The notes below the pieces were generated by a model. The model saw nothing but the letters and a program-made list of their open reading frames with translations. It searched no databases and had not been told where the DNA came from. A stretch of DNA of 64,000 nucleotides from Roseibium suaedae (lineage in GTDB: Bacteria > Pseudomonadota > Alphaproteobacteria > Rhizobiales > Stappiaceae). The DNA is taken from contig NZ_FRBW01000008.1 in assembly GCF_900142725.1 (NCBI RefSeq), positions 1 through 64,000 on the forward strand, written 5' to 3'. Of this stretch, positions 1 through 64,000 are shown one piece after another (the stretch's first letter is position 1; each line of letters starts with the position of its first letter). Both the position numbers and the translations under genes were made by a program.

Positions 1-902
1 GTGATGCGGGTGAAGGCCAGATAGTTCGAGAAGATTGCAGAGCAGGCAACGATCGTGACGATCATGACCGTGGCACGGATCGCTCCGCTGACCGACTTGT
101 TGAACTGCACGAAGGTCAGAGATCGCTGGAACAGAACGATAATCAGCGACCCCATTACCCCGAGCGCTGCCGCTTCCGAAGGTGAGGCAATCCCGCCATA
201 GATTGCGCCAATCACCGCCACCATAAGAAGGATCATCGGAATGACGTGCCGGCTGTCCCTGACGGCCTTGTTCAAAACAAAAGGATCGCCTTTCGGCGCC
301 TGGTCGGTCGTATTGGCTATAAATTTGATGACGACTGCGAGCCCTGCCGCAGTAAGAAGACCCGGAATGATACCGGCGATAAACAGCTTGCCGATCGATG
401 TTTCCGTCAAGACACCGTATACCACAAGTACGATCGACGGAGGAACGACCACCGCAAGCGTACCGCCGACACTGACGACTGCAGCTGCCAGCCGGTCGGA
501 ATATCTGTGCGCACGCATTTCCGGGAAGGCGGAAGCTGCCATTGCAGCGGTGGAAGCCGTTGAGCTGCCGACAAGGGCAGCAAGAATGACCGAGGCGCCG
601 ACAGTGGCGATTGCAAGCCCACCGCGAACATGCCCGACCCAGGATTGGCAGGCAATGATGGCCCGCCGGGTCACATCCCCTGCTGTCAGCAACTCCGCCA
701 TCAGAATGAAGAGCGGCACCGCCACGAGAATGAAAGAGGCGGATGAATCGAAGAATGTCCGCTCAAGGACTGCCAGCGCCGGGCGTATTCCAAGTTGAGC
801 CGCAAGCCCAAGCGTTCCGGCAATTCCCATGGCGAAGGCAATGGGCACCCGGTTGACCATGAGGGCAGCCAACACGGTCAGAATAACGAGAAATGTAAGC
901 AT
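1..902 (-). CDS. TRAP transporter large permease DctM (partial)
   Basis: Large membrane subunit of a TRAP transporter, which imports organic acids using an ion gradient. The visible 300 residues start MLTFLVILTVL and are almost entirely hydrophobic helices. Family-typical stretches include AVPLFILMAELL, GSSTASTAAMAA, GGTLAVVVPPSIVLVVYG and SPSEAAALG. The frame stays open to the window edge, so the C-terminal third of a protein that is normally about 430 residues lies outside. The ATG at 902 was chosen because it opens a hydrophobic first helix; its ribosome-binding site is weak. It is the last visible gene of the leftward operon acyl-CoA ligase, MaoC, DctQ, DctP, DctM and would work with the two upstream TRAP subunits. 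Confidence 0.93.
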   Translation of the reverse strand, partial: MLTFLVILTVLAALMVNRVPIAFAMGIAGTLGLAAQLGIRPALAVLERTFFDSSASFILVAVPLFILMAELLTAGDVTRRAIIACQSWVGHVRGGLAIATVGASVILAALVGSSTASTAAMAASAFPEMRAHRYSDRLAAAVVSVGGTLAVVVPPSIVLVVYGVLTETSIGKLFIAGIIPGLLTAAGLAVVIKFIANTTDQAPKGDPFVLNKAVRDSRHVIPMILLMVAVIGAIYGGIASPSEAAALGVMGSLIIVLFQRSLTFVQFNKSVSGAIRATVMIVTIVACSAIFSNYLAFTRI

Positions 903-978
903 CGAGGCGGGCGAGCTCCATAACGGGGTGGTCGGCCGCAAGGGCGGCCGTCCTGTTCCGTGGGATGATGATGCCGGA

Positions 979-1980
979 TTACTTGGTGGTGATTTCGCGA
1001 TAGGTGTCCAGGACAGCCTGGGCCTTCTCGTTTCCGATCCGGTTCACCCAATCAACACTCACCGCGCCGAGCGCTTCGCCCACCGCAGCCAGTTCCTCAT
1101 CCGTGAACTGATAGGTGTCGATGCCTGCGGCCTTCCACTCCTCGACGAAACTGGCAACAGACTCGTCCTGGGCTTTTGCTACATGTGTGGCGGTTTCTGC
1201 CCCCAGCTTGATCATGTCCGCTTTCACGGTCTCGGGCAGCCCGTCGAAGACGCTGGTCTGCACGACCATGACAAAGCTGTAGCCTCCAAAGGAGCCGTTG
1301 GTGGAAATATGGCTGACGACCTCGTTCAGCTTGTAGCCAGGAACCGATGCGAGCGGAAACAGGACCGCATCCAGCCTGCCCCGTTCGATGGCCGTGTAGA
1401 CTTCCGGCCCGGGGATCGAGATGCCGACACCGCCAAGAGCGCGCGCTGTCATGGACTGGGTGGAGCCAGAGGTTCGAATGTCCTTTGACACCCAGTCTGC
1501 AGGTTTGCCGAGCCGCTCCTTCGCAAGCACCTGATACGGCGGCAACACGAAGCCGAAGATCGGTGTCACGCCCGCCGCCATGATTTCGTCCCGCAGCGGC
1601 CCTTCCTTTAGCATTTCCTGCAGGGCATCAGTGCCTTGTTCCGCCGATCCATAAAAGCCGGGCAAGGCCACCACCGAATTCAACGGCAGGACATCGGCGT
1701 GATACGGCGTGCCGAGCAAGGCGGCGTCCAGAATGCCGTTGCGGACCGCATCCAACTGCGCGTCTGCCTTGGTGGCCTGCTGGGCGGGAAAATGCTCAAA
1801 CTTGATCGCCCCGCCGGTCGCCTTTTCAACTGCGGCCATCCACTTGGTCGTCCCCTCGAGAGACACGATGTGGCTGGTCGACTGGAAGTCGCCAAGCCTC
1901 AAGGTTTCTGCCTGTGCAGATGCCATTCCGAGTGCCAGTACGGCCGAAACGGCCGCCAGAAACTTATTCGTCATTTGCAT
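979..1980 (-). CDS. TRAP transporter substrate-binding protein DctP
   Basis: Periplasmic solute receptor of the TRAP system. An N-terminal signal peptide (MQMTNKFLAAVSAVLALG, then a cleavage region around ASAQA) precedes a DctP/TAXI-type domain of about 310 residues. The segment ADAQLDAVRNGILDAAL and the arginine in DIRTSGSTQS match the region where TRAP receptors usually hold a substrate carboxylate. The start at 1980 was chosen over the upstream codon at 1995 because GGAGG lies just before it. The gene is 24 bases downstream of dctQ. The substrate is unknown; the neighbouring CoA ligase suggests a carboxylic acid that is activated after uptake (inference). Confidence 0.93.
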   Translation of the reverse strand: MQMTNKFLAAVSAVLALGMASAQAETLRLGDFQSTSHIVSLEGTTKWMAAVEKATGGAIKFEHFPAQQATKADAQLDAVRNGILDAALLGTPYHADVLPLNSVVALPGFYGSAEQGTDALQEMLKEGPLRDEIMAAGVTPIFGFVLPPYQVLAKERLGKPADWVSKDIRTSGSTQSMTARALGGVGISIPGPEVYTAIERGRLDAVLFPLASVPGYKLNEVVSHISTNGSFGGYSFVMVVQTSVFDGLPETVKADMIKLGAETATHVAKAQDESVASFVEEWKAAGIDTYQFTDEELAAVGEALGAVSVDWVNRIGNEKAQAVLDTYREITTK

Positions 1981-2004
1981 AACATCTCCTCCCAATTGAT
2001 GCCT

Positions 2005-2490
2005 TCACTGCCCTGCGACGTCGCCTCTCCTCCAAGCGTCGTGCAGCAGCCTCACAACCAGAACGCCAGATCCCAGGGGGATGACGGCATAGGCCCACCC
2101 AAGCGGCCAGTCGATGACCCCGTATTCCACATCGCCGTGCAGGATGGCTTTCATGGCGAATTTCCCGGACATCCAGGTGACCCCGGCAAAGAACACTGCA
2201 GGCAGGATCAGGCGCAGCTTGGAGATCAGGGTCCCGAACAGACCGGGCAAGTGTTCAGGCATGAACTCCAGCGCCAGATGGCCGCCGTCGCGGAACACCC
2301 GCGACAGCGACAAGGTGGCCAGGGCCGGCATCAGATACAGCTCGGTCAACTCGAACTGGATCTGAACCGGCCGGTTCGCAACCAGACGCAGAATGATGTC
2401 CGCGTTGATCAGAACCGCCACGGCGACAAGGCTCAGGCAGCCCGCCAGATGCAGGATGTCCTCCAATTTTCGCAGAGTTCTTTCAAACAT
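2005..2490 (-). CDS. TRAP transporter small permease DctQ
   Basis: Small four-helix membrane subunit of the TRAP transporter (161 residues, the usual size). Hydrophobic segments start near residues 15, 45, 85 and 125. The stretch SRVFRDGGHLALEFM is typical of DctQ. The gene lies between the MaoC-like gene and dctP in the same leftward operon, so the subunits of one transporter are encoded together. DctQ is thought to stabilise or scaffold DctM. Confidence 0.9.
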   Translation of the reverse strand: MFERTLRKLEDILHLAGCLSLVAVAVLINADIILRLVANRPVQIQFELTELYLMPALATLSLSRVFRDGGHLALEFMPEHLPGLFGTLISKLRLILPAVFFAGVTWMSGKFAMKAILHGDVEYGVIDWPLGWAYAVIPLGSGVLVVRLLHDAWRRGDVAGQ

Positions 2491-2526
2491 CGGCCGAGCC
2501 TCCCTTGCCGTCGGCGAACCCTGATG

Positions 2527-3666
2527 TCAGCGCTTCGGCAATTCGACGATTGCCGAGCCGATTGCGGACAGTTCCCCGTCCTGCTGTTCGGCGCGTTGCT
2601 GAACCTCGACGAGAAAATGGCCGTTTTCCTCGAATTTGCGCGAAACCGTCCCGCGAATGAGAATGATGTCGCCTTCCGGATTGTGACGGCGCACCTGACA
2701 TTTTGCCTGGCGCAGGAACCCGTCATCTCCCATCCAGTTCGTGATCTGATGGGTGAGCCAGGATGTGCGCTCGGGACCGTAGTCATAAGCGCCCGGAGCA
2801 CCGACCTCGAGGGCGAATTCTTCTTCCCAATGGACACGCTCGGGACAATCCGGAATGCCGTAACGGTTCTTCGGTCCGGCGCTCGGATGCTTCTGCTGAA
2901 GCTGCCAGGCCAGCTTGTTGGCGCGGATGTACAGGCCACCCCAGCCCTGGGCATAAGCGATGAAGCCTGTGGCAGTCATCGGCCCCTTCACCATGACAGG
3001 CAGCTCCTCGCCCTCCTTCACGTCATCCCAATACCGGGCTTCCGCACCGCGAACGGTCTCCTGTTCGTAGTACTTGTAAAAGCCGTCAAGCTCAGCCTGG
3101 GTCCAGACGCGGCGCCCCTTTGCTTTCGCTTCCGTGTATTTGGTGCCGTTCTCGCGCGCCTGATCACGGTCCGTGCGGAAGCACCAGCTGTCTGCGTCCG
3201 CAACCAGCTCTCCGGTCTTCGCGTCGTAGAAATCGACATGATAGATCTGCTGAACGGCACGGCCGGCAAACCGGGTGTCATGCTCGACCAGATCCTTCAG
3301 CACGGCCTCGGTGCGAAACTCCATGTTGCGGGTGATGGTCTTGTGCCAAGTCCAGTTTGCGCCGGACCACATGGCATGAACGCCCGGCAGGCCGCCCACG
3401 TAGCCGGAAATGATCCGGTTGGTCGCAAACAGGAAGCTTGGCAGCGCAATCACGTCGCCATACTTGGTGGTCTTCGCGTATTCCGGGTCACACCAGAGCG
3501 GGTTGTCATCGCCAATCCCGTGCGCGTAATGCCGGATATTGTCCCGGGTTGCCTCATAGCACCAGGGCTCGACCGTCTTCTCGATCTTTACGCCGACGCG
3601 TTCGCGGAGTTCGTCCAGTCCTTCCTGCGTGATGCGCGGAAATTTCTTCTGTTCCATATAGTCCAT
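2527..3666 (-). CDS. MaoC-like acyl dehydratase, double hotdog
   Basis: A 379-residue protein with the look of a two-hotdog MaoC/FAS1-like dehydratase. The N-terminal half has the DNIRHYAHGIGDDNPLWCD region, which places acid residues near the active site, followed by SFLFATNRI. The C-terminal half repeats the fold (GPMTATGFIAYAQGWGG, later DIILIRGTVSRKF). Members hydrate or dehydrate acyl-CoA thioesters. Its neighbours are an acyl-CoA ligase upstream and TRAP genes downstream, so the likely role is a hydration step on the CoA ester of the imported acid. The ATG at 3666 is preceded by GGGAGA. The exact substrate cannot be read from the sequence. Confidence 0.82.
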   Translation of the reverse strand: MDYMEQKKFPRITQEGLDELRERVGVKIEKTVEPWCYEATRDNIRHYAHGIGDDNPLWCDPEYAKTTKYGDVIALPSFLFATNRIISGYVGGLPGVHAMWSGANWTWHKTITRNMEFRTEAVLKDLVEHDTRFAGRAVQQIYHVDFYDAKTGELVADADSWCFRTDRDQARENGTKYTEAKAKGRRVWTQAELDGFYKYYEQETVRGAEARYWDDVKEGEELPVMVKGPMTATGFIAYAQGWGGLYIRANKLAWQLQQKHPSAGPKNRYGIPDCPERVHWEEEFALEVGAPGAYDYGPERTSWLTHQITNWMGDDGFLRQAKCQVRRHNPEGDIILIRGTVSRKFEENGHFLVEVQQRAEQQDGELSAIGSAIVELPKR

Positions 3667-3701
3667 TCCATTTCTCCCTAGTCATTTCACTCAAGGTTCG
3701 C

Positions 3702-5261
3702 CTATTCGGCGGCTTCACATTTCTTCGCTTCCAGATCCCTCAGGATCTTGCGGTTGACCTTCCCCGCCGGCGTCTTGGGCAGCTCGTCGACAAATTCGAT
3801 CTGGCGGGGATATTCGTGGCGGGCGAGGCGTGCGCGGACGTGGTTCTGGATCTCTTCGACCAGCCCCGGCGTCTGTGCAGCCTTGAGAATGATGTAGGCC
3901 TTGACCACCAGGCCTCTGAGCGCATCGGGGGCGCCAATCACGCCGCATTCGGCGACAGCGGGATGGCTGAGAATCGCGTCTTCAACCTCGACTGCGCCAA
4001 TGGTCCAGCCCGCAGAGATGATCACGTCATCGGCTCGGCCGCCGTGATAGAAATAGCCGTCCTCGTCAACGCGCCCCAGGTCCTTGGTCGGGAACCACTC
4101 ACCGCGCTTGCGGACCATCAGTTCGCCCGTTTCCCCCGGTGCAGCAGGTGTGCCGTCCGCACGGTGAACTTCGACTTCTACGCCCGGAACGGCCTTGCCC
4201 ATGGCCCCGTCGCGCACTTCCAGGTCATCCGCCCCCGGATAGTTCGCAATGATGACGCCAATTTCCGTGGTGCCGTACATCGAGCGAACCTTGATGCCGA
4301 AGACCTCCTCGACATAGGCGGCGGTTTCTGAATCGATGGGCTCGCCGGTGAAGGAGAGCTTTTCGAGGCAATAGGAAAAGTCCCTCGCCTTTCCGGAGTT
4401 GCGCATCATCCTGTAGTGGGTGGCCGCAGCCGTCAGGTTGGTGATGCGGAAGTCCTGAAGGGCCTTCAGCAAACGGACAGGATCGAATTTCCCGCTGAAC
4501 GTGCCCGTGGAAACGCCCATCGCCAGAGGGGCAAGCGTCCCATGCCACAGACCATGCCCCCAGGCGGGAGAGGACGGGCAGAAGAAACGGTCTCCCGGAC
4601 GGATACCGGTTGCGTAGAGCGCGGCAACCATTAGCGTGACGATGGACTGATGATTGTGCAGCACGGCAGCCGGCAAGGCTCTTGTCGTGCCGGATGTGTA
4701 TTGAAGAACGGCCAGATCGCTGCCTGCCGTGTCCCAATCAAAGGTTTCCGGCAAGCCCATGAGCCCATCCAGAAACGCCTGATCGACGATGGTCACGTTC
4801 CGGGCACCAGCCTCAATGGCATCAGGCGCTTTTTCAGCGTTGGTGAAGAAGATGGCGGGTTTGCAGTCCTCGGCGCGCAGCCGGATTCCGTCGGGTCCGA
4901 ACAGGGAGAACATGGGCACGGCCACGGCCCCTGCCTTGATCACCCCAAACATCGCGCAATAGAACGGCAAGGACGGTTCGATCATCACCGCAACCCGATC
5001 CCCTTTCCGGATGCCTTGCCCCCTGAGGTAGTGGGCGATCTGGGACGACCGGCGGGCAATTTCTGAAAAGGTGATGACCTCGTCTGCGCCGTCGGCATGG
5101 GCAACCCGCAGGGCAACCCTGCCCTCCTCCACATGCCGGTCGATGCATTCGTGGGCGATGTTGAAGCGCTCCCGGCGACCGTCGAACAGCTCCCAAAGCC
5201 CCTCCTTCGAGTAGTGCTTCTGCGCGTCAGCGTAAGACGTGAATTCCGTCAGTCGGGTCAT
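3702..5261 (-). CDS. AMP-dependent acyl-CoA ligase
   Basis: Adenylate-forming acyl-CoA synthetase of 519 residues, which activates a carboxylate with ATP and CoA. Visible motifs are the phosphate loop YTSGTTRALPAAVLHNH, the adenine-site SMYGTTEIG, the hinge GRADDVIISAGWTIGAVEVE and the C-terminal PKTPAGKVNRKILRD with the catalytic lysine. The phosphate loop is unusual: the common TSGTTGxPKG has become TSGTTRALPAA, so a glycine and the usual lysine are missing. The start MTRLTEF was preferred over the longer form starting at 5324, whose extra 21 residues are basic and unlike the family. It is the first gene of the leftward operon and is divergent from iclR. Confidence 0.88.
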   Translation of the reverse strand: MTRLTEFTSYADAQKHYSKEGLWELFDGRRERFNIAHECIDRHVEEGRVALRVAHADGADEVITFSEIARRSSQIAHYLRGQGIRKGDRVAVMIEPSLPFYCAMFGVIKAGAVAVPMFSLFGPDGIRLRAEDCKPAIFFTNAEKAPDAIEAGARNVTIVDQAFLDGLMGLPETFDWDTAGSDLAVLQYTSGTTRALPAAVLHNHQSIVTLMVAALYATGIRPGDRFFCPSSPAWGHGLWHGTLAPLAMGVSTGTFSGKFDPVRLLKALQDFRITNLTAAATHYRMMRNSGKARDFSYCLEKLSFTGEPIDSETAAYVEEVFGIKVRSMYGTTEIGVIIANYPGADDLEVRDGAMGKAVPGVEVEVHRADGTPAAPGETGELMVRKRGEWFPTKDLGRVDEDGYFYHGGRADDVIISAGWTIGAVEVEDAILSHPAVAECGVIGAPDALRGLVVKAYIILKAAQTPGLVEEIQNHVRARLARHEYPRQIEFVDELPKTPAGKVNRKILRDLEAKKCEAAE

Positions 5262-5365
5262 TCTTGTCTGCCTTCCCAATCTCGTCTTCAGACCACCGCG
5301 AGGTGTCCGTCTATCCGTTGACAACGGTAGAGATCACAGGCATCTATTGTCAATACGCTATTATT

Positions 5366-5381
5366 ATTGTATATATACAAT
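5366..5381. promoter_or_regulatory. 16-bp perfect palindrome, candidate operator
   Basis: ATTGTATATATACAAT is its own reverse complement. It lies in the divergent spacer between the acyl-CoA ligase operon and the IclR gene and overlaps the most upstream candidate ATG (5380) of the regulator. A further inverted pair, TTGACAA near 5318 and TTGTCAA near 5346, lies beside it. Placement and symmetry suggest the binding site of the adjacent regulator, controlling both directions; this is inference. Confidence 0.5.
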
Positions 5382-5412
5382 GAAAATGATGGCGACAAAG
5401 GTGATGCAGCCA

Positions 5413-6192
5413 ATGGAAGAGCAGACAAAATCGACGAAGCGAGATGTTCCGGCAGTGACGAGAGCGCTTGCAATTCTGCGGTTTCTCGCCCGATCTCCGG
5501 AACCGGTGGGGGTCAACCCGATCGCGCGGGAACTGGATCTGGTGCCAAGCACCTGTCTGCACATTCTGCGCGTCTTGCAGGATGAGGGACTGGTCGACTT
5601 CGATTCGAAAACGAAGCGGTATTCGATCGGGATCGGCATCTTGCCGCTGGCCCGATCAGCGCTTCAGCGCAACACGTTCTCCAGTCTGGTCCAGCCCAGA
5701 CTGTCCGATCTGTCGAAGAAGTTCGGCGTCACCAGCATTGCCACACAGCTCTCCGAGCCGGGGCAGATGGTCGTTGTGGCACTCTCCCAATCGAGCATGC
5801 CCTTCCGTCTCCAGGTCGATCTCGGAAGCCGGTTTCCAGCCTTGATCAGTGCGACCGGCAGGTTGTTCGCGGCCCATAACCCGCGGGACGAAGAGACCGT
5901 TCGGCGAGAATTCGAGAAGCTCGTCTGGGATCATCCACCCAGCTACGACACCTGGAAGGAAGAGGTTCGCGAAGCCCGCGAGCGCGGCTTTGCCGTAGAC
6001 CAGGGCATCTACATTTCCGGTGTGACGGTGGTGGCAGTTCCGGTCTTCGACGGCACCGGACGGATGGTTCGCTCCATCGTGGCGATCGGCATTTCCGAGC
6101 GCCTGCAGAACAAGGAAATTCCCAAGCTCGCCAAGGCGATGCAGGCCATTCGTGACCACATTCAAGACACGCAGATTGAAACAGGGAGCTAG
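5413..6192 (+). CDS. IclR-family transcriptional regulator
   Basis: IclR-type regulator. The winged helix-turn-helix comes first (PAVTRALAILRFLARS through STCLHILRVLQDEGLVDFD), then the IclR effector domain (TSIATQLSEPGQMVVVALS, later RGFAVDQGIYISGVTVVAVPVFD). The family binds small organic acids and controls adjacent catabolic genes. Starts are possible at 5380, 5389 and 5413. The last was chosen because AAAGGTG precedes it and because the 5380 codon lies inside a perfect palindrome that looks like an operator. It is divergent from the acyl-CoA ligase operon and 3 bases upstream of a thioesterase gene, so it probably controls both groups. Confidence 0.9.
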   Translation: MEEQTKSTKRDVPAVTRALAILRFLARSPEPVGVNPIARELDLVPSTCLHILRVLQDEGLVDFDSKTKRYSIGIGILPLARSALQRNTFSSLVQPRLSDLSKKFGVTSIATQLSEPGQMVVVALSQSSMPFRLQVDLGSRFPALISATGRLFAAHNPRDEETVRREFEKLVWDHPPSYDTWKEEVREARERGFAVDQGIYISGVTVVAVPVFDGTGRMVRSIVAIGISERLQNKEIPKLAKAMQAIRDHIQDTQIETGS

Positions 6193-6195
6193 GCA

Positions 6196-6624
6196 GTGCT
6201 GACGCAGGACATCGTTCCGGAGGGCTGGAAAGCCGCAAGAATAGACGGGTTCATCGGGCTCATGGGACCGCTGCTCCGCGCCACAGACCAGGGCGACCAG
6301 GATCGATATGCGCTCCAGACAGACGAACGGCACACTAATGCCATCGGCCTGATCCACGGCGGCGTGCTGACAAGTCTGTTGGATCAGGTCATGGCCATCA
6401 GCGCCTGGAGGGCCGCAGATCGGCGCCCCACCGTGACGGTGCAAATGGAAACCAGGTTTCTGAGTGCGGCCAAAGCGGGCGACTTTCTCGAAATGGAAGC
6501 CCGCATCCGGCACAAGACACAATCGATGATCTTTGCAGAAGCGGAAATCTCAGGGCCAAGTGGCGTTGTTGCGGCCGCCTCCTGCGTCCTCAAGGTCACG
6601 TCGAAAGAGGGCGTCCAGAAATGA
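6196..6624 (+). CDS. PaaI-like hotdog thioesterase
   Basis: Small 142-residue hotdog protein with the PaaI/4HBT signature HTNAIGLIHGGVLTSLLD near residues 36-53, where the HGG turn and the following Asp are typical of acyl-CoA thioesterases. The family releases CoA from blocked or excess acyl-CoA esters. The start is GTG at 6196, only 3 bases after the IclR stop. The gene ends in a 4-base ATGA overlap with the CoA-transferase, so the three genes form one translationally coupled rightward operon. Confidence 0.87.
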   Translation: MLTQDIVPEGWKAARIDGFIGLMGPLLRATDQGDQDRYALQTDERHTNAIGLIHGGVLTSLLDQVMAISAWRAADRRPTVTVQMETRFLSAAKAGDFLEMEARIRHKTQSMIFAEAEISGPSGVVAAASCVLKVTSKEGVQK

Positions 6625-7856
6625 CCCAACCGGAAACAGCATCCCCGACAGGGCCGCTTGCGGGCCTCAAGGTTCTCGATTTCTCGCGCATTCTGTCCGG
6701 CCCTTATGCCAGCATGGTGCTTGCGGATTTCGGGGCGGAGGTCATCAAGGTTGAGCCCATTGGAACCGGCGATGAAACCCGCAATTTCCCCCCGTTCCAG
6801 GAGGGCCTGAGCCACTATTACATGGCTCTGAACCGGAGCAAGAAGAGCATTGCCCTGGATCTGAAATCACTGGAAGGCGTGAAGATCGCACGGGAACTTG
6901 CGCGTCAGAGCGATATCGTCCTGGAGAATTTCCGGCCCGGTGTTATGGAGCGTCTCGGCCTTGGATACGAGACGCTGAAGGAGGACAACGAGCGTCTGAT
7001 CTACTGCTCGATCACAGGGTTTGGCCAGAACAGCCCGCATGGCAACAAACCCGCTTTCGACATCGTGGCTCAAGCCCTGTCCGGTGTCATGAGTGTCAAT
7101 CGGGAGCCCGGACAGGCGCCGAACAAGCTCGGCATTCCGCTCGGCGACATGGCCGGCAGCATCTTTTCCCTGTTTGGCCTTCTGGCCGCCTTACATGAGC
7201 GCAACGCAACAGGCAAGGGACGCCACGTCGAAGTCGCGATGCTCGACAGCCTCATTGCGATGCAAGGCTATCTGTCCCAGATCTACTTCGTGACGGGTAA
7301 GAGCCCGCAGCCGGTGGGAACCCAGCATCCGAGCATCGTGCCTTACGGCTCGTTCCCGACTGCCGACGGCCATGTCATTGTGGCCTGTCTCACCGAGCGG
7401 TTCTGGCACAATTTCGCGCGGTGCCTTGACCTTGAACATCTCATCTCGGATCCGCGCTTTGCTCTTTACCAGCAGCGCCTTGATAACCGTGACCAGCTGG
7501 AACCGCTCATCCATGCTCGCATGAAGCAGGAAACAACGGCTTACTGGCTGGAAAGTCTCGAGAAATTTGACGTGCCCAGTGCACCCATCCTGTCCATCGG
7601 CGAGGCTCTTGACCAGCCCCATGCCATCGAACGCGGCTTGATCGAAACGGTCAGTCACCCACAGGTGGGAGACATCAGGCTGGTGCGGGGACCGGTGCGT
7701 TTCGATGGCATGGCGCCCTCTGCCAGCAGGGCTCCAAGCCTTCTCGGCGCTGACAGTGCGGAGATTCTCGCAGACGTTCTCGGCTATAGGGCCGAGGAGA
7801 TCGCAAGACTCGCCAAAGCCGCAGTGGTTAGCCTCAATGATTCTTCCTCACGGTAG
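6621..7856 (+). CDS. CaiB/BaiF family III CoA-transferase
   Basis: Class III CoA-transferase of 411 residues, which moves CoA between carboxylic acids. The N-terminus GLKVLDFSRILSGPYASM and the stretch DFGAEVIKVEPIGTGDETR are hallmarks. ENFRPGVMERLGLGYETL follows, and GIPLGDMAGSIFSLFG near residue 175 contains the catalytic Asp. It overlaps the thioesterase by 4 bases. It could activate the imported acid with CoA from another thioester, complementing the divergent ATP-dependent ligase. The substrate is not identifiable here. Confidence 0.92.
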   Translation: MTQPETASPTGPLAGLKVLDFSRILSGPYASMVLADFGAEVIKVEPIGTGDETRNFPPFQEGLSHYYMALNRSKKSIALDLKSLEGVKIARELARQSDIVLENFRPGVMERLGLGYETLKEDNERLIYCSITGFGQNSPHGNKPAFDIVAQALSGVMSVNREPGQAPNKLGIPLGDMAGSIFSLFGLLAALHERNATGKGRHVEVAMLDSLIAMQGYLSQIYFVTGKSPQPVGTQHPSIVPYGSFPTADGHVIVACLTERFWHNFARCLDLEHLISDPRFALYQQRLDNRDQLEPLIHARMKQETTAYWLESLEKFDVPSAPILSIGEALDQPHAIERGLIETVSHPQVGDIRLVRGPVRFDGMAPSASRAPSLLGADSAEILADVLGYRAEEIARLAKAAVVSLNDSSSR

Positions 7857-8103
7857 GAAAAGCAAAGTTCGAAGAAGCACAACAGCGCCACTCTGCCTGT
7901 TGGTTCTGTCTCCCGCGGATAAACTAGCGTCAATCTGGCGTCTGCGCTGCCAGGACCAGCTTTTGAGCACGCTTCCGGAGTAAAAATCGGAGTGACCACT
8001 CGTGCGGGTGGGGTCAATACTGCGTCATCGCTGCTTGGCTCCTTTGCTTGGCACAAGCGCTCGGCAGAGATCGGCGAGGTTTGTCCTTGTGTGCTCCAAG
8101 CGA

Positions 8104-9057
8104 CTAGTTACCTGCTCCAGAGAACATCGATGCGCCCGAAATCTGCAGCTCTTCCGGGAACTCAACCTTCAGGATGCAGCCGCTGTCCGATTCAGTGATG
8201 AAGAGTGTTCTGCCTTCCGGACCGCCAAAGGCGCAGTTGGTCGTACCCAGTCCACGAAGCGATCTAACAACGGCGATCGGGCGCCCAAGTTCATCATGAA
8301 CCCAGACCAGGCCCATGCCTGTCTGGCAGACGACGACGCCATTTTGCGAGGTTAGCGCGAGACCATCCGGTCCAGCGCGCCCGCCTGAAAATTGAATGAA
8401 GAGGCCAGCCTTGTTTACCCGGCCGCTCGGAGACAAAGGCAGACGCCAGACCGCATTGGCTCGTGTTACGGCGAGGTAGAGCACATGCTCGTTGATGTCG
8501 AGAACCAGCCCGTTTGGGCTCGGCACCTTGTCGATCAGGCATGTCAGACTACCGGTCTCAGGTTGCCACCTATAGACCCGGCCTGTTGGATCCTGAAGCC
8601 CGGTCTGGCCCTGGTCCGTGAAATAAAGTGCGCCATCCCTGCCGAAATGCAAGTCGTTGCAGCCCTTGAACCCTTCGGTGTCACAGTCACGCAGCGCATG
8701 TGATACCTGCCCCGTCTCCGGGTCCAGTTGCATGATCCCGTTCTGGAAATCGGCAATGAAGATCCTGCCATCGCGATGGATCTTCAATCCGTTCGGCTGC
8801 CCTTCATATTCGGCAATTTGACGGACCGAACCTGACGGATCAGCGCGGAATATCCGGCCGAACGGAATATCGACGAACCAAAGATTGCCACTTCGGTCGA
8901 ACGAAGGGCCCTCCAGAAAGCAGTCAACAGCCTGTCCGCGTCTGTTGCGCTCTGCCCAGTAGGAAGAGACACCACCGCGCCGGAAAGTCTCAGGCAGTTC
9001 CGTGAAGACTTCCGCATGAAGCACGACGGGTTCAGGAAAGGGATATGTAGCAGTCAT
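8104..9057 (-). CDS. SMP-30/gluconolactonase family hydrolase
   Basis: Six-bladed beta-propeller lactonase of 317 residues. The metal-site residues of the SMP-30 family appear in order: Glu in LEGPSFD, Asn in GCNDLHFG, Asn in SPNGLVLD and Asp in GPDGLALT. The family opens sugar-acid or other lactones. It is the last gene of the long leftward operon and starts 3 bases after the TRAP DctM gene. Together with the amidohydrolase and 2-hydroxyacid dehydrogenase of the same operon it points to breakdown of a lactone-forming organic acid (inference). Confidence 0.88.
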   Translation of the reverse strand: MTATYPFPEPVVLHAEVFTELPETFRRGGVSSYWAERNRRGQAVDCFLEGPSFDRSGNLWFVDIPFGRIFRADPSGSVRQIAEYEGQPNGLKIHRDGRIFIADFQNGIMQLDPETGQVSHALRDCDTEGFKGCNDLHFGRDGALYFTDQGQTGLQDPTGRVYRWQPETGSLTCLIDKVPSPNGLVLDINEHVLYLAVTRANAVWRLPLSPSGRVNKAGLFIQFSGGRAGPDGLALTSQNGVVVCQTGMGLVWVHDELGRPIAVVRSLRGLGTTNCAFGGPEGRTLFITESDSGCILKVEFPEELQISGASMFSGAGN

Positions 9058-9060
9058 GGG

Positions 9061-10353
9061 CTATCCGAGGGTGAGAGACGGAAAGAACAGAGCGATCTGA
9101 GGGAATGCGATCAGCAAGAGCATGAACGCGACAATGATGCCGAAGAATGGCAGAACACCCATGATAACGTCTTCGACCTTTACCTTGTCCGACGAACTTG
9201 CCACCACGAAGAGAATGACCCCAAGTGGCGGTGTAAGCTGCCCAAGTTCCACCAGGATCACCACGAAAACACCAAACCAGACAGGATCGACGTTCAAGGC
9301 CATCAGGGCGGGAAAAATGACGGGAACGATGATCGCAATCATTCCCAGCCCCTCCATGAAGCAGCCGAGGATGGCGAAGGTGACCATGATGATCAGCAGA
9401 AAGGTCACGCGGGACACATTGGCCGAAGCCAATGCCGACACCAGACTTTCTCCGACGCCGGACAAGGCTGTGGCATAGGCGAAGATCATGGACGTGAAGA
9501 CGACGAAGAGGATGTTGCCGCTCATCGATGCGGTCCGGCCTAGAGCCTCGGAAATCAGCCTGAAGCTCAATTTCCGGTAGAGGCCGGTGATTGCGATGGC
9601 CCCGACCACTCCAACGGCGCCCGCTTCGGTCGGCGTTGCAAATCCACCGTAGATGCTGCCAAGAACGATCAAAATCAGAATAAGAAACGGCAGAATGTCG
9701 AGGAGCGCGGCGCCAAGTTCGCGCGGTGTAGCGCGCCTTTGATCCCTGGGGGCAAGGCCGGGGCTCATAAGCACCCGCACAGCAATGAACGACATATAGA
9801 ACAAGGCGAGCAATATCCCCGGGATCAAACCTGCCGCGAAAAGCCGGGCAATCGAAGTCTCGGTGAAAGTGGCGTAGATGATCATTGTGATCGAGGGCGG
9901 GATGAGAATCCCTAGCGTGCCGCCGGCGGCAAGAGACCCGGCAACAATCCGTTTGTCATAGCCCCGCGCAGACAGTTCCGGCAATGCCACGGTCGACATG
10001 GCTGCAGCCGTTGGTGCGCTGCCTCCGGAAATCGCCGCGAAAATGCCGCTTCCTGCAATGTTGGTATGTAGCAAGCCCCCCGGCAGGCGGCGAACGAAGG
10101 GAGCCACACCGTTGTAAAGCCTGGTCGAAAGGCCGGAGCCCAGCAGGATTTCGGCCATCAGAACGAAGAGCGGGATTGCCGCAAGCGTGAAGCTGTTTGC
10201 TGCCCCCCAGCTCACAATTCCGAGTGCCTTCCAGCCGGCAAAGCCTTTCAGGAGCCAGATATAAAAAAGCCCCGCGCCAGCGACGGCAAATTGAACCCAC
10301 ATTCCCCCGAGGATCAGACCGATCAAGAGGCCGAATGCCAGAATTGCGTCCAT
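9061..10353 (-). CDS. TRAP transporter large permease DctM
   Basis: Complete 430-residue DctM-type permease, the usual length, with about a dozen hydrophobic helices. Motifs include AIPLFVLMAEILLGSG, GGSAPTAAAMSTVALPEL, AAGGTLGILIPPSITMIIY and ATPTEAGAVGVVG. It has the same architecture as the partial DctM at the left edge but a clearly different sequence, so the window holds two independent TRAP systems. It lies 6 bases after dctQ. Confidence 0.95.
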   Translation of the reverse strand: MDAILAFGLLIGLILGGMWVQFAVAGAGLFYIWLLKGFAGWKALGIVSWGAANSFTLAAIPLFVLMAEILLGSGLSTRLYNGVAPFVRRLPGGLLHTNIAGSGIFAAISGGSAPTAAAMSTVALPELSARGYDKRIVAGSLAAGGTLGILIPPSITMIIYATFTETSIARLFAAGLIPGILLALFYMSFIAVRVLMSPGLAPRDQRRATPRELGAALLDILPFLILILIVLGSIYGGFATPTEAGAVGVVGAIAITGLYRKLSFRLISEALGRTASMSGNILFVVFTSMIFAYATALSGVGESLVSALASANVSRVTFLLIIMVTFAILGCFMEGLGMIAIIVPVIFPALMALNVDPVWFGVFVVILVELGQLTPPLGVILFVVASSSDKVKVEDVIMGVLPFFGIIVAFMLLLIAFPQIALFFPSLTLG

Positions 10354-10359
10354 CTGATC

Positions 10360-10872
10360 CTACCTCTTGAACCTGTCGAAGGTCAGCAGGAGCTGCTCGA
10401 CCAGAAATACGCCGATCAATGCGAAGCCTGCCGGCATCAGCAATTGCGGGATCCAGAGCGGCGTCCGCAATACGGTCGCCGCGAATTTTCCGCGCGAGAG
10501 AGAACTCAGCATGAGGTCGTTCGTCTTGACCATCAGAGCCAGGCAAATGACGAGAGCACCAAGGGCGAACCCCCGCATGATCCAGGCCGCGGCGGACTTC
10601 GGGAGCCTGTCGAACAAGAACTGGACCTGGAACAATGTGCCGCCGCGAAGCGCGAGTGCCGCGCCGAAGAACGTCAGCATCACCACGCAATAGCCTGTGA
10701 CTTCTTCGGCAAAGCCAAGCGAGTGATTGAAGGCACTTCGAAGAAACGCCTCCCCGCAAACAAGGATGACCAGAAAGGCGAGCACAGCAGCCGTGGCGGC
10801 TTTTGCCACCACGGCGATGCCGTCGAACACCGCACCGGCCGATTTTGACCTGACTGCCGAGTTCGGTTCCAT
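10360..10872 (-). CDS. TRAP transporter small permease DctQ
   Basis: Small TRAP subunit of about 170 residues with four hydrophobic segments (FDGIAVVAKAATAAVLAFLV, then ones near residues 55, 90 and 130). The ATG at 10872 was chosen; GGGAA precedes it and it sits one base after the DctP stop. A TTG at 10884 would add four residues and overlap dctP. It belongs with the flanking DctP and DctM genes. Confidence 0.87.
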   Translation of the reverse strand: MEPNSAVRSKSAGAVFDGIAVVAKAATAAVLAFLVILVCGEAFLRSAFNHSLGFAEEVTGYCVVMLTFFGAALALRGGTLFQVQFLFDRLPKSAAAWIMRGFALGALVICLALMVKTNDLMLSSLSRGKFAATVLRTPLWIPQLLMPAGFALIGVFLVEQLLLTFDRFKR

Positions 10873-10873
10873 C

Positions 10874-11848
10874 TTATTTCCCAATCGCGGTTCGAACGGT
10901 CTTCAGGGCTTCTTCATATTCCGGACCGTTTTCCTTCGCCCAGGCTTCCCAGAAGGGCGCAAGTTTCTCGCGCGCCGCCGCCATGTCACCGTCAGCAGCA
11001 TCAACAAGTGTCATGCCAGCAGCCGCCTGAGATTTCATTTCAACGGCCTCGTCAGCAGTGAAGGCAATAGTGGTTTCCGGCCCCTCCTCGGCCACGATCT
11101 TGCGCAGGATCTCCTGATCCTTCTCGCTCAAAGCTGCAAAGGAATCCGAATTGGCAATGATCATGGAGTTCCCGTAATTGACGGGGAAACGGTAGTTGAA
11201 GGGCAGGAACTCGTGCCAATTCTTGGCTCCGCCTGCACTTGCCGTCAGAACGCCCTCGATAACGCCACGCTCCAGTGCAGTGGGCACTTCACTACCCGAA
11301 AGTGTGATCGGCGCACCGCCAAACTCCTCGACAAACCTGCCCTGTTCTGGCGAAGTCACGCGGATCTTATGCCCCTTCAGGTCAGCCAGGTTTTTCATTT
11401 CGAAGGTGGTGAAGATCGTCTGCTCAGGATACCGGTAGCCGCCAAGCAGGACGACTCCCTGATCGGCAAAGGCCTTGTCTAGGATCGGTTCCAGCGCCTC
11501 CGAGGCTTTGGCCCATTCATCATCATTTTCGATCAGCATGGGCAGGTTCAGCACACGGGCGATCGGTACGCTGCCAGAGAAGAAGAAATCTGCGGCAAAG
11601 TCGACAATGCCATCCCCAACCGCCTGCGTGATATCGGAAGACGCGATCTGAAGCGTCTTGCCGAGATGCAACTCGATCTTCAGCTCGCCGCTCGTTTCGT
11701 TCTCGACACGCTCCACAATGCGGTTCATCCCCTTGACCGCTGACGTGGTCGATACCGCTGAGTAAGTATAGCCAGTCCAATCCGTAGCATGGGCAACCGT
11801 CACAGATGCGGCCACGGCAGCAATGGCGCCGAGCATAGTAATCTTCAT
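10874..11848 (-). CDS. TRAP transporter substrate-binding protein DctP
   Basis: Periplasmic receptor of the second TRAP system, 324 residues, with a signal peptide MKITMLGAIAAVAASVTVAHA. The DctP fold is visible in SGELKIELHLGKTLQI, in FEMKNLADLKGHKIRVTSP (the conserved arginine region) and in ERGVIEGVLTASAGGAKN. It follows a TctC-type receptor of a different transporter class, which is unusual within one operon. Ligand unknown. Confidence 0.92.
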   Translation of the reverse strand: MKITMLGAIAAVAASVTVAHATDWTGYTYSAVSTTSAVKGMNRIVERVENETSGELKIELHLGKTLQIASSDITQAVGDGIVDFAADFFFSGSVPIARVLNLPMLIENDDEWAKASEALEPILDKAFADQGVVLLGGYRYPEQTIFTTFEMKNLADLKGHKIRVTSPEQGRFVEEFGGAPITLSGSEVPTALERGVIEGVLTASAGGAKNWHEFLPFNYRFPVNYGNSMIIANSDSFAALSEKDQEILRKIVAEEGPETTIAFTADEAVEMKSQAAAGMTLVDAADGDMAAAREKLAPFWEAWAKENGPEYEEALKTVRTAIGK

Positions 11849-11908
11849 AATTTTTCCTCCAGCTGAATCAATTGGTATGAGGCTGAGTGCCGGCTTTGCG
11901 GCCTGCCA

Positions 11909-12853
11909 TTATTTCCAGGGCGTCTTCTCCCAGAGCGCGCCCACAATGTTGTCCTGCGACTTTGCGATATCCCTGAATGTTTCCCCGTCGGCAAAGGCGA
12001 TGGGGTTACCCTGCCCTGCCATCGTCTTCTGAAACTCTTCATTCTTGTTCACGGCAATCAGCGCGTCTTGCAGCACCCCGGAAACCTCTGAACTCATGCC
12101 GGCTGGCCCCACAATGCCGCGCAAGGACGACATGTTGACGTTGTAGCCGAGCTCTTTTGCCGTTGGCACGTCCGGCCGGAAGGACGAGCGCTCCTCGGAG
12201 AGAACAGCAAGAACTCTGAGCTCATTCTTGAATTCTGTCGTCTGGCTGAGCGCCATTGTGCCTGCGGCCACGTGCCCGCCAAGCAGAGCCGTCCGGGCCA
12301 TCGCGGCGCCCTTGAAAGGAACCAGCGTGAACTCGGCGCCGGATGCATCTGCCATCATGTTGGCCGCGAAGTGATCGTTGCCGCCAAGAGAGGACAATCC
12401 GAAAGTGATCGAGCCGGGATTTTCCTTGGCCGATGCCAGCAGTTCGTCCAGCGTCTTGAACTGCGACGATTGACTCACAACGACCGTATTGGGATCGTCT
12501 ACGAAGTTCGCCAAATAAGTGAAACTTTCAGCATTGTAGTCCGCCTTGCGATCCTTCGTGAGCGCCAGGGCAGCAGGTAAATTGAATGTGCCTAGTGTGT
12601 AGCCGTCCGGCGCCGCATGGGCCACTTCGGTGAAACCGATCTGGCCACCAGCTCCCGGCATGTTCTTGACGATGACCGACGCCCCGTTTCCAAGCTCCTT
12701 TTCCAGAAACTTGGCAACGGTCCGGGCCATCACGTCAGTGCCTCCGCCCGCAGAATAGCCCACAATGATCTCAATGGGCTTTTCCGGAAATTCCGCCAAA
12801 GCGGGTACTGCGGAAAGCGCTGTGATTGCGAGCGCCGCAAGTATGTGTTTCAT
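11909..12853 (-). CDS. TctC/Bug-family periplasmic binding protein (copy 1)
   Basis: Bug-family receptor, 314 residues, with signal peptide MKHILAALAITALSAVPALA and the family signature FPEKPIEIIVGYSAGGGTD, followed by NMPGAGGQIG. These proteins serve TctAB permeases for tri- and dicarboxylates or related ligands. It is a paralogue of the TctC at 15941: both share the APDGYTLGTFNLP stretch and a C-terminus ending in a Trp-Thr-Pro-Trp-type motif. It lies between the amidohydrolase and the TRAP receptor. Two receptors for one TctAB pair could widen ligand range (inference). Confidence 0.92.
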   Translation of the reverse strand: MKHILAALAITALSAVPALAEFPEKPIEIIVGYSAGGGTDVMARTVAKFLEKELGNGASVIVKNMPGAGGQIGFTEVAHAAPDGYTLGTFNLPAALALTKDRKADYNAESFTYLANFVDDPNTVVVSQSSQFKTLDELLASAKENPGSITFGLSSLGGNDHFAANMMADASGAEFTLVPFKGAAMARTALLGGHVAAGTMALSQTTEFKNELRVLAVLSEERSSFRPDVPTAKELGYNVNMSSLRGIVGPAGMSSEVSGVLQDALIAVNKNEEFQKTMAGQGNPIAFADGETFRDIAKSQDNIVGALWEKTPWK

Positions 12854-12867
12854 GACTTAGTCCTCCC

Positions 12868-13893
12868 TCAGTCATTTACGAAAATCTGATCGTCTATGCG
12901 GTAGGTGCGAGCAGCAGTCCGCCAAAAAAGGTCGTCGCGCTCACTCTGATCAAAGTCAGCCGACAGCCGCTTGAAGGCGTTCCAGAGCGTGCGGTAGGCA
13001 AACTGACCCTTGTCGACCGGGAAATTGCTCTCGAACATTGCGCGCTGTGGTCCGAAGCACTCGAGGCATGCAGAAAAATAGGGTGCCCAGTCCGAAGCGA
13101 GCACGGATGACTGTGGCGGTACCGGCGCATCTGCATAGCGGTAGCCCATGACCGACAAACCAAAGCCGCCGATCTTGAGTCGCGTATTGGAAAGACTGGC
13201 CAGGCGTTGCAATGCCTTGCGCCACTCCTCGAAAGCCGCGGGGCTGCGTCGATCATAAGGACCAACGCTCAAGGGACCTCCGCAGTGATCGACAATGATC
13301 GACAACTCCGGCAAGGCTTTGGCTAGAGCAAATACCTCGTCGAGCTGGCTCTGATAGGCCCAGACATCTAGGCTAAGGCCATATTCCGCGACGACCCGTG
13401 CGCCTTCAAAGAAGGCGGAGCTGCGCAGCAAGCCATCGGGCGGCGGTGTTGGGTTGGACCTCACCGCCGGATGGGAGTGAAAAGCTGTAGTATTGCGGAT
13501 GCCCCGCACCAATCCACCGCTGGCATCCATGAGAGCGTCGAGAACCGGCCGAATGCCCTCCCCGAGCTGCAAATCGGCAAATGCTACAATGGCGGCCGGG
13601 AAGTTTGGCTGGTTTCCGCACCAGTTCAGAACGGTTTCCACTTCCCCCAGGGGCTGCAGAGCGGCTGGCAAATCCGCCCTGTAACCCGTCCGGCATTGGA
13701 CAAAAACACTCGCCCTTACGTCATGGCCGGATGCGAGGTCGTCATGCAACTCTTCAGCACGGTAACGGCCTTCGGACCGGTCCCAAAGATGATGATGAGC
13801 ATCGAGGATCACCTGTTCAGGTGCCAAGACCTCCTCGCTAACCATGGCAAGCCAGTCTTCACGAACCGGAAAATGGGGCGAGCCTCCAGCCAT
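12868..13893 (-). CDS. COG3618-type amidohydrolase (lactonase-like)
   Basis: TIM-barrel metal hydrolase of 341 residues. The first strand carries DAHHHLWD, the HxH metal motif. Later come a His in SIIVDHCGGPL and Asn/Asp residues in MFESNFPVDKG near the C-terminus. COG3618 proteins include 2-pyrone-4,6-dicarboxylate lactonase and several sugar-lactone hydrolases. It is flanked by TctA and TctC genes and shares the operon with an RraA-like aldolase and an SMP-30 lactonase. A role in hydrolysing an imported lactone is likely; the specific lactone is not. Confidence 0.85.
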   Translation of the reverse strand: MAGGSPHFPVREDWLAMVSEEVLAPEQVILDAHHHLWDRSEGRYRAEELHDDLASGHDVRASVFVQCRTGYRADLPAALQPLGEVETVLNWCGNQPNFPAAIVAFADLQLGEGIRPVLDALMDASGGLVRGIRNTTAFHSHPAVRSNPTPPPDGLLRSSAFFEGARVVAEYGLSLDVWAYQSQLDEVFALAKALPELSIIVDHCGGPLSVGPYDRRSPAAFEEWRKALQRLASLSNTRLKIGGFGLSVMGYRYADAPVPPQSSVLASDWAPYFSACLECFGPQRAMFESNFPVDKGQFAYRTLWNAFKRLSADFDQSERDDLFWRTAARTYRIDDQIFVND

Positions 13894-13896
13894 GAC

Positions 13897-15405
13897 TCAG
13901 TTTCCTTCCGCCGTCTTGCCATCCTTGGAAAGAAGGCGCTTGATCATCGGACCAACGATGACGGCGACGGTCAGCGCCACAATCACCAAGCTTGTGACGT
14001 TGGCGAATAGGATCGACCAGTCACCACGCCCGATACGGAGCGCAAGTCTCAGATTCTCTTCAGCAAAACCCCCAAGAATGAGGCCGAGAACCACCGGTGG
14101 CAGCGGGAACTTCAGCTTGTCCATCACGTAGCCGATCGCGCCGAACAGGAGCATCAGGTACACATCGAACATGCGTCCGTGGATGGAATAGACGCCGATC
14201 AACATCAGCACGATGATCACGGATCCAAGCAAAGGGCGGGGCAGATTAAGCAACCGCGCGAAGCTGTTGGTTGCGAGCGATCCGCCAAGGAGTACCAAAA
14301 GGATTGCCCCAAACAGGAACTGCCACATGAAGCCGAATACAATGTCCGGGTTCTCGCGGAAAAGCATGGGGCCGGGCTGAAGGCCGTGGATCAACAACCC
14401 GCCAAGCATCACCGCCGCGACAGCTGTTCCTGGAATGCCAAGGGTGAGCGCAGGAATGAGCGCGGAAGCCGTATCGGCATTGTTCGCCGTCTCGGCTGCT
14501 GCAACACCTTCTGGTTCGCCATTGCCCCAGGTGTCAGGCGTGCGGCTGGCGCGTCGAGCCTCGTTATAGGACATGAATGCTGCCATAGAGCCGCCCGCGC
14601 CGGGCAGAATGCCGATCCAGATACCGATGATGGATGAGCGAATCCAAGTCTTCCAGAAGCGCTTCATCCTGGGAAGAGCACGCCAGATCGGTTCTGTCCC
14701 AAGCTTGCTGCCATTGACCCCGTCGGTCTTGAGCGGCACTTCCAGCAGGTCGATCACTGGCGGCAAGGCATAGAGCCCGACAAGCAGAATGACGATGTTG
14801 ATGCCATCCAGCATCTCGAGCTGCCCGAATGTGAACCGGTCATTGCCGAAAATCGGATCGGAGCCTATCACCGAGACGAAGACGCCAAAACAGGCGCTGA
14901 TGAGACCTTTTACCGGATTGCCTCCCAACAGAAAGATGATGCTGGCAAGTCCGAAAATGGCCACCCAAAACACTTCCGAAGGCCCAAAAAGCAATGTGAC
15001 CCTCGAGAGTGGCGGAGCGAGCACCATCAGCGCAATAGCACTGGCAATCCCGCCAATTGAAGACGAGACAACCGCAACCTGCAGCGCGAACCCGCCCTGC
15101 CCCTTCTGTGCCATCGGATACCCGTCAAAGGTCGTGGCAACGGCCGCTGGAGTTCCCGGAATGCGCAGCAGAACGGCAGGAATGGCTCCGCCATACATCG
15201 CACCGTTGTAGATACCGGCCATCAACCCAAGTGCGACGAGAGGCGACATTCCGAAGGTAAAGGGAACCAAAACAGAAATTGCCATAGTTGCGCTAAGACC
15301 AGGCATAGCACCGACCACAATACCGGCAACGACGCCGACGATCACCGCCATGAAATTGGCAAAGGTGAGAACTTCGGGAAGGGCGTGAAGGAGTTCAGAA
15401 TACAT
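13897..15405 (-). CDS. Tripartite tricarboxylate transporter TctA
   Basis: Large membrane subunit of a TTT transporter, 502 residues from MYSELLHALPEV. Family landmarks are the two glycine-proline-rich loops GAMPGLSATMAISVLVPFTF and GILPGAGGSMAAFMSYNEAR, with YNGAMYGGAIPAVLLRIPG and ALTLGIPGTAVAAVMLGGLL. A longer reading from 15492 would add 29 serine- and arginine-rich residues that do not fit the family and would run into tctB. The Tct genes of this operon run B, A in transcription order. Confidence 0.94.
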   Translation of the reverse strand: MYSELLHALPEVLTFANFMAVIVGVVAGIVVGAMPGLSATMAISVLVPFTFGMSPLVALGLMAGIYNGAMYGGAIPAVLLRIPGTPAAVATTFDGYPMAQKGQGGFALQVAVVSSSIGGIASAIALMVLAPPLSRVTLLFGPSEVFWVAIFGLASIIFLLGGNPVKGLISACFGVFVSVIGSDPIFGNDRFTFGQLEMLDGINIVILLVGLYALPPVIDLLEVPLKTDGVNGSKLGTEPIWRALPRMKRFWKTWIRSSIIGIWIGILPGAGGSMAAFMSYNEARRASRTPDTWGNGEPEGVAAAETANNADTASALIPALTLGIPGTAVAAVMLGGLLIHGLQPGPMLFRENPDIVFGFMWQFLFGAILLVLLGGSLATNSFARLLNLPRPLLGSVIIVLMLIGVYSIHGRMFDVYLMLLFGAIGYVMDKLKFPLPPVVLGLILGGFAEENLRLALRIGRGDWSILFANVTSLVIVALTVAVIVGPMIKRLLSKDGKTAEGN

Positions 15406-15412
15406 GATTTGA

Positions 15413-15874
15413 TCACCGTCCCAAGAGTAAGCCCGTAGGGAACTGCTGCGCCATCGCGTAGTCGAAGACCAGGTAGATGGCCCCAACCACAATGAGTGTG
15501 GCGGCAGCTAGTCCGAAGAAACTCCTGTATCCAAAGACATGGGCCACCAGCGGCACTGTGATGATGGTGGCCGGATAGAAGCCTATGAGCGACGTGGCTA
15601 CGACATATGCAATGACTAGCAGGAAGGCCCCGGCCACTCGCCCTGGTGCTTTGGTCATGGGTTTGCTGACATGCCCGGCAGCCGCCTTGCGTTGATCTGA
15701 GATCAGAAGAACCGTTGCCAGAACAATCAGGCCAATCAGCATGGCGACCGGCAGCAAAGCCGAGTTTGCTCTGAGCTCCAGAGCTGGGATCAGAAATGCG
15801 GCAGCGACTGCGATAATTCCGAGGGCCGTAAGCGTTTCTGGCCGCAGGAGGCGGGATGCGCGAGGTTCAACCAT
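15413..15874 (-). CDS. Tripartite tricarboxylate transporter TctB
   Basis: Small poorly conserved TTT membrane subunit, 153 residues, with four hydrophobic segments (near residues 15-30, 38-55, 80-100 and 115-135). Identity rests on size, topology and position directly upstream of tctA. It belongs to the same leftward operon. Confidence 0.85.
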   Translation of the reverse strand: MVEPRASRLLRPETLTALGIIAVAAAFLIPALELRANSALLPVAMLIGLIVLATVLLISDQRKAAAGHVSKPMTKAPGRVAGAFLLVIAYVVATSLIGFYPATIITVPLVAHVFGYRSFFGLAAATLIVVGAIYLVFDYAMAQQFPTGLLLGR

Positions 15875-15940
15875 CGAACCGGCTCCATATACGAGGCAAA
15901 GGATGACGTGCGGCGACTGAGCCGCACGCCGGACACATGA

Positions 15941-16897
15941 TCAGTTCCAGGGAGTGGTTTCCCAGACTTTCTTCGCCAAGTCGTAGATGTCTTTGGTCAT
16001 CGCCTTGAAATCATCACCGGTGACAACCTCCACGGGGTTGGCGGTATCCTTCATGGCCTTCAGGAAGTCCGGGTCGTCCTTCAGTTTGGAGAAGGCCATT
16101 TCGAGTTTGGATTTTGCATCATCGGGAAGGCCCGCAGGTGCAATGAAACCGCGCATCGCGCCGTTGACCAGATCAAGGCCCTGTTCCTTGAAAGTGGGAA
16201 GATCCGGTGCGAAATCGGAGCGCTTGTTAAGCGCAACACCCAATACGTTGAGCTGATCCCTAAATTTAGCAACCTCGGAAATATTTAGGATACCCATCGC
16301 AACGTGACCGCCCATCAAGGCCGTACGGGCTGGAGCCGACCCCTTGAAGGGAACAATGGTAAATTCGGTACCGATCAGATTCTGAAGCTTGATCAGGGCG
16401 AAATGATCATCCCCGCCAAGACTGGACATACCGACCGTGACCGAACCTGGATTGGCCTTTGCTTCCGCAATCAATTTGTCGAGCGTATCCAGACCGCTTG
16501 CCTTCGAGGTTACGATCACGTTCGGATCGTTCACGACGTTGGCGAGGTATGTAAAGCTGTCCAGATCATAGTCAGACTTGCGATCGATGGTCCGCGCCAT
16601 CATGCCCGGCAAGTTAAACGTACCAAGCGTGTAGCCATCCGGTGCCGCGTTGGCTGCCTGCGTCACTCCGATCTGACCGCTCGCTCCAGGCACGTTCTTG
16701 ATGACAACACTTGCGCCATCACCAAGATATTTCTCAATAAATGGTGCAACCGTTCGCGCCATGACATCGGTGCCGCCACCCGCGTCGAAACCAACGATGA
16801 CTTCAATCGGCTTGTCAGGATAATCTGCAGCCTCAGCCGCTCCGGCGGCCAGCAATACTGTTCCTGCGAGCACCGCCTTGCTGATAAATTTCAACAT
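15941..16897 (-). CDS. TctC/Bug-family periplasmic binding protein (copy 2)
   Basis: Bug-family receptor, 318 residues. The signal peptide starts MLKFISKAVLAGTVLL and the mature part begins near ADYPDKPIEVIVGFDAGG. It shares long similar stretches with the copy at 11909 (GGGTDVMARTVA, APDGYTLGTFNLP, LGGDDHFA versus LGGNDHFA), so the two are paralogues. This copy lies next to tctBA and is the more obvious partner of that permease. Confidence 0.93.
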   Translation of the reverse strand: MLKFISKAVLAGTVLLAAGAAEAADYPDKPIEVIVGFDAGGGTDVMARTVAPFIEKYLGDGASVVIKNVPGASGQIGVTQAANAAPDGYTLGTFNLPGMMARTIDRKSDYDLDSFTYLANVVNDPNVIVTSKASGLDTLDKLIAEAKANPGSVTVGMSSLGGDDHFALIKLQNLIGTEFTIVPFKGSAPARTALMGGHVAMGILNISEVAKFRDQLNVLGVALNKRSDFAPDLPTFKEQGLDLVNGAMRGFIAPAGLPDDAKSKLEMAFSKLKDDPDFLKAMKDTANPVEVVTGDDFKAMTKDIYDLAKKVWETTPWN

Positions 16898-16921
16898 ACT
16901 CTTCCTCCTCCAGTTGTTTGT

Positions 16922-17602
16922 TCAATTCTCGGGAAAGCAGCAACCGAGTTTCTTCAATGCAGCATCGACCCAACTTCGATCGTTTGTGCCTTCCGCGATT
17001 GCACGCATCTGCTTGGTTTCTGCGTCCTGTTTCGCCTGAGTCTTGGCGAGCGTCTCCTCGGCGTCGGCGAAGGGAATGCACAACACACCATCGCTATCGC
17101 CGATCATGATGTCGCCAGGCTCAACGACCATTCCATCAATTGCGATCGGCACGTTGATCTCGCCGGGGCCATCCTTGTAGGGCCCACGGTGGGTCACACC
17201 GGCCGCGAATGTCGGCAGATTGGTGTGCACAAAGGCATCCGCGTCACGGATGGCGCAGTTGAGAACAAAGCCTGACACGCCCTTCTTGACGGCATAGGCC
17301 AGCATCAGTTCGCCCATAAGGGCGTTGGTCAGATCACCCCCGGCATCGACGACGATCACATCACCCGGCACCGCCATATCAATGGCCTTGTGCAGCATGA
17401 GATTGTCGCCGGGCCGTGTTTTGACAGTCAGAGCGACACCTGCCATGCCCCCAGAAGCGTGCATCGGGCGCAGTGCGGGACCGGCGGCTGTCATGCGGGA
17501 CATGGCGTCCGAGACATTGGCTACTGGCAGCCTCGCAAAGGCATCAACCAGTTCCTTCGGGGCAGCTTTGGCGCGATTGTTGATACGGAATCCAATAGGC
17601 AT
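16922..17602 (-). CDS. RraA-like aldolase/decarboxylase
   Basis: RraA/HMG-aldolase family protein, 226 residues. The family core is visible: GDVIVVDAGGDLTNALMGE, then AVKKGVSGFVLNCAIRDADA, where the Arg-Asp pair is the usual substrate and metal site. Family members include 4-hydroxy-4-methyl-2-oxoglutarate/4-carboxy-4-hydroxy-2-oxoadipate aldolase. In this operon, with a COG3618 lactonase and transporters, a lyase acting on a hydroxy-oxo acid is more likely than the RNase E inhibitor role (inference). Confidence 0.88.
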   Translation of the reverse strand: MPIGFRINNRAKAAPKELVDAFARLPVANVSDAMSRMTAAGPALRPMHASGGMAGVALTVKTRPGDNLMLHKAIDMAVPGDVIVVDAGGDLTNALMGELMLAYAVKKGVSGFVLNCAIRDADAFVHTNLPTFAAGVTHRGPYKDGPGEINVPIAIDGMVVEPGDIMIGDSDGVLCIPFADAEETLAKTQAKQDAETKQMRAIAEGTNDRSWVDAALKKLGCCFPEN

Positions 17603-17611
17603 TTTCGTTCC

Positions 17612-18616
17612 TCAAATTTGGCCAGAGACTGTGTTTGCCGCTTCGAGCTGCTTGCGGTTCGCAATCCGCTCGGTCGGAACCTGTCCTCCATCGAGGAACT
17701 GCAAAATGCCCCGAACAGCTTCCACGCCAACCCGGGCACCTGCTTCCCGCGTTACGCCGCCAATATGAGGAGACAGAACGATCCGGTTCTCGGCGAAAAA
17801 GGGGTGATCTGCCTTGGGAGGTTCAACGGCAAAAGTATCAAGTCCCGCACCGGCCAGATGCCCCGCTTCTATCGAGGCAAGAAGCGCTGCCTCATCAATC
17901 AGCCCGCCACGCGCAGTGTTGATCACGTAGGCGCCCTTCGGCATGAGGGCGAACGTGCCGGCATTCAGAAGACACCGAGTCTGATCATTGAGCGGACAGT
18001 GGAGGCTCAGCACATCGGCCTTTGGCAGCATGTCCTCAAGCGCGGTGTATCGCACGACACCCAAGCTTTCGAAAACGGCATTCCCAGCAAATGGATCATA
18101 CCCGGCCAGCTCCATCCCGAGCCCCTTGGCAATGTGACCGGTCGCCTGTGCGATTGCCCCCATTCCGACCAGCGCGAGCGTTGCTCCGGCGATCTCACGC
18201 CCGGAGAAGCCCGGCTTCTCCCAACGCCCGGCCCGCAGTCCGGCATCAAGCGGCAAGATGCGCTTCACGGTCGCAAGCAACAGCGCGATAGCATGCTCGG
18301 CAACTGACACCGCATTTGCTCCGGTGGCGGCAAGAACAGGAATTCCCCGCCGGGCTGCTGCTTCCAGGTCGATATTGTCCACGCCAACGCCATGCTTGGA
18401 AATCACCCGCAAATGCGGTGCACTCGCCATGACGCTCTCATCCAGACGCCCCATGCGGGACACGATGCCGACTGCGCCAGTCGATTTCAGGAGCTCGGAA
18501 ATCACCACGCTGTCCGCATAAGGCGGTGTGTGCACGGCCTTGAAGCCGTGCTCTGCCAGCATCGCCACTGCACTCGGATCGAGATCCGGTCCCGTGACGA
18601 GAATTGTCTTGTTCAT
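17612..18616 (-). CDS. D-2-hydroxyacid dehydrogenase
   Basis: NAD-dependent 2-hydroxyacid dehydrogenase of about 334 residues. It has the Rossmann motif GATLALVGMGAIAQATG, the active-site arginine in NTARGGLIDEAALL, the Asp/Glu segment GAGLDTFAVEPP and the catalytic His in LSPHIGGVTREAG. The start MNKTILVTG at 18616 has GGAG 9 bases upstream and avoids an unlikely 27-residue extension. It is the first gene of the leftward operon, 175 bases from the divergent LysR gene. Confidence 0.9.
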   Translation of the reverse strand: MNKTILVTGPDLDPSAVAMLAEHGFKAVHTPPYADSVVISELLKSTGAVGIVSRMGRLDESVMASAPHLRVISKHGVGVDNIDLEAAARRGIPVLAATGANAVSVAEHAIALLLATVKRILPLDAGLRAGRWEKPGFSGREIAGATLALVGMGAIAQATGHIAKGLGMELAGYDPFAGNAVFESLGVVRYTALEDMLPKADVLSLHCPLNDQTRCLLNAGTFALMPKGAYVINTARGGLIDEAALLASIEAGHLAGAGLDTFAVEPPKADHPFFAENRIVLSPHIGGVTREAGARVGVEAVRGILQFLDGGQVPTERIANRKQLEAANTVSGQI

Positions 18617-18767
18617 GACAAGCATCTCCAACAAGCGCCCTTGCGGCGAATGTTCATTTTCCAAATGAGTTGAAAAAGCTGCGCGCACGCCTCCCAACGC
18701 CGCAGCATTCCTCCTGAAAAGACGTTAAGAGAAAGAAAGACTTCACAAAAGCGAATATTTCTGCTAG

Positions 18768-18792
18768 TTAGATTTAGAAAATCTGGATCTAA
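18768..18792. promoter_or_regulatory. Dyad upstream of lysR, candidate LysR site
   Basis: Two nested inverted repeats lie just upstream of the LysR start. TTAGAT at 18768-18773 pairs with ATCTAA at 18787-18792, and GATTT pairs with AAATC within GATTTAGAAAATC (18771-18783). Such dyads in a lysR-operon spacer are typical of LysR binding sites that control both genes. The assignment is inference. Confidence 0.4.
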
Positions 18793-19685
18793 TGATGGAT
18801 ACACGGCAGCTCAAGACACTGATGGCGATTGTCACCAACGGTACGTTTGCAAAAGCAGGCGATGTCGTCGGGCTGACGCCATCCGCAGTCAGCCAGCAAA
18901 TTCAGGCTCTCGAGATCGAGCTGAACGCGACCCTTTTCGATCGCACATCCCGACCACCGAAACTCACCCCTCAAGGGATGCAGGTCATTGAAATGGCACG
19001 CAATATCCTGAGAGAAGAGGAAGATGCCAAGGCCAGCCTGAAAGGAGACCGTATTGCTGGCACGTTGATGCTGGGCTCCGTTCGTTCAAGTGCCTTGAAC
19101 CTTCTCCCGAGAGCGATTGTGCAGATGCGGGCTCAATATCCGGAGCTCAAGACAAATCTGCGGATCTCCTTGTCCTCAAACCTCATCGCGGATGTCGCGG
19201 GCGGAAGGCTGGATGCGGCCGTGGTTGCCGAGCATATGGGTATTCCACCCGCGCTGAGATGGAGCCCGTTCCTTCGTGAACCTCTGTGGCTCATCGCGCC
19301 GAAAGGGACCACCCTTATTGATCCGCAGCAGCTGCTCAATGAAAGGCCCTTTGTCCGTTTTCGCAGTGCAGTTCCACTCGCCAATCTCATCGACACCGAA
19401 ATCTCCCGGCTCGGAATTGTCACGCAGGATGTCGCCGAAATAGACACGATCGGGTCGATCCTGACCTGTGTTCGACAAGGCCTCGGCGTTTCTGTGGTTC
19501 CCCATGTTGCGCTCCAGGAGCCGGAGGATATGGATCTCGTCCGGCTGCCTTTCGGCAGACCGCAAGTCACCCGGCAGATCGGGATTGTGGAAAGAACCGT
19601 ATCACCCCGCGCTGAAATCATTGCGCGAATGCATGAAACACTTGCAAATCTGTGTGGCGATCACGGACTTGCTAGAACCGATTAA
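18792..19685 (+). CDS. LysR-family transcriptional regulator
   Basis: LysR-type regulator, 297 residues. The helix-turn-helix occupies residues 1-65 (TRQLKTLMAIVTNGTFAKAG, then TPSAVSQQIQALE). A periplasmic-binding-like effector domain follows. It is divergent from the operon that starts with the 2-hydroxyacid dehydrogenase and is the likely regulator of that whole 10-kb operon. A second in-frame ATG lies at 18795. The effector is unknown, probably an acid metabolised by the operon. Confidence 0.92.
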   Translation: MMDTRQLKTLMAIVTNGTFAKAGDVVGLTPSAVSQQIQALEIELNATLFDRTSRPPKLTPQGMQVIEMARNILREEEDAKASLKGDRIAGTLMLGSVRSSALNLLPRAIVQMRAQYPELKTNLRISLSSNLIADVAGGRLDAAVVAEHMGIPPALRWSPFLREPLWLIAPKGTTLIDPQQLLNERPFVRFRSAVPLANLIDTEISRLGIVTQDVAEIDTIGSILTCVRQGLGVSVVPHVALQEPEDMDLVRLPFGRPQVTRQIGIVERTVSPRAEIIARMHETLANLCGDHGLARTD

Positions 19686-19832
19686 ATGAGGCCCTGAAGC
19701 TGGTGAATGCACAGGGTTCGGTTCCTGATCAAGCAGCTTGGTGCCTATGCGCCAACGTTCTTCCATATTTGTCCTGTTCACTTCTCAGGACTTGAACCTT
19801 CTGGTTGGCGACGATCGCGGCGAACCTCTTCA

Positions 19833-20030
19833 TTGCGCCAATCGCCATGCGCCGCTCTGAAGTACATTTTCGTCGATTTCAGGCGTATCGATGTTTCCAA
19901 CACCCACCTTTTCCGAGCCACTTTGACGGCCGATAAAGAAGGTATCACCATCCCAGATACGCAAGGTTTCTGGCTCACAGACAGAGGTGTATAGAAGGAC
20001 GGCGACGACGATATGAGCAGGCAATGAATT
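19833..20030 (-). pseudogene. Truncated thermonuclease-like (SNase) gene
   Basis: A leftward frame just after virD4 reads as the beginning of a small secreted thermonuclease: a hydrophobic start (AHIVVAVLLYTSVC), then ETLRIWDGDTFFIG and VGNIDTPEI, which match the staphylococcal-nuclease-type motif with its DGDT and DTPE residues. The frame stops at 19830, before most of the catalytic domain, and no clear continuation is seen in other frames. Thermonuclease-family genes are common beside alphaproteobacterial transfer genes. It is probably a decayed remnant; the exact borders are uncertain. Confidence 0.5.
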
Positions 20031-21933
20031 AGACCTTAGCCAGATTTTCTCTTCGAACATCGCAAATCTGGCTAAGCAGACTATTTTGTTTGCTCAACAG
20101 CTCGTCCGCTTGTTCTTCAGACAAATCCTGAACCGTTTGCGGAAGAGATTTGAGACGCTTTGCCTTGGTCCTGGATGCATCGTCCGGGCTCGAACCATCG
20201 CCTGCAACAGACCTACTTTCTAAACCCTCTACTCTAGGATTCGATGCCACTATCACCACGGGCGGCTCCGGCAAAGGGCCGGTCTGTCCTTCGAAGAGCT
20301 TCTTCAGCTCCCGGTCTTTATAATAGATGACCTTCTTGGCGCGAACCGCGTCATGTCCTTGAATCAACAAGACCACTTCATCGTCGCTAAGACGGCGCAA
20401 ATCCTCCGGACGCAAAAGACGTGTGCCTTCCTGTCGCTCAGAAATGCTGGTGCCGCTGAACTTGTTCATTTGCCACGATTTTGAACGGCTTTTGCGCGTG
20501 AAATCACCGATCGACTTCGACACATATTCAGGTGTCTCCGCGTCGGCCGGAGCCATGAACAATTGCAAGCGGCAGTTCGCCAAGAAGTTTTGCGCGCCAT
20601 CGTTGCCATAGGCGGCTTTCAGGTTGGAAATCGACTGCGCGACGATCATCATGCGGCCGCCATAGGACCGAAGCGTCGTGATCCCCTGGCTCAAGGTGTC
20701 CATTTTGCCAAGCGCCGGAAACTCGTCCATCAACAGCAAGACCGGATAAGGCTCGTCTTTGCCCGGTTCCGATCTCTGCAATATCGAAACCGTTTGCTGG
20801 AACATCATCCGGATCAAGGGCGACAGCACTTGCAAGTCGTTCGGGCCAACCACAATGAAGATGCTCGCCGGCCGGCGCCGCAGCTCGGCAATAGAAAAGT
20901 CGCTGGCCTCGGTTGCCCGTCTCACATGGTATTCCGCCCACTGGCCCAGACCGCCATCGAATAGGACAGACATATAGGCAGAAACCGTCTTGTAGTCAGT
21001 TCCGGCCATCCGGTTGTAAATCGCCTTGGCCTCCTCAATGGCCGTCTCGCTCGCCAGCTGCTTGAACAAGGCCGCGAAATCGGCTTCGCCCTCTCCATCG
21101 CTGCGTTTGCCTTGGGACAAGAGGTCATAAACGGTGCCGAGGTTCGCAGAGTTGCGCTCGATCGCGACGAGGATGGTTGCAACAAGGATCTGTTTGGCGG
21201 ACGGCATGAAGCCTTGGGCGTTGTTCCCAGGAAGGAATAGGAGCGATTCCGCAATCCGCTGCGCCTCTGCGTAGCGACGTCTCTCCGGCAGCGCGGCAAC
21301 ATCCTCCAGCGGGTTATAGCGGTGCGTCCGGTCTTCTTCATCAAACGGCGCGAACTTGTAGATCACATCGCCAAGCTCCTTGCGGTGGCGGCTCGTTTTC
21401 TCGAAGTTCTCACCCTTCACATCGAGGCAAATCACGCTGCCCGGATAGGTCAGTAACGTGGGAATGACAACGCCAACGCCCTTACCGGATCCGGTCGGCG
21501 CCGCGATAAACGAGTGCGGAATATCCTGGCAGGAAATAAACTTGCCGCGGCCTTTTGGCAGAGAGGTCTTCGCATAAATCGGCCCGCCTACGGATTTGAC
21601 GGTGGCGAGAAGCTTATTCCGCTGCAGGTCCTGGACGCTGGCCCACTTTGCAGAGCCATGGCTGTTCATCGATGGCCGGACACCAAGAGCAACCGCGCCA
21701 ATGCCTCCAAGCAGCGCTGCGGCACCACACACATAAAGGGCATGTGTCCAATACGCCGGATGGCGGAAACCACCCCACGGGCTGACCTTGAAGGCATCGA
21801 GCAGTTCAAACTGGCTGAGCGGAGTGCCAAGCCGCCAGTCCACATAGGCCCCTGCCAAAAGAAAGCCGATCACCCCGCCCAGAACCAGGCCGAACAACGC
21901 GAAGAAAACTCCGTCTTTGACCGCCTTGCTCAC
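20029..21933 (-). CDS. virD4: Type IV coupling protein VirD4/TraG
   Basis: Conjugative coupling ATPase of 634 residues that docks the relaxosome to a type IV secretion channel. Two N-terminal membrane segments (residues about 9-30 and 62-85) are followed by HGSAKWAS, the Walker A motif APTGSGKGVG (about 145-154) and the Walker B motif VLLLMDEFPALG. The C-terminal tail is acidic and variable. It starts in a 4-base ATGA overlap with the relaxase gene. No virB channel genes lie in the window, so they must be elsewhere on the replicon or be supplied by another element. Confidence 0.94.
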   Translation of the reverse strand: MSKAVKDGVFFALFGLVLGGVIGFLLAGAYVDWRLGTPLSQFELLDAFKVSPWGGFRHPAYWTHALYVCGAAALLGGIGAVALGVRPSMNSHGSAKWASVQDLQRNKLLATVKSVGGPIYAKTSLPKGRGKFISCQDIPHSFIAAPTGSGKGVGVVIPTLLTYPGSVICLDVKGENFEKTSRHRKELGDVIYKFAPFDEEDRTHRYNPLEDVAALPERRRYAEAQRIAESLLFLPGNNAQGFMPSAKQILVATILVAIERNSANLGTVYDLLSQGKRSDGEGEADFAALFKQLASETAIEEAKAIYNRMAGTDYKTVSAYMSVLFDGGLGQWAEYHVRRATEASDFSIAELRRRPASIFIVVGPNDLQVLSPLIRMMFQQTVSILQRSEPGKDEPYPVLLLMDEFPALGKMDTLSQGITTLRSYGGRMMIVAQSISNLKAAYGNDGAQNFLANCRLQLFMAPADAETPEYVSKSIGDFTRKSRSKSWQMNKFSGTSISERQEGTRLLRPEDLRRLSDDEVVLLIQGHDAVRAKKVIYYKDRELKKLFEGQTGPLPEPPVVIVASNPRVEGLESRSVAGDGSSPDDASRTKAKRLKSLPQTVQDLSEEQADELLSKQNSLLSQICDVRRENLAKV

Positions 21934-23849
21934 CGCCCATGGTCCTCGTCCCTGCGCGGCCGGCGTTTTGCACCTTCAGCCCTCTTCGCCCGCTCGGTCT
22001 GCTGGTCGCGGTCCAGCTTGCCGAGGGCGAGCTCAATCTTGCCGTTGCGCGCTCCTTCGGCATCGGCCAGTTCGGTTTCCAGGTATCTTCGAGCCAACAG
22101 GGATTGCTGGTCCGGATCCTGGGTCAAGCTCGACAGGGCTTGCCTGTCGCCATTTTCGAGCTCGCGGAGCCTCAAACTTGTCAGTGTCTCTTTCACGGTC
22201 TGCGCGAACCGGTCATTCACGTCGTCATCCGTGCCGAGGCTGGAAACGAGCCGCGCCTTTCGGCCTTCATAGGCTTCAATGTCCCGCCGCGCTGAGCTGT
22301 AGATGCCGCGGATCTCCGCGTGCACCGTCTCAAGCGTTGTTCCTGCCTTGGCCTGGCTGGCATTGGCATCCAGGCCCTCTGTCTGCTGATAGTAGGCCGA
22401 GAGCTGCTGCAGTTCGGCTTGCTTCCAGCCTTCAGCAACGGCCCGGGCAACTGGCTCGTCGCCGCCGTAACGCTCCACGATGATCTCAGGCGGCAAGCCG
22501 GCCTTGCGCGACAGATCCAGGACCAGGCCCTTTGCCTTCCCGGAAATCTCATCTGTGAAGTCGTCATAGGAAGTCACGCCCTGATAGGCTTTGTCCGCAG
22601 CCGGACGCCTGAAGCCCTGCAGCTCCGCAGCATCCGCCATGAACTGGGCCGCCTCTGTCTTGGTCCTGGCCGCGAGCCGTTCGAACCGTGTCCTGTCCGG
22701 ACCTTCCGGAAGTGAGGAAAGCTCGGCATCGATCTTCTTGAAGTTGCTCAAGATCGCGGCCCGCCGCGCATCGATGGCTGCATTCATTTCGCGGATCTCC
22801 TTGATCGTGACGATATTGGCCGGCACAAGCTCACCGTAGAATTTGTGGCCGCTGTCAAACGTCCGTTTCAGCCCCGCCTGATGAGCGGGGCCGGCCGCCT
22901 TGAGCTGCCGCCCTTCCTCAATCAGCTGAGCCGCCTGACGCAAAAGCAGGCTGTAGTTCGGGTGCTCGCCTTTGATAAAGCCCGCTTCGCCCCGGACCTG
23001 GCGGACGAACAAGGTCTTTGCCAACGAGGCCCTCAAGCGGGATACGGCGTCATGAGCGCGGGTCTGCGGAGAACGCTCTTCACGCCGGGCACGCTGCACC
23101 TCGCAATCGGTGTAGGGTCTCTCCTCGATGCCCCGAGCAAATCGCGGCGTTGCCTCGAGCTCAATTCCGTGATCTGCCGCAACCCGGACCTGGACGAACC
23201 GCATCTCGTCATAATCGAAATGCCCGCGCGGCGACACTTTCAGCCATGACCCTTCCTCAAGCCCGCGCCGGTTCACAACGATATGCATGTGAGGATGCGC
23301 CCGATCCGTGTGAAACGCTGTGAAATAGTCGAAGTGATCGCCATATTTTCCGCTGGCGAACATCTCCTCGGCCCAAGCCCGGCCAGTGCGGTAAGCCGCA
23401 CTATGGTCAGTGCCTTCCGGAAAGCTGACCATGAAGTGACTGGTCCGGTCGGCCTTACCGTCGCCGGCGTCTGCAAGCTGCCAGGAGGTCATCATTTCAG
23501 CCTCGGCCGCCTGGTCGACGACAAAGCCGAAATACCGGTCTGAGCGCTCAAGCTCGACGCTGCCCTCTTTGCGAAGGTAATCCATCTGATCGCGAATGCC
23601 GCGCAAATCGGACGTGCCGCCCGTTCGAATGAGCTTCGCCATGGCCTGGGGCTTTCGAGCCAAAAAGGCCGTTGTCATCCGGTCGGTCCAGCTGCTCGAA
23701 CCGGATCCTCCGCCACCACCGCCGGCGATCTTCTTCTCCAGATCCAGGACATACTGGATCATCGGTCCACTCATCGATGCCGGAATTTTCAGGATGCCCC
23801 AATCCTCGCCCATCACCGCTTCGAGCGGATCGGCAACCTTGCTAACCAT
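21930..23849 (-). CDS. virD2: VirD2-type relaxase
   Basis: Relaxase of 639 residues that nicks oriT and stays bound to the 5' end. The catalytic domain lies after a 60-residue extension with a glycine run. The likely nucleophile is Tyr91 in QMDYLRKEGSVELERSDRY. Motif II-like sequence HFMVSFPEGTD is followed by the metal-binding motif FHTDRAHPHMHIVVNRRG with His180, His185, His187, His189 and Asp182. This order and spacing match Agrobacterium VirD2, including ARGIEERPYT downstream. The long C-terminal part is helical and charged and unlike VirD2. It overlaps virD1 by 8 bases and virD4 by 4. Confidence 0.94.
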   Translation of the reverse strand: MVSKVADPLEAVMGEDWGILKIPASMSGPMIQYVLDLEKKIAGGGGGGSGSSSWTDRMTTAFLARKPQAMAKLIRTGGTSDLRGIRDQMDYLRKEGSVELERSDRYFGFVVDQAAEAEMMTSWQLADAGDGKADRTSHFMVSFPEGTDHSAAYRTGRAWAEEMFASGKYGDHFDYFTAFHTDRAHPHMHIVVNRRGLEEGSWLKVSPRGHFDYDEMRFVQVRVAADHGIELEATPRFARGIEERPYTDCEVQRARREERSPQTRAHDAVSRLRASLAKTLFVRQVRGEAGFIKGEHPNYSLLLRQAAQLIEEGRQLKAAGPAHQAGLKRTFDSGHKFYGELVPANIVTIKEIREMNAAIDARRAAILSNFKKIDAELSSLPEGPDRTRFERLAARTKTEAAQFMADAAELQGFRRPAADKAYQGVTSYDDFTDEISGKAKGLVLDLSRKAGLPPEIIVERYGGDEPVARAVAEGWKQAELQQLSAYYQQTEGLDANASQAKAGTTLETVHAEIRGIYSSARRDIEAYEGRKARLVSSLGTDDDVNDRFAQTVKETLTSLRLRELENGDRQALSSLTQDPDQQSLLARRYLETELADAEGARNGKIELALGKLDRDQQTERAKRAEGAKRRPRRDEDHGR

Positions 23850-24291
23850 TGCCGAGCGCCTTCTCTAAAAGGGCCTTCGCAGCGGCCTTCCGCTTTCTCA
23901 CGTTGAGAAGAATTTGGACCTGCGCCTCGACCTTCGCGAAGAGCCCGCCAAGCCCTTTGCGATCTTCCATGAAGGCAATGAAGTCAGGTTCACCCGTTTT
24001 GTTCGCCTGTTTCGCGAGCTGATTTATGTTCGTCGCGATCCCGGAGACCTGCCGCGTGAGATTGCGCAAGACGTCCGTGGTCTCTTTGTCGTAGTCTAGG
24101 AAGCCATTCGCTTTCAGGACCAGCGTGCGCAAAACCCGGTTCCTTTTGACACCCAGCTCGGCGCAAAGCGCATCCAACTCGGCGGCTTCGGACACTCTCA
24201 TGCGGACGCTGAACACGGTCCAGACATCGTCCGGAGAGCCTGAATCCCTTTCGTCTACCCTCTGATTTTTGGTGTCGGTTCGGCAGCTCAT
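23842..24291 (-). CDS. virD1: VirD1/MobC-like relaxosome accessory protein
   Basis: A 149-residue DNA-binding accessory protein of the relaxase. The segment from VFSVRMRVSEAAELDALC through LRTLVLKANGFLDYD and IATNINQLAKQAN aligns by eye with the central region of Agrobacterium VirD1, including the helix pattern of MobC-type ribbon-helix-helix proteins. The start MSCRTD at 24291 was chosen because upstream sequence is proline-rich and non-conserved and would run into the oriT region. It is the first gene of the leftward virD1-virD2-virD4 operon, about 90 bases from the inverted repeat at the nic site. Confidence 0.85.
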   Translation of the reverse strand: MSCRTDTKNQRVDERDSGSPDDVWTVFSVRMRVSEAAELDALCAELGVKRNRVLRTLVLKANGFLDYDKETTDVLRNLTRQVSGIATNINQLAKQANKTGEPDFIAFMEDRKGLGGLFAKVEAQVQILLNVRKRKAAAKALLEKALGNG

Positions 24292-24383
24292 TGCGGCTTC
24301 GGATTTGGCTTTTCTTTGCTCGCCCCATGGGCGTTTCTGGGGCGCTGGTGGGGGTACGTGGCGGGGGTGCGGAGCGCCCAAGC

Positions 24384-24414
24384 GCAAATGTGTTACATTT
24401 GCAATATCCTGCCA
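24384..24414 (+). other. oriT: Candidate oriT: inverted repeat plus nic site
   Basis: A perfect 7-bp inverted repeat (GCAAATG at 24384-24390, CATTTGC at 24396-24402, 5-base loop) is followed at once by AATATCCTGCCA. The core TATCCTGC (24405-24412) fits the known IncP/VirD2 nick-region consensus YATCCTG|Y, with predicted cleavage on the + strand between 24411 and 24412. It also matches the CAATATATCCTGYCA end of T-DNA borders with one dinucleotide missing. Hairpin followed by nic is the standard layout for this relaxase class. It lies in the virD1-virC1 spacer, as expected. Cleavage here would send virC1 and virC2 first and virD1-D4 last. Confidence 0.8.
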
Positions 24415-24494
24415 CGCACCCTACCGAGGCACTTAAGGCAGATCAACCACTTTAGATTGCTATTAAGGATATTAACAACCTCATTCATCCAACC

Positions 24495-24766
24495 CCGCTG
24501 AAGCTTTGAAGTTCGGAAAATTGGACGTGATGAGACGCGGAAATTTGTGATTGAGGAGGTTCTGAAATCCGGAGGTTTGTAAATTTGCGAGAGCGGGTTT
24601 TCTGGAATGCCTGACTACGGGAATGCGTGATTTTGGATGTCTGGAAATTCGGACTTCTGGATCTCTGATCTTTTGGAATTTTGGAATTTTGGAATTTTGG
24701 AACTCCGAAACGCGGATCGCCTGAAACGTGCAACTTTGGATTGACGGAGATTCGGGAATGCAGGAA
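24495..24766. repeat. 34-unit degenerate 8-bp repeat array
   Basis: The sequence divides without a single insertion or deletion into 34 consecutive 8-base units of pattern NNNNKGAA. Examples are GCTTTGAA, GTTCGGAA, ATCCGGAG, GTCTGGAA and TTCTGGAT. Four perfect TTTTGGAA copies lie at 24671-24702. Units diverge strongly in the first four positions, while Gs near positions 5-6 and A at position 7 persist. The array sits between the nic site and virC1. Agrobacterium VirC1/VirC2 bind the short overdrive enhancer next to a T-DNA border, so this may be the matching enhancer here (inference). Confidence 0.75.
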
Positions 24767-24826
24767 GAAGGTTGCATTGCAAGAAATTGCAACCGTCCCT
24801 ACCAACCCGACGACAGGCTTCATTCC

Positions 24827-25537
24827 GTGAAAATCATTTCCTTCGTTTCTTTCAAAGGCGGTGCTGGCAAGACAACCGCTCTGATGGCCGTCACGTCGTG
24901 TCTCATCGAACGCGGTAAAAAGGTCGCGCTGTTCGAAGCCGACAACAACAAGCCGATTTCCGAGTGGCGCGAGAATGCGGTCAGCAAGAACACGTGGCAT
25001 TACAACTGCCTCGTGTTCCTTGCCAACAATGAGGCGGACTTTGAAGCCGCATATGAAAAGGCCTTGGCCGCAGGCTGCGATTTTGCCCTGATCGATACCC
25101 AGGGAGGCGGATCGGAGCTCAACAACATGGTGCTGGTCAACTCCGATGCGATCATTTTGCCAACCGCGCTGACGGTCCTCGACACGGACGAAACGCTGCA
25201 AACCTTTAGCTATGCGGTCAAGGTCGCGATGGCAGCTGAAATCAACGTCCCGACAGTCGTGCTGAAAACCAGAATTCCAACCGCGAAGCTCACCCAGGCG
25301 CAAAAGCGGACGAATGAGTTGCTCGCGGGCCTGCCCTGCCTGGCAACGGGCCTGCACAGCCGCAATGCCTTCGAGGACATGAAATTCAAAGGCCTGCTCC
25401 ATCTGGCCATGCGCCAGATGGAAGAAAATCCAAACGACAGGCTCATTGCCCGAAACTATCAGTCCGCAATCGAAGAGGCAGACGCTCTGACGAGCGGCGT
25501 TCTTTCTCTGGTTAAGGACCAGGCGGATGCGGCTTAG
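24827..25537 (+). CDS. virC1: VirC1-like ParA-family ATPase
   Basis: ParA/MinD-type ATPase, 236 residues, close to the 231 of Agrobacterium VirC1. It has a deviant Walker A FKGGAGKTTALM near residue 10, ALFEADNNKPISEWRENA, the Walker B region FALIDTQGGGSELNN and DETLQTFSYAVKV; this order matches VirC1 rather than plasmid-partition ParA. VirC1 binds overdrive and brings the relaxosome to the cell pole. GTG at 24827 is preferred: AGG lies 9 bases upstream and VirC1 starts at this point. An upstream ATG at 24728 would put the 8-bp array inside the protein. It overlaps virC2 by 11 bases. Confidence 0.9.
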   Translation: MKIISFVSFKGGAGKTTALMAVTSCLIERGKKVALFEADNNKPISEWRENAVSKNTWHYNCLVFLANNEADFEAAYEKALAAGCDFALIDTQGGGSELNNMVLVNSDAIILPTALTVLDTDETLQTFSYAVKVAMAAEINVPTVVLKTRIPTAKLTQAQKRTNELLAGLPCLATGLHSRNAFEDMKFKGLLHLAMRQMEENPNDRLIARNYQSAIEEADALTSGVLSLVKDQADAA

Positions 25538-26105
25538 AAAATCGCCTGTCTCCTATCAGGAGTTCGTTGAGACAGGAGAAGTGCGCAAAAAGGAAAGCGT
25601 CGCGGCACCTGTCGAACAAGCTGCAGCGTCCTTGGCCGGGAATCCAAAACCGGATCACGCGGGCCAGGCAACGGCCGCGCCCACGATCCCTGACATGGGA
25701 CAGGAAAAGCAAAAGCGCCGCGCTAAACTACCGGCGAAGCCGCATCGCAGGAAGAAACCGGGGATCCTCGTCACGGTCGATGTCCCGCTCCCTGCGGCAG
25801 GCGTATCAGCCACATTCGACGCTTTGTCCCGGACCTATTCTGGAAAGAGGGCCCTTGCCCTCATTTTGCGGAAGGCCATGCCGAAATTAGAACGGCACCT
25901 TCTGGAAGGAAAATCCAAATCCGCGCCACGAGACTATCCTGTCCAGCCCGGCGATTTGAAAACAACGCGGACAATGCCGGAGGATGCCTATCAGCTCGCG
26001 AAGGTCCAATTCGATCCCCTCGACATGCTGCCGAACAGACAGTTCGGCCGCATCGTCGCATTGGCCGCCCTCGCAGCCTTTTTCAAAAATGAGAAAAGCG
26101 GATAA
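25527..26105 (+). CDS. virC2: VirC2-like ribbon-helix-helix DNA-binding protein
   Basis: A 192-residue protein with a disordered, charged first half and a conserved second half. The stretch from VSATFDALSRTYSGKRALAL through APRDYPV and KVQFDPLDMLPNRQFG to ALAAFFKNEKSG follows Agrobacterium VirC2 almost block for block (from memory of that protein: VSKTYDNLVRQYS, APKSYPI, SHFDPLGL, ASFFAGEK). VirC2 is a ribbon-helix-helix protein that helps VirC1 stimulate transfer. It overlaps virC1 by 11 bases and runs divergently from the virD genes, the same arrangement as on Ti plasmids. Confidence 0.87.
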   Translation: MRLRKSPVSYQEFVETGEVRKKESVAAPVEQAAASLAGNPKPDHAGQATAAPTIPDMGQEKQKRRAKLPAKPHRRKKPGILVTVDVPLPAAGVSATFDALSRTYSGKRALALILRKAMPKLERHLLEGKSKSAPRDYPVQPGDLKTTRTMPEDAYQLAKVQFDPLDMLPNRQFGRIVALAALAAFFKNEKSG

Positions 26106-26235
26106 TTGTGGAGTCTCACCAACATCCGGCCCGGCTTGGAAGCAACATCCCGGACGGTCGTGAAGTAATCTCAGGACGGGAAGCGTCCGAGTCAGTGACA
26201 CCCATGCTTAAGCCGCGACGGGCGACCGGAATATT

Positions 26236-26556
26236 TCAAAGCTCCCAAGCACTGATCCTGCCTGCCAGTCGCGTCATAAGGTCCATGCGCTCATGAAAAA
26301 TCGCCACGATCAATGCGGGCGCGCGCTCGCGAGGCAGGCAAAAAACAAAGTGATGTTCGCAACGTGACATCCGCAATGCAGGAAAAAGTTCGCTCAGGTC
26401 CTTAAAAGAGCCTTGTGCGGCGGCTAAACGGCCAATCCCCTGTTCCAACTTGGCGATATAGAGGCGGACCTGTGTAGAGCTCCACTGCTTGCGTGTGTAG
26501 CGGATAATGCCGCGCAGATCGGCTTCTGCCTCTGTCGTGAGGATGTAGGCTGTCAA
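26236..26556 (-). CDS. RelE/ParE-family toxin
   Basis: Small 106-residue toxin of the ParE/RelE fold: YILTTEAEADLRGIIRYTRKQW at the start, a helix LYIAKLEQGIGRLA, and the C-terminal strand pair HHFVFCLPRERAPALIVAIFHE with DLMTRLAGRI. ParE toxins poison gyrase; RelE toxins cut mRNA. The sequence looks closer to ParE. It starts in a 4-base overlap with the upstream antitoxin and converges with virC2. The pair probably stabilises the replicon. Confidence 0.85.
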   Translation of the reverse strand: MTAYILTTEAEADLRGIIRYTRKQWSSTQVRLYIAKLEQGIGRLAAAQGSFKDLSELFPALRMSRCEHHFVFCLPRERAPALIVAIFHERMDLMTRLAGRISAWEL

Positions 26557-26804
26557 GCACTATCCCCGGCGAGTTCTTCATCCAGGATGTCGCCGATACT
26601 TTTGATGGACACCTTCCCCCCAAGGCCATCGTTGATGCGATCTCCGAGCAAGGTTTTCAGTTCCTGCCAAGCCTGATCGGCATCAGCATCGCCGGGGAAC
26701 AAGCGTTCCAGAGCATACTGCTTGATGGTCTTGCCCTGTAAGGCGGCCAAAGCCTTCAGACTTTGATGCTGCTGGTCCGTTATGTCGATTGTAAGGCGGC
26801 TCAT
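26553..26804 (-). CDS. ParD-like antitoxin
   Basis: An 83-residue partner of the toxin. The N-terminus SRLTIDITDQQHQSLKALAA is a ribbon-helix-helix DNA-binding strand-helix, followed by GKTIKQYALERLF, and the C-terminal half ends in SIGDILDEELAGDS, which would wrap the toxin. The ATG at 26804 was chosen because upstream residues are hydrophobic and unlike the family. It overlaps the toxin gene by 4 bases and probably represses its own operon. Confidence 0.82.
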   Translation of the reverse strand: MSRLTIDITDQQHQSLKALAALQGKTIKQYALERLFPGDADADQAWQELKTLLGDRINDGLGGKVSIKSIGDILDEELAGDSA

Positions 26805-27772
26805 GAGGCACACTCCAAAAACTACACAAACCCACATTAGCACATATGTTGGAAAGCTGCTACAGATAGGCCAGTGCAAGCGGCCCGCCTTTCCCACAGT
26901 CCTACGGCTTCTCTTCGGCGCTTAATGGGGAGCGCATTCAGCCTCCGGACTGATCCGCCACCTTTCTCACGAAAGATGGCTCCGGCCCTGACGGGCTGGA
27001 AAAGGCTACTCAAGAAAGTGCGGACATTTCTGCCGTTTGCTACCGATGTTCACATGTCTGCTAAGGAGCCAGGAGCGGACTGGCGGCTCTTGGGCTTTCC
27101 CTTGCCTAAGCAGATACTCGTCTGGAAAATTTCTGCGGCAGCTTTCGGCACGGAGCTGCCGTACGTCGTGGTCTCAATCAATGGCGGATTCGCGCCCCAT
27201 CCCAGTCGTTCGGACTGAAATGTTGCAGCCTGGAAGCCGACAAATCCGCAAGCTTTGGATCGACGTGGGTGTGCCCCCCAAAACGACCCTTAGATCAATT
27301 TTGCGATATTCTTAAAGTTGCTGTTAATTCACGCGCCTCGTGAGCTGTCGGCATTGGCCGACCTCAGCGATGCATTGGTTAACTACTCGGGACGCCCGAC
27401 CGCGCCAGAATATCCTGCCGGAAGTATTCAGGGCAACAATCGAGCCGCTGCAGTTGGCCAGCCGGAAACTGGTGTGGTTTTCGTCGATCTCTACTTAAAC
27501 GCGCGGTCATAAGTTTGCATCACCGCCGCCGACACAATTCCGAGACCTGCAACCGAATATCTGGGCGCGGATTAGCAGGAAATATCGCCTTGCGCTAACC
27601 CACATCAGCATGCGCCGACACCACTGCAGCTATGTTGTGAAACAGCTTCAAGGATAGGTGTTTCCGTCAAACCGGCATCATGCAGTACCCCGGAAGACAT
27701 TTCTTATCATTGCAGACAATCACGGGCGGGACTGAACTCAACCCTGCGTTCCAGTTCCCCTGAGGAGGTCCC
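26805..27772. other. Gene-poor stretch between TA pair and stress cluster
   Basis: About 970 bases in which no frame shows a convincing start, ribosome-binding site and protein-like composition together. Frames on the + strand at 26874-27218 and 27318-27512 are open but look random. Several small GC hairpins are present near 26980 and 27120. It is probably decayed sequence at the right border of the mobilisation module. Confidence 0.5.
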
Positions 27773-28069
27773 ATGGACCATTCATCACATACGCCGATAC
27801 CCATCGAAGAACTCAATACCGCGAATCTCAAGGGCGCGAATGTCTATGGATCCGATGATAAAAATATCGGTGACGTCTCCGAATTGCTTGGCACCGGTCG
27901 GAACGCCAGGGCAGTCATCGAAGTTGGCGGCTTTTTCGGGATCGGAATTAAGCAAGTTGCCCTTGATGTTTCGCGCATGGAGTTTGCGCGCGACAAAACC
28001 GGCAAGATTCATGCTCACACCGCGATGACCAAGGATGAGTTGAAGAACCTGCCGGAGCATCGAGGCTGA
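27773..28069 (+). CDS. PRC-barrel domain protein
   Basis: A 98-residue soluble protein made almost entirely of one PRC-barrel: LKGANVYGSDDKNIGDVSEL, then ARAVIEVGGFFGIGIKQVAL, then the DKTGKIHAHTAMTKDEL tail typical of small alphaproteobacterial PRC proteins. The start has a strong GAGGAGG site 6 bases upstream. PRC-barrels are protein-interaction or adaptor domains, and such small ones are often stress-induced. It is the first gene of the rightward envelope/stress cluster. Confidence 0.85.
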   Translation: MDHSSHTPIPIEELNTANLKGANVYGSDDKNIGDVSELLGTGRNARAVIEVGGFFGIGIKQVALDVSRMEFARDKTGKIHAHTAMTKDELKNLPEHRG

Positions 28070-28150
28070 GCTGCCGAGGACCGAGGCAATGATCCGGAGC
28101 GCGCAAACGCGCCAGAAGTGCCTGTTTCGATGACAGCATAGGAGAATGAA

Positions 28151-28282
28151 ATGGCAAAGGGCAAAAACCGCCGCGACCGGGAAGACAGAGAGCCGAAACA
28201 GAAAAAGACCACGCCTATTCCGCCAGCTTCTTTCAACAAGGAGCTGACCTTCGAGACGAAACCGAAGGCAAAAAAAGACTGA
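28151..28282 (+). CDS. Small basic protein, 43 residues
   Basis: A short gene starting ATGGCAAAGGGC with GGAG seven bases upstream. It encodes MAKGKNRRDREDREPKQKKT and then a proline- and lysine-rich end. The peptide is very lysine/arginine-rich and probably disordered. Similar tiny MAKGKN-type proteins are frequent in Rhizobiales genomes (recollection), with no known function. It lies between the PRC-barrel gene and the glucan synthase-like gene. Confidence 0.6.
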   Translation: MAKGKNRRDREDREPKQKKTTPIPPASFNKELTFETKPKAKKD

Positions 28283-28475
28283 ACCGGCTTTGTGGCAGGA
28301 CAATTGCCGATCTGACCGGGCATTGAACGCTGCTGACAATATGGCTTGCACGGACAGATCCTTCATCGTGATCAGGCTGTGCTGCGGCCTTTAAATATCC
28401 TCCGGCGGCGTCTTGCATGCCGCACCGCCATGTCTCTGCTCGACGTTCGGCCAATTTTAGTATCGGAGGTTCCTG

Positions 28476-31400
28476 ATGACCGTTGGGTTTTCCGGTTGGT
28501 CGCCGCTGCGACGGGCAAGCAGAGCTCCTTGGAGCGATATCAATCCTGTACGTGCGGAGATGTTCGGGGTCGAACGTCTGGAACAGCATGCGACCAGTCT
28601 GGCAGAACGCCAAGACGTCACCCTTAAGCCACCGCGTGTCGTGTCATTGCAGCGGCGGCTGGAAGAAAATGCAATTGCCTTGTCGGCCACCCGCAAGGCC
28701 TGCAATCTTGAACTTGCAGCCGGTCATCCGATCGAGCCTGCGGCACAGTGGTTTCTCGATAACTATCACCAGGTCGTGGCGCAAATCGGCGAAAGCCGTA
28801 CCGATCTGCCAGCCAGTTACTACCGAACGCTGCCAAAGCTGGCAGATGGCGCGTTTCGGGGCTATCCACGAGTTTTCGGTCTTGTCTGGGCCTATGTCGC
28901 TCATACCGACAGTCACCTCGACGCCGCGGTGCTCTCCCGGTTTATCCGCGCCTATCAGCAAGTACAGCCCCTGACCATCGGTGAACTCTGGGCGGTTCCG
29001 ATCACTCTACGCCTCGTTTTGCTGGAAAATCTCCGGCGCCTCTCCGATCAGATCGGCATGGGTCGCAAAAGACGCCATGAGGCCGACCAGCTTGCAGACC
29101 GGATTCTCGGCGCGGGGACCAAGCAGTCCCTCCCGTTAGCCTACTTAGAAGCTGGCCTAAACGGGCGCATGTCCGAAGTCTTTGCAGCTCAGCTGGCCAA
29201 GCGGCTTCGAGATTGCGATCCGCTCATCACTCCGGCTATCGGCTGGCTTGAGGAGCGTTTGGCGGTACAGGGCAGTGATATTGATCTTGTTGTGCACCAC
29301 GCACAGGAACGTCAGGGCGCCTCCAACGTCTCGGTGCGCAACGTCATCACGAGCCTGCGTACAATTTCCGAGATGGACTGGCCGGATTTGTTCGAGGGCG
29401 TCAGCCTCGTTGATGCGAAGTTGCGGGAACACGCAGGGTTTGCCGCGATGGATTTCGCCAGCCGCAATCTCTACAGAACGGCCGTCGAGGATCTTGCCCG
29501 GCACTGTGATCACAGCGAAATCGAGGTGGCAGGGTTGGCGATCGAGGCCGCGGGCAGAGTGTCGGGGATCGCCGCAACGTCCCTGTACGACCCGCAATCT
29601 CAGCGCCGAAGCGATCCCGGCTGGCACCTGTTCGCAGAAGGGCGGATAGCCTTTGAGCGCCAGATCGGTTTTCGGCGAGACTGGTCGCACTGGCATCATT
29701 TTCACCCCGGTCTTTCGGGCTATGCCGGTAGCATCTTTTGCGTCACCCTTGGCTTGCTTGTGCTTGGCCTGTGGGCCGCTGCAGGTCTCGCCAACGCTCC
29801 CGTGTCCATGTTGTTTCTGGCCCTGTTGGCTCTCGCCGCCCTGATTCCTGCCAGTACCGTCGCGCAAATTCTGATCGATCGTCTGATCGGCTGGACTGTG
29901 CCCTCTACGGCGTTGCCGGGGTTGGCGCTTGAAGACGGTATTCCCGCCTCGCTGCGCACCTTAGTCGTTGTGCCGACCCTCCTGACAAATGTCAGCGATA
30001 TGCGCGAGCAGATCGAAGGACTGGAAGTTCATTATCTGTCAGGCACAAACGGCGATGTCTCCTTCGCGCTTCTCACCGATGGCGTGGACGCTCCTCGCCA
30101 GAACATGCCGGGCGATGCGGCACTTGTGACACTGATCGACAAGGATATTGCCAGGCTGAACCAGCTCTATGGGTCGGCCCCATTGGGCGTGCGTTTTTTG
30201 CATCTGCATCGCCAGCGCCGGTATAATCCGGTTGAAAAACTCTGGATGGGATGGGAGCGCAAGCGAGGCAAACTGCAGGAACTGAACCGCCTCCTGCGTG
30301 GTGACACAAACACCGACTACCGTACACCTGATGGCGGCACCCCATTCGTCCCTTCTGACGTTCGGTATGTATTGACGCTGGATTCCGATACGCTGATGCC
30401 ACGCGACACGGTGCGGCGGCTGATCGGAAAGATGGCACACCCGCTAAACCGTCCCGTTATCGACCCCGCCTTGCGCCGGGTACGTGCAGGTCACGCGATA
30501 TTGCAACCTCGCGTCACTCCTGCCCTGCCGGCTGCGCGCAGCGGTACGGCCTTTCAATATGCCACATCCGGGCCAGGCGGCATGGACCCCTATGCCACTG
30601 CCGCGTCAGACATCTATCAGGATCTCTTCGGTGAAGGGTGCTTCACCGGCAAGGGCATTTACGATCTTGATGCATTCGAGACGGTGATGGCCGGGCGTGT
30701 CCCTGAAAACGCGTTGCTGAGTCATGATTTGCTGGAAGGGATTTTTGCCCGCGCCGGGCTTGCCTCCGACGTCGAGCTCGTTGAATCCTTTCCTGAGCGG
30801 CAGGACCTTGCCGCACGCCGCATCCATCGCTGGTGCCGGGGCGATTGGCAGCTTCTACCCTGGCTCGGAAGGCGAGGTGGGTTGGGTGCACTTGGGCGGT
30901 TCAAGGTGCTGGACACGCTGCGGCGCTCGCTCCTGGCTCCCGCGACCCTGGGGATGCTGACAATGGGCTGGCTGCTACCGGGCATGGCTGCCGTTCTGGT
31001 GACCGCTCTGGTCTTGGCGGTCCTGATGCTGCCGTCGTTTCTGCATGCGGCGGTTTCAGCAGTGCCGCACCGCGCCGGACTGCATCTTCAGACGCATCTG
31101 CGTCTGATGCGCGAAGATCTGGCGCTGGCCTTGCTTCAGACAGGGCTTGCGACAGCTTTTCTTGCCGATGCCAGCTGGCGTTCGCTCGACGCCATCACAC
31201 GTACGCTGTGGCGGCTGCTGGTCTCCCGGCGGCACTTGCTGCAATGGACCACCGCGGCCTCTCTCGCCGCAGCACCGCGCCCGGATCTGGGCGGCTACGC
31301 GCGAGCCATGGCTCCTGGCACCACACTGGGGCTGGCCCTGGCCGGGTTGGTCGCCATGGCCGCCCCGGCTTCGCTGCCGCTGATCCTGCCATTCGCCGGG

Positions 31401-34400
31401 CTCTGGCTTGCTGCGCCCTACATTGCCTTTCGCGTGAGCCAGGTTCCCAAGCCCCGGTCCGAAGCGACGCTGACACCACAGGACGCACAGGCCCTGCGTC
31501 AGATCGCCCGCCGGACCTGGCGCTATTTCGAGACATTCGTCACCGCGGAAGACAGCCATTTGCCGCCAGACAATTTTCAGGAAAATCCCCACCCTTCCAT
31601 TGCTCACCGCACCTCTCCCACCAATATCGGGCTCTATCTTCTGGCAACGGTAGCAGCGTGCGACTTCGGCTGGATCAGCCGTAAACAGGCCGCCGGGCGG
31701 ATCTCCGCGACCCTTGGTTCTATAGAAACATTGCCGCGTCTCAATGGACATTTCTACAACTGGTACAACACTCAGGATGGCCGGGTTCTCGCCCCTCCCT
31801 ATATCTCCTCGGTGGACAGCGGAAATCTGGCCGGACATCTGATCGCGCTGGCCAACGCGTGTGAAGAGTGGGCGGAAGCCACCGCCCCCGATCTGCAACG
31901 CTGTCGCGGCGGTCTCGCCGATCTGCTGGATCTGATGGAGATCGACGTGGTCCAGGCCGGCGTGGCGCCGGATCCTTGCTTCCTTGCCACGATGCGATCA
32001 CTACGCGATAGCCTGGCACAGGCCGAAATCGACTGGCCCGCCTTGCAACGCCTCGTCGCCGAAGCAGAAAACTCGCCCTGGGCCAGCAGCCTGCCAGATG
32101 CAAGCGCACGATCCTGGCTGTCACTGTTGCGCGACAGTCTAAACGAACTGGCTACAGACGCGGTTGGGTGTGGCATCGACCGCGCCGACCTCGCCGGGCA
32201 TCTGCGACAGCTCGGCGAAACCGCACGCAGACTGGCGATGGAGATGGATTTCGCCTTTCTGCTGAACCCGGAGCGCAAACTGCTCTCGATCGGCTATTCG
32301 GTGCACGAAAACGCGCTCGACCCGGCCTGCTACGACCTGCTGGCGTCCGAAGCCCGGCTGGCGAGCCTGTTAGCCGTTGCCAAACAAGATGTCCCTCTGC
32401 GTCATTGGTTCCGGCTGGGCCGTGCCTCGACTGCGGTTCGTGGCGGAACAGCGCTTGTTTCATGGGCCGGATCGATGTTCGAATACTTGATGCCCGAATT
32501 GGTGATGCGCGAACCCGAAGGCGGTCAACTTGGCTACACCTGCCGGTTGGCAGTCACACACCAGATCGCCTATGGTGAGGCTCAAGGCGTTCCTTGGGGG
32601 ATCTCCGAATCCGGCTTCAATGCGCGGGATGTGGAATTCACCTATCAATATTCCCCCTTCGGCGTACCTGGACTTGGGCTGAAACGCGGCCTTGCCGGCG
32701 ATCTTGTGATCGCGCCCTATGCCACCGGTCTTGCCGCGATGCTCGATCCTGCCGCCGCGCGGCGGAATTACGACGCGCTCGAAGAGGCGGGGGGGCTTGG
32801 CGCCTATGGTTTCTATGAAGCGCTGGATTTTACTCCCAGCCGGGTGCTTCCGGGCCAACGTGTGTCTGTTGTGCAAAGCTATATGGCTCATCATCAGGGT
32901 ATGACCATCGCGGCCATTGCCAACGCGCTGACGGACGGACAAATACGCGCGCGATTCCATCGCGAACCGATGATCCATGCCAGCGAACTGCTGCTGCAGG
33001 AACGATTGCCGCGCGACATCGCCCGCACACTTCCCACTCTCGAAGAGCCCACGGTGACACCCGCTGTCCCTCCGGGTGTAGAGCGTGGACGCCGGATCTC
33101 CGGTTGTCCGAGCGGTCCGCCCATCAGCCATCTGATGTCGAACGGGCACTACGCCGTCATGCTGACCGCAAACGGCGGTGGTTATAGCCGGTGGGGTGAC
33201 ATTGCCCTGACCCGCTGGCGCGAGGATACGACGCGCGACCATCAAGGCGCTTTGCTGCACCTGCGGGATATTTCGAACGGAACAGAGCTGAGCTTTGGCC
33301 CCTGTGAGCAAGGGATGGCAAAGACCCAGCAGGATGTTCAGTTTTTCGAAGATCACACGACCTTCACGGCCCAAACAGGGCGACTTGACACGGTGCTCGA
33401 CATCCTTGTCTCAGGTGAGGCCGATGCCGAGGTGCGCCGCCTGTCTATCACCAATTCGGGGCGCAGTGTTTGCGATCTGGATGTAACATCCTATGTCGAA
33501 CTGACGCTGGCAGCCCCCACCTCTGAAGCAGCTCATCCTACTTTCTCACGGATGTTCGTGCAGACCGACTTCCTGCCCGAATATGGTGCGTTGATTGCAT
33601 GGCGCCGCCGCCGCAACCCGGACGAGCCGGAGATTTGGGCCGCACAGTTCATGAGCATCGAGGGCGAGACAATCGCGCCCTTGCAATATGACAGCGACCG
33701 AGCCACGGCGCTCGGCCGCGACCAGGAACAGGCTCGCCCCCGCGCCACAACTCACCCCGGCCCACTGGCAGGCCGCACCGGAACCGTGCTCGATCCAGTG
33801 TTCGCCTTGCGCAACCGGTTGCGCGTCGCGCCGGGGGATACAGCACGTTTGATGATCTGGATGGTTGCCGCAGATAGCCGGGAGGCGCTGATCGACCTGA
33901 TCGATCGTCATCATGACAGTAACGCCTATGATCGTGCTCGAACGCTGGCATGGACCCAGGCCCAGGTGCAATTGCGTCATCTCGGCATTTCGCCGGATGA
34001 AGCCGCAAATTTCCAGCGCCTCGCGGCGCCGATCCTTTATCACGATGCCAGGTTCCGGCCACCCGCCGCTGTCTTGGCAAAGGGAGCCGGGCGGCAGTCA
34101 GGGCTGTGGCCACTGGCAATTTCGGGGGATCTGCCTATCGTGCTGCTGCGCATCGACGATCCGGCAGACATCGGACAGGTCCGCGCGTTGCTACAAGCTC
34201 ACGAATACTGGCTTGGCAAACAACTGTCCGTGGACCTTGTTATTCTCAACGAAAACCCTGCCTCCTATGTGAAGGACCTGCAGGCGGCGATAGACACTGC
34301 CCTGCGCAGCAGCCACTCCAGGCCACGTAGCGGCGAACAGCGTGTGCGGGGAGCGGTGTACGCACTTCGCTCCGATCTGGTCGCACCGGAGGCCCGCGCG

Positions 34401-37076
34401 CAGCTTCTGGCGGCCGCACGGGTGGTTCTTTTGGCACGTCGCGGCAAAATTGGTGATCAGCTTGTCATGGTGCTGAAGGATCCTGACCTTTTCCTTGCCG
34501 AAGAGAGATTAGCAGACATTCCTCCGGAACCGGCCGGGTACACCACTTCGAGGACAACCGACAAGTCCGCAGCTCCCGATCGTCAAGAAGATCTTCTGGC
34601 CGCTGGTGAAAATCTGGAATTCTTCAACGGCACCGGCGGTTTTGACCAGGATGGGCGGGAATACGTAATCCTGCTCGGCCCGAACGACACGACCCCCGCT
34701 CCCTGGATCAACGTTATTGCCAATCCCGGTTTCGGTTTCCAGGTATCGGCGAGCGGAAGCGGGTTTACGTGGGCCGAAAACAGCCGGGACAACCAACTGA
34801 CACCCTGGTCCAACGATGCCGTGGCAGATCCGGCGGGTGAGGCCTTTTATATCCGAGACGACGACAGCGGCGCGCTGATCTCGCCGACCATCCATCCGTT
34901 GCGCAAGACATGGAATGGGTTCGGAGAAGAGACCGGGCCGTATATCGTGCGGCATGGGTTCGGTTACAGCAAATTCGAACATCAGGCGGACGGTATTGCC
35001 TGTGACCTGGTGCAATTCGTGCCGCGCGAAGATCCGGTGCGGGTCTCGGTGCTGCGTCTGAAAAATACCGGCGAGAAGCCGCGCCATCTGAGCGTTGCCG
35101 CCTATAGCGAACCGGTGATGGGAGTGTCGCGTGCCGCCTCTGCACCTTTTCTTGTAAGTTCACGTGACAGCGCGACCGGAGCCCTGTTGGTATGCAATCC
35201 CTGGAACACCACTTTTCCAGGCCGTGTCATGTTCACCGGCCTCTACGGCCCAGGGGCGGGCGTTGAAAGCTGGACAGGCGATCGGACGGAGTTTCTAGGA
35301 TCGGGGGGGAGCGCAGCCGCCCCCGCAGCGATGCACAGCCAGCCAATTCTTTCGGGCCGGCTAGGGGCCGGGTTCGACCCCTGCCTGGCGCAAATGAAGG
35401 CCGTTGTGCTTGCCCCGGGCGAAAGCGTCGAGCTTTTGCATTTACTCGGCCAATGCACCGATACAGCGACAGTTGGTGCATTGGTCCGGCGCCTTCGCTC
35501 CTCAGATCCGCTCAAGATGCTGGCGGACGTTCAAAAATATTGGACCGAAACTCTGGGCGCTCTTCAGATCGAGACACCTGATCGGGCGATGGACATCATG
35601 GTCAACGGCTGGCTGCCCTATCAGACCCTCGCTTGCCGGATCGAAGCACGCGCGGCCTTCTATCAGGCAAGCGGTGCCTATGGTTTCCGTGACCAGTTGC
35701 AGGACAACATGGCCCTCACTTTGACCCGGCCCAGGCAGACCCGTGCCCACTTGCTGCGTGCTGCCGCCCGTCAGTTTCCCGAGGGCGACGTGCAACATTG
35801 GTGGTTGCCTCATTCAGGACAGGGCGTGCGCACGCGCATCTCCGACGATTGCGTCTGGCTCGGTCACGCGGTGGCCGCCTATGTGGCGAGCACGGGTGAC
35901 ACAGCTGTGCTTGACGAACGTGTTCCATTCCTGGAGGGGCATCGCCTTTGCGATGGCGAGCACGATGCCTTCTTCCTGCCCGACGATGCCGACGATGATG
36001 CCTCGCTTTTTACGCACTGTGTGCTCGGGCTGGATCGCGCCCTGACACTGACCAGCCCTTTTGGCCTGCCGCTGATCGGCACCGGCGACTGGAACGACGG
36101 CATGAATCGCGTCGGTGCCGGTGGCCGCGGTGAAAGCATCTGGTTAGGCTGGCTTCTGCTGCAAACGCTGAACGCTTTTATTCCGCTGGCCGAGCCGCGC
36201 GACACTGCAATAGCGCAACGCTGGCGCACCAGGGCCGAAACCTTGCGCCAGTCCATGGAGACCAATGGATGGGACGGAGACTGGTATCGCCGGGCGACTT
36301 TCGATGATGGCACCTGGCTCGGTACCGCGTCTGCTCGCACCTGCCGTATCGACGCGATCGTGCAAAGCTGGGCAGTCCTGTCTGGACAGGCGGATCCCGC
36401 GCGCGCAACGCGAGCGATGGAAGCCTTCGACCGCCTTCTTGTAAACCGCGACGATGGCCTTTCGTTGCTGTTTACGCCACCATTCGGAGCGGACCTCATG
36501 CCTGAGGATAACGATCCGGGATATATTGCCGCCTACCCGCCGGGCCTGCGCGAGAACGGTGGACAATACAGCCATGCCGCTATGTGGGCGATCCTCGCCT
36601 GGGCGAGGCTGGGACGCGGCGATCGTGCCGCTGAGCTCTTCTCTCTGGTTAATCCCATCAATCACACGCGAACTGAGGCTGCCGCGCAGCTTTACAAGAC
36701 GGAGCCTTATGCCGTCGCCGCCGACGTCTATTCCGTTGCACCGCATATCGGCCGCGGCGGTTGGAGCTGGTACACAGGCTCAGCCGCCTGGATGCACCGC
36801 GCAGCGATCGAGGGGATCCTCGGCATTACCCGTGAGGGCAACCGCCTGCGCGTGGCACCCAACATCCCGGCGGACTGGCCAGGTTTTTCGGCTCGTCTGA
36901 AAGTTGCGGATACCTTGTGCGAAATTCGGGTCGTCCACACCGAAGACGCTATGGCGCGGCTTGACGGGCTGGTGATCACCGCCGCGGGGCCGGAGGTCTT
37001 CATGCCGCTCGATGGTGTGCCTCACGATCTGGTGCTTGGCCTCAGTCATGTCGAGCCAAAGACACCTGCCGTGTGA
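28476..37076 (+). CDS. Cyclic beta-1,2-glucan synthase-like protein (NdvB/ChvB type)
   Basis: Giant inner-membrane glucan synthase, 2866 residues; ChvB and NdvB are about 2830. Membrane segments lie near residues 415-470, 818-855 and 947-980. The glycosyltransferase part shows TLDSDTLMPRDTV (about 633) and a QXXRW-like HRWCRGDWQLLPW. A glucoamylase-like part follows (GISESGFNARDVEFTYQYS). The last 500 residues form a GH94 phosphorylase domain with TGDWNDGMNRVG (about 2535, catalytic Asp), RENGGQYSHAA and GGWSWYTGSAAWMHR. The product would be a periplasmic cyclic glucan important for osmotic and surface fitness. The start has GGAGG 6 bases upstream. An extra-chromosomal copy beside stress genes is notable. 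Confidence 0.9.
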   Translation: MTVGFSGWSPLRRASRAPWSDINPVRAEMFGVERLEQHATSLAERQDVTLKPPRVVSLQRRLEENAIALSATRKACNLELAAGHPIEPAAQWFLDNYHQVVAQIGESRTDLPASYYRTLPKLADGAFRGYPRVFGLVWAYVAHTDSHLDAAVLSRFIRAYQQVQPLTIGELWAVPITLRLVLLENLRRLSDQIGMGRKRRHEADQLADRILGAGTKQSLPLAYLEAGLNGRMSEVFAAQLAKRLRDCDPLITPAIGWLEERLAVQGSDIDLVVHHAQERQGASNVSVRNVITSLRTISEMDWPDLFEGVSLVDAKLREHAGFAAMDFASRNLYRTAVEDLARHCDHSEIEVAGLAIEAAGRVSGIAATSLYDPQSQRRSDPGWHLFAEGRIAFERQIGFRRDWSHWHHFHPGLSGYAGSIFCVTLGLLVLGLWAAAGLANAPVSMLFLALLALAALIPASTVAQILIDRLIGWTVPSTALPGLALEDGIPASLRTLVVVPTLLTNVSDMREQIEGLEVHYLSGTNGDVSFALLTDGVDAPRQNMPGDAALVTLIDKDIARLNQLYGSAPLGVRFLHLHRQRRYNPVEKLWMGWERKRGKLQELNRLLRGDTNTDYRTPDGGTPFVPSDVRYVLTLDSDTLMPRDTVRRLIGKMAHPLNRPVIDPALRRVRAGHAILQPRVTPALPAARSGTAFQYATSGPGGMDPYATAASDIYQDLFGEGCFTGKGIYDLDAFETVMAGRVPENALLSHDLLEGIFARAGLASDVELVESFPERQDLAARRIHRWCRGDWQLLPWLGRRGGLGALGRFKVLDTLRRSLLAPATLGMLTMGWLLPGMAAVLVTALVLAVLMLPSFLHAAVSAVPHRAGLHLQTHLRLMREDLALALLQTGLATAFLADASWRSLDAITRTLWRLLVSRRHLLQWTTAASLAAAPRPDLGGYARAMAPGTTLGLALAGLVAMAAPASLPLILPFAGLWLAAPYIAFRVSQVPKPRSEATLTPQDAQALRQIARRTWRYFETFVTAEDSHLPPDNFQENPHPSIAHRTSPTNIGLYLLATVAACDFGWISRKQAAGRISATLGSIETLPRLNGHFYNWYNTQDGRVLAPPYISSVDSGNLAGHLIALANACEEWAEATAPDLQRCRGGLADLLDLMEIDVVQAGVAPDPCFLATMRSLRDSLAQAEIDWPALQRLVAEAENSPWASSLPDASARSWLSLLRDSLNELATDAVGCGIDRADLAGHLRQLGETARRLAMEMDFAFLLNPERKLLSIGYSVHENALDPACYDLLASEARLASLLAVAKQDVPLRHWFRLGRASTAVRGGTALVSWAGSMFEYLMPELVMREPEGGQLGYTCRLAVTHQIAYGEAQGVPWGISESGFNARDVEFTYQYSPFGVPGLGLKRGLAGDLVIAPYATGLAAMLDPAAARRNYDALEEAGGLGAYGFYEALDFTPSRVLPGQRVSVVQSYMAHHQGMTIAAIANALTDGQIRARFHREPMIHASELLLQERLPRDIARTLPTLEEPTVTPAVPPGVERGRRISGCPSGPPISHLMSNGHYAVMLTANGGGYSRWGDIALTRWREDTTRDHQGALLHLRDISNGTELSFGPCEQGMAKTQQDVQFFEDHTTFTAQTGRLDTVLDILVSGEADAEVRRLSITNSGRSVCDLDVTSYVELTLAAPTSEAAHPTFSRMFVQTDFLPEYGALIAWRRRRNPDEPEIWAAQFMSIEGETIAPLQYDSDRATALGRDQEQARPRATTHPGPLAGRTGTVLDPVFALRNRLRVAPGDTARLMIWMVAADSREALIDLIDRHHDSNAYDRARTLAWTQAQVQLRHLGISPDEAANFQRLAAPILYHDARFRPPAAVLAKGAGRQSGLWPLAISGDLPIVLLRIDDPADIGQVRALLQAHEYWLGKQLSVDLVILNENPASYVKDLQAAIDTALRSSHSRPRSGEQRVRGAVYALRSDLVAPEARAQLLAAARVVLLARRGKIGDQLVMVLKDPDLFLAEERLADIPPEPAGYTTSRTTDKSAAPDRQEDLLAAGENLEFFNGTGGFDQDGREYVILLGPNDTTPAPWINVIANPGFGFQVSASGSGFTWAENSRDNQLTPWSNDAVADPAGEAFYIRDDDSGALISPTIHPLRKTWNGFGEETGPYIVRHGFGYSKFEHQADGIACDLVQFVPREDPVRVSVLRLKNTGEKPRHLSVAAYSEPVMGVSRAASAPFLVSSRDSATGALLVCNPWNTTFPGRVMFTGLYGPGAGVESWTGDRTEFLGSGGSAAAPAAMHSQPILSGRLGAGFDPCLAQMKAVVLAPGESVELLHLLGQCTDTATVGALVRRLRSSDPLKMLADVQKYWTETLGALQIETPDRAMDIMVNGWLPYQTLACRIEARAAFYQASGAYGFRDQLQDNMALTLTRPRQTRAHLLRAAARQFPEGDVQHWWLPHSGQGVRTRISDDCVWLGHAVAAYVASTGDTAVLDERVPFLEGHRLCDGEHDAFFLPDDADDDASLFTHCVLGLDRALTLTSPFGLPLIGTGDWNDGMNRVGAGGRGESIWLGWLLLQTLNAFIPLAEPRDTAIAQRWRTRAETLRQSMETNGWDGDWYRRATFDDGTWLGTASARTCRIDAIVQSWAVLSGQADPARATRAMEAFDRLLVNRDDGLSLLFTPPFGADLMPEDNDPGYIAAYPPGLRENGGQYSHAAMWAILAWARLGRGDRAAELFSLVNPINHTRTEAAAQLYKTEPYAVAADVYSVAPHIGRGGWSWYTGSAAWMHRAAIEGILGITREGNRLRVAPNIPADWPGFSARLKVADTLCEIRVVHTEDAMARLDGLVITAAGPEVFMPLDGVPHDLVLGLSHVEPKTPAV

Positions 37077-37194
37077 CAGAGCCGGGCTAAAGGCGGCTGC
37101 GGAAAGAGAACTGCTCGCGTCGTGTCGACATCAGTTTGCCGGCTGAGCACTGTGAGCGTGCGCCCTTCTTGCTTCAAATATCAGAGAGACCCAC

Positions 37195-38067
37195 ATGACG
37201 ACGTTGAGCACATATCACGTGACCACATATCGCTATCTGCAACCGGTCTTGCTTGGACCGCACCGGATGATGCTGCGGCCGCGTGAAGCGCGCGAACTGC
37301 GGCTGATTTCGCATGACTTGACGGTGTCGCCAGAGGCAGAAATCACCTGGACCCATGACGTCGCGGGCAATGCTGTCGCGACTGCCCGGTTCAACGCACC
37401 GACCGACCTATTGCTTGTCGAAAGCCGCGCAACTGTTGAACTCACTGCGTCGGCTTGGCCGGTATTCACCATCGCTGCCGAGGCAATCAATTATCCGCTT
37501 TTCTACTCCGATGACGACCGGACCGATCTCGGGGCGCTTGTAACACCGCAATATTGCGACCCTGACGGCCAACTGTCCAGATGGGCTGAAGGTTTCGTCC
37601 TTGGGCGTCCAACGGATACGTTGTCCTTGCTGAGGGACATCGCGATCGGTGTCTCGTCCAGCGTTGCCTATCTAAGCCGTGAAATGGAAGGTACGCAGAT
37701 GCCGCTGGACACGCTTTCGCGTGGATCCGGATCGTGTCGTGACATCGCGGTCCTGTTCGCAGAGGCCGTGCGAAGCCTTGGTTTCGGAGCCCGTATCGTC
37801 TCCGGTTATCTCTTCGATCCCGATAAGCGTCTCTTGGGTCACGAAAGTACAGGCTCCACTCATGCCTGGGCGGAAGTCTTCGTACCAGGTGCGGGATGGG
37901 TCGCTTTCGATCCCACGAACCAAAGCGTCGGATCCAAAAATCTTATCCCCGTTGCCGTCGCTCGCGGAATTCATCAGGTCGTCCCGGTTGCCGGCAGTTT
38001 TATGGGACCCGGGAACGCTCTGGCAGAAATGTCAGTCGAAGTTCATCACACAGTGCTCGATGATTGA
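37195..38067 (+). CDS. Transglutaminase-like protein
   Basis: A 290-residue transglutaminase/protease-like protein. An N-terminal beta domain ([20 protein letters not shown]) is followed by the catalytic core, with Cys in [20 protein letters not shown], His in [16 protein letters not shown] and Asp in VAFDPTNQ. The family includes cysteine peptidases and enzymes of unknown role that are often encoded beside large glucan or peptide-processing genes. It starts 118 bases after the glucan synthase-like gene and could modify or release envelope material (inference). Confidence 0.87.
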
Positions 38068-38188
38068 AGTTGGAATGCCGACCGGGAATTCATTGGACGC
38101 TGCGGTATCGGGAAACGTCGAACAGAGCACGGCACATATCGCGACAAGGGCCGGCTCAACCCATGACACACCAAATCCGCTCCGGTCC

Positions 38189-38896
38189 CTAGCTGTTCCT
38201 GTTGATGCTTGTGCGTGGCTCGTCCCGGTTCAGCGTCTGGTCGAACACGGCGCTTGCACTTGCCAACGTCAGTCTCGCAGTCACGCCGCTTTCACTTGAT
38301 GAATAATTGATCGAGCTACCGATTTGAGCAGACAGCGCCTTTACCAGTCGTGTTCCCAATCCTGCGTCGGTCTTGCCAGTGCCAGCACTCCCAAGACCCG
38401 GTCCGTTGTCGCTGACTGTAATCAGGATCGATCCGCTGATATCTTTTCGACAGGCAATCCCGATCCGCCTGACAGAACCGGCGCGATGACCATACTTGAG
38501 GGCATTTGTGACGATCTCGGTAAAGATTTGCGCGACGGGGAGCACATGATCGAATTTCAACGCGCAGTCAGGCGCGTAGGTTTCGGTGAAGATGACGTCG
38601 TCCGCAATGCCCGACCTGAGGGTTGTGCAAATCTGGCCCAGAAAATCCCCCAACTGAACGTCATCTTCGGAACCGCTACCGGCAAGTATCTGGTGCAGGT
38701 CCGACACGGCCTGGATATGTGCGCTGATCGCGTTCAACAACAACGAAACTTCCATGACCTCCAATGGGCTTTCCTGTCTCATGAGACCGATCCCCTTGAG
38801 GCGTACATAACTGGACAGCAAGGCCAGGTGATTGGCGATCCGGTGGTCGGCCTCGAGGGAACCGGTGGAGTGGGCTTTGTTTCTGAACTTTCGCAT
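38189..38896 (-). CDS. HWE/HisKA_2-type sensor histidine kinase
   Basis: A compact 235-residue kinase without a sensor domain. The phosphorylated His is in LEADHRIANHLALLSSYVRL. The ATPase part has an N box EIVTNALKYGH, a G box DNGPGLGSAG and GLGTRLVKALSAQIG. The HisKA_2/HWE class is abundant in alphaproteobacteria and often feeds the general stress response via PhyR. The start at 38896 has GAGG upstream. It converges on the transglutaminase gene. A cytoplasmic kinase lacking input domains suggests partner-dependent control. Confidence 0.87.
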   Translation of the reverse strand: MRKFRNKAHSTGSLEADHRIANHLALLSSYVRLKGIGLMRQESPLEVMEVSLLLNAISAHIQAVSDLHQILAGSGSEDDVQLGDFLGQICTTLRSGIADDVIFTETYAPDCALKFDHVLPVAQIFTEIVTNALKYGHRAGSVRRIGIACRKDISGSILITVSDNGPGLGSAGTGKTDAGLGTRLVKALSAQIGSSINYSSSESGVTARLTLASASAVFDQTLNRDEPRTSINRNS

Positions 38897-38938
38897 TTGG
38901 GACCTCGTTGGTTCCGTTCTTTCACAGGACCGGCACAT

Positions 38939-39609
38939 TTGCAGAACCCCTGCCGGGACGCGTCCGCCGAACCCTGCGCGCTGCTCTTCACCCAGTGAAT
39001 GCGCGTCTTCAGCGACCTTACGCTTCAGTCATTCCAGCGGTACTGATACAGATCAGGTCAATGCCTTCAAAGACGCGCAGGGCACCCGCAAAGCTATTGA
39101 TGAAACGCTTCCGAGCGCGGAGCGCTGCTCAATCGGTCTTCGTCCCTCAAGCTGCCGATAACCAGCTGCAGCTGGCGATTGGGTGCAGATTGAGCGCGCA
39201 CCTCGCTTGCATGTTGATCTCGATCAGTACCGCATGCCGGAGAGTTGCTAACTTAGTCTCAAGCAGGAGGCCCGTGGATCTGCAGCAAGTGCATTTTATG
39301 CGTCGCTTTACAGTCCGATACCGCGTGGCCAGCCCCTGAAGAAGGAACGGATTTCCATGAGCTACACAATCACTCGGATGTTCGACCTTGCCGCCTTTGA
39401 AGACATCGATGCCCGAATACACCTAGGGAACACAGGCTTTTGCCAAAGGCTTTAATCCCTTCAACCACTGATCTGAGTCAGTGCCGGGTTGCCTGCTTTC
39501 CGTTAAGGTGAATGACACCGAAGAAACAGGCCTGACCTGCTTCGGTTCAATCGGAGCAAAGTCCCCGGCGATTTCTGCCGAAACGGACGGTGCCCGCAAG
39601 GATCCTCAG
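38939..39609. other. Gene-poor stretch with a possible stress-protein remnant
   Basis: About 670 bases with no convincing full gene. A short frame at 39357-39455 begins MSYTITRMFDLAAF after a good AAGGAA ribosome-binding site. Its first residues resemble small alphaproteobacterial general-stress proteins, but it stops after 32 residues, so it may be a truncated copy. The rest shows nothing recognisable. Confidence 0.35.
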
Positions 39610-39996
39610 ATGGCATACGTACCGAACAGACTGAGACAAGACCCGCAATACGACCTTTTTCTACAAGCCGCTGTCGGCGACGATGTTCGCGGAACCAGTG
39701 TCACCGTGCTTTCGATGCTCGCCCGGCTTGGCGTCGATCCCTGGGTTGAGGCGGCGACGCTGACTCATTTGAAGGAGGTAGTTGCACGGCAAAGACTGGA
39801 GGCGCTCCTGGGCCGATTCACCGATGTACCGTTGTTCGGTCCGGCACTAGACATGGCTGTCTCGCGGCTGATCGCTTGTCTTCCGCGCGTCAGCAAGGAC
39901 GTTCCCACGCCACGGCCGACCGCAATATCCATCTATTGGCTGGCCGGCATCGGCCTGCTGCTGGCCTATGCCGGCTTGCAAGCCCATGGAAATTAG
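39610..39996 (+). CDS. Small C-terminal membrane protein, unknown
   Basis: A 128-residue protein: a soluble first part (RLRQDPQYDLFLQAAVGDD, LSMLARLGVDPWVEAATL) and one C-terminal hydrophobic helix (AISIYWLAGIGLLLAYAGL). The LARLGVDPWxEAAxL pattern recurs in small uncharacterised alphaproteobacterial proteins, but I do not know a function. The ATG at 39610 with AAGGAT upstream was preferred over an earlier start at 39481. It heads a run of three tiny rightward genes. Confidence 0.68.
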   Translation: MAYVPNRLRQDPQYDLFLQAAVGDDVRGTSVTVLSMLARLGVDPWVEAATLTHLKEVVARQRLEALLGRFTDVPLFGPALDMAVSRLIACLPRVSKDVPTPRPTAISIYWLAGIGLLLAYAGLQAHGN

Positions 39997-40065
39997 AAGG
40001 GGACTGGCAGCCTCTTCACCCAGCCTCCACAGTCTTCTGAACATCGGCATTCATTGAGGGACATG

Positions 40066-40209
40066 ATGATCAACCGGAACCTTCTTCTGATCCTTCTCGG
40101 CGTGCTTGCTGTCGTGGCGGTTGGCGCCAGCTACCTCTACTACAACGAACGCCAGCGCGGGATCGATATCGAGATCGGCCAGAACGGCATTTCCATCGAA
40201 GGCAAATAA
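40066..40209 (+). CDS. Tiny single-span membrane protein, 47 residues
   Basis: Starts MINRNLLLILLGVLAVVAVG, a single hydrophobic helix, followed by LYYNERQRGIDIEIGQNGIS and a short tail. GAGGG lies 5 bases upstream. The N-in helix and short polar tail match small uncharacterised alphaproteobacterial membrane peptides. No function is known to me. It is the middle one of three small genes in a row. Confidence 0.65.
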   Translation: MINRNLLLILLGVLAVVAVGASYLYYNERQRGIDIEIGQNGISIEGK

Positions 40210-40323
40210 GCAAAATGACACAGCCGGAGCGTTGCGAAGACCATTGAGCCGCCCGGTCGCCGAGGTTCAGATCAACAGTACTTATTGCGAGAAGCGATAG
40301 TCCATCTTTCAGGAGAAACCATC

Positions 40324-40488
40324 ATGTCACTCGGCTTGATCCTCATTATTCTGCTTGTCATTATTCTGCTGGGGGGATTCAGCGGCCGTGTCGGCGGCTA
40401 TGGTTTTGGCTTCGGCCACGCCGGGGTCGGTGTGCTTGGTGCTGTGCTGATCGTCGTCATCGTGCTGGTACTGCTTGGCCGTATCTGA
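40324..40488 (+). CDS. DUF3309-like small hydrophobic protein
   Basis: A 54-residue peptide of two hydrophobic helices around a glycine-rich turn (GGFSGRVGGYGFGFGHAG), ending VIVLVLLGRI, the pattern of DUF3309. A good AGGAGA site lies 8 bases before the ATG. These peptides are widespread in proteobacteria, often near stress genes, with no established function. Confidence 0.75.
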   Translation: MSLGLILIILLVIILLGGFSGRVGGYGFGFGHAGVGVLGAVLIVVIVLVLLGRI

Positions 40489-40753
40489 AACGGCTTGCCG
40501 TCAGGGGGATGTCACTTTCAGTGCCCCTTAACTCTCACCGGAGCTGTTCCTGAGGGCTTGCCTATGTAGACGGCCGACGGCGACCTCCATCTTCGCAGTC
40601 AGAAACTGGTTCCCAGTCGCCCAGAACCCTCGGCGATAAACAGAAACAAGAAGTCCGCGACGAAGTAACAACCCCGAGGCAAACCCAATTGCGCTTGATT
40701 GGGTTCCGCCAGACGGTCGGAAAGGCTTCGTTGATGTTTTGTATTTTCAAACT

Positions 40754-42082
40754 TTACCCGCTTCGGTTGAAGTTAGGGCGCGTCACTAGCCACAAGAGCG
40801 CAAGCAAACCTATAATCGCAGAGACTACGGATCCCGTAAGAATTCCGAGCTTTGCGGCCCCTAGCAGCTCCTGATCAAATGCCAGGTTCGCGATGAACAG
40901 CGACATGGTGAAGCCGATGCCGGCGAGAAATGCGCCTGCAGTCAAAAACGGCCATGCCAGATCAGGGTGTCTCACCGCAAAGCCCAAGCGAACAGCCGCC
41001 CAGCTGAAACCGAGAACACCAAGAGGCTTGCCAAGCACCAATCCCGCGACAATTGCCAAAGAGATCTGCTGACCAAAGTCGGCCATGTCGATCGAGATCC
41101 CGGCGTTTGCCAAGGCGAAGACCGGCATGACAGCAAATCCCACCCATGGATGCAGCACCATTTCGAGCCTCTCAACCGGAGAAAGGGTCTCTGAAACCGC
41201 CCGGCCGGCCTCGCGAAGGTCATGTCGTTCAGGAGTGTCACCACTCCAATGATCTCCTCTTGGATAGGCGAGGACCTGCTCGAGAATTGCCCGCAGACGT
41301 GTATCGCTCACCCAATTTTGTGTCGGTGTCATTAAGCCAAGAAGAACTCCGGCAATGGTTGCATGAAGGCCAGAGGCGTCGACGCACAACCAAATTGCGC
41401 CGCCCGCCGAAAAATATATGAGCATGCTTCTAATGCCCAGGCGGGCAATGCTGGCCACGAGAGCAAATCCCAGTACCGCCGCTCCTAAAGCCGCCCAGTT
41501 AAACGCCTCACCGTAAAACACAGCTACGACAAGAATAGCGCCGACATCATCAAATATAGCCAATGACAACAGAAAGAGCCGAAGAGTAGGTGGAATGCGC
41601 CGCCCGAAGAGTGCGAGGCAACCGATAGCGAATGCCGTATCGGTGGCCATGACGGTTCCCCATCCGCGTATCCCCGGATTCCCGGCGATCAACGCCAAAT
41701 AGATCGAAACCGGTACGATCATCCCTCCGAGCGCAGCTGCAAAAGGTAACGCAGCCTGCCTTGGGTTCTTCAATTCTCCGAGAACAATTTCTCGTTTGAG
41801 TTCTAGGGAGATCACAAAGAAAAAGAATGTCATCAGTCCATCGTTGATCCAGTGCCGCAGCGAACGGGTGAAATCCAGCGATCCGAAATGGAGACCAATC
41901 GGTGTTTCCCAAATGGCCTCAAAAGACAGGGCCCAGGGCGAATTGGCCAGGGAAAGGGCGAGCAGCAAAGCAAGGAGCAACAGTCCGCCTGCCGCTGCCT
42001 CGATTTTCAAAAAACGTGAGAATGCCTTTGTGAATCGATCGGCAATTTCCTGAGGAAGGCTAGTCCCATTTGAACCGGTCAT
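40754..42082 (-). CDS. nhaA: Na+/H+ antiporter NhaA
   Basis: Full-length NhaA, 442 residues, which exchanges cytoplasmic sodium for protons. The catalytic pair is in SLAIFDDVGAILVVAVFY (equivalent to Asp163-Asp164 of E. coli). Other family stretches are FFFFVISLELKREIVLGEL, GGMIVPVSIYLA, GWGTVMATDTAFAIG and GIGFTMSLFIANLAF. It stands alone on the minus strand among stress genes and fits a marine, salt-exposed host. No linked nhaR was seen. Confidence 0.96.
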   Translation of the reverse strand: MTGSNGTSLPQEIADRFTKAFSRFLKIEAAAGGLLLLALLLALSLANSPWALSFEAIWETPIGLHFGSLDFTRSLRHWINDGLMTFFFFVISLELKREIVLGELKNPRQAALPFAAALGGMIVPVSIYLALIAGNPGIRGWGTVMATDTAFAIGCLALFGRRIPPTLRLFLLSLAIFDDVGAILVVAVFYGEAFNWAALGAAVLGFALVASIARLGIRSMLIYFSAGGAIWLCVDASGLHATIAGVLLGLMTPTQNWVSDTRLRAILEQVLAYPRGDHWSGDTPERHDLREAGRAVSETLSPVERLEMVLHPWVGFAVMPVFALANAGISIDMADFGQQISLAIVAGLVLGKPLGVLGFSWAAVRLGFAVRHPDLAWPFLTAGAFLAGIGFTMSLFIANLAFDQELLGAAKLGILTGSVVSAIIGLLALLWLVTRPNFNRSG

Positions 42083-42171
42083 GTCAGTGCTGTCCGTGCC
42101 GGAGAATTGATGCCTCTTCGTGCGTCTATCGTGAAGAGGCTGGCTTGGCCTACTCGCGGGCCCGGATCAGG

Positions 42172-42408
42172 TCAGGGCCTTCGAACCGAGTTTCCGCCAG
42201 CGATAATCCGATTGATTAGCACGGCGACACCGCGGTGCATTTCCATGTCTCCTTCTGGAGAAACGGCATTCTCATGTGACGCTGCAGCGTCGCGAAGCAC
42301 ACCTATGATCTCATGTTCGGGCAGAATAGCGTGGTCATTCATGGCAAGCAGGAGAGCCTCACAAATTGAGAGGGCTGCCATTCCTGAGTAGTCTTCTGGA
42401 TTGGGCAT
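42172..42408 (-). CDS. Small soluble protein, unknown
   Basis: A 78-residue protein starting MPNPEDYSGMAALSICEALL, followed by EHEIIGVLRDAAASHEN and a C-terminal helix. The SGMAALSICExLLLA pattern recurs in small uncharacterised rhizobial proteins (recollection). The start at 42408 was preferred over 42444 on this pattern. It is divergent from the Crp/Fnr gene, so the 114-base spacer may carry that regulator's site. Confidence 0.65.
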   Translation of the reverse strand: MPNPEDYSGMAALSICEALLLAMNDHAILPEHEIIGVLRDAAASHENAVSPEGDMEMHRGVAVLINRIIAGGNSVRRP

Positions 42409-42522
42409 CACTGGCGTTCCTTCGTGTGGGGACGAGGTCCCCATCGATTGCGAACCTGTTGATTATCATCAGCCTCGCAGAGATCGTGCTATGCTGCACT
42501 GATCGAAAGCAGTCCTTGCGCC

Positions 42523-43296
42523 GTGGATATGAGATATTTTTCACGGGCACTGGAGGCCTTTTTGAACACCGTCGACATCAGCCCACTTACGCGCAAACTC
42601 TCTACATTCGTTGCTCTGTCCGCGAATGAACTTGCCGTGCTCGAGCGTTTGTATCAGCGCCGCAGAACGTTCGTCGCAGGGCGAGACCTCGTGGAACAGG
42701 GGCAGTCGAAACAGGCAGCCTATATTTTGGCGTCAGGCTGGGTATGCTCCTACAAGATTCAACCTGACGGGACACGCCAGATCGTCGATTTTCAAATCCC
42801 CGGCGATTTTTTAGGGTTGCGCAGTGTTCTGCTTCGAACTTCAGACCATAGTTTCGAGCCGATCACGGAAATTCAGGCCGCGGAGGTACTGGCGAAGGAT
42901 CTCCTGGAAGTGTTCGCGTCGACGCCTCGCTTGGCAACAGCCGTCCTTTGGGCAGCGTCGCGGGACGAAGCGATGGTCGTTGAGCATCTGGTGGGCATCG
43001 GACGGCGCACATCGATCGCACGAATGGCGCATTTCCTATTGGAGCTTGGCGCCAGGCTGGTGCTGGTCGGACTGGGAAGCCGGACCGGCTACGCTTGCCC
43101 GCTGACCCAATATCATCTGGCCGATGCTCTGGGACTGAGTGCTGTGCACGTTAATCGTGTCCTCAGGCAGCTGAGGGAAAGGGGCCTGGTTACGTTCCGG
43201 GACGGCTGGGTTACATTCGACGACCATGAACGTCTGAGTGAGCTTGCGGGGTTTGATCCGGCCTATCTTGATCAGACTGGTCCGCTTTTGAGATAG
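42523..43296 (+). CDS. Crp/Fnr-family transcriptional regulator
   Basis: A 257-residue regulator. The cyclic-nucleotide-binding beta-roll (FVAGRDLVEQGQSKQAAYIL, later VDFQIPGDFLGLRSVLL) is followed by a long helix and a C-terminal Crp-type helix-turn-helix (YHLADALGLSAVHVNRVLRQ). No Fnr cysteine cluster is seen. Other starts inside the first 20 residues are possible. Such regulators of the CRP_2 type are common in rhizobial stress regions; targets may include the adjacent small gene. Confidence 0.88.
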   Translation: MDMRYFSRALEAFLNTVDISPLTRKLSTFVALSANELAVLERLYQRRRTFVAGRDLVEQGQSKQAAYILASGWVCSYKIQPDGTRQIVDFQIPGDFLGLRSVLLRTSDHSFEPITEIQAAEVLAKDLLEVFASTPRLATAVLWAASRDEAMVVEHLVGIGRRTSIARMAHFLLELGARLVLVGLGSRTGYACPLTQYHLADALGLSAVHVNRVLRQLRERGLVTFRDGWVTFDDHERLSELAGFDPAYLDQTGPLLR

Positions 43297-43585
43297 ATCT
43301 CGAAACTGGCGATGAAACCGTCAGATCCACCTAAAACCATCAAGACCGGGGTGTTGATCTGCAACACTTCAAGGATGCCGCGACTTGATTGTCTAGAGCC
43401 GCATCTGAACGGAAAATCCCCACAAGCTAACCTCGATCAGCACGAGATCCTTTCGTCTTGAATAATGTCGCTTAGACCCTCGTGTCTTGGTCCCAAGCTG
43501 GCGAACTATTTTGGGAGCAGAGAACCCGAAGCGCCGGAAGAAGCAAACTGTTGAGGCAACGCGCTCCAACATGAAGGAAAACACC

Positions 43586-44064
43586 ATGAGATCCATTCTC
43601 AAGCTCGCGGTGGCCGCGGTAACAGTAGTCTCAGTCGCGTCCCCGGCATTTGCCGAGGCAAATGGAACCAGGCTGGGTGTGTTGGAATGTAAAATTGAAG
43701 GCGGGACGGGGCTGCTTGTTGATTCAGGCAAGAACTCCAGTGAAGCTTTACTGGTCGGGGTGACAGCTCCGAAGCCTATTCCGGTTCGATCAGCAAGATC
43801 GGGTTGGATGTAGGCATAACCGGAAAATCCTACATCAAATGGGTCGTGTTCACGCCTGCCGGAAGTGAGATCCGTTAATTCGCTCTTTCTGGGTCCTATG
43901 CAGGTGTTTCGACTGAAGTGTCCTTGGGAATCGGCTTCGGTGCCAACGCTCTCATGGGAGGGCAACAAAAGAATATCGGATTGCCGCCCTTCAGCGTCGA
44001 AGGCCAATCGAGCTTGAATATTGCTCTTGGTATTTCAACGCTCAACCTCGAAGCCACGCAATAA
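43586..44064 (+). pseudogene. Broken DUF992 secreted protein gene
   Basis: Starts with a good signal peptide (MRSILKLAVAAVTVVSVASP, cleavage near AFAEA) and GVLECKIEGGTG, the DUF992 opening. The reading frame then shifts near 43735-43747. The remainder is recoverable in another frame: AYSGSISKIGLDVGITGKS, VVFTPAGS, GSYAGVSTEVSLGIGFGANA, PFSVEGQSSLNIALGIS. That frame also carries an in-frame TAA at about 43876. With one frameshift and one nonsense codon the gene is very likely inactive. AAGGAA precedes the ATG. Confidence 0.78.
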
Positions 44065-44250
44065 GCTTCATAGCTGCGGTCACGCGGACCACGGTATGCA
44101 ACAGCAGCCCAATCGAACAATTTCTACCGGGTGATGAGCCTGCTCTCTGGCAAAAGCAGCATTGTGGAGCTTCGCTTCTGCCTTTGCGAAAAACGAGTAG
44201 AAACGAAAACACGCTCGGGCCGCGATGGCTTCGATCAGGAGCTCACTACT

Positions 44251-45120
44251 ATGAAACAAGAATGTCCCTCAGATGTTTGTTTGGCGAGCTCCAGGTCGGC
44301 CAGAAAAGGCGCTCTCCGGATCAGTTTGGGCTGCCGTCTGGAGTATGAATTTTCCAATGCCACACCTATTCTTGCGATGCTAAACGTCGATTGCATACGG
44401 TATTGCGACCTTGAGCTGCTGGATTATTTGACGACGTCTCCCTGTGTGCCGATCGAGAGCTATCGGGATGGTTTCGGGAATTGGTGTTCCAAGCTGAGAG
44501 CACCGCCTGGCACCTTCACACTGGCGACAAATGGCATCTTCTTAGATAGCGGCAAGAAGGACCCGGTTTTTCGAGCCGCCTATCAGCATGCCTTGGAGGA
44601 CCTCCCATCGAATACCTTCGTGTTTCTATTGGGGAGCCGTTACTGCGACACCGACCTCCTGTCCGATAAAGCTTGGCGGCTGTTTGGAAATTCACGGACT
44701 GGCTGGGCCAGGGTACAGGCTATTTGTGACTACGTTCACCAGCATGTGACATTCCGCTATGAGCATGCGCGACCGACCCGGACGGCCTCCCAGACACTGG
44801 CTGAAGGGAGTGGAGATTGCCGGGACTTCACTCACCTGGCGATCAGTTTCTGCCGCTGCATGAACATTCCGGCTCGTTATTGCACGGGATACCTGAGTGA
44901 TGTCGGCGAGCCGGAACCGCACGCCAAAGGAGATTTTGCAGCCTGGATGGAAGTCTTTCTGGCCAACCGATGGTGGGTCTTTGATCCGCGCAATAACCAG
45001 CGCCGTATCGCACGGTTCCTGATTGGCCGCGGACGGGATGCTGCCGATGTCCCGCTGACACGGACCTTTGGTGAAAATACTTTAAGAAACTTTGAAGTTT
45101 GGACCGAGATTTCTAATTGA
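44251..45120 (+). CDS. Transglutaminase-like protein (second)
   Basis: A 289-residue transglutaminase-like protein with Cys in EGSGDCRDFTHLAISFCR, His replaced in the usual position by FAAWMEVFLANRWWVFDPRN (an Ala-Ala-Trp where the first copy has His-Ala-Trp), and Asp in FDPRNNQ. The missing His would weaken classical catalysis, or another residue may serve. The ATG at 44251, with AGGAGC upstream, fits better than the long start at 44131. It differs clearly from the copy at 37195. Confidence 0.82.
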   Translation: MKQECPSDVCLASSRSARKGALRISLGCRLEYEFSNATPILAMLNVDCIRYCDLELLDYLTTSPCVPIESYRDGFGNWCSKLRAPPGTFTLATNGIFLDSGKKDPVFRAAYQHALEDLPSNTFVFLLGSRYCDTDLLSDKAWRLFGNSRTGWARVQAICDYVHQHVTFRYEHARPTRTASQTLAEGSGDCRDFTHLAISFCRCMNIPARYCTGYLSDVGEPEPHAKGDFAAWMEVFLANRWWVFDPRNNQRRIARFLIGRGRDAADVPLTRTFGENTLRNFEVWTEISN

Positions 45121-45219
45121 GACTAACTTCGATCAGCACACACCCAGCTGGGCTTATCTAAAGTCTTTGAAACAGTCTCGCTTCCGTATGAATTCGTCGA
45201 TCAAGACGATTCTGGGAGC

Positions 45220-45561
45220 TTGATTGAAGGGCATCCAACGGAAACTGGCGGGCATTGCCGTGAGTACCCGATCGACGAGGTCGATGGTGACGTTCTTGCA
45301 TCCCTTCTCTTTGAGGGGCAATTGGAAGTCTTGCCCGCCGAAGACTACGAAATCTTTTTCGAAGAAGCACTTCTTCAGGGTGTGTATTTCCTCGGATACC
45401 GAAAGACGCCGTCGCATCAAATCGTTGCCGGCACGGGGAGGACCGAGATGCGGGAAATCTCCGGAAACGATCTCGAAGCCGCGCTCAGGCGAGACCGGGC
45501 CGCCGACGATGACAGACAAAACCGCAACGCGGCAATTACTCCGCAGGAGGATCTGAAATGA
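45220..45561 (+). CDS. Small acidic protein, unknown
   Basis: A 113-residue acidic protein reading from a TTG at 45220 (GGGAG just upstream). Notable stretches are DEVDGDVLASLLFEGQLEVL and YEIFFEEALLQGVYFLGYR. It ends in a 4-base ATGA overlap with the next gene, which supports it being translated. An overlapping minus-strand frame exists, but codon use and the coupling favour the plus strand. I do not recognise the family. Confidence 0.5.
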   Translation: MIEGHPTETGGHCREYPIDEVDGDVLASLLFEGQLEVLPAEDYEIFFEEALLQGVYFLGYRKTPSHQIVAGTGRTEMREISGNDLEAALRRDRAADDDRQNRNAAITPQEDLK

Positions 45562-45911
45562 ACACTCCCATTTGGCTGAAGCCTGTCATTCTTGGCGCCG
45601 TGATCGGTGCTGTGATCGCTACCACCGTTGGCTTTTCCTGGGGCGGCTGGGTAACAGGCGGAAATGCGACAAAGATGGCGAACAAGCTGTCGCACAACAA
45701 CGTCATCGCGGCGCTGTTACCGGTCTGCATTGAAAAATCGCGGACCGACACCCTGCGGGCGGACAAGATGGCCTCAATTCGCGAGACCTCAGCCTATCAA
45801 CGCAGAGATGCACTTATGGAGACCGGTTGGGCGACCCCTCCCGGCTCGGAAACTGCCGACCGGGATCTTGCAGAAGCTTGTCTGGCTGAACTCAAACTCG
45901 ACAAATCCTGA
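45558..45911 (+). CDS. Small membrane-anchored protein, unknown
   Basis: A 117-residue protein with one N-terminal helix (WLKPVILGAVIGAVIATTVGF) that leads into SWGGWVTGGNATKMA, then a soluble part with two cysteines and RRDALMETGWA. This layout matches an uncharacterised protein family common in alphaproteobacteria. It has a strong GGAGG site 6 bases upstream. It could be an envelope protein facing the periplasm. No function known. Confidence 0.78.
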   Translation: MNTPIWLKPVILGAVIGAVIATTVGFSWGGWVTGGNATKMANKLSHNNVIAALLPVCIEKSRTDTLRADKMASIRETSAYQRRDALMETGWATPPGSETADRDLAEACLAELKLDKS

Positions 45912-45943
45912 AGCAGTTTCTCCGCAAGCCCGGAGCGACCTTG

Positions 45944-46135
45944 ATGCAGAAACGGATCTTTCCGGCCGTTCCAGGTGGGGATATCGAAGCCGCAGATATA
46001 CAAACGCCCGGGCCATTTGCACTTCAGGCGTTCTTCTATCGGAGACGGACGAAACACCAAACGGATCCGGCGGCAATTCAAGCCGCCGAAAACGAAGGCA
46101 TGCCTGTGATGGATGAGCGCAAGAGCTTCACATAA
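45944..46135 (+). CDS. Possible small protein, uncertain
   Basis: A 63-residue open frame starting MQKRIFPAVPGGDIEAADIQ with GGAG 8 bases upstream. It lies in the 370-base gap before hflK. Composition is plausible but there is no recognisable motif, and the reverse strand is also open, so this may be chance. Confidence 0.3.
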   Translation: MQKRIFPAVPGGDIEAADIQTPGPFALQAFFYRRRTKHQTDPAAIQAAENEGMPVMDERKSFT

Positions 46136-46279
46136 TCCGGGCCGGAAGCACGCGTGCCATGCCGGGACATGAAACACGCCGTGAGGCAGAGCCGGAAATC
46201 GCCCCTGGCCTTAGAACCTATTATCGAAAAACCAATCGGACCGTTCCGCTTGCAAAAGCGTCTCATGAAAGGCAACAGC

Positions 46280-47347
46280 ATGAATTCCCAAAGCACTGGA
46301 CCGGACAATTCCGGACCTTGGGGACAGGGGCCGAAAGATCGCTCAGCTGATATCGACGCCTTTCTGAGGCAGGGCCGCCGGCACCTCAGTGGCATTCTAC
46401 CGGGTGGCTCTTCTCCGGGCCGCGGACTTCTGATCGCCGCCGCTCTTGGATTGGTCGCCTACGGCCTCTGGTCCTCCTATTACACCGTGCCCAGCGACTC
46501 CGTTGCGGTCATTCAGCGTTTCGGCAAGTTCGTCTCGGAAGTTCCACCGGGATTGCATTTCAAGTTTCCGATGGGGATCGACACCGCGACGATCGTCCCG
46601 GTAAAACGCCAGTTGAAGCAGGAATTCGGCTTCACCACACCAGGTGGCAACGATCCCTACCAGAGTCCGACTGACGGACGCAGAGAAACCGAAATGGTTA
46701 CCGGCGACCTGAACGCCGCTCTTGTCGAATGGGTGGTTCAGTACCGCATCTCCGATCCGGTCAAGTTCTTGTTCGAAGTGCGCGAACCGGCCGCCACGCT
46801 CCGTTATGTCTCGGAATCCGTTATGCGCGAGGTCGTCGGCGACCGCACCGTAGACGAAGTGATCACGATCGGCCGGCAGGAGATCGAAAGCGAGGCGCTT
46901 TTGAAGATGCAGGAACTCGCCACGAAATACGCCATGGGCATCAGCATCGACCAAGTGCAGCTCAAGAACATCAACCCGCCCGAACCCGTCCAGGCTTCCT
47001 TCAATGAGGTCAACCAGGCGCAGCAGGAAAAGGAGCGTCTCATCAACGAGGCGCGCCGGGAATACAACAAGGTTATCCCTCTTGCCGAAGGTGAAAAGGA
47101 TCAACGTATCCGCGAAGCGGACGGCTACCGGCTGAAGCGGATCAATGAGGCCGAGGGTGACGCGGCACGCTTCACCGCCCTGTTGACGGAATATCTCAAA
47201 GCAGCCGATGTGACACGCCGACGGATCTATATCGAGACCCTTCAGGATGTTTTGCCCGGCATCCAGTCGAAGATCATCGTCGATGGATCCACCAGCAGCA
47301 TCTTGCCGCTTCTCAATCTCGATCGCAAAGAGGAAACCAGCCGATGA
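46280..47347 (+). CDS. hflK: HflK, FtsH-protease modulator
   Basis: SPFH/prohibitin-domain protein of 355 residues. A glycine-rich N-terminus and a single membrane span (LLIAAALGLVAYGLWSSYY) precede the band-7 domain (SDSVAVIQRFGKFVSEVPPG, LHFKFPMGID) and a coiled coil (QAQQEKERLINEARREYNKV). HflK pairs with HflC as a periplasm-facing cage that modulates FtsH. The start at 46280 has AAAGG upstream. It overlaps hflC by 4 bases. Confidence 0.94.
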   Translation: MNSQSTGPDNSGPWGQGPKDRSADIDAFLRQGRRHLSGILPGGSSPGRGLLIAAALGLVAYGLWSSYYTVPSDSVAVIQRFGKFVSEVPPGLHFKFPMGIDTATIVPVKRQLKQEFGFTTPGGNDPYQSPTDGRRETEMVTGDLNAALVEWVVQYRISDPVKFLFEVREPAATLRYVSESVMREVVGDRTVDEVITIGRQEIESEALLKMQELATKYAMGISIDQVQLKNINPPEPVQASFNEVNQAQQEKERLINEARREYNKVIPLAEGEKDQRIREADGYRLKRINEAEGDAARFTALLTEYLKAADVTRRRIYIETLQDVLPGIQSKIIVDGSTSSILPLLNLDRKEETSR

Positions 47348-48378
47348 AGATCATATGGGGACTTCTGGCCGGAATCGCAGCCATCGCGCTGGTCACTACT
47401 TCCACTGCCGTTTACACGGTCGGTGAAATCGAACAGGCGATCATCACCCAGTTCGGCAAGCCCGTTGGAGAGCCCATCACCACGGCCGGGCTCAAGCTGA
47501 AACTTCCCTTCGTTCAGGAAGTCAACCGCATCGACAGTCGGGTGCTGGAATGGGATGGCAATCCTTCCGACATGCCCACGAAGGACAAGCTTTACATTTC
47601 CGTCGATCTGTTCGCCCGCTGGAAAATCACGGACCCGTTGCAGTATTTTCTTCGGCTACGCGACGAACGCAGCGCCCAGTCCAGGCTCGACGATATTCTC
47701 GGCAGCGAGACGCGAAACGCGGTGGCAAAGCACGAACTGATCGAGATTATCCGAACCACGAAAGGGCGTACGCCCTTGAGGGACACGCTCCTGACCGATG
47801 AGGAACTTGCGCAGGATATTGGCTCACTTGTTCCGATCCAGAAGGGCCGCGCGCTTGTGGAGCGGGAAATTTTTGAAGCAGCGGCCGAGAAAGTCCGCGT
47901 CTTCGGAATTGCGCTGCTCGACATCCGGTTCAAGCGCATCAATTACAACGAGAGTGTGCGGCCGAAGATCTACGACCGGATGGTCTCCGAGCGGCGACAA
48001 ATCGCCGAACGTTTTTTGTCGGAAGGCAACGGGGAGGCTGCGCGCATCCGCGGCAACAGGGTGCGGGACCTGAACAAGATCCAATCCGAAGCCTATCGTG
48101 CCGTGGAGGAAATACGTGGTGTGGCAGATGCGTCCGCCGCCGAAATTTATGCGCAGGCTTACAACACGACGCCCCGGGCTGCGGAATTCTATGAATTCAC
48201 GCGAACCATGCAGGCTTACAAGGACATGATATCCACTGGAACGACCCTTGTCCTGTCGACGGACAGTGATCTATTCAAGTTCCTAAAGGGGATGCAGGCT
48301 CAAGTCGGGAAACAGGACCGGCGCCAGCCGGATAGTGGCGGCGATTTGGTCAGTGACCTGACGAAGAGCAAGCAATGA
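47344..48378 (+). CDS. hflC: HflC, FtsH-protease modulator
   Basis: Partner of HflK, 344 residues, with an N-terminal signal anchor (MKIIWGLLAGIAAIALVTTS) and the prohibitin domain (YTVGEIEQAIITQFGKPVG, then VDLFARWKITDPLQYFLRLR). The helical tail has the ADASAAEIYAQAY motif. It overlaps hflK and the following gene by 4 bases each, so the three are translated together. It lacks the usual chromosomal neighbours and is probably an accessory copy (inference). Confidence 0.94.
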   Translation: MKIIWGLLAGIAAIALVTTSTAVYTVGEIEQAIITQFGKPVGEPITTAGLKLKLPFVQEVNRIDSRVLEWDGNPSDMPTKDKLYISVDLFARWKITDPLQYFLRLRDERSAQSRLDDILGSETRNAVAKHELIEIIRTTKGRTPLRDTLLTDEELAQDIGSLVPIQKGRALVEREIFEAAAEKVRVFGIALLDIRFKRINYNESVRPKIYDRMVSERRQIAERFLSEGNGEAARIRGNRVRDLNKIQSEAYRAVEEIRGVADASAAEIYAQAYNTTPRAAEFYEFTRTMQAYKDMISTGTTLVLSTDSDLFKFLKGMQAQVGKQDRRQPDSGGDLVSDLTKSKQ

Positions 48379-48770
48379 CCAGGTCGTTTTCGACCGATCC
48401 GGCCGAACTACCCGGCAGGAAACAGTCCGAACCTGCGCCCATTTCGGCGTCTTCTCCAGATCCGTTCAATTTCATGAACCGCGCGCTTGAAAATTGGGAC
48501 GGCGAGGGAGGAGCACCTGCGCAGGATTCCATGCACAGTGAATATGGCAAGCGTGTCGAAGCTGACGGCTCCTGGACGATTTACCACGTCTTTACCGGCA
48601 GCCCGGCAACAATTGGCGGCAACCTGATGCAGGACATGAACGCGAAAGACGCGTTGGATCAAATGACAAAAACAAATGCCGGCAACTCCACACGTCGGGC
48701 GGCACACACAAAGATCTTGAAGGCGCGGTTCTTGGCTACCTGGTGGGTCCGACTGACCAAGTACTTCTAA
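48375..48770 (+). CDS. Protein coupled to hflKC, unknown
   Basis: A 131-residue soluble protein starting in a 4-base ATGA overlap with hflC. The first 45 residues are Ser/Pro-rich and probably disordered; the rest includes EADGSWTIYHVFTGSPATIG. No known domain is recognised. Its translational coupling to hflKC suggests it modifies or is controlled with that complex. Confidence 0.65.
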   Translation: MTRSFSTDPAELPGRKQSEPAPISASSPDPFNFMNRALENWDGEGGAPAQDSMHSEYGKRVEADGSWTIYHVFTGSPATIGGNLMQDMNAKDALDQMTKTNAGNSTRRAAHTKILKARFLATWWVRLTKYF

Positions 48771-48852
48771 TTTGGCCTCTTCTCACTGCCAGAGTGATTA
48801 TGCTTCCCGTTCGCCGTCCCGTCGTGGTGATGGCCGTTTTTTGAGATGCAGA

Positions 48853-49071
48853 TTACGGCTTTGCTTCGAGATGAAATCTAATTGAGCCCTCTAGTTCTTC
48901 CGCAATAGCGAGCGAAGATTGAAGGACTTTCGTTTCGTTCGAAGCGTCAGATCCCTGTTCCATGATGGCGATAGGCAATTCAACCTTGCCTGCCGCAGTG
49001 TTCACACGAACATAATACAGAAGCTGGCCGCCGGGCCGCATTTCAACTTTCGTCAACTTGATTTCTGACAT
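48853..49071 (-). CDS. Small soluble protein, unknown
   Basis: A 72-residue protein: MSEIKLTKVEMRPGGQLLYY, then a beta-rich part with PIAIMEQGSDAS and a helical end. The start at 49071 has GGAGA 7 bases upstream. It converges with the gene after hflC. The family is not recognised. Confidence 0.6.
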   Translation of the reverse strand: MSEIKLTKVEMRPGGQLLYYVRVNTAAGKVELPIAIMEQGSDASNETKVLQSSLAIAEELEGSIRFHLEAKP

Positions 49072-49100
49072 TGTCAGTCTCCTATGTAGACATTCACACA

Positions 49101-49460
49101 CTATTGAAACTTGCCAGAGGCCGGGCTTTCTAACCTGCAACGTGCAAAGCCTGACCCGGGGTCAAATGTTTTCGTGATGAGAAGCGCGTTGTCTTGGGTT
49201 GTTTCGGAAATCGCCACGGGTTCGAGCCTGTCCCGGATGACCATACGTTTGTGCAACTCCAGATCATTGCGGGTCCGGTATTGCGGTACATCACCGGTGC
49301 GGGGCATCAACGCGGTAATGTGGAAGGACACGCCTCGACTTGAGGAAGCCATCGGGGAGGCACTACTCGTTCTAACAAATTGTCCGATGGCGAAACAGTG
49401 TTCTGATAGAGCTGACACCATTCGGTTGCGGCAAGTTTGTTGGTTATTTTCGTTGATCAT
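49101..49460 (-). CDS. Small soluble protein, unknown
   Basis: A 119-residue protein starting MINENNQQTCRNRMVSALSE, with GAAGG just upstream. The middle part, FAIGQFVRTSS, FHITALMPRTGDVPQYRTR, resembles small rhizobial proteins built around a VPQYRIR core (recollection). No function known. The opposite strand is also open but lacks this pattern. Confidence 0.5.
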   Translation of the reverse strand: MINENNQQTCRNRMVSALSEHCFAIGQFVRTSSASPMASSSRGVSFHITALMPRTGDVPQYRTRNDLELHKRMVIRDRLEPVAISETTQDNALLITKTFDPGSGFARCRLESPASGKFQ

Positions 49461-50172
49461 GATCCTTCTCATTCGCGGTCTCGGTCTTTTACACTTTGGA
49501 AAGACTGTCATTTGACCGTTGTTCGTGATGCCGGGCTGTCGGGCCACAGAACCATGAACAACGAGAGAAATCGGGCCAAGCATTTGAGAAAAGCTTGAGA
49601 GTGTTGCATGAATCGCGTCGACGGAAACTGATGCATGTTGGTCAGAGCTGGAAAAGCCGAAATCTCTTTGTCATGGCCGCAGAGCTGGAGGGATAGGGCT
49701 GAACGTACCCTTCAGCGAGAAGGACTGGCACGGGGTCCAAAGTGTGTATTCGCTACTGCGTTGACGATTAACGATTCCGAAACCCCGTAGTACGGGCTGT
49801 CAGCGACAAATGATCATGTTTCGTTTGAGCCCCGCGTGCCGACAGAAACAGCTCTTGCTCTGCCCCGCCTGATCGGCGCTAGGCGAATGGCAAGTTTCGT
49901 CAGTCGACAGCCAAAACCAGACTGTGTCCTGTCGGGCCCCTTTTCGGTCATTCGTTCGGACCGCAGCGAAAGCCCGCTTCCCGCCCAACCTGTGCATTCG
50001 CTGCGCTTGCGATGAACGTCGGCTTTAGGGATGCCGACTCGGTTCGTCGAACAATCGAATTGGGGGCCCAAAGCTGCCGTTGATTTTCGCAAGACCGGCG
50101 ACCGCTCAGGGCTCGCAGTCGACTTTGGTACGTTCAAGACTGGAGTATACCGGAACCCGCAGAAACGCTCAC
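49461..50172. other. Non-coding stretch
   Basis: About 710 bases with no convincing gene on either strand; open frames at 49800-50430 are short and arginine-rich. It separates the stress cluster from the plasmid accessory genes to the right, so it may be a seam between modules. Confidence 0.45.
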
Positions 50173-50496
50173 TTATTGCGGCTTTGAATAGACGCGCACA
50201 CGCGACCGGAAGACCGCATCTGCACCGTAAATACGCTGGAACTCTTCATAGCCGTCCTTCAATTCGAGGAAAGCGTTTGCCCGCTCCTGTTCCAGACAGC
50301 GCATATAGACCTCCATCTCCTCCAGATAGTCCTGAAATTCCTGGCGGGCATATTCATAGAGCGGGTCGCGCTTGGCCAAACGATAATCAACCGGCCTTTC
50401 CGGCAGATAACACACGGAATCCTGCGCCCTAAGCGGCACGGGCCCAAGGCTGATACCAGCCAGAAAGACAAGGAGAGACAAACGGGAAAGCCGCAT
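50173..50496 (-). CDS. Secreted small protein, unknown
   Basis: A 107-residue protein with a signal peptide (MRLSRLSLLVFLAGISLG, cleavage near LRAQD) and a helical, acidic mature part (YEYARQEFQDYLEEMEVYMR) containing two cysteines. Its start overlaps the end of the TrbM-like gene by one base (TAATG), so the two are coupled. A periplasmic helper of the TrbM-like protein is possible (inference). Confidence 0.65.
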   Translation of the reverse strand: MRLSRLSLLVFLAGISLGPVPLRAQDSVCYLPERPVDYRLAKRDPLYEYARQEFQDYLEEMEVYMRCLEQERANAFLELKDGYEEFQRIYGADAVFRSRVRVYSKPQ

Positions 50497-51020
50497 TATC
50501 GTTCAATAACGGTGCCGTCGCCAGTGTTCACATAGTACCGCGGCGACGTAAATGCTTCAGCCGAACCAGGCTCGACGGTGATCTGCGTCGTGAAATTTAC
50601 AAAGGTCGCAGGTTCCTTGCCCTCGTAGATTGTCACCAATTCACCGCCCTGATGGTACGATCGCAAGTTCGAGTAGCAAAAGACCTCGTTGAGGTGATTA
50701 TCATCATCCTGTTCATAGAAGAGCTTCTTCCCCGGTTCACAAAGATGGCCCTCTTTGCCGAGCAGAAAACGCGCATCCGCTTTCACAGCCTCAGAGGTAC
50801 CGCCATCTTCATAAGTACAGGCTCCGAACGGGCTCTTGCCCTTTTTTAGACGGTTGAGCATGTAGGATTTCGCATCGCTGCACGTCGCTGGAAACCCGCC
50901 AGCGAGACACAGAATAACCTTGCAATCCATGTCATAGTCTTGGGCCTGCGCCTGCATGGAAAGAGAGGTGACGGCGATAAAAGCACCGGAACCAGCGAGC
51001 CAACAAAGTAACCTCATCAA
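50496..51020 (-). CDS. TrbM/KikA-like conjugation protein
   Basis: A 174-residue secreted protein: a signal peptide (cleavage near MQAQAQ), then MDCKVILCLAGGFPATCSDA and KKGKSPFGACTYEDG. The Cys pattern and the CKVILCLAGGFP block resemble TrbM/KikA proteins, which are encoded with many alphaproteobacterial conjugation systems. It is the only other transfer-like gene in the window besides the vir module, and it lies about 25 kb from it. Confidence 0.7.
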   Translation of the reverse strand: MMRLLCWLAGSGAFIAVTSLSMQAQAQDYDMDCKVILCLAGGFPATCSDAKSYMLNRLKKGKSPFGACTYEDGGTSEAVKADARFLLGKEGHLCEPGKKLFYEQDDDNHLNEVFCYSNLRSYHQGGELVTIYEGKEPATFVNFTTQITVEPGSAEAFTSPRYYVNTGDGTVIER

Positions 51021-51171
51021 ATCGACCTTTCTGAGAATATGAACTGCCCAGCATCGCTGAACATATAAGTTGCATCATTGATGCAACACAATCTATTCGT
51101 TCAGAATTTTCAAGGGCGCGCGCTGGTTGGAATTTCCCCTCATAGTTGGAACATCCCCTTCCGGGCGGGAG

Positions 51172-51261
51172 GGGAGTTCCGAGGGGCGGGGCCGGAGGGG
51201 GCGCCCTTCGACCCGTTTTGCGGGCGCTCGATGCGCCGGGAAAACGGCAGGGGCTTTGCGA
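51172..51261. repeat. Repeat R1, copy 1 (about 89 bp)
   Basis: Shares about 89 bases with 55611-55699, running from GGAGT through GAGGGGCG-GGCCGGAGGGG to GGGCTTTGCGA. The last 35 bases (ATGCGCCGGGAAAACGGCAG region) are identical. It lies in the spacer between the ParB-like and TrbM-like genes. Function is unknown. Confidence 0.8.
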
Positions 51262-51325
51262 AATCGATGAGCGGGAGAAACGGAAGCCGGTCGCGGGAGG
51301 GAAGCCCGCGACCGGCGGCGGCTGA

Positions 51326-53236
51326 TTATTCAGCCGCCTCGGGGAACCGATAGGCAGTGTCATCGTGCTGCGGCGTAGTGGGGCTGCCGCAACGGATCGG
51401 TTTGGGCAACCAATCCTTATCTTTGAGGGCGTTTTGAGCGAACGTTGCTCCCTCTGCTTTCTTCATATCGGCTATACTATCGGCAAAATCGCCGCCACAA
51501 GCCTCTGCTACCGCTGCTTGAATGCTGCTCCGTTGCAGGTGGGAGAAATAGTTCTCCGCTGTAGGCTTGAAATAGGCCCGCATGTCGATGCCCACGGCTG
51601 CGCCGATCTGATTGGCATGTTCCGCAGACTTGGGCCGCATGAACTTGCCCTCCACCGCATTGACGGAATGCGAAGCCGCCCATGCCATCAGGTTCAAAAG
51701 CTGATCGCGGGTCTGGTCGATGCACCAGTCCCAAAGATCGGCTGAATTGCCCGGAATTTGGCTTCCATACTGCTCGGACAGGTTTTCCAGTTCTTCAAGG
51801 GCAGCGCATTGGTCCGGCTCCTTCATCGAACCTGCCAGATCGGTGTGCGTGATCGACAGTTCCAAGGCGGACTGCTGGTGGACACCGTAGCCGGTATAGG
51901 CGAGGCGCAACAGGAGAGCATGAACCACGCTGGCAAGGGCCACGTCCGGGTTGTTCGCCAGCTCAAGACGCAGTGCTGCGGTCTTCTGGGCGGTCAGATT
52001 CTCCATCAAGGTGGCGGAGTGTTTGAGCACGGGTTTCCCCTGCCCTGCTGAACCTTCTTCGCAGCTTTCGCCGGTTTCCTCTGAGTCTGCGTCCTCAGCC
52101 TGACAATCTTCCGGCTTGACCAAGCCGCGCTCTATGCGCAGCAATCCATTGTGGTTCAGGCAGATAAGCACGCCAGCGGTCTCGATGTCCTCCAGTGCGT
52201 AGGTTTCCTGCTCTGCGATCAATTCTAGCGCGGAGATTTTCTCGCCAAGCTCGTTCAGCTCGGTTTCGGTTTCATCCGTTTCGTCACAAAGCTCCAACTC
52301 GTGATATCTCGCCTCAAGCGCTTCCAGTTCCTCGGCCTGTTCCACCGTCAGCTCCCCTTGCTCGGGATAGCGCCGGTCAAAATCCTGCAGGGCCTGCCAG
52401 TCGATTTCCGAAACCGTCTCAACCCACTTCCAGCCTTCGGCCCTGACCGCCTCGGCTTCTGCCTCCATCTTGTCGGCAACGAGTTTTTCGAGAAGAGCGG
52501 TATCGGTTGCGTATCCGCCTGAATGGTCATCGAACAGATCGCGTTTGACGGTGCCGCCTGCGGCCTCATAGGCGTCCAGTCCGCCAAGGAACCGCAACCG
52601 CTTGTCCGACGCTTTCACGTCCTCGCCTGCGAGGGCCTGTCTGATGCTGCTCGCATGACGGCCATAGGAGGGCAGTGCCTCCCAAACCCGTTTTTGCTCT
52701 TCGTAGTCGTCCGTGATGGTAAAGGCGGCAAGCTGATCAAGGTTCATGCCTTCTTGGCGGAAGATCTCCCGAAGCTCTGGCGCTACACGGCCAAGGGCAA
52801 GCCGCTTCCTGACGATGCTTTCCGTTGTCCCGAATTTCGCCGCGATATCCGCGACGGGTTGACCGGCGGCGGCCAAGCCGCGGAAGGCTTCGAATTGGTC
52901 AGCCGGGTTCATCGCCTCCCGCATGATGTTTTCGGTGAGGCTGAGTTCCTGCGCTTCTTCCTTGCTGATCACCTTCACCGGCACGGGATGATCGGCGGCA
53001 AGGGTGCCCTGCTCCGCCAACAGCAGCGCCGCACGGTAGCGCCGTCCACCCGCTGACACATAATAGCCATTGCCCTTGGCTTTACGGACCAAAAGGTTTT
53101 GCAGGATGCCTTGAGCGGCAAGGCTGCATGCCAGTTCTTCAATGCTTTTCTGGCTGTAGGTCTTGCGCACATTCAGCGGATCGATTTTCAGCTCGTTAAG
53201 CGGTACGAAGATGATTTCAGCAGTGTTGGTGGTCAT
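51326..53236 (-). CDS. ParB/Spo0J-like DNA-binding protein, plasmid type
   Basis: A 636-residue protein. The ParB N-terminal domain spans residues about 8-110 (PLNELKIDPLNVRKTY, GGRRYRAALLLAEQG, SLTENIMREAMNPADQFEAF). A helix-turn-helix follows (PVADIAAKFGTTESIVRKRL), then a long acidic middle and a C-terminal domain without known motifs. It is much longer than partition ParB/RepB and is the type found as a plasmid/ICE accessory gene next to DUF932. The start at 53236 has GGAG upstream; a longer start at 53410 would add a proline-rich non-conserved tract. Confidence 0.85.
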   Translation of the reverse strand: MTTNTAEIIFVPLNELKIDPLNVRKTYSQKSIEELACSLAAQGILQNLLVRKAKGNGYYVSAGGRRYRAALLLAEQGTLAADHPVPVKVISKEEAQELSLTENIMREAMNPADQFEAFRGLAAAGQPVADIAAKFGTTESIVRKRLALGRVAPELREIFRQEGMNLDQLAAFTITDDYEEQKRVWEALPSYGRHASSIRQALAGEDVKASDKRLRFLGGLDAYEAAGGTVKRDLFDDHSGGYATDTALLEKLVADKMEAEAEAVRAEGWKWVETVSEIDWQALQDFDRRYPEQGELTVEQAEELEALEARYHELELCDETDETETELNELGEKISALELIAEQETYALEDIETAGVLICLNHNGLLRIERGLVKPEDCQAEDADSEETGESCEEGSAGQGKPVLKHSATLMENLTAQKTAALRLELANNPDVALASVVHALLLRLAYTGYGVHQQSALELSITHTDLAGSMKEPDQCAALEELENLSEQYGSQIPGNSADLWDWCIDQTRDQLLNLMAWAASHSVNAVEGKFMRPKSAEHANQIGAAVGIDMRAYFKPTAENYFSHLQRSSIQAAVAEACGGDFADSIADMKKAEGATFAQNALKDKDWLPKPIRCGSPTTPQHDDTAYRFPEAAE

Positions 53237-53318
53237 TTGGATAACTCCGGTTGCCGTGATGGGCGTGAATTGGATGAAAAAGGGCACGGGAGCGGGGGGA
53301 CCGCTCCCCGGTTCTGGC

Positions 53319-54182
53319 TCAGGCTGCGGCTCGCATGCCCTTGAGTTCGGCCATTTTCTCGGTGAGGACCCAAAGCGCTTTGTTGAGTTTGATGTCCTGA
53401 TCGATGCCATTCACGGCGCGGGTGCGGCTCTGGCGGCGGCGTCCCTGTGTATCCCGTGACACTGTCCGGATGCCGCCCCGGATCATGTTTTCCTGCGCGA
53501 CGTTGAATGTCGTCCAGAGGTCTTTACCGGTATCTCCACGGCGGCGCGGATCAAGAAGCTGTTCCGGCTTAACAGGTGTGTTTGTTTCACCTTCCGCATC
53601 TGCGAACCGCAGCACGTGAGCCGCTTCAGCAAAGGCATGGCGTTCGTCAGTGTTGAGTGCCAGCATCGACCAGTCAGCTGGAGCGATGAGAGCCTTTTCG
53701 GCTTCCTTCATCACCCGATAGGTCCCCTCAATCACCTTTGCGCCAACGTCTCCGCTGTGCCGCACCTTCACGCTGTCGAGAGTGGATGTCTGGGACACCA
53801 GCGAATTGAGGCAGCAGACGCGGAACAATCCAGCCATCAGGTCATAGGCGGATGTGCCGTCATTGGCGTTTTTCAGCAGGATTTCGCAAACGGTATCGCC
53901 GACGCTGTACTTGCGGTCATCGTCCAGACGGCGAAGCCTGATCAGATGCTTGGTGAAGTCGGATTTGGTTTCGTCGCGGGGGCGGGCCTGCTTTGCGCCA
54001 ACCGGCATGAAACCCTCATCCATCAATCCCCGCAGGATGTCGATTGTCGGGATCGGCTGAAACCGGTCTGAGCGGCTTTCATGGGCTGACGTTGCGAAGA
54101 TCGACGGGGCCAAGCGCCGCAATTCGTCTTCGGTGAGGGCGCGGCCATGATCAAACCGGGCGGTGTGCGCATAAACTGTCAT
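53319..54182 (-). CDS. DUF932 protein
   Basis: A 287-residue DUF932 protein. The family core is visible in RFQPIPTIDILRGLMDEGFM, the HLIRLRRLDDD segment and FRVCCLNSLVSQTST. DUF932 genes are carried by phages, plasmids and ICEs and have no settled function. Its ATG lies at the beginning of the long repeat R2, which forms its whole upstream region. It lies 82 bases upstream of the ParB-like gene and probably shares a transcript with it. Confidence 0.85.
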   Translation of the reverse strand: MTVYAHTARFDHGRALTEDELRRLAPSIFATSAHESRSDRFQPIPTIDILRGLMDEGFMPVGAKQARPRDETKSDFTKHLIRLRRLDDDRKYSVGDTVCEILLKNANDGTSAYDLMAGLFRVCCLNSLVSQTSTLDSVKVRHSGDVGAKVIEGTYRVMKEAEKALIAPADWSMLALNTDERHAFAEAAHVLRFADAEGETNTPVKPEQLLDPRRRGDTGKDLWTTFNVAQENMIRGGIRTVSRDTQGRRRQSRTRAVNGIDQDIKLNKALWVLTEKMAELKGMRAAA

Positions 54183-54792
54183 TTTGTGTTTTCTCCATTT
54201 TCCCTTTTCCGCGAAGCGGGTTCTGCCCCGAAGGGCAGGAGCCCGGCTCCTGCTCCTGAGACCTCGGCGGTGAGAGCGAAGGGGAGAGGGACAAGGGCAA
54301 AATCAGGAGGGGTATCGCCCACCGGAACGGCTGGGCAGCGGGTTCGCGGCACGCGGATCCGCTGCCCAAGTCCTGCACAAGCAGAATGTGCCGGCGCAGT
54401 CGGCTCATGGAGTGCGGAAGGATGGGGAGACCTGATTTTGCCCTTGTGGGAGAGGGGAAGCCGCGCGGCCTCTCTCCTGCCCTACTGACAATGACCGCGG
54501 CAGCGGACCTATTGTTTGGATGACTGCGCAGCGATTGGCAGAACCATCATTTGGGGGTTTGCCGTGAACCGAAAGATTTTTTCAGGAAAATCCGGAGATG
54601 TGGGCGAATACTGGAACGCGCGCATCATCAAGCGCGAAAGAGAAGCTCCAGCCCTTGGAAACCCAAACGGCAAGCAAAGCGCGCAGGACGGCTGTCCGGA
54701 GGCAAGAGGGATCGTGACCGGCAGGTGGAGACAGCTGCTTGCTGCTGGCTCCGTGAGCGAAGCGAGTAGAGCCCAGCCCCCAAGGGGGATTG
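54175..54792. repeat. Repeat R2, copy 1 (interrupted)
   Basis: Nearly identical to 57614-58080 over 54175-54513 and 54669-54792, with about 155 extra bases between these blocks. It begins at the DUF932 start codon (shared ACTGTCATTTTGTG). It contains a 17-bp perfect inverted repeat (ACAAGGGCAAAATCAGG at 54291-54307, CCTGATTTTGCCCTTGT at 54431-54447) enclosing a further hairpin with 10-bp arms (54332-54341, 54359-54368). It could be a structured leader, an ncRNA or a mobile element; the sequence does not decide. Confidence 0.85.
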
Positions 54793-54987
54793 TTCAAATT
54801 GTCTGGTATTTTTTATTATCGGGTATTTCATTTGAGATGTGCTGCAACAAGTTGAGTGTTCATTTGTCACAGCGTGAAATTGTCGTCAAACTCAATCGGC
54901 ATGACCGTGAAATAGCTGCAATCGGCAGAGCGATACAATTGCCTGGCTCCAGGATTGAGCCGGACAAACGTAACTTGAACCAAGGGA

Positions 54988-55018
54988 AACCCGCGTCCTC
55001 GAAAGGATGCGGGTTTGT
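54988..55018. terminator. Hairpin after the small gene at 55023
   Basis: AAACCCGCGTCC and GGATGCGGGTTT form a strong stem (one G-T pair) around TCGAAA. It lies just 3' of the leftward gene ending at 55023. The T-run is short in both directions, so termination efficiency is uncertain. Confidence 0.5.
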
Positions 55019-55022
55019 TGTG

Positions 55023-55226
55023 TCAGCCGGTTTTGGCAGCTTTCGCATTGTCGTTGTCTGACTTCAGATCGACGTTGTAGCCGAAGCGGATGCTGACGAA
55101 GGGCGGCAGGCCGATTGTGACGCTGATACTGAACTGGCCATTGGAGCGTCCTTTCTTCAGGAGCTTACCGAAGTAGGCAAAGACGTCGCGGCTGGTACGT
55201 TTCAGGTAAGAGAAGATCTTTTTCAT
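55023..55226 (-). CDS. Small basic protein, 67 residues
   Basis: Starts MKKIFSYLKRTSRDVFAYFG, followed by KKGRSNGQFSISVTIGLPPF and VSIRFGYNVDLKSDND. GGAG lies 7 bases before the ATG and a hairpin follows the stop. It is basic at the N-terminus and strand-rich later. Family not recognised. Confidence 0.6.
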   Translation of the reverse strand: MKKIFSYLKRTSRDVFAYFGKLLKKGRSNGQFSISVTIGLPPFVSIRFGYNVDLKSDNDNAKAAKTG

Positions 55227-55963
55227 GCTGGTCTCCGTTTTGTTGATTTCGAATGGTGCGAAGCCGATAGACGCGGCGTCCGGCGCCGGTCCGCACCGCC
55301 AGCGGCCGCAACGCAGTGGAGGACCCGAAGGGTTGCGGATTGGCGTCAGCCGCGTAAATTCACGAAGCAAACCATCGAAATTTTCAACAAACGAGACCAT
55401 GGGAAGTCTTCTCCCTGGGACGGACCCGCCTCGGTGATCGCAGCCCGGCAAGCTCCTGAAGAAAGGACGGGCCGCGAAGAATGCCGCCTAAACTGCCGCC
55501 CTTCGTCAGCATCCGCGCACAGCTTTCCGTGCCGGTCCACAGACAAGCCCAGGCTGCCCAAACAGGCTGACACGTCAAACCGCCTGCCGGGCGGTTTCAT
55601 GTTTGGGAAGGGAGTATTGAGGGGCGTGGCCGGAGGGGCCGCCCCTTGATCTGTTTTTCGGGCGTTCGATGCGCCGGGAAAACGGCAGGGGCTTTGCGAT
55701 CCTGGAGAAATGGCCTATATTGAGAACCGGAGTGACGCGGCAGGTTTCCCCGCCGCGCCTTTTCCTAGATCGTGAATTGGACCCGGATAGTGACACGCCA
55801 GTGCTTCCGGGTCTTCTTCATTTCTAGGGTAACGCTTATTGGCAAAAGCCACATCGTCGTTACCTCCGTTAGAGCGGCAAGGCTGTTGCCACAGCCGGGC
55901 GAGCCGATCTTGCCCGGTCGCGCCGCTGGCCCGGCGCTGCTGCTTTAGCCACTCAAAACTGAA
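55227..55963. other. Non-coding stretch with hairpins and repeat R1
   Basis: About 740 bases without a credible gene. It holds repeat R1 copy 2 (55611-55699), a terminator-like hairpin with arms AAACCGCC and GGCGGTTT (55577-55597), and a second stem GACCCGGA/TCCGGGTC (55780-55813). Confidence 0.55.
55611..55699. repeat. Repeat R1, copy 2
   Basis: Second copy of the sequence at 51172-51261, differing at a minority of positions in the first half and identical at the end (ATGCGCCGGGAAAACGGCAG onward). It lies in a non-coding spacer, directly after a terminator-like hairpin. Confidence 0.8.
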
Positions 55964-56200
55964 TCAGTCGACCTCTTTGTAGAACCGCAAAACTCTCGGG
56001 TTCGTTAACTGGTCCCGTGTCGCCGCAAACCTGTAACCGTCCCAATCCGGCCAGGACTCCCAACCGCTCGGCGTTGCTCTGCCATACCAGACCCGAACGA
56101 TAACGCGATTGTCTCCCCATTCGTCGACGATGGAAACCGTATGCGTTCCGCCAAGCCCAGAAGCGATGTCATAGACATTGACCTTTCGGAACTGTGACAT
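55964..56200 (-). CDS. Small soluble protein, unknown
   Basis: A 78-residue protein starting MSQFRKVNVYDIASGLGGTH, with a strong GAGGGGAGGGG tract upstream. It is rich in Trp and aromatic residues (WYGRATPSGWESWPDWDG). It lies 12 bases after the methylase gene in the same leftward run. Family not recognised. Confidence 0.65.
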   Translation of the reverse strand: MSQFRKVNVYDIASGLGGTHTVSIVDEWGDNRVIVRVWYGRATPSGWESWPDWDGYRFAATRDQLTNPRVLRFYKEVD

Positions 56201-56212
56201 TGTCCCCTCCCC

Positions 56213-57058
56213 TCACAGCAAGACAAGCTGTTCGGCGGGGCGATACGGCAGGACCGGAACCGGCAGGGCGTTTAGGCGCTCTTGCACCCGTCCGTGACGG
56301 GCGCGATCCTGGTCAAACTCGTAGCAGGCGATCTCGCAAATGATCGAGGTATCCTTCCAGTCGTCCTTGTACATCGAGGTATCGACGCCCGCACCTTCAT
56401 GCATGCGGTATCCTGTCAGTCTCTCAAATTCAGCCGCTGGCCCGGCTTCCACGCGCTTAAAGTACTGGGCGCCGGAGTAGCGGAAAGCTGCGGAAGTTTG
56501 CGGTACAATGAACGCGCCACGGTCAGCGAGCTGGGCCGCGATGTCGATGACATGAAACTCAAACTGGCGACCACGATAGCGCGGTCCATTGCCGGTGCGC
56601 CTCACGGCACCGAACGGCGGGTTGGACACGGCTACGTCAAAGTGTTGTCCACCAAGCTCCCTTTGCCAGTCCCGCCAGTCAAAGACATCGGCGCAAATCC
56701 ACCGGGCCTCAGGCAACAACTTCCTGCCAACCTCAACATATCGGGGATTGACTTCAACGCATGTCAGTTCCGGGCAATTGTCAGCCCACTTCGCGCGGTG
56801 GTGAAGGAAGTAGGACAGGATTCCGATCCCTGCGCATAGGTCAATCACGCGGCCGCCAGCGCCCCCGGCATCGATGGAGAAGTCTGCTGCCAGTCCCCAG
56901 GGCGTGAAGAACGCCCCGGCTGCCCCGTTGATGTGGTTCGCTCCTTCGTGCCAGTTCTGGAACACGAAGTCTTTTTCGTCTTCGCTCAGACGATCCTTCC
57001 TCAGGATCGCCTCAGCCTCCGTGTGAGCCTTGCGCTGCGCTTTGGTGAGTTTCGCCAT
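56213..57058 (-). CDS. N6-adenine-type DNA methyltransferase
   Basis: A 281-residue SAM-dependent methyltransferase. The SAM site is in GGRVIDLCAGIGILSYFLHH, an acidic second strand is in LTCVEVNPRYVEVG, and the catalytic motif is VSNPPFGAV (NPPF). These fit small or N6-adenine DNA methylases of plasmids and phages. No restriction partner is adjacent, so it is probably an orphan that protects or regulates plasmid DNA. Confidence 0.87.
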   Translation of the reverse strand: MAKLTKAQRKAHTEAEAILRKDRLSEDEKDFVFQNWHEGANHINGAAGAFFTPWGLAADFSIDAGGAGGRVIDLCAGIGILSYFLHHRAKWADNCPELTCVEVNPRYVEVGRKLLPEARWICADVFDWRDWQRELGGQHFDVAVSNPPFGAVRRTGNGPRYRGRQFEFHVIDIAAQLADRGAFIVPQTSAAFRYSGAQYFKRVEAGPAAEFERLTGYRMHEGAGVDTSMYKDDWKDTSIICEIACYEFDQDRARHGRVQERLNALPVPVLPYRPAEQLVLL

Positions 57059-57061
57059 GAC

Positions 57062-57517
57062 TCAAAACTCCCCGTCAACAACGATGACCGGCGCACATTT
57101 TTCTATCCGGATCGTGAAACCCGACAGGCTGAACCCGATCAGGTCTGGGTCTTCCAGAGTGATCATTTCCGGATCCATGACCGGGCGATTGACTGTAAGC
57201 ATCGCCGCGATCTCCTCGACGTTCATGCGAGGCTCGGCAATTTCGCCGTTCTCGTCCCTGCCGACAATCACGAGATTACCGGCAAGCGGATTAGGGAAAC
57301 CCTTGAGATAAACGATGGTGTGCAGACCGTCTGTAAGGCCGTTGTCATCCAAAAAAATATCGTGATGGTCATCGATGCGGACAATATCGAACAGGCTGCA
57401 CCTGATGCGCTGTTTTATTTCCTCAAGATAGGTTTCTCTGTTCAGCGAGATATCTGCGATTGCCCCACTAAAGCTGTCATAGAAAAACGCGGTGACGTAG
57501 GCGGACGTGTTGGTCAT
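57062..57517 (-). CDS. Soluble acidic protein, unknown
   Basis: A 151-residue acidic protein starting MTNTSAYVTAFFYDSFSGAI. It includes HHDIFLDDNGLTDG and a C-terminal half with MDPEMITLEDPDLIGF. GGGAGGG lies upstream. It is 3 bases from the methylase gene, in one operon. Family not recognised. Confidence 0.65.
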   Translation of the reverse strand: MTNTSAYVTAFFYDSFSGAIADISLNRETYLEEIKQRIRCSLFDIVRIDDHHDIFLDDNGLTDGLHTIVYLKGFPNPLAGNLVIVGRDENGEIAEPRMNVEEIAAMLTVNRPVMDPEMITLEDPDLIGFSLSGFTIRIEKCAPVIVVDGEF

Positions 57518-57531
57518 GGTGTTCCCTCCCC

Positions 57532-57621
57532 TCAACCTGCAATCACAAGGCACAGGCCGAACAGGCCAGAGAGGAACGAGCTCAGGCTGATTACCTCGGC
57601 AATGAATTTGACGACTGTCAT
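57532..57621 (-). CDS. 29-residue membrane peptide
   Basis: A tiny leftward gene: MTVVKFIAEVISLSSFLSGL, then FGLCLVIAG. It is a single hydrophobic helix. Its start codon lies in the conserved beginning of repeat R2, in the same position as the DUF932 start in copy 1, which is the main reason to believe it is translated. It resembles small toxin or regulatory peptides in size; function unknown. Confidence 0.5.
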   Translation of the reverse strand: MTVVKFIAEVISLSSFLSGLFGLCLVIAG

Positions 57622-58080
57622 TTTGTGGGTTCTCCTTTTCCCTTTTCCGCGAAGCGGGTTCTGCCCCGAAGGGCAGGAGCCCAGCTCCTGCTCCTGAGAC
57701 CTCGGCGGTGAGAGCGAAGGGGAGAGGGACAAGGGCAAAATTAGGAGGGGTATCGCCCACCGGAACGGCTGGGCAGCGGGTTCGCGGCACGCGGATCCGC
57801 TGCCCAAGTCCTGCACAAGCAGAATGTGCCGGCGCAGCCGGTTTATGAAGTGCGGAAGGATGGGGAGACCTGATTTTGCCCTTGTGGGAGAGGGGATGCC
57901 GCGCGGCCCCTCTCCTGCCCTGCTGGCAATGACCGTGGCAGCGGACCATATTAAGGGAAAGCAGAGCGCGCAGGACGGAAGTCCGGAGGCAAGAGGGATC
58001 GTTACCGGCAGGCGGAGACAGCTGCTTGCGGCAGGCTCCGTGAGCGAAGCGAAGAGAGCCCGGACCCGATAAGGGGATTG
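57614..58080. repeat. Repeat R2, copy 2 (uninterrupted)
   Basis: About 467 bases matching 54175-54513 and 54669-54792. The long inverted repeat is kept (57729-57745 with 57869-57885); its one changed base makes a G-U pair if the + strand is transcribed but an A-C mismatch on the minus strand. It forms the upstream region of the 29-residue peptide gene. Confidence 0.85.
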
Positions 58081-58313
58081 CCAAATCTAAAAAGCTCCGG
58101 GCTTCTTAGAAGTAATGCGGCAATGCAACGATTGCATGGGGTAGTATGACCAAACCCCAGATTGGGCGATGTCACCTTAACTTGAATTCGGATGCCAGGA
58201 AGGCTTCTACCTTGAGGATTAACCTCAGGAAATGACTCCGGCCGCAACTCACCACCTTGCCATCGTCTAATTCACCTGCATTCGGAGCTGGAACTAGAGT
58301 GGGCGGTTATTAG

Positions 58314-59708
58314 TCACTTCGATCCCCACACGTCTTGCCACGCCCTAAATTCCGATGGACTCACTTGATAGCGGGCGAAGTTACCTTCGTGCATTCCGAT
58401 GAGCTCGTCCTCCACGATCTCAATAAACCTGCCTCTATCTTCTGGTTTGACTCGACTGCTCGCCCAGGCTGAGACCTCGGTTCCAACCTGCCTGCGCCCC
58501 ACTTTCGCACGGATCAGCATGGCAACAATCTCGCGGAACTCGGCACGATATTTCAGCCGGAACGGATCGGGTTCACCGAGGGACTGCCGGACTGCCGCAT
58601 ACTTTGCAGCTGAGCGTTCATAGGCCCAGAAGAAAACGTCTCTAAGCAACGATACGTCGTTGAGTTCATAGACGCCAAGAATTGCATCTGTGTAGGCCCG
58701 CTGAGAAACATCAGTGAACGACAGTGGTGCGAGGTTGCTTCGGATCAACGGGATATTTGCGGCTAGGCGCGAGACCCGTTTGTTCACGTCGTCAAACGGT
58801 TGCAAATATGGCAGCTGGACCATAACGAAAAACGCCTGTTCGAATGGATCCTCTATTGCAGCCGCCTTTTGCAGCAGCTGATTAAAAGAAGTCTCGATCA
58901 GCTGAGGGACTTCGAGGGGATGAAAAACCGACTGATCAATACCAACAGCAATATAACGCAGACGACCGGATGCCGAGGGGTCTGCCAGCAGGTTATTTGA
59001 TAGCAGGGCGTGAAGGTTCAGAAGTGTATATCTGTTGAAGTCGATCTCATCTGCGGTGCCAACCAAAAACTCGATCGCATCCTTATGGTTAAGGATCATC
59101 TGTGCTTCAATGTGGTTTCGGCCAGTCGCTTCTTCGCCAAATTCGATCAGGCGCCTCGTATCGAGCAAGGAATAGGTGTTGCCTTCGAGGCGGCTGGAGT
59201 TCCAGGCGAGGTCGATCAGCAACCGATTGAGAATGAGCTTCGCATAAGTGCCTGCCGGCTGGGGCGCGGTTTTGGACTCGCCAATTTCCTGGAGACGTTC
59301 GCGCTCTCCCTCTTCAAGATAGAATGTGGAATTTGGTTCGTACCTATCGAGGAAATCTACGTTATAGCCGACAGGCCTTCTGGCTCCAGTTGGCTGTACG
59401 ATATAGGCACGAACTGCATACCCGTCCTTCGAAAGCCTGATCAAGCGGCCGTAGTCATCTTCTTGTTGTGTTGGCTCGCCAGCAGCGGGGTCTCCGGATG
59501 TCGAAAGGTGATACTTCGCCCATCGACCACTGCTGGTCATACGCAGTAGCCCTACTTCCACAAGCTGTTTTAGCCGATACTGAAGAGTACGGCGTGGGAT
59601 AGCTTCGGAGAGGCTATTTGCAATATCTGATGCAGAAATGCCATCAGAATGTTCAGCAACGATATCCTGCAGCTTTTTCAGTGCATCTTCGGGTACTTTG
59701 TTCGCCAT
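58314..59708 (-). CDS. Fic-domain protein with variant active-site motif
   Basis: A 464-residue protein. A winged helix is at the N-terminus (ISASDIANSLSEAIPRRTLQ). The class II inhibitory motif SSRLEGN follows, then the Fic core. The usual HPFxxGNGR motif reads LQPFDDVNKRVSRLAANIP: Gln replaces the catalytic His. Fic proteins usually transfer AMP to target proteins; without His this one may be inactive, use other chemistry, or act mainly as a regulator. The related DVNKR subfamily may carry Gln regularly (recollection). The start at 59708 was chosen over 59741, which lies inside the operator-like repeats. Confidence 0.85.
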   Translation of the reverse strand: MANKVPEDALKKLQDIVAEHSDGISASDIANSLSEAIPRRTLQYRLKQLVEVGLLRMTSSGRWAKYHLSTSGDPAAGEPTQQEDDYGRLIRLSKDGYAVRAYIVQPTGARRPVGYNVDFLDRYEPNSTFYLEEGERERLQEIGESKTAPQPAGTYAKLILNRLLIDLAWNSSRLEGNTYSLLDTRRLIEFGEEATGRNHIEAQMILNHKDAIEFLVGTADEIDFNRYTLLNLHALLSNNLLADPSASGRLRYIAVGIDQSVFHPLEVPQLIETSFNQLLQKAAAIEDPFEQAFFVMVQLPYLQPFDDVNKRVSRLAANIPLIRSNLAPLSFTDVSQRAYTDAILGVYELNDVSLLRDVFFWAYERSAAKYAAVRQSLGEPDPFRLKYRAEFREIVAMLIRAKVGRRQVGTEVSAWASSRVKPEDRGRFIEIVEDELIGMHEGNFARYQVSPSEFRAWQDVWGSK

Positions 59709-59719
59709 TGTCGAAATTC

Positions 59720-59814
59720 TTGCGCGTAGGGGTAGGCGCAATTATCGTTTTTTAGGCGCAACTTTCAAGCATATGCGCAAGCTTGGACGATAGGCGTAGG
59801 AATCATTGCGCGTA
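59720..59814. promoter_or_regulatory. Five operator-like TANGCGCAA repeats
   Basis: Five near-identical 9-mers surround the region just upstream of the Fic start: TTGCGCGTA (59720-59728 and 59806-59814) and, in the other orientation, TAGGCGCAA (59733-59741 and 59753-59761) and TATGCGCAA (59772-59780). The first two form an inverted pair. Spacing and position suggest binding sites, possibly for the Fic protein's own winged helix (inference). Confidence 0.6.
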
Positions 59815-59869
59815 GGAGCCAGGAAGGCCAGCCTGTGAAAAGATAGATCAGGGGATACGTTGCCTATGA

Positions 59870-60345
59870 CGTGATGACTGGCCTTGCCGAAATCGACCTC
59901 GGTGATTTGCAGCACGAGCGCCATCAATGCTACCCGCTCATCAGCCCAATCATCCGCGCTCGAACCGGACAAGGCTCCATGCGGCGTCTCCCGCCATAGG
60001 TCCTGGCAATACTGCTCCAGCCAGTCATTCAACGCCGCCAAATTTGGGAAGTCCGGCATCTGTTGCCATAGCTGCGGGCGGGCATCCTGGACGTTCGTTT
60101 CGACCCGCCCCTTCTCCCAGCCTGCTGCCTAATTGCAGAACTCAGAAGCAAAGACATAATGGTTCGTCATCGCCAGGAAGCGGATGTTGACCTGCCGTTC
60201 CTTGACGCGGCCAACGCGATCGACTGCCGTTTTCATATTGTCATAGATCACCCTCGCAGGCACGCCGCCGAAGACCCGGAAGCCGTGCATCTCAATGAAC
60301 GTCAGCACTGGTTTCTTGAGCATATCGTTGACGGCGACCGATGCG
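59870..60345 (-). pseudogene. IS21-type IstA transposase remnant
   Basis: Leftward frames read HGFRVFGGVPARVIYDNMKT and VKERQVNIRFLAMTNHYVFA, then an in-frame TAG, then AAGWEKGRVETNVQDARPQL and LNDWLEQYCQDLWRETPHG. These are the DDE-region and C-terminal blocks of IS21-family IstA. The N-terminal half, the true C-terminus and istB are missing and no terminal repeats were found. It is a relic that lies between the Fic and HipA genes. Confidence 0.82.
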
Positions 60346-60438
60346 GCGTCAGGAAACCAACGGCCATCCGATTTTAGATAGACTAACGCCTTGAATATGC
60401 AACAAGGCTTGATTAGTTGAATTCTGAGCGGCGAGGCA

Positions 60439-61668
60439 CTACTTCGCGAACTCACGATACAGCTCGACCGTCGGTGCGTGCGTATCGACCGCGTCGGCGA
60501 CCTTAGCTGCCATCGGCAGGTTCTTTTTCTCCGCCTCCCATACCGCCCTAAAACGTTCAACTGTCTCGCGTGCCGTGTCGATCACCAACTTTTCGGAAAG
60601 CTCCGCTTTCGCAGCCAGATGCTCCAGTTCGTCCTTCGACAGCGCCGCCATCTTTTTTGTGCGGGAGAAATTGAGCGCCGCCGTATCTTCCCCCTCGATG
60701 TACGGGATAGTCGACAACAGGTCATACGCTGGCGAGAGCGCAGGGGTACGACGATCAGGATAGATGAGCGACCAGTTCTTCAGATGCATGTCGCCATTGC
60801 CAATTAGCGTGCTGAAGATTAGACGCCGGATGAATTCCGCCACGTCGGCTGTGCTAGTTTCGATCCCCAGCACGCGGCCGATCATCCGGTAATTGCCCTT
60901 ATCATATTTGTTGTCGGGAAAGACGCCGAAGACTTGCGCAAAATCCTCGATATGCACCGCTCCCTCCGGCGTGCGGTCAAAACGCTTGATCGCCAGAGCA
61001 TGCCCGTGCAGTTCGCCCACCCCCTGCGGCAGGCCGCTCACGGCATCAAGATCAACCAGTTGGATCTCAGGCACGTCCATGCCCATCATGCGGGCGATGG
61101 TCATCATCGCGAACTCGTTCTCGGGAACGCCGCTATATTGCTGAGACGGCAGCTTCACGATCCACGAGCCCCCCGTGCCCTCGGCCGGAATGGTCAAGCC
61201 GCCACCCTTTCTTTCGTTCTTAAAGGCCGAGAATTTCAGCTGCACACCTGCCAGCGAAAAGCGCAGCGCGTTCGGCCGCGCTTCGACGATAGCCTGCTCG
61301 TCATCCGGAGGCACATCATCCCCTTCGGAGGGATGTACCGTCACAGCCCCAGGCAGGTCACGGCCGAGCATCCAGAGCAGGAAGAATTCCCGCGACGGCT
61401 TCACACCCGCACGATCAGCGAGGTATTTGCGCAACGGTCCTTCCGGCAATAGGTTCGAGAAAAAGGGTGGGACCACCATATTGTATGGCCTGAACTTCGT
61501 GATGAGCGTCCCGAACGGATCTTTCAAGGACAGGCTAAGCGTCGGCCGCTTTTCGTCTTCGATATAAGCATCGTTGAACGCGAAGATGGTGCGCCCGTCC
61601 TGCAGATTTGTAAGGGTCGCAACCGGCTCCCCATACAACCTGACATCGAGTACCGTGACCTTAGGCAT
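60439..61668 (-). CDS. hipA: HipA-like serine/threonine kinase toxin
   Basis: A 409-residue HipA. An N-terminal subdomain (VTVLDVRLYGEPVATL) is followed by the kinase core: the LSLAGVQLKFSAF-type loop (read here as FSLAGVQLKFSAF), SWIVKLPSQQYSGVPENEF, HALAIKRFDRT, the catalytic Asp in IGNGDMHLKNWSLIYPD, and the metal-binding SPAYDLLST. HipA phosphorylates glutamyl-tRNA synthetase in E. coli and causes persistence. It overlaps hipB by 8 bases. Confidence 0.9.
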   Translation of the reverse strand: MPKVTVLDVRLYGEPVATLTNLQDGRTIFAFNDAYIEDEKRPTLSLSLKDPFGTLITKFRPYNMVVPPFFSNLLPEGPLRKYLADRAGVKPSREFFLLWMLGRDLPGAVTVHPSEGDDVPPDDEQAIVEARPNALRFSLAGVQLKFSAFKNERKGGGLTIPAEGTGGSWIVKLPSQQYSGVPENEFAMMTIARMMGMDVPEIQLVDLDAVSGLPQGVGELHGHALAIKRFDRTPEGAVHIEDFAQVFGVFPDNKYDKGNYRMIGRVLGIETSTADVAEFIRRLIFSTLIGNGDMHLKNWSLIYPDRRTPALSPAYDLLSTIPYIEGEDTAALNFSRTKKMAALSKDELEHLAAKAELSEKLVIDTARETVERFRAVWEAEKKNLPMAAKVADAVDTHAPTVELYREFAK

Positions 61669-62251
61669 TATCGTCTTCCTCATCTAGCGCATAGGCCGAG
61701 CGAATGACCGCGTCGTCACGGTCGCGGTGCACCGCGGCGTTGCGTAGGTGTCTTACGGCATGTGCGATCCTTTTCAGTTCCTGACGGGACGGAGGATCCG
61801 CCTGCCACCGGTCGAGGCGTGCAGTCGACTCTTTGAATGTGTCCATCTCCTCGGCAGACAGAGGAAGATGCCGTAAGACCGCGAGGCTATCTTTGAATGT
61901 ATCTGCGTCGGAAGCACTACCGAACCCGCCCCTGTGCTGCGCAAACCACCGTTCAAGGTGCCCCACGAGTTTGCGCTGGTCGGATGTCAGAACATCGCTC
62001 GATGCCGATGTACTGTCGATGATATTGCGGATCGCCGGCATCAGTTTTTTCGGGGCAAGGACGATCTCAAGGTCGAGCGCGCGCGCCACATCCACCAGGC
62101 TGCCAAGTCCGGGCTCCATGGTGCCCCGTTCTATCTGAGAAATATGGCTTTGCGTCAGGCCCGACCGCGCGCTTAGCTCGCGTTGGCTCATTTTCTGCGC
62201 TTCGCGCGTAGCGCGCAGCTTCTGCGTTATATGCTCCGTTTTATACGTCAT
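61661..62251 (-). CDS. hipB: HipB-like XRE antitoxin
   Basis: A 196-residue antitoxin with an XRE helix-turn-helix (AQKMSQRELSARSGLTQSHI, then SQIERGTMEPGLGSL). It is much longer than E. coli HipB (about 88); the extra C-terminal half is helical and charged and may bind HipA or be a separate domain. It is upstream of hipA in the leftward operon and likely autoregulated through the inverted repeat at 62257. Confidence 0.88.
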   Translation of the reverse strand: MTYKTEHITQKLRATREAQKMSQRELSARSGLTQSHISQIERGTMEPGLGSLVDVARALDLEIVLAPKKLMPAIRNIIDSTSASSDVLTSDQRKLVGHLERWFAQHRGGFGSASDADTFKDSLAVLRHLPLSAEEMDTFKESTARLDRWQADPPSRQELKRIAHAVRHLRNAAVHRDRDDAVIRSAYALDEEDDNA

Positions 62252-62256
62252 ATCAT

Positions 62257-62291
62257 TATCCTATATCGAAAGATACGAAACATATAGGATA
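62257..62291. promoter_or_regulatory. Inverted repeat upstream of hipB, candidate operator
   Basis: TATCCTATAT (62257-62266) and ATATAGGATA (62282-62291) are perfect inverted arms, 15 bases apart, starting 6 bases upstream of the hipB ATG. The outer TATCC and GGATA match the half-sites of E. coli HipB operators (TATCC-N8-GGATA), though the spacing is wider. Autorepression is likely. Confidence 0.6.
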
Positions 62292-62639
62292 CTATATAGA
62301 GAATTCCACCGAGCGTCGCAATGAAGATATATGAAAAGGTATCAACACGATTATTTATATGGAATAATATATCATACTGCAGTCTTAGGACTCATAAATT
62401 ACCCATCAGCTCCTATAGCACTCTCATCAGTGCGGGCAGCAGATCAACCTGCGCAAACCCTACAGGCAAAGTATCTGGACATTTATGTAGGCTTGCCCGA
62501 CCGGTTTCCGCCGCGCATGTACGCCGAACTCCTCGAAAAACCGAAAGCCAACCGCCCCGACATCAATCAATCAGTGCATTGTAGCTTTCCTACTTCCCCC
62601 GAGTGCCCCATATCCGTATGGCCTGGCGCGATGCCTTAT
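62292..62639. other. AT-rich non-coding stretch
   Basis: The first 110 bases are very AT-rich with short inverted repeats; a + strand frame from 62331 is open for 144 codons but overlaps the vapC remnant and has no recognisable motif. No gene is called. Confidence 0.4.
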
Positions 62640-63059
62640 TCACTGTATCAGAACTCCCAGGGAGAAAAATTCGAGGCCTTTCGTCTGAAAGTCGTTCAGA
62701 TTTTGCGTGGCCAACCGGCCACCGTTGATACGTGCGATTGCGGCAATCAATCCGTCCGGCGCTGACATGCCGCGTCCCTTTACGGGAGGCTCGCCGATGA
62801 CGTCGCCATATGCCAGTGTCGCTGCTTCCGTCAGTCCAAAGATCCGATCAGCAAATCTGCGCCGCCAGTTCGAAAGCCCTTGTTCGAGACGATAGGCGCG
62901 CTGATCGGGACGGATTTCCTGTATGCCAAACGCTATCTCGGCGATAGCAACCGTCGACAACACCAATTCAGCAGCATGTCATACGAGCCACGCGATCACT
63001 CCCGGTTCAAGAGCCTTTTTCAGTGTTTCCGAGATCACATTAGTGTCCAGGAAAATCAA
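62640..63059 (-). pseudogene. VapC-like PIN toxin with premature stop
   Basis: From a TTG at 63059 the frame reads LIFLDTNVISETLKKALEPG and VIAWLV, then TGA, then HAAELVLSTVAIAEIAFGIQ and GRGMSAPDGLIAAIARINGG with the PIN residues Asp (LDTN), Glu (AEI) and Asp (APDG) all present. The TGA sits where the family has Arg. The rest is intact, but the toxin is probably dead unless the internal start at 62966 is used. It overlaps vapB by 4 bases. Confidence 0.82.
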
Positions 63060-63301
63060 AACTCCGGCCCCAGATGGACCGTACAGTTCTCAAGATCACT
63101 TCCTCAAGATCGATATCGGTCCCAAAGTTTTCTGAAACTCGGGCGTAAAAGCCCGCAGCGGGTTCCTTGCCGACCTCCCTAACCTCGTATGCCTCAAGTG
63201 CTCGCTGGGATATCCGCGATCGAACGGCTATCCCAGCGAGCAAGGCGATGAGCCAAGTCTCGCGCCTTGGCACTGCGTACGGAAAGTTGAGGTTCTGCCA
63301 T
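63056..63301 (-). pseudogene. VapB-like antitoxin, frameshifted
   Basis: The gene begins MAEPQLSVRSAKARDLAHRL and reads into RSIADI, then the frame is lost at an inverted repeat. It resumes in another frame as RALEAYEVREVGKEPAAGFY and GTDIDLEEVI, and the end (ENCTVHLGPEF) needs a second shift. These pieces together match a Phd/VapB-type antitoxin that pairs with this VapC. Both partners of the module are therefore broken. Confidence 0.72.
63200..63241. repeat. 13-bp perfect inverted repeat inside vapB
   Basis: GCTCGCTGGGATA (63200-63212) and TATCCCAGCGAGC (63229-63241) are exact reverse complements 16 bases apart. They flank the point where the antitoxin frame is lost, so one arm may have been copied from the other by template switching (inference). 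Confidence 0.7.
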
Positions 63302-63368
63302 GAGGGATATCCTTTGTTCCCCAAATAGCGAATTGCCGTCAGCTGCCATCACTTTCGCCTGACTGAGG

Positions 63369-64000
63369 TTATTTCGCGGCCAACCCGAATAGAGACTTAG
63401 CCAGCGCCAGCTTTCCTTCCGCAGCCCGGTCGCAGCACGCCCGGAAATATCCACCTGGCGAACAGATTTTGTCTGGATCACGCAGGGCCTTCTCGGCAAC
63501 CACTGCCAGAATTGCCGCAGCAGCTTGTTTTCCTAGCCTGCCACAAGCGTTTGCGTAGGCGGATTCACTGAGGCCAATGCCCACCCTCATGATTTCCGCC
63601 GCTGACATCAATTCTGGCCAGGTGCTGAGTGATAACTCAAAATCACTTTGCACGACCGTGCAGCCGCTTTCCAACAAAGATATGGAAACCGCATCCAGGG
63701 ACGCTGTTCTCTGGAAATCCGCTCTACTTGAGCGGTTCTGCGGGCTCTTGGTGGCAGTTTGACCCGCTACCGGCTCCGCATGCTCCTTTTCAGGAGCTAT
63801 TTCGGCGCCGTAGGCGACGTTAGTTAATAGATGAATTTCATCCGCGTGAGCGGATGTCCGATTATTAGTATAAGAGTCTGGTGAGTTTGTATTAAATAAT
63901 TGGGTGACGTCTATGTCATGCTCGCATGTCATATTATTGTTTTCAGGTACTTTTTCGGCTGTCTGAGCCTCCGCAACTGCTTCAATCAAAAGATCGTACA
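63369..64000 (-). CDS. repC: RepC replication initiator, C-terminal part
   Basis: Partial leftward gene, open to the window edge. The last 100 residues (STWPELMSAAEIMRVGIGLS, RLGKQAAAAILAVVAEKALR, CSPGGYFRACCDRAAEGKLA, LAKSLFGLAAK) have the layout of the RepC C-terminal domain: a regulatory helix, AAAxILAxxxEKA and SPGGYLRxxxxRAxxGxLxL. The upstream linker is polar and rich in Asn, Ser and Glu, as in RepC. RepC initiates replication at an origin inside its own gene. This suggests the window lies on a repABC replicon. repA and repB are outside. Confidence 0.78.
   Translation of the reverse strand, partial: YDLLIEAVAEAQTAEKVPENNNMTCEHDIDVTQLFNTNSPDSYTNNRTSAHADEIHLLTNVAYGAEIAPEKEHAEPVAGQTATKSPQNRSSRADFQRTASLDAVSISLLESGCTVVQSDFELSLSTWPELMSAAEIMRVGIGLSESAYANACGRLGKQAAAAILAVVAEKALRDPDKICSPGGYFRACCDRAAEGKLALAKSLFGLAAK
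63839..63900. other. AT-rich segment in repC, candidate oriV region
   Basis: A hairpin CATCCGC-GTGA-GCGGATG (63839-63856) is followed by an AT-rich tract to about 63900, within the low-complexity linker of repC. In repABC replicons the origin lies in an AT-rich segment inside repC. This is placement by analogy only. Confidence 0.3.

Follow-up and report, generated by a model that had tools for sequence, protein, structure and literature searches.

The window (the 64,000-nt stretch of Roseibium suaedae contig NZ_FRBW01000008.1 that was analysed) carries vir-type transfer genes, and between two of them, virD1 and virC1, lies a long array of 8-bp units. Genes on the minus strand encode a VirD4 coupling protein (20029..21933; PF02534, E 6e-107; NF010424 above the cut-off), a VirD2-type relaxase (21930..23849; PF03432, E 7.5e-15; NF010437, E 3.4e-49, under the cut-off) and a VirD1/MobC-like relaxosome protein whose start codon is uncertain (23842..24300; PF07328, E 2.9e-9; NF010432, E 8.7e-26, under the cut-off). 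On the plus strand, virC1 (24827..25537) encodes a ParA/MinD-type ATPase that matches PF07015 (E 3.3e-81) and NF010423 (273.7 bits, under the curated cut-off of 313) as well as AAA_31 and CbiA in Pfam. The downstream virC2 (25527..26105, plus strand) matches PF07181 (E 1e-16) and the solved structure 2rh3 (E 7e-14), which is titled pTiC58 VirC2. The VirC1 and VirC2 identities proposed in a preliminary description of this DNA are thus borne out by Pfam.

A T-border-like nic core, ATATCCTGCC (24404..24413, plus strand; GGCAGGATAT on the minus strand), was read in the sequence 81 bp ahead of the array. It is conserved in three related loci (L037-L039) and is a candidate VirD2 cleavage site. Beside it stands the inverted repeat GCAAATG-TGTTA-CATTTGC (24384..24402, plus strand), which was read in the sequence, is missing from the computed repeat list and probably forms a relaxase hairpin; its arms are kept in L037 and L038, and L039 differs by one arm base. 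Given the established chemistry of VirD2 and RP4, the plus strand would be cut after ATATCCTG, with the nick placed after G24411 and CCA entering the recipient first. On this presumed cut and strand polarity, the array and virC1-virC2 would lie in the leading region. A second inverted repeat, GAAGGTTGCA / TGCAACCGTC (24767..24797), computed between the array and virC1, is a possible operator. A coding reading of the array was set aside: the 305-aa minus-strand open frame that spans it also continues antisense through virC1. Rfam gave no RNA family match in 23800-25000 at the gathering threshold.

Elsewhere on the 105-kb contig there are matches to RepC (64101-64610), a ParB-type protein (65558-65860), a RepA-like ATPase (66331-66906) and a VirB10-type protein (82808-83350), and the contig is therefore taken to be a repABC plasmid that also encodes a type IV secretion system. 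A ParE toxin/ParD antitoxin pair is found downstream of virC2 at 26236-26897. The region 28476-37076 is a single open frame of 2866 aa, an unusual cargo adjoining the transfer region, and presumably resembles cyclic glucan synthases.

The array itself (24495..24766, plus strand) was delimited by autocorrelation, column information and period score as 34 degenerate 8-bp iterons with the consensus.TtcGGAA, of which the K-G-A core given in the preliminary description is a fair rendering. Its place is also as described there: the nic core at 24404-24413, then the array, then virC1 from 24827. Autocorrelation within 24495-24766 was 0.500, 0.504, 0.480 and 0.454 at lags of 8, 16, 24 and 32, and the four-lag mean of 0.484 stands at z 15.1 relative to 2000 dinucleotide shuffles, for which the mean was 0.264 and the sd 0.015. 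The periodicity had been expected to exceed that of shuffled DNA outside the four perfect TTTTGGAA copies, and it does so: after their removal the mean autocorrelation was 0.460 vs 0.259 in shuffled sequence (z 12.8) and the column information was 3.44 bits vs 0.52. With a Dirichlet-multinomial period score, in which phase-locked columns are compared with background, period 8 scored 68.2 and the runner-up among periods 5-14, period 12, scored 6.8. The best ungapped segment comprises 26 units (24500-24707). The original count of 34 units stands, and the statement that they lack insertions and deletions is almost correct, as the gapped fit (24495 to 24765) contains a single 1-bp slip at 24710; a few units, read by eye, also show a one-base wobble of the core. 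Tandem Repeats Finder picked up just two features here, the four perfect copies (24671-24702) and, at 24630-24685, a degenerate period of 24 bp. When the DNA of the same genome was searched with 24400-24830, the sole match was the query region itself.

Relatives were obtained by a contig scan with an alignment of 11 VirC1 proteins, and the best 80 of 86 were kept. Removal of two partial matches (L104, L109) and five other ParA-family proteins (L112-L116, of which L114 is a divergent VirC1-like protein by Pfam) left 73 VirC1 loci. In the 900 bp upstream, many of them carry a period-8 array, with units that are quite different between loci (e.g. TCGAC, CCGGYAA, GCAGCATC and CGGCAA). Period-9 arrays were found in eight loci (L080, L081, L091, L093, L101, L105, L106 and L108), whose records are titled Haematobacter, Roseitranquillus, Jannaschia or Rhodobacteraceae; L105 and L108 come from one isolate and L080 and L081 have identical VirC1. 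There are 65 units in L099 and 61 in L101 (period 9). Maximum scores for periods 8 and 9 were 10.7 and 8.4 in 730 shuffles, and 16.7 and 38.4 in 729 N-free other stretches from the same loci. These 729 remained from 740 control stretches after 11 with N had been set aside; high control scores were traced to N runs in L060, L062 and L083 and were gone in the N-free stretches, and N is absent from all 73 upstream regions.

At cut-offs of 17 and 39 for the two periods, an array was present in 24 of the 29 loci with ATATCCTGY no more than 1000 bp upstream vs 4 of the 44 without it (Fisher p 1.3e-10), and at cut-offs of 30 and 60 in 20/29 vs 4/44. After clustering of VirC1 at 90% identity the figures were 21/24 and 4/23 (p 1.4e-6), and at 80% identity 21/24 and 4/16 (p 1.3e-4). 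The presence of the array in relatives carrying virC1 and virC2, on which the preliminary description had made its reading depend, was thereby found in the 24 nic-core loci, where the array recurs between nic and virC1. Five loci have the nic core and fall below the cut-off: L058 (6.5), L061, L087 (borderline, 15.4), L102 and L103. Nic and virC1-virC2 are kept with little or no array in L058 and also in L163, the plasmid of L010, where an array was expected and the score was 7.3. Conversely, the four array loci without the nic core are L097 (only 348 bp of upstream DNA), L100 (TTATCCTGCC near -511), L041 and L106; ATCCTG was not found within 700 bp in the last two. Among nic-like sites elsewhere in VirC1 loci, 1 of 23 was flagged (L054), with a period-8 score of 14.7 that is under the control maximum. 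Two later, previously unseen loci both have period 8 (L158, 29.7; L160 from Roseobacter denitrificans, 31.9). The other four later loci add no independent cases: the two Phaeobacter loci L161 and L162 (scores 205 and 215) closely resemble L097, L159 (period 9, 73.0) has upstream DNA identical to that of L080, and L163 is the L010 plasmid already mentioned.

The distribution of arrays was compared with a VirC1 tree of 63 rows, made by a quick method with no bootstrap and with the period-8 cut-off lowered to 15; 15 VirC1 loci were left out, mostly near-copies plus L041, L062 and L110 with broken or fused frames, and four later loci were added. One 28-row clade of Ti, Ri and rhizobial sequences holds 26 of the 29 array-less rows, and arrays are spread over most other branches. 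Because of this one clade split, and because only 5 independent pairs differ in the nic trait, too few for power, the association of nic and array is inseparable from descent. The array state is inherited, with three states needing 9 changes vs a shuffled mean of 26.1, and the period is clade-specific, the change between 8 and 9 taking at least 3 steps on the tree. Across 24 period-8 loci, unit similarity correlates with the similarity of VirC1 and of VirC2 (Mantel r 0.51 and 0.50, p 0.0002), values to which the near-identical sets window/L037/L038 and L097/L161/L162 contribute; L041, L062, L040, L046 and L069 were omitted for a broken frame, a VirC2 that was not found or a weak array. As to which protein reads the array, the Mantel test does not discriminate between them (partial r 0.21 for VirC1 and 0.19 for VirC2), and among pairs with less than 50% VirC2 identity the correlation is weak (0.23 and 0.18, respectively). 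The window and L039 share 77% identity in VirC1 and 43% in VirC2 and their arrays are unlike in sequence, as would be expected if the site is read by VirC2, the protein that changes faster. There are counter-cases: L065 and L085 have a unit in common with VirC2 C-terminal parts aligned at 29%, and L094 and L111 have near-identical VirC1 with weakly similar arrays.

The AlphaFold2 model of VirC2 (39 sequences) has a mean pLDDT of 83.5, with the first 70 residues mostly of low confidence. The protein is modelled as strand-helix-helix twice in one chain, i.e. two ribbon-helix-helix (RHH) units. Foldseek with this model placed 2rh3 on top (E 1.9e-11, TM-score 0.89 by target length) and F-plasmid relaxosome chains second, at a non-significant E of 0.21. 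VirC1 is reported to bind overdrive and to enhance nicking (PMC4285021), and also to pair with VirC2, VirD1 and VirD2 and to bind VirD4 (PMC4285021, PMC4949242).

The preliminary description had regarded the array as a candidate long overdrive-like enhancer or docking array for VirC1/VirC2 and had noted that some Ri-plasmid transfer enhancers are likewise short tandem repeats. We examined T-DNA borders for such repeats. Eleven sites, found in 9 of 10 Agrobacterium/Rhizobium genomes, matched the border pattern exactly; when up to two mismatches were allowed there were 40, spread over 10 of 10 genomes, and seven genomes were common to both scans. Ten of the 40 two-mismatch sites are not among the loci obtained; 35 border loci were scanned, four of them off-centre (L124, L137, L143, L153). 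Some Ti/Ri borders do have such repeats: strong, near-perfect period-8 arrays stand at 4 of the 35 loci, all on the non-transferred side. They are AAGTTCAA in two Agrobacterium vitis loci (L123 and L133, 12 and 17 units, one a variant), ATCCGTGC x11 beside the border in Rhizobium sp. L51/94 (L154) and ATTAGTTC in Rhizobium rhizogenes NBRC 13257 (L152, 7 units, one a variant). The copy number of AAGTTCAA is unequal between the two A. vitis strains. A shorter version of the L152 array occurs in L146 (9.2), and L139 (A. tumefaciens B6), the flank of which presumably holds the classical overdrive, has period 8 as its best period, weakly (15.0); the remaining border rows of the 35 showed nothing strong. 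It is quite likely that such Ri-border repeats have been published before, one cited paper being on the pRi8196 stimulator. Among the open-access papers listed, going by titles and abstracts and with key older papers outside the coverage, none was found on such arrays at VirD2-type conjugative oriTs or on a joining of overdrive with partition sites.

Like the T-DNA stimulators, the array of the window adjoins a VirD2-type nic in the presence of VirC1 and VirC2, and 8-bp repeats are shared with some borders. The position beside nic thus agrees with the overdrive-like part of the earlier proposal, but the side of nic and the core sequence do not. With the presumed strand polarity, the window array falls on the transferred side of nic and the border repeats on the non-transferred one. 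Compared by eye, the unit.TtcGGAA does not resemble the overdrive core, either in its classical form or in the form seen beside L139. The array is therefore not an overdrive by sequence or position. The Ti/Ri border repeats are, in addition, short or near-perfect and not upstream of virC1, in contrast to the 34 degenerate units of other sequence in the window. T-border 8-bp repeats and conjugative-oriT arrays resemble two versions of a single element placed to either side of the nick, and they may be homologous.

In architecture the array, with its many contiguous degenerate units ahead of genes for a ParA-type protein and an RHH protein, resembles a type Ib partition site more than it does the short overdrive. 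A ParA ATPase gene (VirC1, PF07015) adjoins the gene of a protein that is RHH by model (VirC2), and 34 contiguous short repeats precede virC1. In parH of TP228, which is degenerate, and in parS of pSM19035, contiguous short units likewise work with a ParA ATPase and a protein of the RHH type (PMC7308502, PMC9499535); on pSM19035 the RHH-ParB protein binds 7-bp units and requires at least 4 contiguous repeats for ParA activation (PMC9499535). Differences from these type Ib sites are that the array is linked to a relaxosome, has period 8 or 9 within its family and is paired with an RHH protein modelled as a single-chain pseudo-dimer. R388 is alike in having repeats near oriT that are bound by StbA, a ParA-like StbB and a link between stability and transfer, but its stbDRs form two sets of five 9-bp repeats with 2-bp spacing, unlike the window array (PMC3098194). 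NAH7 ParB/ParR at oriT differs in that parS is an 18-bp inverted repeat and ParR a KorA homolog.

On balance, the array is probably a parS-like docking site for VirC2 and VirC1 that would promote relaxosome assembly and transfer. Each 8-bp unit (9-bp in some clades) would be the footprint of one VirC2 RHH unit or pseudo-dimer, arranged head to tail, and VirC2 would coat the array by stacking along the units. The ParA-type ATPase VirC1, in its ATP form, would be recruited onto the VirC2 stack, and the VirC complex may then aid the assembly of VirD1 and VirD2 at the adjoining nic and bring the relaxosome to VirD4. In this capacity the array would be to conjugative plasmids what the transfer enhancers (overdrive, and the 8-bp repeats of Ri/Ti plasmids) are to T-DNA, with the layout of a type Ib partition centromere. 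Both the binding of VirC2 and VirC1 to the array and the stimulation of transfer are what we infer from these features. T-DNA transfer is the setting in which VirC1, VirC2 and overdrive are known, but with one short irregular enhancer it is hard to establish the target of the two proteins and the reason for a ParA-type ATPase. With long arrays of clear period and many natural variants, the binding unit, 8- vs 9-bp spacing and the idea of a partition complex recruited to DNA transfer can be tested directly.

A somewhat unlikely alternative is that the array is primarily a partition centromere, with VirC1 as ParA, VirC2 as centromere-binding protein and an effect on transfer that is secondary. 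The order of centromere, parA and RHH gene is that of type Ib loci, and the count of AAA_31 (PF13614) matches leaves room for a partition role. Of five complete plasmids that carry the locus, four have VirC1 as their sole such match, and two of these four are closely related Phaeobacter plasmids; the fifth, a 106-kb Roseobacter plasmid, has another AAA_31 match. The Phaeobacter inhibens plasmid has repC with repA/repB unannotated in an incomplete gene table. But L163, one of the four, is almost devoid of the array, the plasmid of the window carries a RepA-like, a ParB-type and a RepC match of its own at 64-67 kb, the locus is grouped with nic, VirD1, VirD2 and VirD4, and VirC1 has a known role in transfer (PMC4285021, PMC4949242). 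On the five complete plasmids ParB_N had no match on one and a single match on each of four, in 644-674-codon frames away from virC1; a ParM-type partition search on the five was silent, as it was in all control genomes too. The ParB_N matches at G000:C13:52925-53215 and in records W02-W05 lie in frames of 644-694 codons, away from virC1.

Other ParA-family genes also have upstream period-8 arrays, which speaks for partition. Among 25 such loci (20 plus L112-L116, with L017 left out for an N run and no shuffles of their own), arrays scoring 18.7-194 were found in five (L030, L031, L112, L114 and L116), each with a downstream frame of 70-216 aa. The best periods of six others (L012, L014, L020, L024, L025, L029) were 5, 6, 11 or 15 (scores 16-71), and the rest showed nothing clear upstream. 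For the partner protein of L116, Pfam found an RHH match below threshold, and for the partners of L030 and L114 it found none; an RHH nature of these proteins is at best a reading of their sequences. The array upstream of the ParA-family gene in L114 (332-835, Primorskyibacter) has a higher-order repeat, with multi-unit blocks recurring in order. A broader conjecture, which we hold to be possible but short of an even chance, is that VirC1-VirC2 and the array form a complete dual-use partition complex for segregation and relaxosome loading, maybe the sole ParA-type partition system of small marine plasmids. The T-DNA overdrive and the Ri/Ti 8-bp repeats would then be centromere remnants whose position on the non-transferred side would keep them from leaving with the T-DNA.

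The docking-site reading was also weighed against a mainly regulatory one, in which the array is an operator for repression of virC by VirC2 or another RHH protein. The array is directly upstream of virC1, and ParG of TP228 binds centromere and operator alike (PMC7308502); yet 34 units, or 65 in L099 and 61 in L101, are more than an operator needs, the T-border 8-bp arrays are located away from virC1, and a scan for sigma-70-like promoters in 24300-24900 found none, a weak test as 0.3 is expected by chance. We therefore regard this function as unlikely to be the main one. Binding by VirD1 or VirD2 in place of the VirC proteins seems very unlikely: the array adjoins nic and virD1, and RHH accessory proteins often bind near oriT, but the array is on the virC1 side and its unit sequence tracks VirC similarity. 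The known overdrive binder is likewise VirC1 (PMC4285021).

That the array is a functionless decaying microsatellite, as four perfect copies suggestive of recent unit duplication and a pure (TTTTGGAA)n run in a Providencia plasmid might indicate, is scarcely credible and was rejected because the register is held over 26 degenerate units and arrays with other unit sequences recur at the same place in many plasmids. The Providencia plasmid was the top match in a distant search with 24280-24900, and the sole match within the array among the 20 listed of 36 matched plasmid records. This link is treated as coincidence; the run is near recombinase and Tn3-family transposase genes, and the annotation of the 12-kb stretch includes no vir gene. 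The run, in Providencia rettgeri NZ_CP082352.1 (L032:6001-6150), has the same unit as the perfect copies of the window.
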